Shown: one piece after another, positions 1 to 7,150 of the stretch
How the letters are laid out: each line of letters opens with the position of its first letter
How positions within the stretch are numbered: position 1 is the stretch's first letter
Made by a program: the position numbers and the translations under genes
Assembly: GCA_021161545.1 (NCBI GenBank)
Contig: JAGHAJ010000114.1
Span: 1 to 7,150 of the forward strand
DNA: 7,150 nt
Origin: Synergistota bacterium
GTDB lineage: Bacteria > Synergistota > JAGHAJ01
Direction of reading: 5' to 3'
The notes under the pieces: generated by a model
Seen by the model: only the letters and a program-made list of their open reading frames with translations
What the model was told of the DNA's origin: nothing
Databases searched by the model: none

Positions 1-1
1 A

Positions 2-205
2 TGGGGTAGTTTGTTGAAATCCTTGGTGTTTGGTTTTATAGTTTCGGTGGTAGGGTGCGCAGAGGGTTTTGCTTCCACTGGCGGAGCAAGGGGTGTTGGG
101 TATAGGACTACCATGTCGGTGGTGGTTTCTATAAACTTGATTCTCTTTATGGATTATGTAATCTCACTGTTGGTGTGGGGTGGCGTGTGGGGAGGAATGT
201 ACTGA
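2..205 (+). CDS. mlaE: MlaE-family ABC permease, C-terminal fragment (5' end outside window)
   Basis: This is the last 67 codons of the inner-membrane permease of an MCE (Mla) phospholipid transporter. The gene enters from the left edge, so no start is visible. The frame reads WGSLLKSLVFGFIVSVVGC, then the family hallmark GGARGVGYRTT, then a final hydrophobic helix (VVVSINLILFMDYVISLLVW) and a short tail ending in MY. In MlaE proteins the Gly-rich GGA-GVG segment followed by a last transmembrane helix is strongly conserved. In the complex, MlaE dimerises in the inner membrane, couples to the ATPase MlaF and sits under the MlaD ring. The stop codon lies 1 nt before the proposed mlaF start, and the mlaF ribosome site is inside the last codons of mlaE, so translation is probably coupled. 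Confidence 0.93.
   Translation, partial: WGSLLKSLVFGFIVSVVGCAEGFASTGGARGVGYRTTMSVVVSINLILFMDYVISLLVWGGVWGGMY
191..197 (+). promoter_or_regulatory. Ribosome binding site deciding the mlaF TTG start
   Basis: GGAGGAA lies inside the end of mlaE, 9 nt before TTG 207. It supports the TTG start over the upstream GTG at 180, which has no comparable site at the right distance. Confidence 0.75.
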
Positions 206-206
206 A

Positions 207-941
207 TTGATAGAGATAGTAGGGCTTAGGAAGTCCTTTGGTGATAAAGAAATATTAAAGGGTATAGACCTTTACATAGAAAAGGGAAAGATAACGGTGA
301 TATTGGGTCCAAGTGGCTCTGGTAAGACATTGCTTTTGAGACACATTATAGGCTTGATGAAACCGGACTCAGGGAAGGTTTTACTGGATGGTGTAAATAT
401 ATTTGACATGTCCAAAAAGGAATTGAAGCGGGTTCGCAGGAGATTTGGGATGGTATTTCAGATGGGGGCGTTGTTTGACTCTCTGAATGTGTTTGAGAAT
501 GTTGCCTTTGGACTGAGGAGATTCACGAAGTTAACTAAAGGTGAGATAGAGGGGAAGGTTTCAGGAATGCTTGAATTGGTTGGGCTTGGTGGGACGGAGG
601 AACTTTATCCGGATGAGCTCAGCGGGGGTATGAGGAAAAGGGTTGCCATTGCGAGGGCCTTGGCATTTGAGCCTGATATTGTGCTTTTTGATGAGCCCAC
701 AACGGGGCTTGATCCGATAAGTGCAGCAAACATGGACAAGATTATATACGATGTAGTCAACTCTACGGGTGTTACTGCTGTGGTAGTTACGCATGACCTT
801 GAGAGTGCTGCATTTATATCCAATAAGGTTGCCATGATATACGAAGGTCGTATAGTGCAGGTTGGAACTATGGCTGACATAATCTCCAGCGAAAACCCTG
901 TAGTTAGAAAATTTGTTGAAGCGAGAGAGAGCTATAGCTGA
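207..941 (+). CDS. mlaF: MlaF-family ABC transporter ATPase
   Basis: This is the cytoplasmic ATPase that powers phospholipid movement through MlaE/MlaD. From the TTG at 207 the protein is 244 residues, close to the family norm. Visible motifs are Walker A GPSGSGKT (34-41), Q-loop in FQMGALFDS (Q85), signature LSGGM (138-142), Walker B IVLFDEP (158-164, D162/E163), D-loop GLDP and switch H196. The strings GALFDSLNVFENVAF and LSGGMRKRVAIARA are typical of MlaF rather than of other ABC ATPases. Start choice: a GTG at 180 in the same frame would add nine residues, but GGAGGAA at 191-197 sits 9 nt before TTG 207, and the protein then begins MIEIVGLRKSFG, where MlaF homologues begin. The stop overlaps the mlaD ATG by one base (TGATG). 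No MlaB-type STAS partner gene is visible. Confidence 0.96.
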   Translation: MIEIVGLRKSFGDKEILKGIDLYIEKGKITVILGPSGSGKTLLLRHIIGLMKPDSGKVLLDGVNIFDMSKKELKRVRRRFGMVFQMGALFDSLNVFENVAFGLRRFTKLTKGEIEGKVSGMLELVGLGGTEELYPDELSGGMRKRVAIARALAFEPDIVLFDEPTTGLDPISAANMDKIIYDVVNSTGVTAVVVTHDLESAAFISNKVAMIYEGRIVQVGTMADIISSENPVVRKFVEARESYS

Positions 942-2263
942 TGGAAAGAGAGTTTAAGGTTGGTCTGTTTGTAATCTTTGCGCTGTTGTTGATGACAGGC
1001 TTACTCATGTATAGTGGTAAGGTGGAGTTTGGTAAAAAATATTACATATTACATGTGGAATTTCCTTATATAGAAGGACTAAAGACTGGTGCAGAAGTAA
1101 GGGAATTGGGTGTTACGGTTGGGAAGGTTACGGCTATCCACATACATAGTGCCTCTGCTGTGAGGGTTACACTCTCTTTGAAGAAAGGTTATCCCTTGAG
1201 GAAGGGCACGAAAGCATTTATATCCATGCAGGGGGTGCTTGGTAGTAAGGTTGTGGATATAGAACCATCTCCTTCCGGGGAATTCCTGCCGAATGGGGCT
1301 GTGATTTCTGGTGAACCACCTGTGAGGTTGAGGGACATGATTGCAAAGTTAAACCGAAGCATTAAGGACTTTGGTGGTATACTGGCCTCTTTCAAGAGTT
1401 TTTGGGTAGCAAAAGGAGGAAAGGACAAGCTGTTGCGTCTATTATCTAACCTTCAGGAAGGTTCAGAGAGGATTTCGGAAGTTGTTGACAAAATAAACGG
1501 CATAGGGGATGAGCTGTCTGACAAACTGAATAGTCTAAGCAATGATGTTAGCTCCCTTGTTTCTGAGTTAAGGGGTATGGTTGATTCTAATAAAAGGGAT
1601 GTAAGGAGGGTAGTTATAAAGCTCAACAGAATATTGGCGGACTTTCAGGTGTTTGCAGCTCAGTTGAAGAAACGCCCGGATATTGTTAAAAACCTTGATA
1701 CCACTATTGTTTCTATAAGGCAGGCATCGGATAGTGTTAAGAAGTTTATCAATAGCCTTTCAGAGAGTGGTGGTGAACAAGGTGGTTCTGGGATAGTTTC
1801 GTCTATTCATAAGATAGAGAAGATGACGAAAGAGGCAGAAAGTGTAATAAAGAGTGTCAGGAGTTGGAGGTATCAGGGTGGGATAAGGTTGAGGTATGGC
1901 AGTACGGAGGGGGAGACGCTGAGCGACTTATGGTTCAGGCTTTCAAGAGAAGGTAGCCCCAATTCTGTCTTTATAGGGATAAACGATGTTGGAGGAGGTA
2001 ATCACTTTACTGGTGTTATAGAGAAGAGGTTGAACAGGAAAAGTGGTGTCATATTTGGAATTGTGAGGAGCAATCTCGGGGTTGGATATAGGTATTACTC
2101 TGACTCCTCTGCGCACATTTCAGCAGACCTGCTTATAGCACATAACTGGGAGGTGGACCTCTCAGGCTATTATCCGACCTCCCAGCATTACGGCCTGTAT
2201 CTGAGAATGGAAGATGTATTTAACGAACGGCGATTCTACATAGGTGCCGAGTATAGATTTTAA
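941..2263 (+). CDS. mlaD: MCE-domain protein MlaD with a C-terminal outer-membrane beta-barrel-like domain
   Basis: The 440-residue protein has four parts. (1) Residues 6-25 are a transmembrane anchor after a short basic N-terminus. (2) Residues about 33-115 are one MCE domain, recognisable by FPYIEGLKTGAEVRELGVTV, VGKVTAI and the QGVLGSKVVDIEPS end. MCE domains form hexameric lipid-conducting rings. (3) Residues about 130-307 are polar, heptad-like helix, probably crossing the periplasm. (4) Residues about 310-440 hold about ten short alternating-pattern strands ending FYIGAEYRF, with aromatic or hydrophobic residues at F432, I434, A436, Y438 and F440. That is the BAM-recognised beta-signal Y-x-F at the C-terminus. 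Proteobacterial MlaD is only about 180 residues and lacks parts 3-4. Established knowledge: Veillonella parvula has an MlaD with an outer-membrane barrel that bridges the envelope. By inference this protein does the same and substitutes for MlaA/MlaC, which are not adjacent. It is translated from an ATG overlapping the mlaF stop. Family call is secure; barrel assignment is from strand pattern only. Confidence 0.93.
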   Translation: MEREFKVGLFVIFALLLMTGLLMYSGKVEFGKKYYILHVEFPYIEGLKTGAEVRELGVTVGKVTAIHIHSASAVRVTLSLKKGYPLRKGTKAFISMQGVLGSKVVDIEPSPSGEFLPNGAVISGEPPVRLRDMIAKLNRSIKDFGGILASFKSFWVAKGGKDKLLRLLSNLQEGSERISEVVDKINGIGDELSDKLNSLSNDVSSLVSELRGMVDSNKRDVRRVVIKLNRILADFQVFAAQLKKRPDIVKNLDTTIVSIRQASDSVKKFINSLSESGGEQGGSGIVSSIHKIEKMTKEAESVIKSVRSWRYQGGIRLRYGSTEGETLSDLWFRLSREGSPNSVFIGINDVGGGNHFTGVIEKRLNRKSGVIFGIVRSNLGVGYRYYSDSSAHISADLLIAHNWEVDLSGYYPTSQHYGLYLRMEDVFNERRFYIGAEYRF

Positions 2264-3642
2264 GCGCTTTCATAAAATACCTTGTATCCCAGATAAGATG
2301 AGTATAGGTCTGCTTTGCTTGAGACCTCGAAGGGTGAATGCATTCCCAGTAGCGGAGGTCCTGCATCTACCACTTCTATTCCAAGGTTTGTCATGTATTG
2401 CGCTATTGTTCCACCACCACCTTCGTCAACCTTCCCAAGCTCTCCTGTTTGCCAGGGAACGTCGTTTTGGTTAAATATCCTCCTTATCAATGCCATGTAC
2501 TCTGCAGTCGCCTCACTTCCGCCTGCCTTGCCCCGAGAACCTGTGAACTTGGTTGTAGATATCCCGTAGCCTATCTTGGGAGTGTTTCTTATCTCATAGA
2601 CATCCTTGTATGTTGGATTTATACCACCTGTCACATCTGCAGAAATCCCTTTGCTGTTTTCTAAGACTTCTTCTACATCCGTTGCCTCACCTGCTAACCT
2701 TGTGAGCTTCCTAATAACGCCTTTCAGGAATGGTGATTTCATTCCGGTTATGCCTGTGCTACCTATTTCCTCTTTGTCCACGAATAGTGCGATCGTTGTG
2801 TATTCTGTATCGGTGTGCTCAAGTATTGCCTGCAGAGATGTAAATGCACATATCCTGTCGTCCTGTCCGTATCCACCTATGAGGCTTCTATCGAAACCTA
2901 CATACTGTGCCTTGAATGCAGGTGTTACCTCAATATCTGCGCTTACAAAATCCTCTTCTGTAATATCATACTCTTCTTTGAGTATCTTGAGGATGTTCTC
3001 CTTCACCCGCTCTTTTTCTTTGTCTTTTTTCTCCTTTGAAGATAGTTCCGGCATGCTTCCAGCAAGTATGTCCAGTGCTTCTCCCGTGACGGCTTCTTTT
3101 ACCTTCTTCTCCATCTGCTTCTGTGCGAGGTGTGGCAGCAGGTCTGCGATGGTGAATGCAGGTTCCTTTTCGCTTTCGCCGAGCACAAGGTCGAGCACTT
3201 TGCCGTTTTCTTTTACGAGGTGTATGTGTAGAGAAAGGGGGATGGCAACCCACTGGTATTTTTTGATACCACCGTAGTAGTGAGTTTCTAGCAGGGCGAG
3301 TTCACTATCCTGAAAGAGTGGTATCTGTTTGAGGTCTATGCGTGGCGCATCGATGTGGGATGCAACTATCCTGAAACCCTCTCTTAAAGGCTTTTTGCCA
3401 ATCCTTATCAGGGCTATGTTTCTTTCCCTTGCAGTTGCAAACAGTTTCTCCTTTGGGTTGAGCCCTTTTACTTCCTCCACAGACTTAAATCCATTTTCTT
3501 CGGCTATACGCCTTATCCACCTTACGCTTTCTATTTCAGTCTTTGCAGAGTTTAGAAATCTGATGTAGCTATCTGCTAACTTATCAGCTTCTTTCAATCT
3601 TCCCTTTTCTGAGAGTATTTCCCATGCACTTTTTTTCTCCAT
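2260..3642 (-). CDS. apeA: M18-family metalloaminopeptidase (aspartyl/leucyl aminopeptidase type)
   Basis: This is a cytosolic di-zinc exopeptidase that removes N-terminal residues from peptides, mainly in peptide turnover. It has 460 residues, like the bacterial M18 subgroup found in Thermotoga, Borrelia and clostridia. Expected ligands are present: H96 in ASHIDAPR, bridging D261 in GYGQDDR, catalytic and ligand glutamates E291/E292 in DKEEIGS, D336 in ISADV, and H435 in GMHSPFE. HYYGGIKKYQW (121-131) and KVDEGGGGTIAQY (404-416) are also typical of this subgroup. A Lys/Glu-rich stretch (200-225) lies in the insert domain. The ATG is fixed by a near-perfect AAAGGAGGT 7 nt upstream. The gene runs opposite to its neighbours, and its stop overlaps the mlaD stop, so it is not part of the mla operon. 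Nothing in it looks broken. Substrate preference cannot be read from the sequence. Confidence 0.95.
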   Translation of the reverse strand: MEKKSAWEILSEKGRLKEADKLADSYIRFLNSAKTEIESVRWIRRIAEENGFKSVEEVKGLNPKEKLFATARERNIALIRIGKKPLREGFRIVASHIDAPRIDLKQIPLFQDSELALLETHYYGGIKKYQWVAIPLSLHIHLVKENGKVLDLVLGESEKEPAFTIADLLPHLAQKQMEKKVKEAVTGEALDILAGSMPELSSKEKKDKEKERVKENILKILKEEYDITEEDFVSADIEVTPAFKAQYVGFDRSLIGGYGQDDRICAFTSLQAILEHTDTEYTTIALFVDKEEIGSTGITGMKSPFLKGVIRKLTRLAGEATDVEEVLENSKGISADVTGGINPTYKDVYEIRNTPKIGYGISTTKFTGSRGKAGGSEATAEYMALIRRIFNQNDVPWQTGELGKVDEGGGGTIAQYMTNLGIEVVDAGPPLLGMHSPFEVSSKADLYSSYLGYKVFYESA

Positions 3643-3649
3643 CTATTAG

Positions 3650-3658
3650 ACCTCCTTT
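3650..3658 (-). promoter_or_regulatory. Strong ribosome binding site of the M18 aminopeptidase
   Basis: Reading the minus strand, AAAGGAGGT precedes the ATG at 3642-3640 by 7 nt. It is nearly full complementarity to the 16S anti-Shine-Dalgarno and fixes the start. Confidence 0.85.
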
Positions 3659-3673
3659 GGTGTTTGTGGCTAT

Positions 3674-3702
3674 ATTTTACCACCGTGAGTAAAGGCTTTC
3701 AA
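3674..3702 (-). promoter_or_regulatory. Putative sigma-70 promoter of the M18 aminopeptidase
   Basis: On the minus strand TTGAAA (3702-3697) and TAAAAT (3679-3674) are separated by exactly 17 nt, with the ribosome site about 15 nt beyond the -10. This implies a short leader. The match to consensus is good (4/6 or better in each box), but it is a sequence call only. Confidence 0.55.
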
Positions 3703-3716
3703 ACCTTGGTTTAGCC
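3694..3716. promoter_or_regulatory. Interrupted inverted repeat in the divergent promoter region
   Basis: GGCT-ttc-AAACC-tt-GGTTT-AGCC forms a dyad with a 3-nt bulge on one side. It overlaps the -35 box of the aminopeptidase promoter and lies about 18 bp upstream of the extended -10 of the opposite gene. That position would suit an operator shared by both genes. No regulator is identified, and a dyad this short can occur by chance. Confidence 0.3.
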
Positions 3717-3733
3717 ATACCTGGGGCTGGTTA

Positions 3734-3742
3734 TGGTATAAT
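3734..3742 (+). promoter_or_regulatory. Extended -10 promoter element for the secreted-protein gene
   Basis: TGGTATAAT is a perfect extended -10 (TGn plus TATAAT). There is no convincing -35 at 17 bp, which extended -10 promoters tolerate. Transcription would start near 3749 and leave a leader of roughly 120 nt before the GTG at 3872. Confidence 0.55.
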
Positions 3743-3748
3743 TACATT

Positions 3749-3871
3749 TAGTAGAAGAGGTGTATTTCGTAGTATTTGTGAAATCGAGAACGATACCTCT
3801 TGTGTGGAAGCTTAGGAGAGCTTGCTTGAGTGGGGGTGAACCTGATACCTTATTGATTGGGGGTATGAGAT
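3749..3871 (+). other. Leader (5' UTR) of the secreted-protein gene, with possible RNA structure
   Basis: The leader holds no open frame of note. It has three short potential pairings: AGAGGT (3757-3762) with ACCTCT further on near 3795, AAGCT/AGCTT around the AAGCTTAGGAGAGCTT segment (3808-3823), and ATACC (3845-3849) with GGTAT (3862-3866). The last overlaps the G-run (3859-3863) that serves as ribosome site for GTG 3872, so it could mask that site. No known riboswitch class is recognised. Confidence 0.3.
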
Positions 3872-5644
3872 GTGAAGGTAAGAAGTATAGTGGCTAGTAT
3901 ATTCTTGTTTGTGCTTATGTGTGCTGCTGTTGGGTTTGCCTTTACACCTATGGATATTAAAGCACTGCACAAACAAGCTTGGCAGAAAGTGGTTGAGATG
4001 GCTGTTGCTGATAGGTGGCAGGCAAAGATGGCATTGTATGCTTCTCGCACGCTGATGGTAAAGCACCCAGAGTTGTACCTTCTGAATGACAGGATGTATA
4101 TTCACATATTCAGGAAAGCCAGGGGAATTATCAAGTTTAAGGAGATTTCGGCAGAAGACCCGTTATTCTTCAGCCATAGGAGAGAGGAACGGGTTCTTTG
4201 GATGTCTATAATTCGCTCTCTTAGAGGTTCAAGTAGAGGTGTCTTATCAGGTGCAAAGACATTTTCTTGGGGTTATGTAAAGAATTTTTCTGTATATAAC
4301 CCGGCTCCCTTGAGGGCATTTTATCCGGGGGAGAGCTGCTGGTTTAATGTGCTTGACTTACGCCTGCCGTTTTTCTGGAATACATTGTGGAACTATGATA
4401 AGAAAATACCTATTATTTCTCTTGGAGAGGGAAGATTCTTGAAGGCTCTTGATGAAGGTCATAAGGATGCCTACCTTCTTGTGACAGATAAAGGGTATGC
4501 TTATCCGTACTATGCTGGTAGCCTACATGACTGGAGGACTGGTGGGAAAATAAGTGCTATTCCCAGTGATGGCGGCAAGGTCATGCTTGTGATGAACACG
4601 AGATATGTGTGGTATCCACTATTCGGAAGAGATGATAGGGACAAGGATGAGGTTCTGAAAAAGGTAGTGAGAGACTATTGCAGAAAAGGTTATATACCAG
4701 AGCTCACCACCTTTGAACGCACTATTGTATCGAAGCTTAGGAAGGTTACGGAAGCGCTTGGTATAAAGGGGAAGGAATGGATAAGAGTGGCTGCTGGCCA
4801 CATCTTTGGTCAAAGGGTGCTTTGTTCATCACCAGAGACCTATGATATTTACAGTCATTTTCTCCCGGCAGATTTGTGGTGGTCCAGGAGACCCGTTCAC
4901 ACATCCTCTGAAAGTGTGTTATACATCGTTTCTATGGAATCTTACATTCTCTCCAATGCATTGAGTCCTGCAGGGGCGGTGCTTGCTGCTGTGCTGAAGG
5001 AAAATATCTCTAATCCGGCTGGTGCTTTGTCCTCGTTGAGCAAGAGATACCTTTCTTGGTTCAGGCTAACAAGGGGCTTTCCTGGCCGGAGATGGTTTGA
5101 TAACTGGGAACCTACCATGGATGACAAGATGATTTCCAGTGCCAGCAACTGCAGGATAGAAGCGGCTAATGTGGCTTCTGCGTTTTGGATTGTTCAACCC
5201 CCATGGAATGTATTTATGCCCAATTGGGATGCCAATGGTAGAGGAGGGCACGTTATAATCGGGATATACACTAAAGGGTATGCCGCTCTTCTGAGCAATG
5301 CAAAGTTTGTAAGTGGTAAGGGACCTTTGTATGCCTTTCACTACCATCATGGTCCAAGGGTTGTATTTGCCAATGTGATAGACGTGAAGTCGCTCGATTT
5401 CGTGGTGTTCCAGGAGAATTTGAGGTGGAGTTGGAGACGCCTTCACTACAAGGATACGATGTGGAGTAGTATGCCACTTTTTAAGACCGTAAATTTTACG
5501 AAGAGGTTGTGGAAGCTTGAACCGGGATTCAGGGTTGCAGACAAGTGGGAGGGTAAGATGTGGAGTAGCTTTGACAACTTTAATTTGTGGGTTTCCAATG
5601 TGGGTAAGAAGAGGTTTGTGAAGGTGAAGATTTCTATATTTTGA
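3872..5644 (+). CDS. Large secreted or periplasmic protein of unknown function
   Basis: I do not recognise this 590-residue protein. Residues 1-23 are a Sec signal peptide: basic K2/R4, hydrophobic core ending VGFA, predicted cut after A23. C17 is not in a lipobox, so it is not a lipoprotein. The mature part has no further clear transmembrane helix. It is rich in Trp, Tyr and Arg and looks like a folded mixed alpha/beta protein (helical about 30-85 and 255-300, helices again 350-400, then a strand-rich C-terminus ending KVKISIF). A weak clue is C427 in SNCRIEAANVASAF followed by H460 in GRGGHVIIGIY and N476. A Cys on a helix start, then His-strand, then a polar residue is the layout of transglutaminase/cysteine-protease-like cores. 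The GTG start is forced by an in-frame stop just upstream, and a GGGGG ribosome site lies 8 nt before it. It appears to be a single-gene unit with its own promoter. The reading frame is intact and its codon use resembles its neighbours. Confidence 0.85.
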   Translation: MKVRSIVASIFLFVLMCAAVGFAFTPMDIKALHKQAWQKVVEMAVADRWQAKMALYASRTLMVKHPELYLLNDRMYIHIFRKARGIIKFKEISAEDPLFFSHRREERVLWMSIIRSLRGSSRGVLSGAKTFSWGYVKNFSVYNPAPLRAFYPGESCWFNVLDLRLPFFWNTLWNYDKKIPIISLGEGRFLKALDEGHKDAYLLVTDKGYAYPYYAGSLHDWRTGGKISAIPSDGGKVMLVMNTRYVWYPLFGRDDRDKDEVLKKVVRDYCRKGYIPELTTFERTIVSKLRKVTEALGIKGKEWIRVAAGHIFGQRVLCSSPETYDIYSHFLPADLWWSRRPVHTSSESVLYIVSMESYILSNALSPAGAVLAAVLKENISNPAGALSSLSKRYLSWFRLTRGFPGRRWFDNWEPTMDDKMISSASNCRIEAANVASAFWIVQPPWNVFMPNWDANGRGGHVIIGIYTKGYAALLSNAKFVSGKGPLYAFHYHHGPRVVFANVIDVKSLDFVVFQENLRWSWRRLHYKDTMWSSMPLFKTVNFTKRLWKLEPGFRVADKWEGKMWSSFDNFNLWVSNVGKKRFVKVKISIF

Positions 5645-6024
5645 CGAAGATTGTCCCTGAGAAAAGCTGTTGTGGGAGCGCAAACTGGCTGGTCAGGTTC
5701 TCGAAGGTGGCTTTGGTGCTCTTTCAGGACTCTAGGGTGTGTTTGCACTCCTTTCTGGTAGCAGGTTGGGTGGCGGGTAAAAGGGATGCCGTTAAATGCA
5801 ACCGAATAGATGTGGTAAGTGGTTTTCTGCTGTATAGGTCTTTGATTACTCTTGTTGGGACTTCTTTTTTGCTGGTTCTTTTTGGGTTCTCCTGCTAATT
5901 GGTGTACGCAAAGCATGAAGATAGCGGTTGCTGTGTGGGGAAAAACAGCGAAGAGTTTTTGCAGCTCCTGTTAAATCTATCTCAAGCTGTTGATTTTTAT
6001 TAGTGGAATTAGGAGAGTGGAGAT
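5645..6024. other. Region without a supported gene; possible coding relics
   Basis: No intact gene is supported here. A plus-strand open frame runs 5641-5898 (85 codons, TTG overlapping the previous stop in TTGA). It lacks a ribosome site, and its only protein-like part is a hydrophobic end (SGFLLYRSLITLVGTSFLLV) that could be the last membrane helix of a decayed integral membrane protein. A second short frame (5901-5992) ends in NSEEFLQLLLNLSQAVDFY. Both may be debris of older genes or chance. No terminator hairpin was found after the gene ending at 5644. Confidence 0.4.
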
Positions 6025-6054
6025 ATGTTCCGCAAGCTGGAATAGAATCATAAA

Positions 6055-6075
6055 ACACCTTTTTAGTAAAGGTGT
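6055..6075. repeat. Perfect 8-bp hairpin within the methyltransferase relic
   Basis: ACACCTTT (6055-6062) and AAAGGTGT (6068-6075) flank a 5-nt loop. Read on the minus strand the stem is followed by TTTT, so it could act as a weak terminator for minus-strand transcripts. It lies in the relic's coding part (KHLFSKGV), so it may equally be fortuitous. Confidence 0.35.
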
Positions 6076-6184
6076 CTATCCATATCGGCTCTCGTTTATT
6101 TTGGATTCTCCTTTACGAAGACTTGTTCTTTCCCCCGGGAAACTGGCTGATAGGCTTCATCTCAAATTTCAAGGTACTTGAGAT

Positions 6185-6264
6185 AGGTCTTGGTCCCGGT
6201 TGCTTTAGTGTTGAAGTTGCAAATGCATCTGTCTTTTATCTATCACAGAACAACCGGGAGACCT
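6185..6264. repeat. Long inverted repeat (14-bp stem with 4-nt bulge, 48-nt loop)
   Basis: AGGTCT-tggt-CCCGGTTG (6185-6202) is complementary to CAACCGGG-AGACCT (6251-6264). The left arm encodes methyltransferase motif I, and the right arm lies beyond the point where similarity ends. Both strands could fold into the same stem-loop. It may be a small structured RNA or the scar of an inverted duplication. Confidence 0.5.
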
Positions 6265-6278
6265 GACCTTTTACCTCT

Positions 6279-6287
6279 ATTATACCA
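6279..6287 (-). promoter_or_regulatory. Possible minus-strand extended -10 element
   Basis: TGGTATAAT read on the minus strand, identical to the extended -10 at 3734-3742, without a recognisable -35. A transcript from it would run leftward and begin with the 6185-6264 stem-loop. Low confidence because the region is otherwise decayed. Confidence 0.25.
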
Positions 6288-6295
6288 TCCTGCAA

Positions 6296-6320
6296 CTGAA
6301 ACATATCTTCATACCTATCT
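6296..6320 (+). repeat. 25-nt imperfect direct repeat, copy A (left of tRNA array)
   Basis: It matches 6969-6993 in the same orientation at 21 of 25 positions, without gaps. The four differences are all transitions. On the minus strand it reads DRYEDMFQ and continues LQDGIIEV before stopping at 6238-6236. Confidence 0.6.
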
Positions 6321-6342
6321 ACTTGTGTGTGAAAAATACCTC

Positions 6343-6371
6343 TTGACTAAAGCCTGTTTTTTGGATATACT
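6343..6371 (+). promoter_or_regulatory. Strong promoter of the tRNA operon
   Basis: TTGACT (6343-6348) and TATACT (6366-6371) have the ideal 17-nt spacer, each box one base off the sigma-70 consensus. Transcription would start near 6378, only about 8 nt before the first tRNA, as is usual for stable-RNA operons. No clear GC-rich discriminator (GCGCC type) was identified. Confidence 0.8.
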
Positions 6372-6385
6372 TTGAGCGGTGGGCA

Positions 6386-6460
6386 GGGCGGATAGCTCAG
6401 TGGCAGAGCACCTGCCTTACAAGCAGGGGGTCACAGGTTCGAGTCCTGTTTCGCCCACCA
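6386..6460 (+). tRNA. tRNA-Val (anticodon UAC)
   Basis: Complete cloverleaf. Acceptor GGGCGGA pairs with TTCGCCC (one G-U), D-stem is GCTC/GAGC, and the anticodon stem CCTGC/GCAGG encloses loop CTTACAA, giving anticodon UAC. The T-arm is ACAGG-TTCGAGT-CCTGT. Discriminator A and encoded CCA follow. It is the first gene of the six-tRNA operon. Confidence 0.97.
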
Positions 6461-6472
6461 GTGTGAGTGTAA

Positions 6473-6550
6473 GGGGCTGTGGTGCAGTCGGTTTAACACG
6501 CCTGCCTGTCACGCAGGAGATCGCGGGTTCGAGTCCCGTCAGCCCCGCCA
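6473..6550 (+). tRNA. tRNA-Asp (anticodon GUC)
   Basis: Acceptor GGGGCTG/CAGCCCC with discriminator G, the Asp identity base. The anticodon loop CTGTCAC in stem CCTGC/GCAGG gives GUC. T-arm is GCGGG-TTCGAGT-CCCGT, and CCA is encoded. The gene is separated from the next tRNA by a single base, so processing at the two ends must be tightly coupled. Confidence 0.97.
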
Positions 6551-6551
6551 A

Positions 6552-6627
6552 GGCGAGATAGCTCAGTTGGTAGAGCAGTGGACTGAAAATCCACGTGTCC
6601 CCCGTTCGATTCGGGGTCTCGCCACCA
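6552..6627 (+). tRNA. tRNA-Phe (anticodon GAA)
   Basis: Acceptor GGCGAGA/TCTCGCC, D-stem GCTC/GAGC, anticodon stem GTGGA/TCCAC with loop CTGAAAA (GAA), T-arm CCCCG-TTCGATT-CGGGG, discriminator A and encoded CCA. Confidence 0.97.
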
Positions 6628-6632
6628 TGGAT

Positions 6633-6708
6633 GCGGAAGTGGCTCAGTTGGTAGAGCATCTCCTTGCCAAGGAGAGGGTCGCGGGTTCGAGTCCCGTCTT
6701 CCGCTCCA
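6633..6708 (+). tRNA. tRNA-Gly (anticodon GCC)
   Basis: Acceptor GCGGAAG/CTTCCGC, D-stem GCTC/GAGC, anticodon stem TCTCC/GGAGA with loop TTGCCAA (GCC), T-arm GCGGG-TTCGAGT-CCCGT, discriminator U as in most bacterial tRNA-Gly, and encoded CCA. Confidence 0.97.
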
Positions 6709-6727
6709 TTTTTACGAATGTGAGGCA

Positions 6728-6803
6728 GGCGGCGTAGCCAAGTGGCTAAGGCAGAGGACTGCAAATCCTTTATTCCCCGGTTCGAATCCGGGCGCCGCCT
6801 CCA
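6728..6803 (+). tRNA. tRNA-Cys (anticodon GCA)
   Basis: Acceptor GGCGGCG/CGCCGCC with discriminator U, a Cys identity base. Short D-stem GCC/GGC, anticodon stem GAGGA/TCCTT (one G-U) with loop CTGCAAA (GCA), T-arm CCCGG-TTCGAAT-CCGGG, encoded CCA. Confidence 0.97.
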
Positions 6804-6817
6804 GAGCGGTGATAGAT

Positions 6818-6893
6818 TCCCCGGTAGCTCAATCGGCAGAGCGGGTGGCTGTTAACCACTAGGTTGCAGGTTCGAGTCCTGCCCGGGGAGCCA
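6818..6893 (+). tRNA. tRNA-Asn (anticodon GUU)
   Basis: Acceptor TCCCCGG/CCGGGGA with discriminator G, D-stem GCTC/GAGC, anticodon stem GGTGG/CCACT (one G-U) with loop CTGTTAA (GUU), T-arm GCAGG-TTCGAGT-CCTGC, encoded CCA. It is the last gene of the operon. Confidence 0.97.
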
Positions 6894-6918
6894 TTTTGTA
6901 GGCTGTTTCAATTTTTTT
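6889..6918 (+). terminator. Weak candidate terminator after the tRNA operon
   Basis: A run of seven T (6912-6918) follows the last tRNA. The only hairpin just before it is AGCC/GGCT (4 bp, 8-nt loop), which also uses the tRNA 3' end. This is poor for an intrinsic terminator, though the stable tRNA fold and T-run may suffice. Confidence 0.3.
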
Positions 6919-6968
6919 CGGTTGTTTTCCTTGCAATTGTAGAAGTTTTATCGTATTGTTGCTCTTTG

Positions 6969-6993
6969 CTGGAACATACCTTTATACCTGTCT
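6969..6993 (+). repeat. 25-nt imperfect direct repeat, copy B (right of tRNA array)
   Basis: It matches 6296-6320 at 21 of 25 positions, with transitions only. It lies at the 3' break of the minus-strand transposase relic. In a different minus-strand frame from the transposase it reads DRYKGMFQ, against DRYEDMFQ in copy A. Confidence 0.6.
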
Positions 6994-7077
6994 GTGCATC
7001 TCAGAAAGAACTTCCTGGACATCTCTGGTAGTCATACCCTTAGAATAAAGAGTGATAATTTGATGCTCAATCTCAAA
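6982..7077 (-). pseudogene. IS256/Mutator-type transposase relic
   Basis: The minus strand is open for 31 codons, reading FEIEHQIITLYSKGMTTRDV followed by QEVLSEMHRQV and TAA (6984-6982). The segment (F-E-x-x-I-I-x-L-Y-x-K-G-M-T-T-R-D-V/I-Q-x-x-L-x-E-M/I) is the hallmark that precedes the catalytic region in IS256-family (transposase_mut) proteins, which are normally about 400 residues. An in-frame stop (7080-7078) lies just upstream, and similarity ends at EMH downstream, so only a fragment survives. The minus-strand sequence from 7150 to 7085 is open in another frame (YDLANKNDEVLHKLQQG) and could be frameshifted upstream coding, but I cannot match it. No terminal inverted repeats or target duplication are visible. 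Confidence 0.75.
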
Positions 7078-7084
7078 TTATCAC
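7052..7084. repeat. Perfect 12-bp inverted repeat inside the transposase relic
   Basis: GTGATAATTTGA (7052-7063) and TCAAATTATCAC (7073-7084) are exact reverse complements around a 9-nt loop. The right arm contains the stop that breaks the transposase frame. It is AT-rich and has no T-tract that would make it a terminator. Confidence 0.75.
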
Positions 7085-7150
7085 AATTGGATGAACACTC
7101 CCCTGCTGTAGTTTATGTAGTACCTCGTCATTCTTGTTCGCCAAATCATA

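Follow-up and report, generated by a model that had tools for sequence, protein, structure and literature searches.

The window, meaning the whole 7,150-nucleotide stretch analyzed here, is contig C168 of a draft genome that is 1.58 Mb in length, consists of 288 contigs, and is 82% complete. Its left edge carries the order mlaE (end)-mlaF-mlaD on the forward strand, which is the order expected for a transenvelope long MlaD of the Veillonella parvula type. The mlaE permease gene is truncated by the contig edge, and only its last 67 codons are present (2-205; PF02405, E 7e-16, profile positions 156-212 of 212). An N-terminal MlaE fragment is located at the edge of another contig (C92) of the same genome. 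The mlaF ORF, encoding the ABC ATPase, is read from a GTG at position 180 and extends to 941; translation may in fact begin a few codons further on. Its top NCBIfam model is MlaF (PRK11831, E 3e-68), with a score under the equivalog cut-off of that model. mlaF overlaps the stop of mlaE and abuts the start of mlaD. The mlaD ORF (941-2263) encodes 440 amino acids, matches PF02470 (E 7e-17), and is the sole MlaD match in the genome. The gene next to it, on the opposite strand (2260-3642), encodes an M18-type aminopeptidase (PRK02256, 643 bits).

The remainder of the window contains three further features. An ORF of 590 amino acids with an apparent signal peptide (3872-5644, forward strand) matches no Pfam or NCBIfam model and has no significant match among PDB sequences. 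Six tRNA genes (Val, Asp, Phe, Gly, Cys, and Asn) are clustered at 6386-6893 of the forward strand. Near the contig end, on the reverse strand (6982-7077), is the short frame FEIEHQIITLYSKGMTTRDVQEVLSEMHRQV, which we take to resemble part of an IS256-type transposase.

MlaD can be divided into four regions. Residues 2-26 (944-1018) are hydrophobic in sequence and form a predicted N-terminal transmembrane helix in the AlphaFold2 model. The MCE domain follows at residues 34-125 (1040-1315). PF02470 aligns with residues 34-109 at 61.9 bits (cut-off 25.1), placing the protein in the MCE/MlaD family, and the predicted strands, which span residues 35-125, match solved MlaD and Mce1 structures. The third region is a putative periplasmic needle at residues 130-307 (1328-1861), about 175 residues in length and predicted to be helical. 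Its hydrophobicity is periodic at 3.5-3.55 residues, beyond the 99th percentile for shuffled sequences, and the same period is present in most relatives. A helix rises 1.5 Å per residue; by this arithmetic, about 160 helical residues would extend for about 24 nm and could cross the periplasm. Confidence is low for the needle and for the placement of the domains in the full-length model. With that model, the best Foldseek match is Mce1 (8fed), and the matches among the best 50 concern the MCE domain only. A match of MlaD to Dpp_8_9_N (E 0.07) was rejected as chance.

The fourth region, residues 309-440 (1865-2260), is a predicted ten-stranded barrel. The initial annotation had described about ten C-terminal strands with alternating hydrophobic residues. 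Exactly ten are present in both AlphaFold2 models, that of the full-length protein and that of the isolated domain, at residues 309-320, 326-336, 341-350, 355-363, 368-375, 378-386, 392-399, 403-412, 417-426, and 429-439. The alternation of hydrophobicity along the strands exceeds that of shuffled sequences (difference of 2.88 vs 1.54 ± 0.36, p=0.0004). In the full-length model, built from 13 sequences, pLDDT over the barrel is mostly 55-78, a moderate confidence. The isolated-domain model, built from a 26-sequence alignment, has a mean pLDDT of 89.8 and a pTM of 0.79. The best solved matches are ten-stranded outer-membrane barrels of the Pla/OmpT type. The domain (residues 308-440, nucleotides 1862-2260) falls outside every Pfam and NCBIfam model; 2 of the 26 aligned sequences touch OMP_b-brl, with a best E of 0.41 that is not significant. 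Searched alone with Foldseek, the barrel has no match at E≤0.001. The sole PDB sequence matches to the barrel profile are antibody and nanobody chains (E>0.04), which were rejected as chance.

The VIA-align comparison places the outer-membrane protease Pla at the top (Z 15.9, rmsd of 2.4 Å over 136 residues); the designed membrane barrel TMB10 scores Z 12.5 and OmpT Z 11.8. Soluble ten-stranded barrels (nitrobindin type and DUF3598 proteins) score close to these membrane barrels, at Z of about 12-13, so the fold match by itself does not exclude a soluble domain. The C-terminal domain could then be a calycin/nitrobindin-like barrel that holds lipid in the periplasm, with no membrane barrel formed. 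We regard this as very unlikely, on account of the sequence of the domain as well as the top score of an outer-membrane protease. The C-terminus carries the beta-signal F432-x-I434-x-A436-x-Y438-x-F440 (2234-2260), which reads as the initial annotation gave it from I434 onward. Y438 and F440 are invariant in all 26 homologues, and the Y-x-F motif lies at the C-terminus or at most two residues from it; one homologue has two residues beyond the terminal Phe. The hydrophobic face ends on this Phe, as it does in BAM substrates.

The two faces of the barrel, assigned from sequence in 23 non-redundant homologues, also differ in composition. Charged and amide residues make up 11% of the hydrophobic face vs 36% of the other face. 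The polar face has conserved Gly and an invariant Asp, and its content of Gly, Arg, Asp, and Glu is typical of a narrow polar lumen. The aromatic residues of the hydrophobic face are concentrated at the strand ends (33% vs 16%). BamA is encoded in the genome, and its product likewise ends in Phe. Directly behind the BamA gene is a 418-amino-acid ORF (L020, 2430-3686, forward strand) with a strand-like C-terminal sequence. A membrane barrel is favored over a soluble one by the C-terminal signal, by the pattern of the two faces, and by BamA in the genome. The sequence and the models are therefore best read as an inner-membrane MCE protein that carries a membrane-type barrel at its C-terminus.

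Whether each chain closes its own barrel bears on how the tip of the needle would be built. Grasekamp and colleagues suggested fused barrels, because a single barrel is too narrow for lipid (PMC10665443), and in mycobacterial Mce1 the chains terminate in one small barrel that they share (PMC10665443). The six C-terminal segments would by this account form one composite, TolC-like outer-membrane pore that is continuous with the needle and not individually closed. The model of the isolated monomer points the other way, since its ten strands are predicted with confidence and overlay those of closed barrels across the 136 residues noted above, and the polar face suits a narrow closed lumen. A composite pore is thus improbable, if slightly less so than a soluble domain, and self-closed barrels are preferred. 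How six such barrels would be arranged is a more tentative matter. One possible but doubtful arrangement for the Synergistota MlaD has six ten-stranded barrels, each closed on its own, set in the outer membrane as a ring round the mouth of the needle, with lipid entering from an enclosed patch of the inner leaflet. PMC10665443 notes that no such hexameric ring has so far been described.

A phylum survey was carried out with profile searches of 185 Synergistota genomes. Full MlaD matches are present in 31 of the 185, and MlaE is present in the same 31. Apart from copies truncated at contig ends, each MlaD runs through to the end of the barrel profile, and no short MlaD was seen among the 185 genomes. 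All MlaD found in the phylum is of the barrel-ended type. None of the 185 genomes yielded MlaA or MlaC, and both searches were positive in the E. coli and Caulobacter controls. In the genome of the window, MlaA, MlaC, and TamB were not detected; at 82% completeness these single absences are weak, and the phylum-wide absences are stronger. LpxC is present in 166 of the 185 genomes, including that of the window. TamB, mostly as weak matches, is present in 82 of the 185 but in neither the genome of the window nor its relatives in family f3. Most members of families f2, f4, f6, and f12 have LpxC and lack a detectable MlaD or MlaE, which suggests that the Mla system was lost while LPS was kept. Matches to the MlaD profile do occur in f2, f4, and f6; these cover the helical region only, lie mostly in frames of 600-700 amino acids, and were not counted as MlaD. 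The families with LpxC and no detectable Mla offer a natural comparison for the role of the system.

The window itself belongs to Synergistota, and relatives of its MlaD are found in Acetomicrobium hydrogeniformans, Thermovirga, and several Synergistales genomes of that phylum. The closest belong to family f3, at about 30% identity, and one f3 locus (L003) has the same aminopeptidase behind mlaD on the opposite strand. The 60 nearest genomes compared are all related at the phylum level only, so that the lineage of the window stands alone among them. A single-sequence search of the contig collection with the window MlaD returned no relatives, and a search with a profile alignment did retrieve them. 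Outside the phylum, plasmid-borne relatives were sought, and the search yielded one mycobacterial MCE match only and no V. parvula MlaD. One 80% complete genome (G065, contigs C53 and C15) carries two distinct MlaD genes of the barrel type, both accompanied by an MlaE, which reflect either a duplication or a mixed bin. A Thermovirga-like mlaD is located on a contig labeled as a Thermococcus sp. MAG, an archaeon (L032). It is nearly identical to the copy at locus L033, and the contig is probably mis-binned.

Family clades are for the most part the same whether a tree is built on the barrel alone or on the MCE domain together with the needle, and all three trees join the window to f3 at 100/99. 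The barrel tree divides f7 into two adjacent groups and has a different deep branching order; those joins are uncertain on account of long branches. As the clades are largely shared, the fusion of MCE domain and barrel looks old, with vertical descent within the phylum. Synergistota probably had a three-gene MlaEFD bridge, with an MlaD that ends in a barrel, from early in the phylum. In line with this, published work regards the MlaA/MlaC shuttle of E. coli as having been added later.

Considered together, the locus very likely encodes a barrel-bearing MlaD of the V. parvula type within a three-gene mlaEFD system. Its product would be a presumed hexamer with a needle and self-closed barrels that forms a lipid bridge in place of MlaA and MlaC; the hexamer, the insertion into the outer membrane, the transport, and its direction are what we infer. 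MlaE and MlaF would form the ABC core in the inner membrane and drive lipid exchange there, with MlaD anchored beside this core by one helix. The MCE domains would assemble into a hexameric ring that collects lipid, and the helices would form the needle that guides it across the periplasm. Each C-terminal domain would be inserted by BamA as a ten-stranded outer-membrane barrel and would fix the tip of the needle. The bridge is taken to stand in for the shuttle because MlaA and MlaC were not detected. It would move phospholipid between the two membranes, most likely inward by analogy with V. parvula, and so keep the outer leaflet as LPS.

The role of the barrel itself is evenly balanced between two forms of this same bridge. 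It may serve only as a tether, mooring the needle to the outer membrane, with lipids passing beside it and not through it; this is a refinement consistent with the main reading. A phospholipid does not fit through a barrel of ten strands (PMC10665443), which favors such an anchoring role, and the polar inner face is in keeping with it.

Comparison with known systems separates the window MlaD from three better-known designs. The omptins Pla and OmpT share the ten-stranded outer-membrane barrel but are free-standing proteases with 8-11% identity, and the likeness observed is one of fold. The MlaD of E. coli and P. aeruginosa also has a transmembrane helix and an MCE domain and works with MlaF and MlaE. 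In contrast to the window MlaD, this type has neither needle nor barrel (183 amino acids in E. coli) and is partnered by MlaA, MlaC, and MlaB. The statement in the initial annotation that ordinary MlaD ends soon after the MCE domain holds for this Proteobacterial type only, as 85% of MlaD homologues are long (PMC10665443). In mycobacterial Mce1 (8fed), too, a long helical needle extends from an MCE ring. Mce1 is a heterohexamer, however, in which each chain gives one strand to the shared barrel, whereas the window MlaD has ten strands of its own.

The closest counterpart is V. parvula MlaD (419 amino acids), which has a transmembrane helix, an MCE domain, a helical region of about 150 residues, and a C-terminal ten-stranded barrel in the same order (Grasekamp and colleagues, Nat Commun 2023; PMC10665443). 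Its separate halves localize to the two membranes, and V. parvula mla mutants have signs of disturbed lipid asymmetry (PMC10665443). The same study inferred the barrel in 103 sequences from across the diderms, and it suggested that the ancestral core was MlaEFD (PMC10665443). The initial annotation was right that a barrel-bearing MlaD is established for V. parvula, and its ancestral or widespread bridge is the conclusion already drawn in that study. The two systems share the clustering of mlaE, mlaF, and mlaD and the lack of a detectable MlaA or MlaC. The surroundings differ: tolC and tamB come after mlaEFD in V. parvula, while in the window mlaD is followed by the opposite-strand aminopeptidase, in a genome with no detected TamB. 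An inner-membrane anchor and a barrel on one polypeptide, as first annotated, are thus supported by sequence and model, and the window MlaD fits the V. parvula-type long MlaD in each of the features compared. The finding is correct but not new as a kind, since the domain order was published for V. parvula (PMC10665443). A literature search pairing MlaD with Synergistetes found no paper, and what is new here is the phylum-wide Synergistota sample of an architecture already described in V. parvula.
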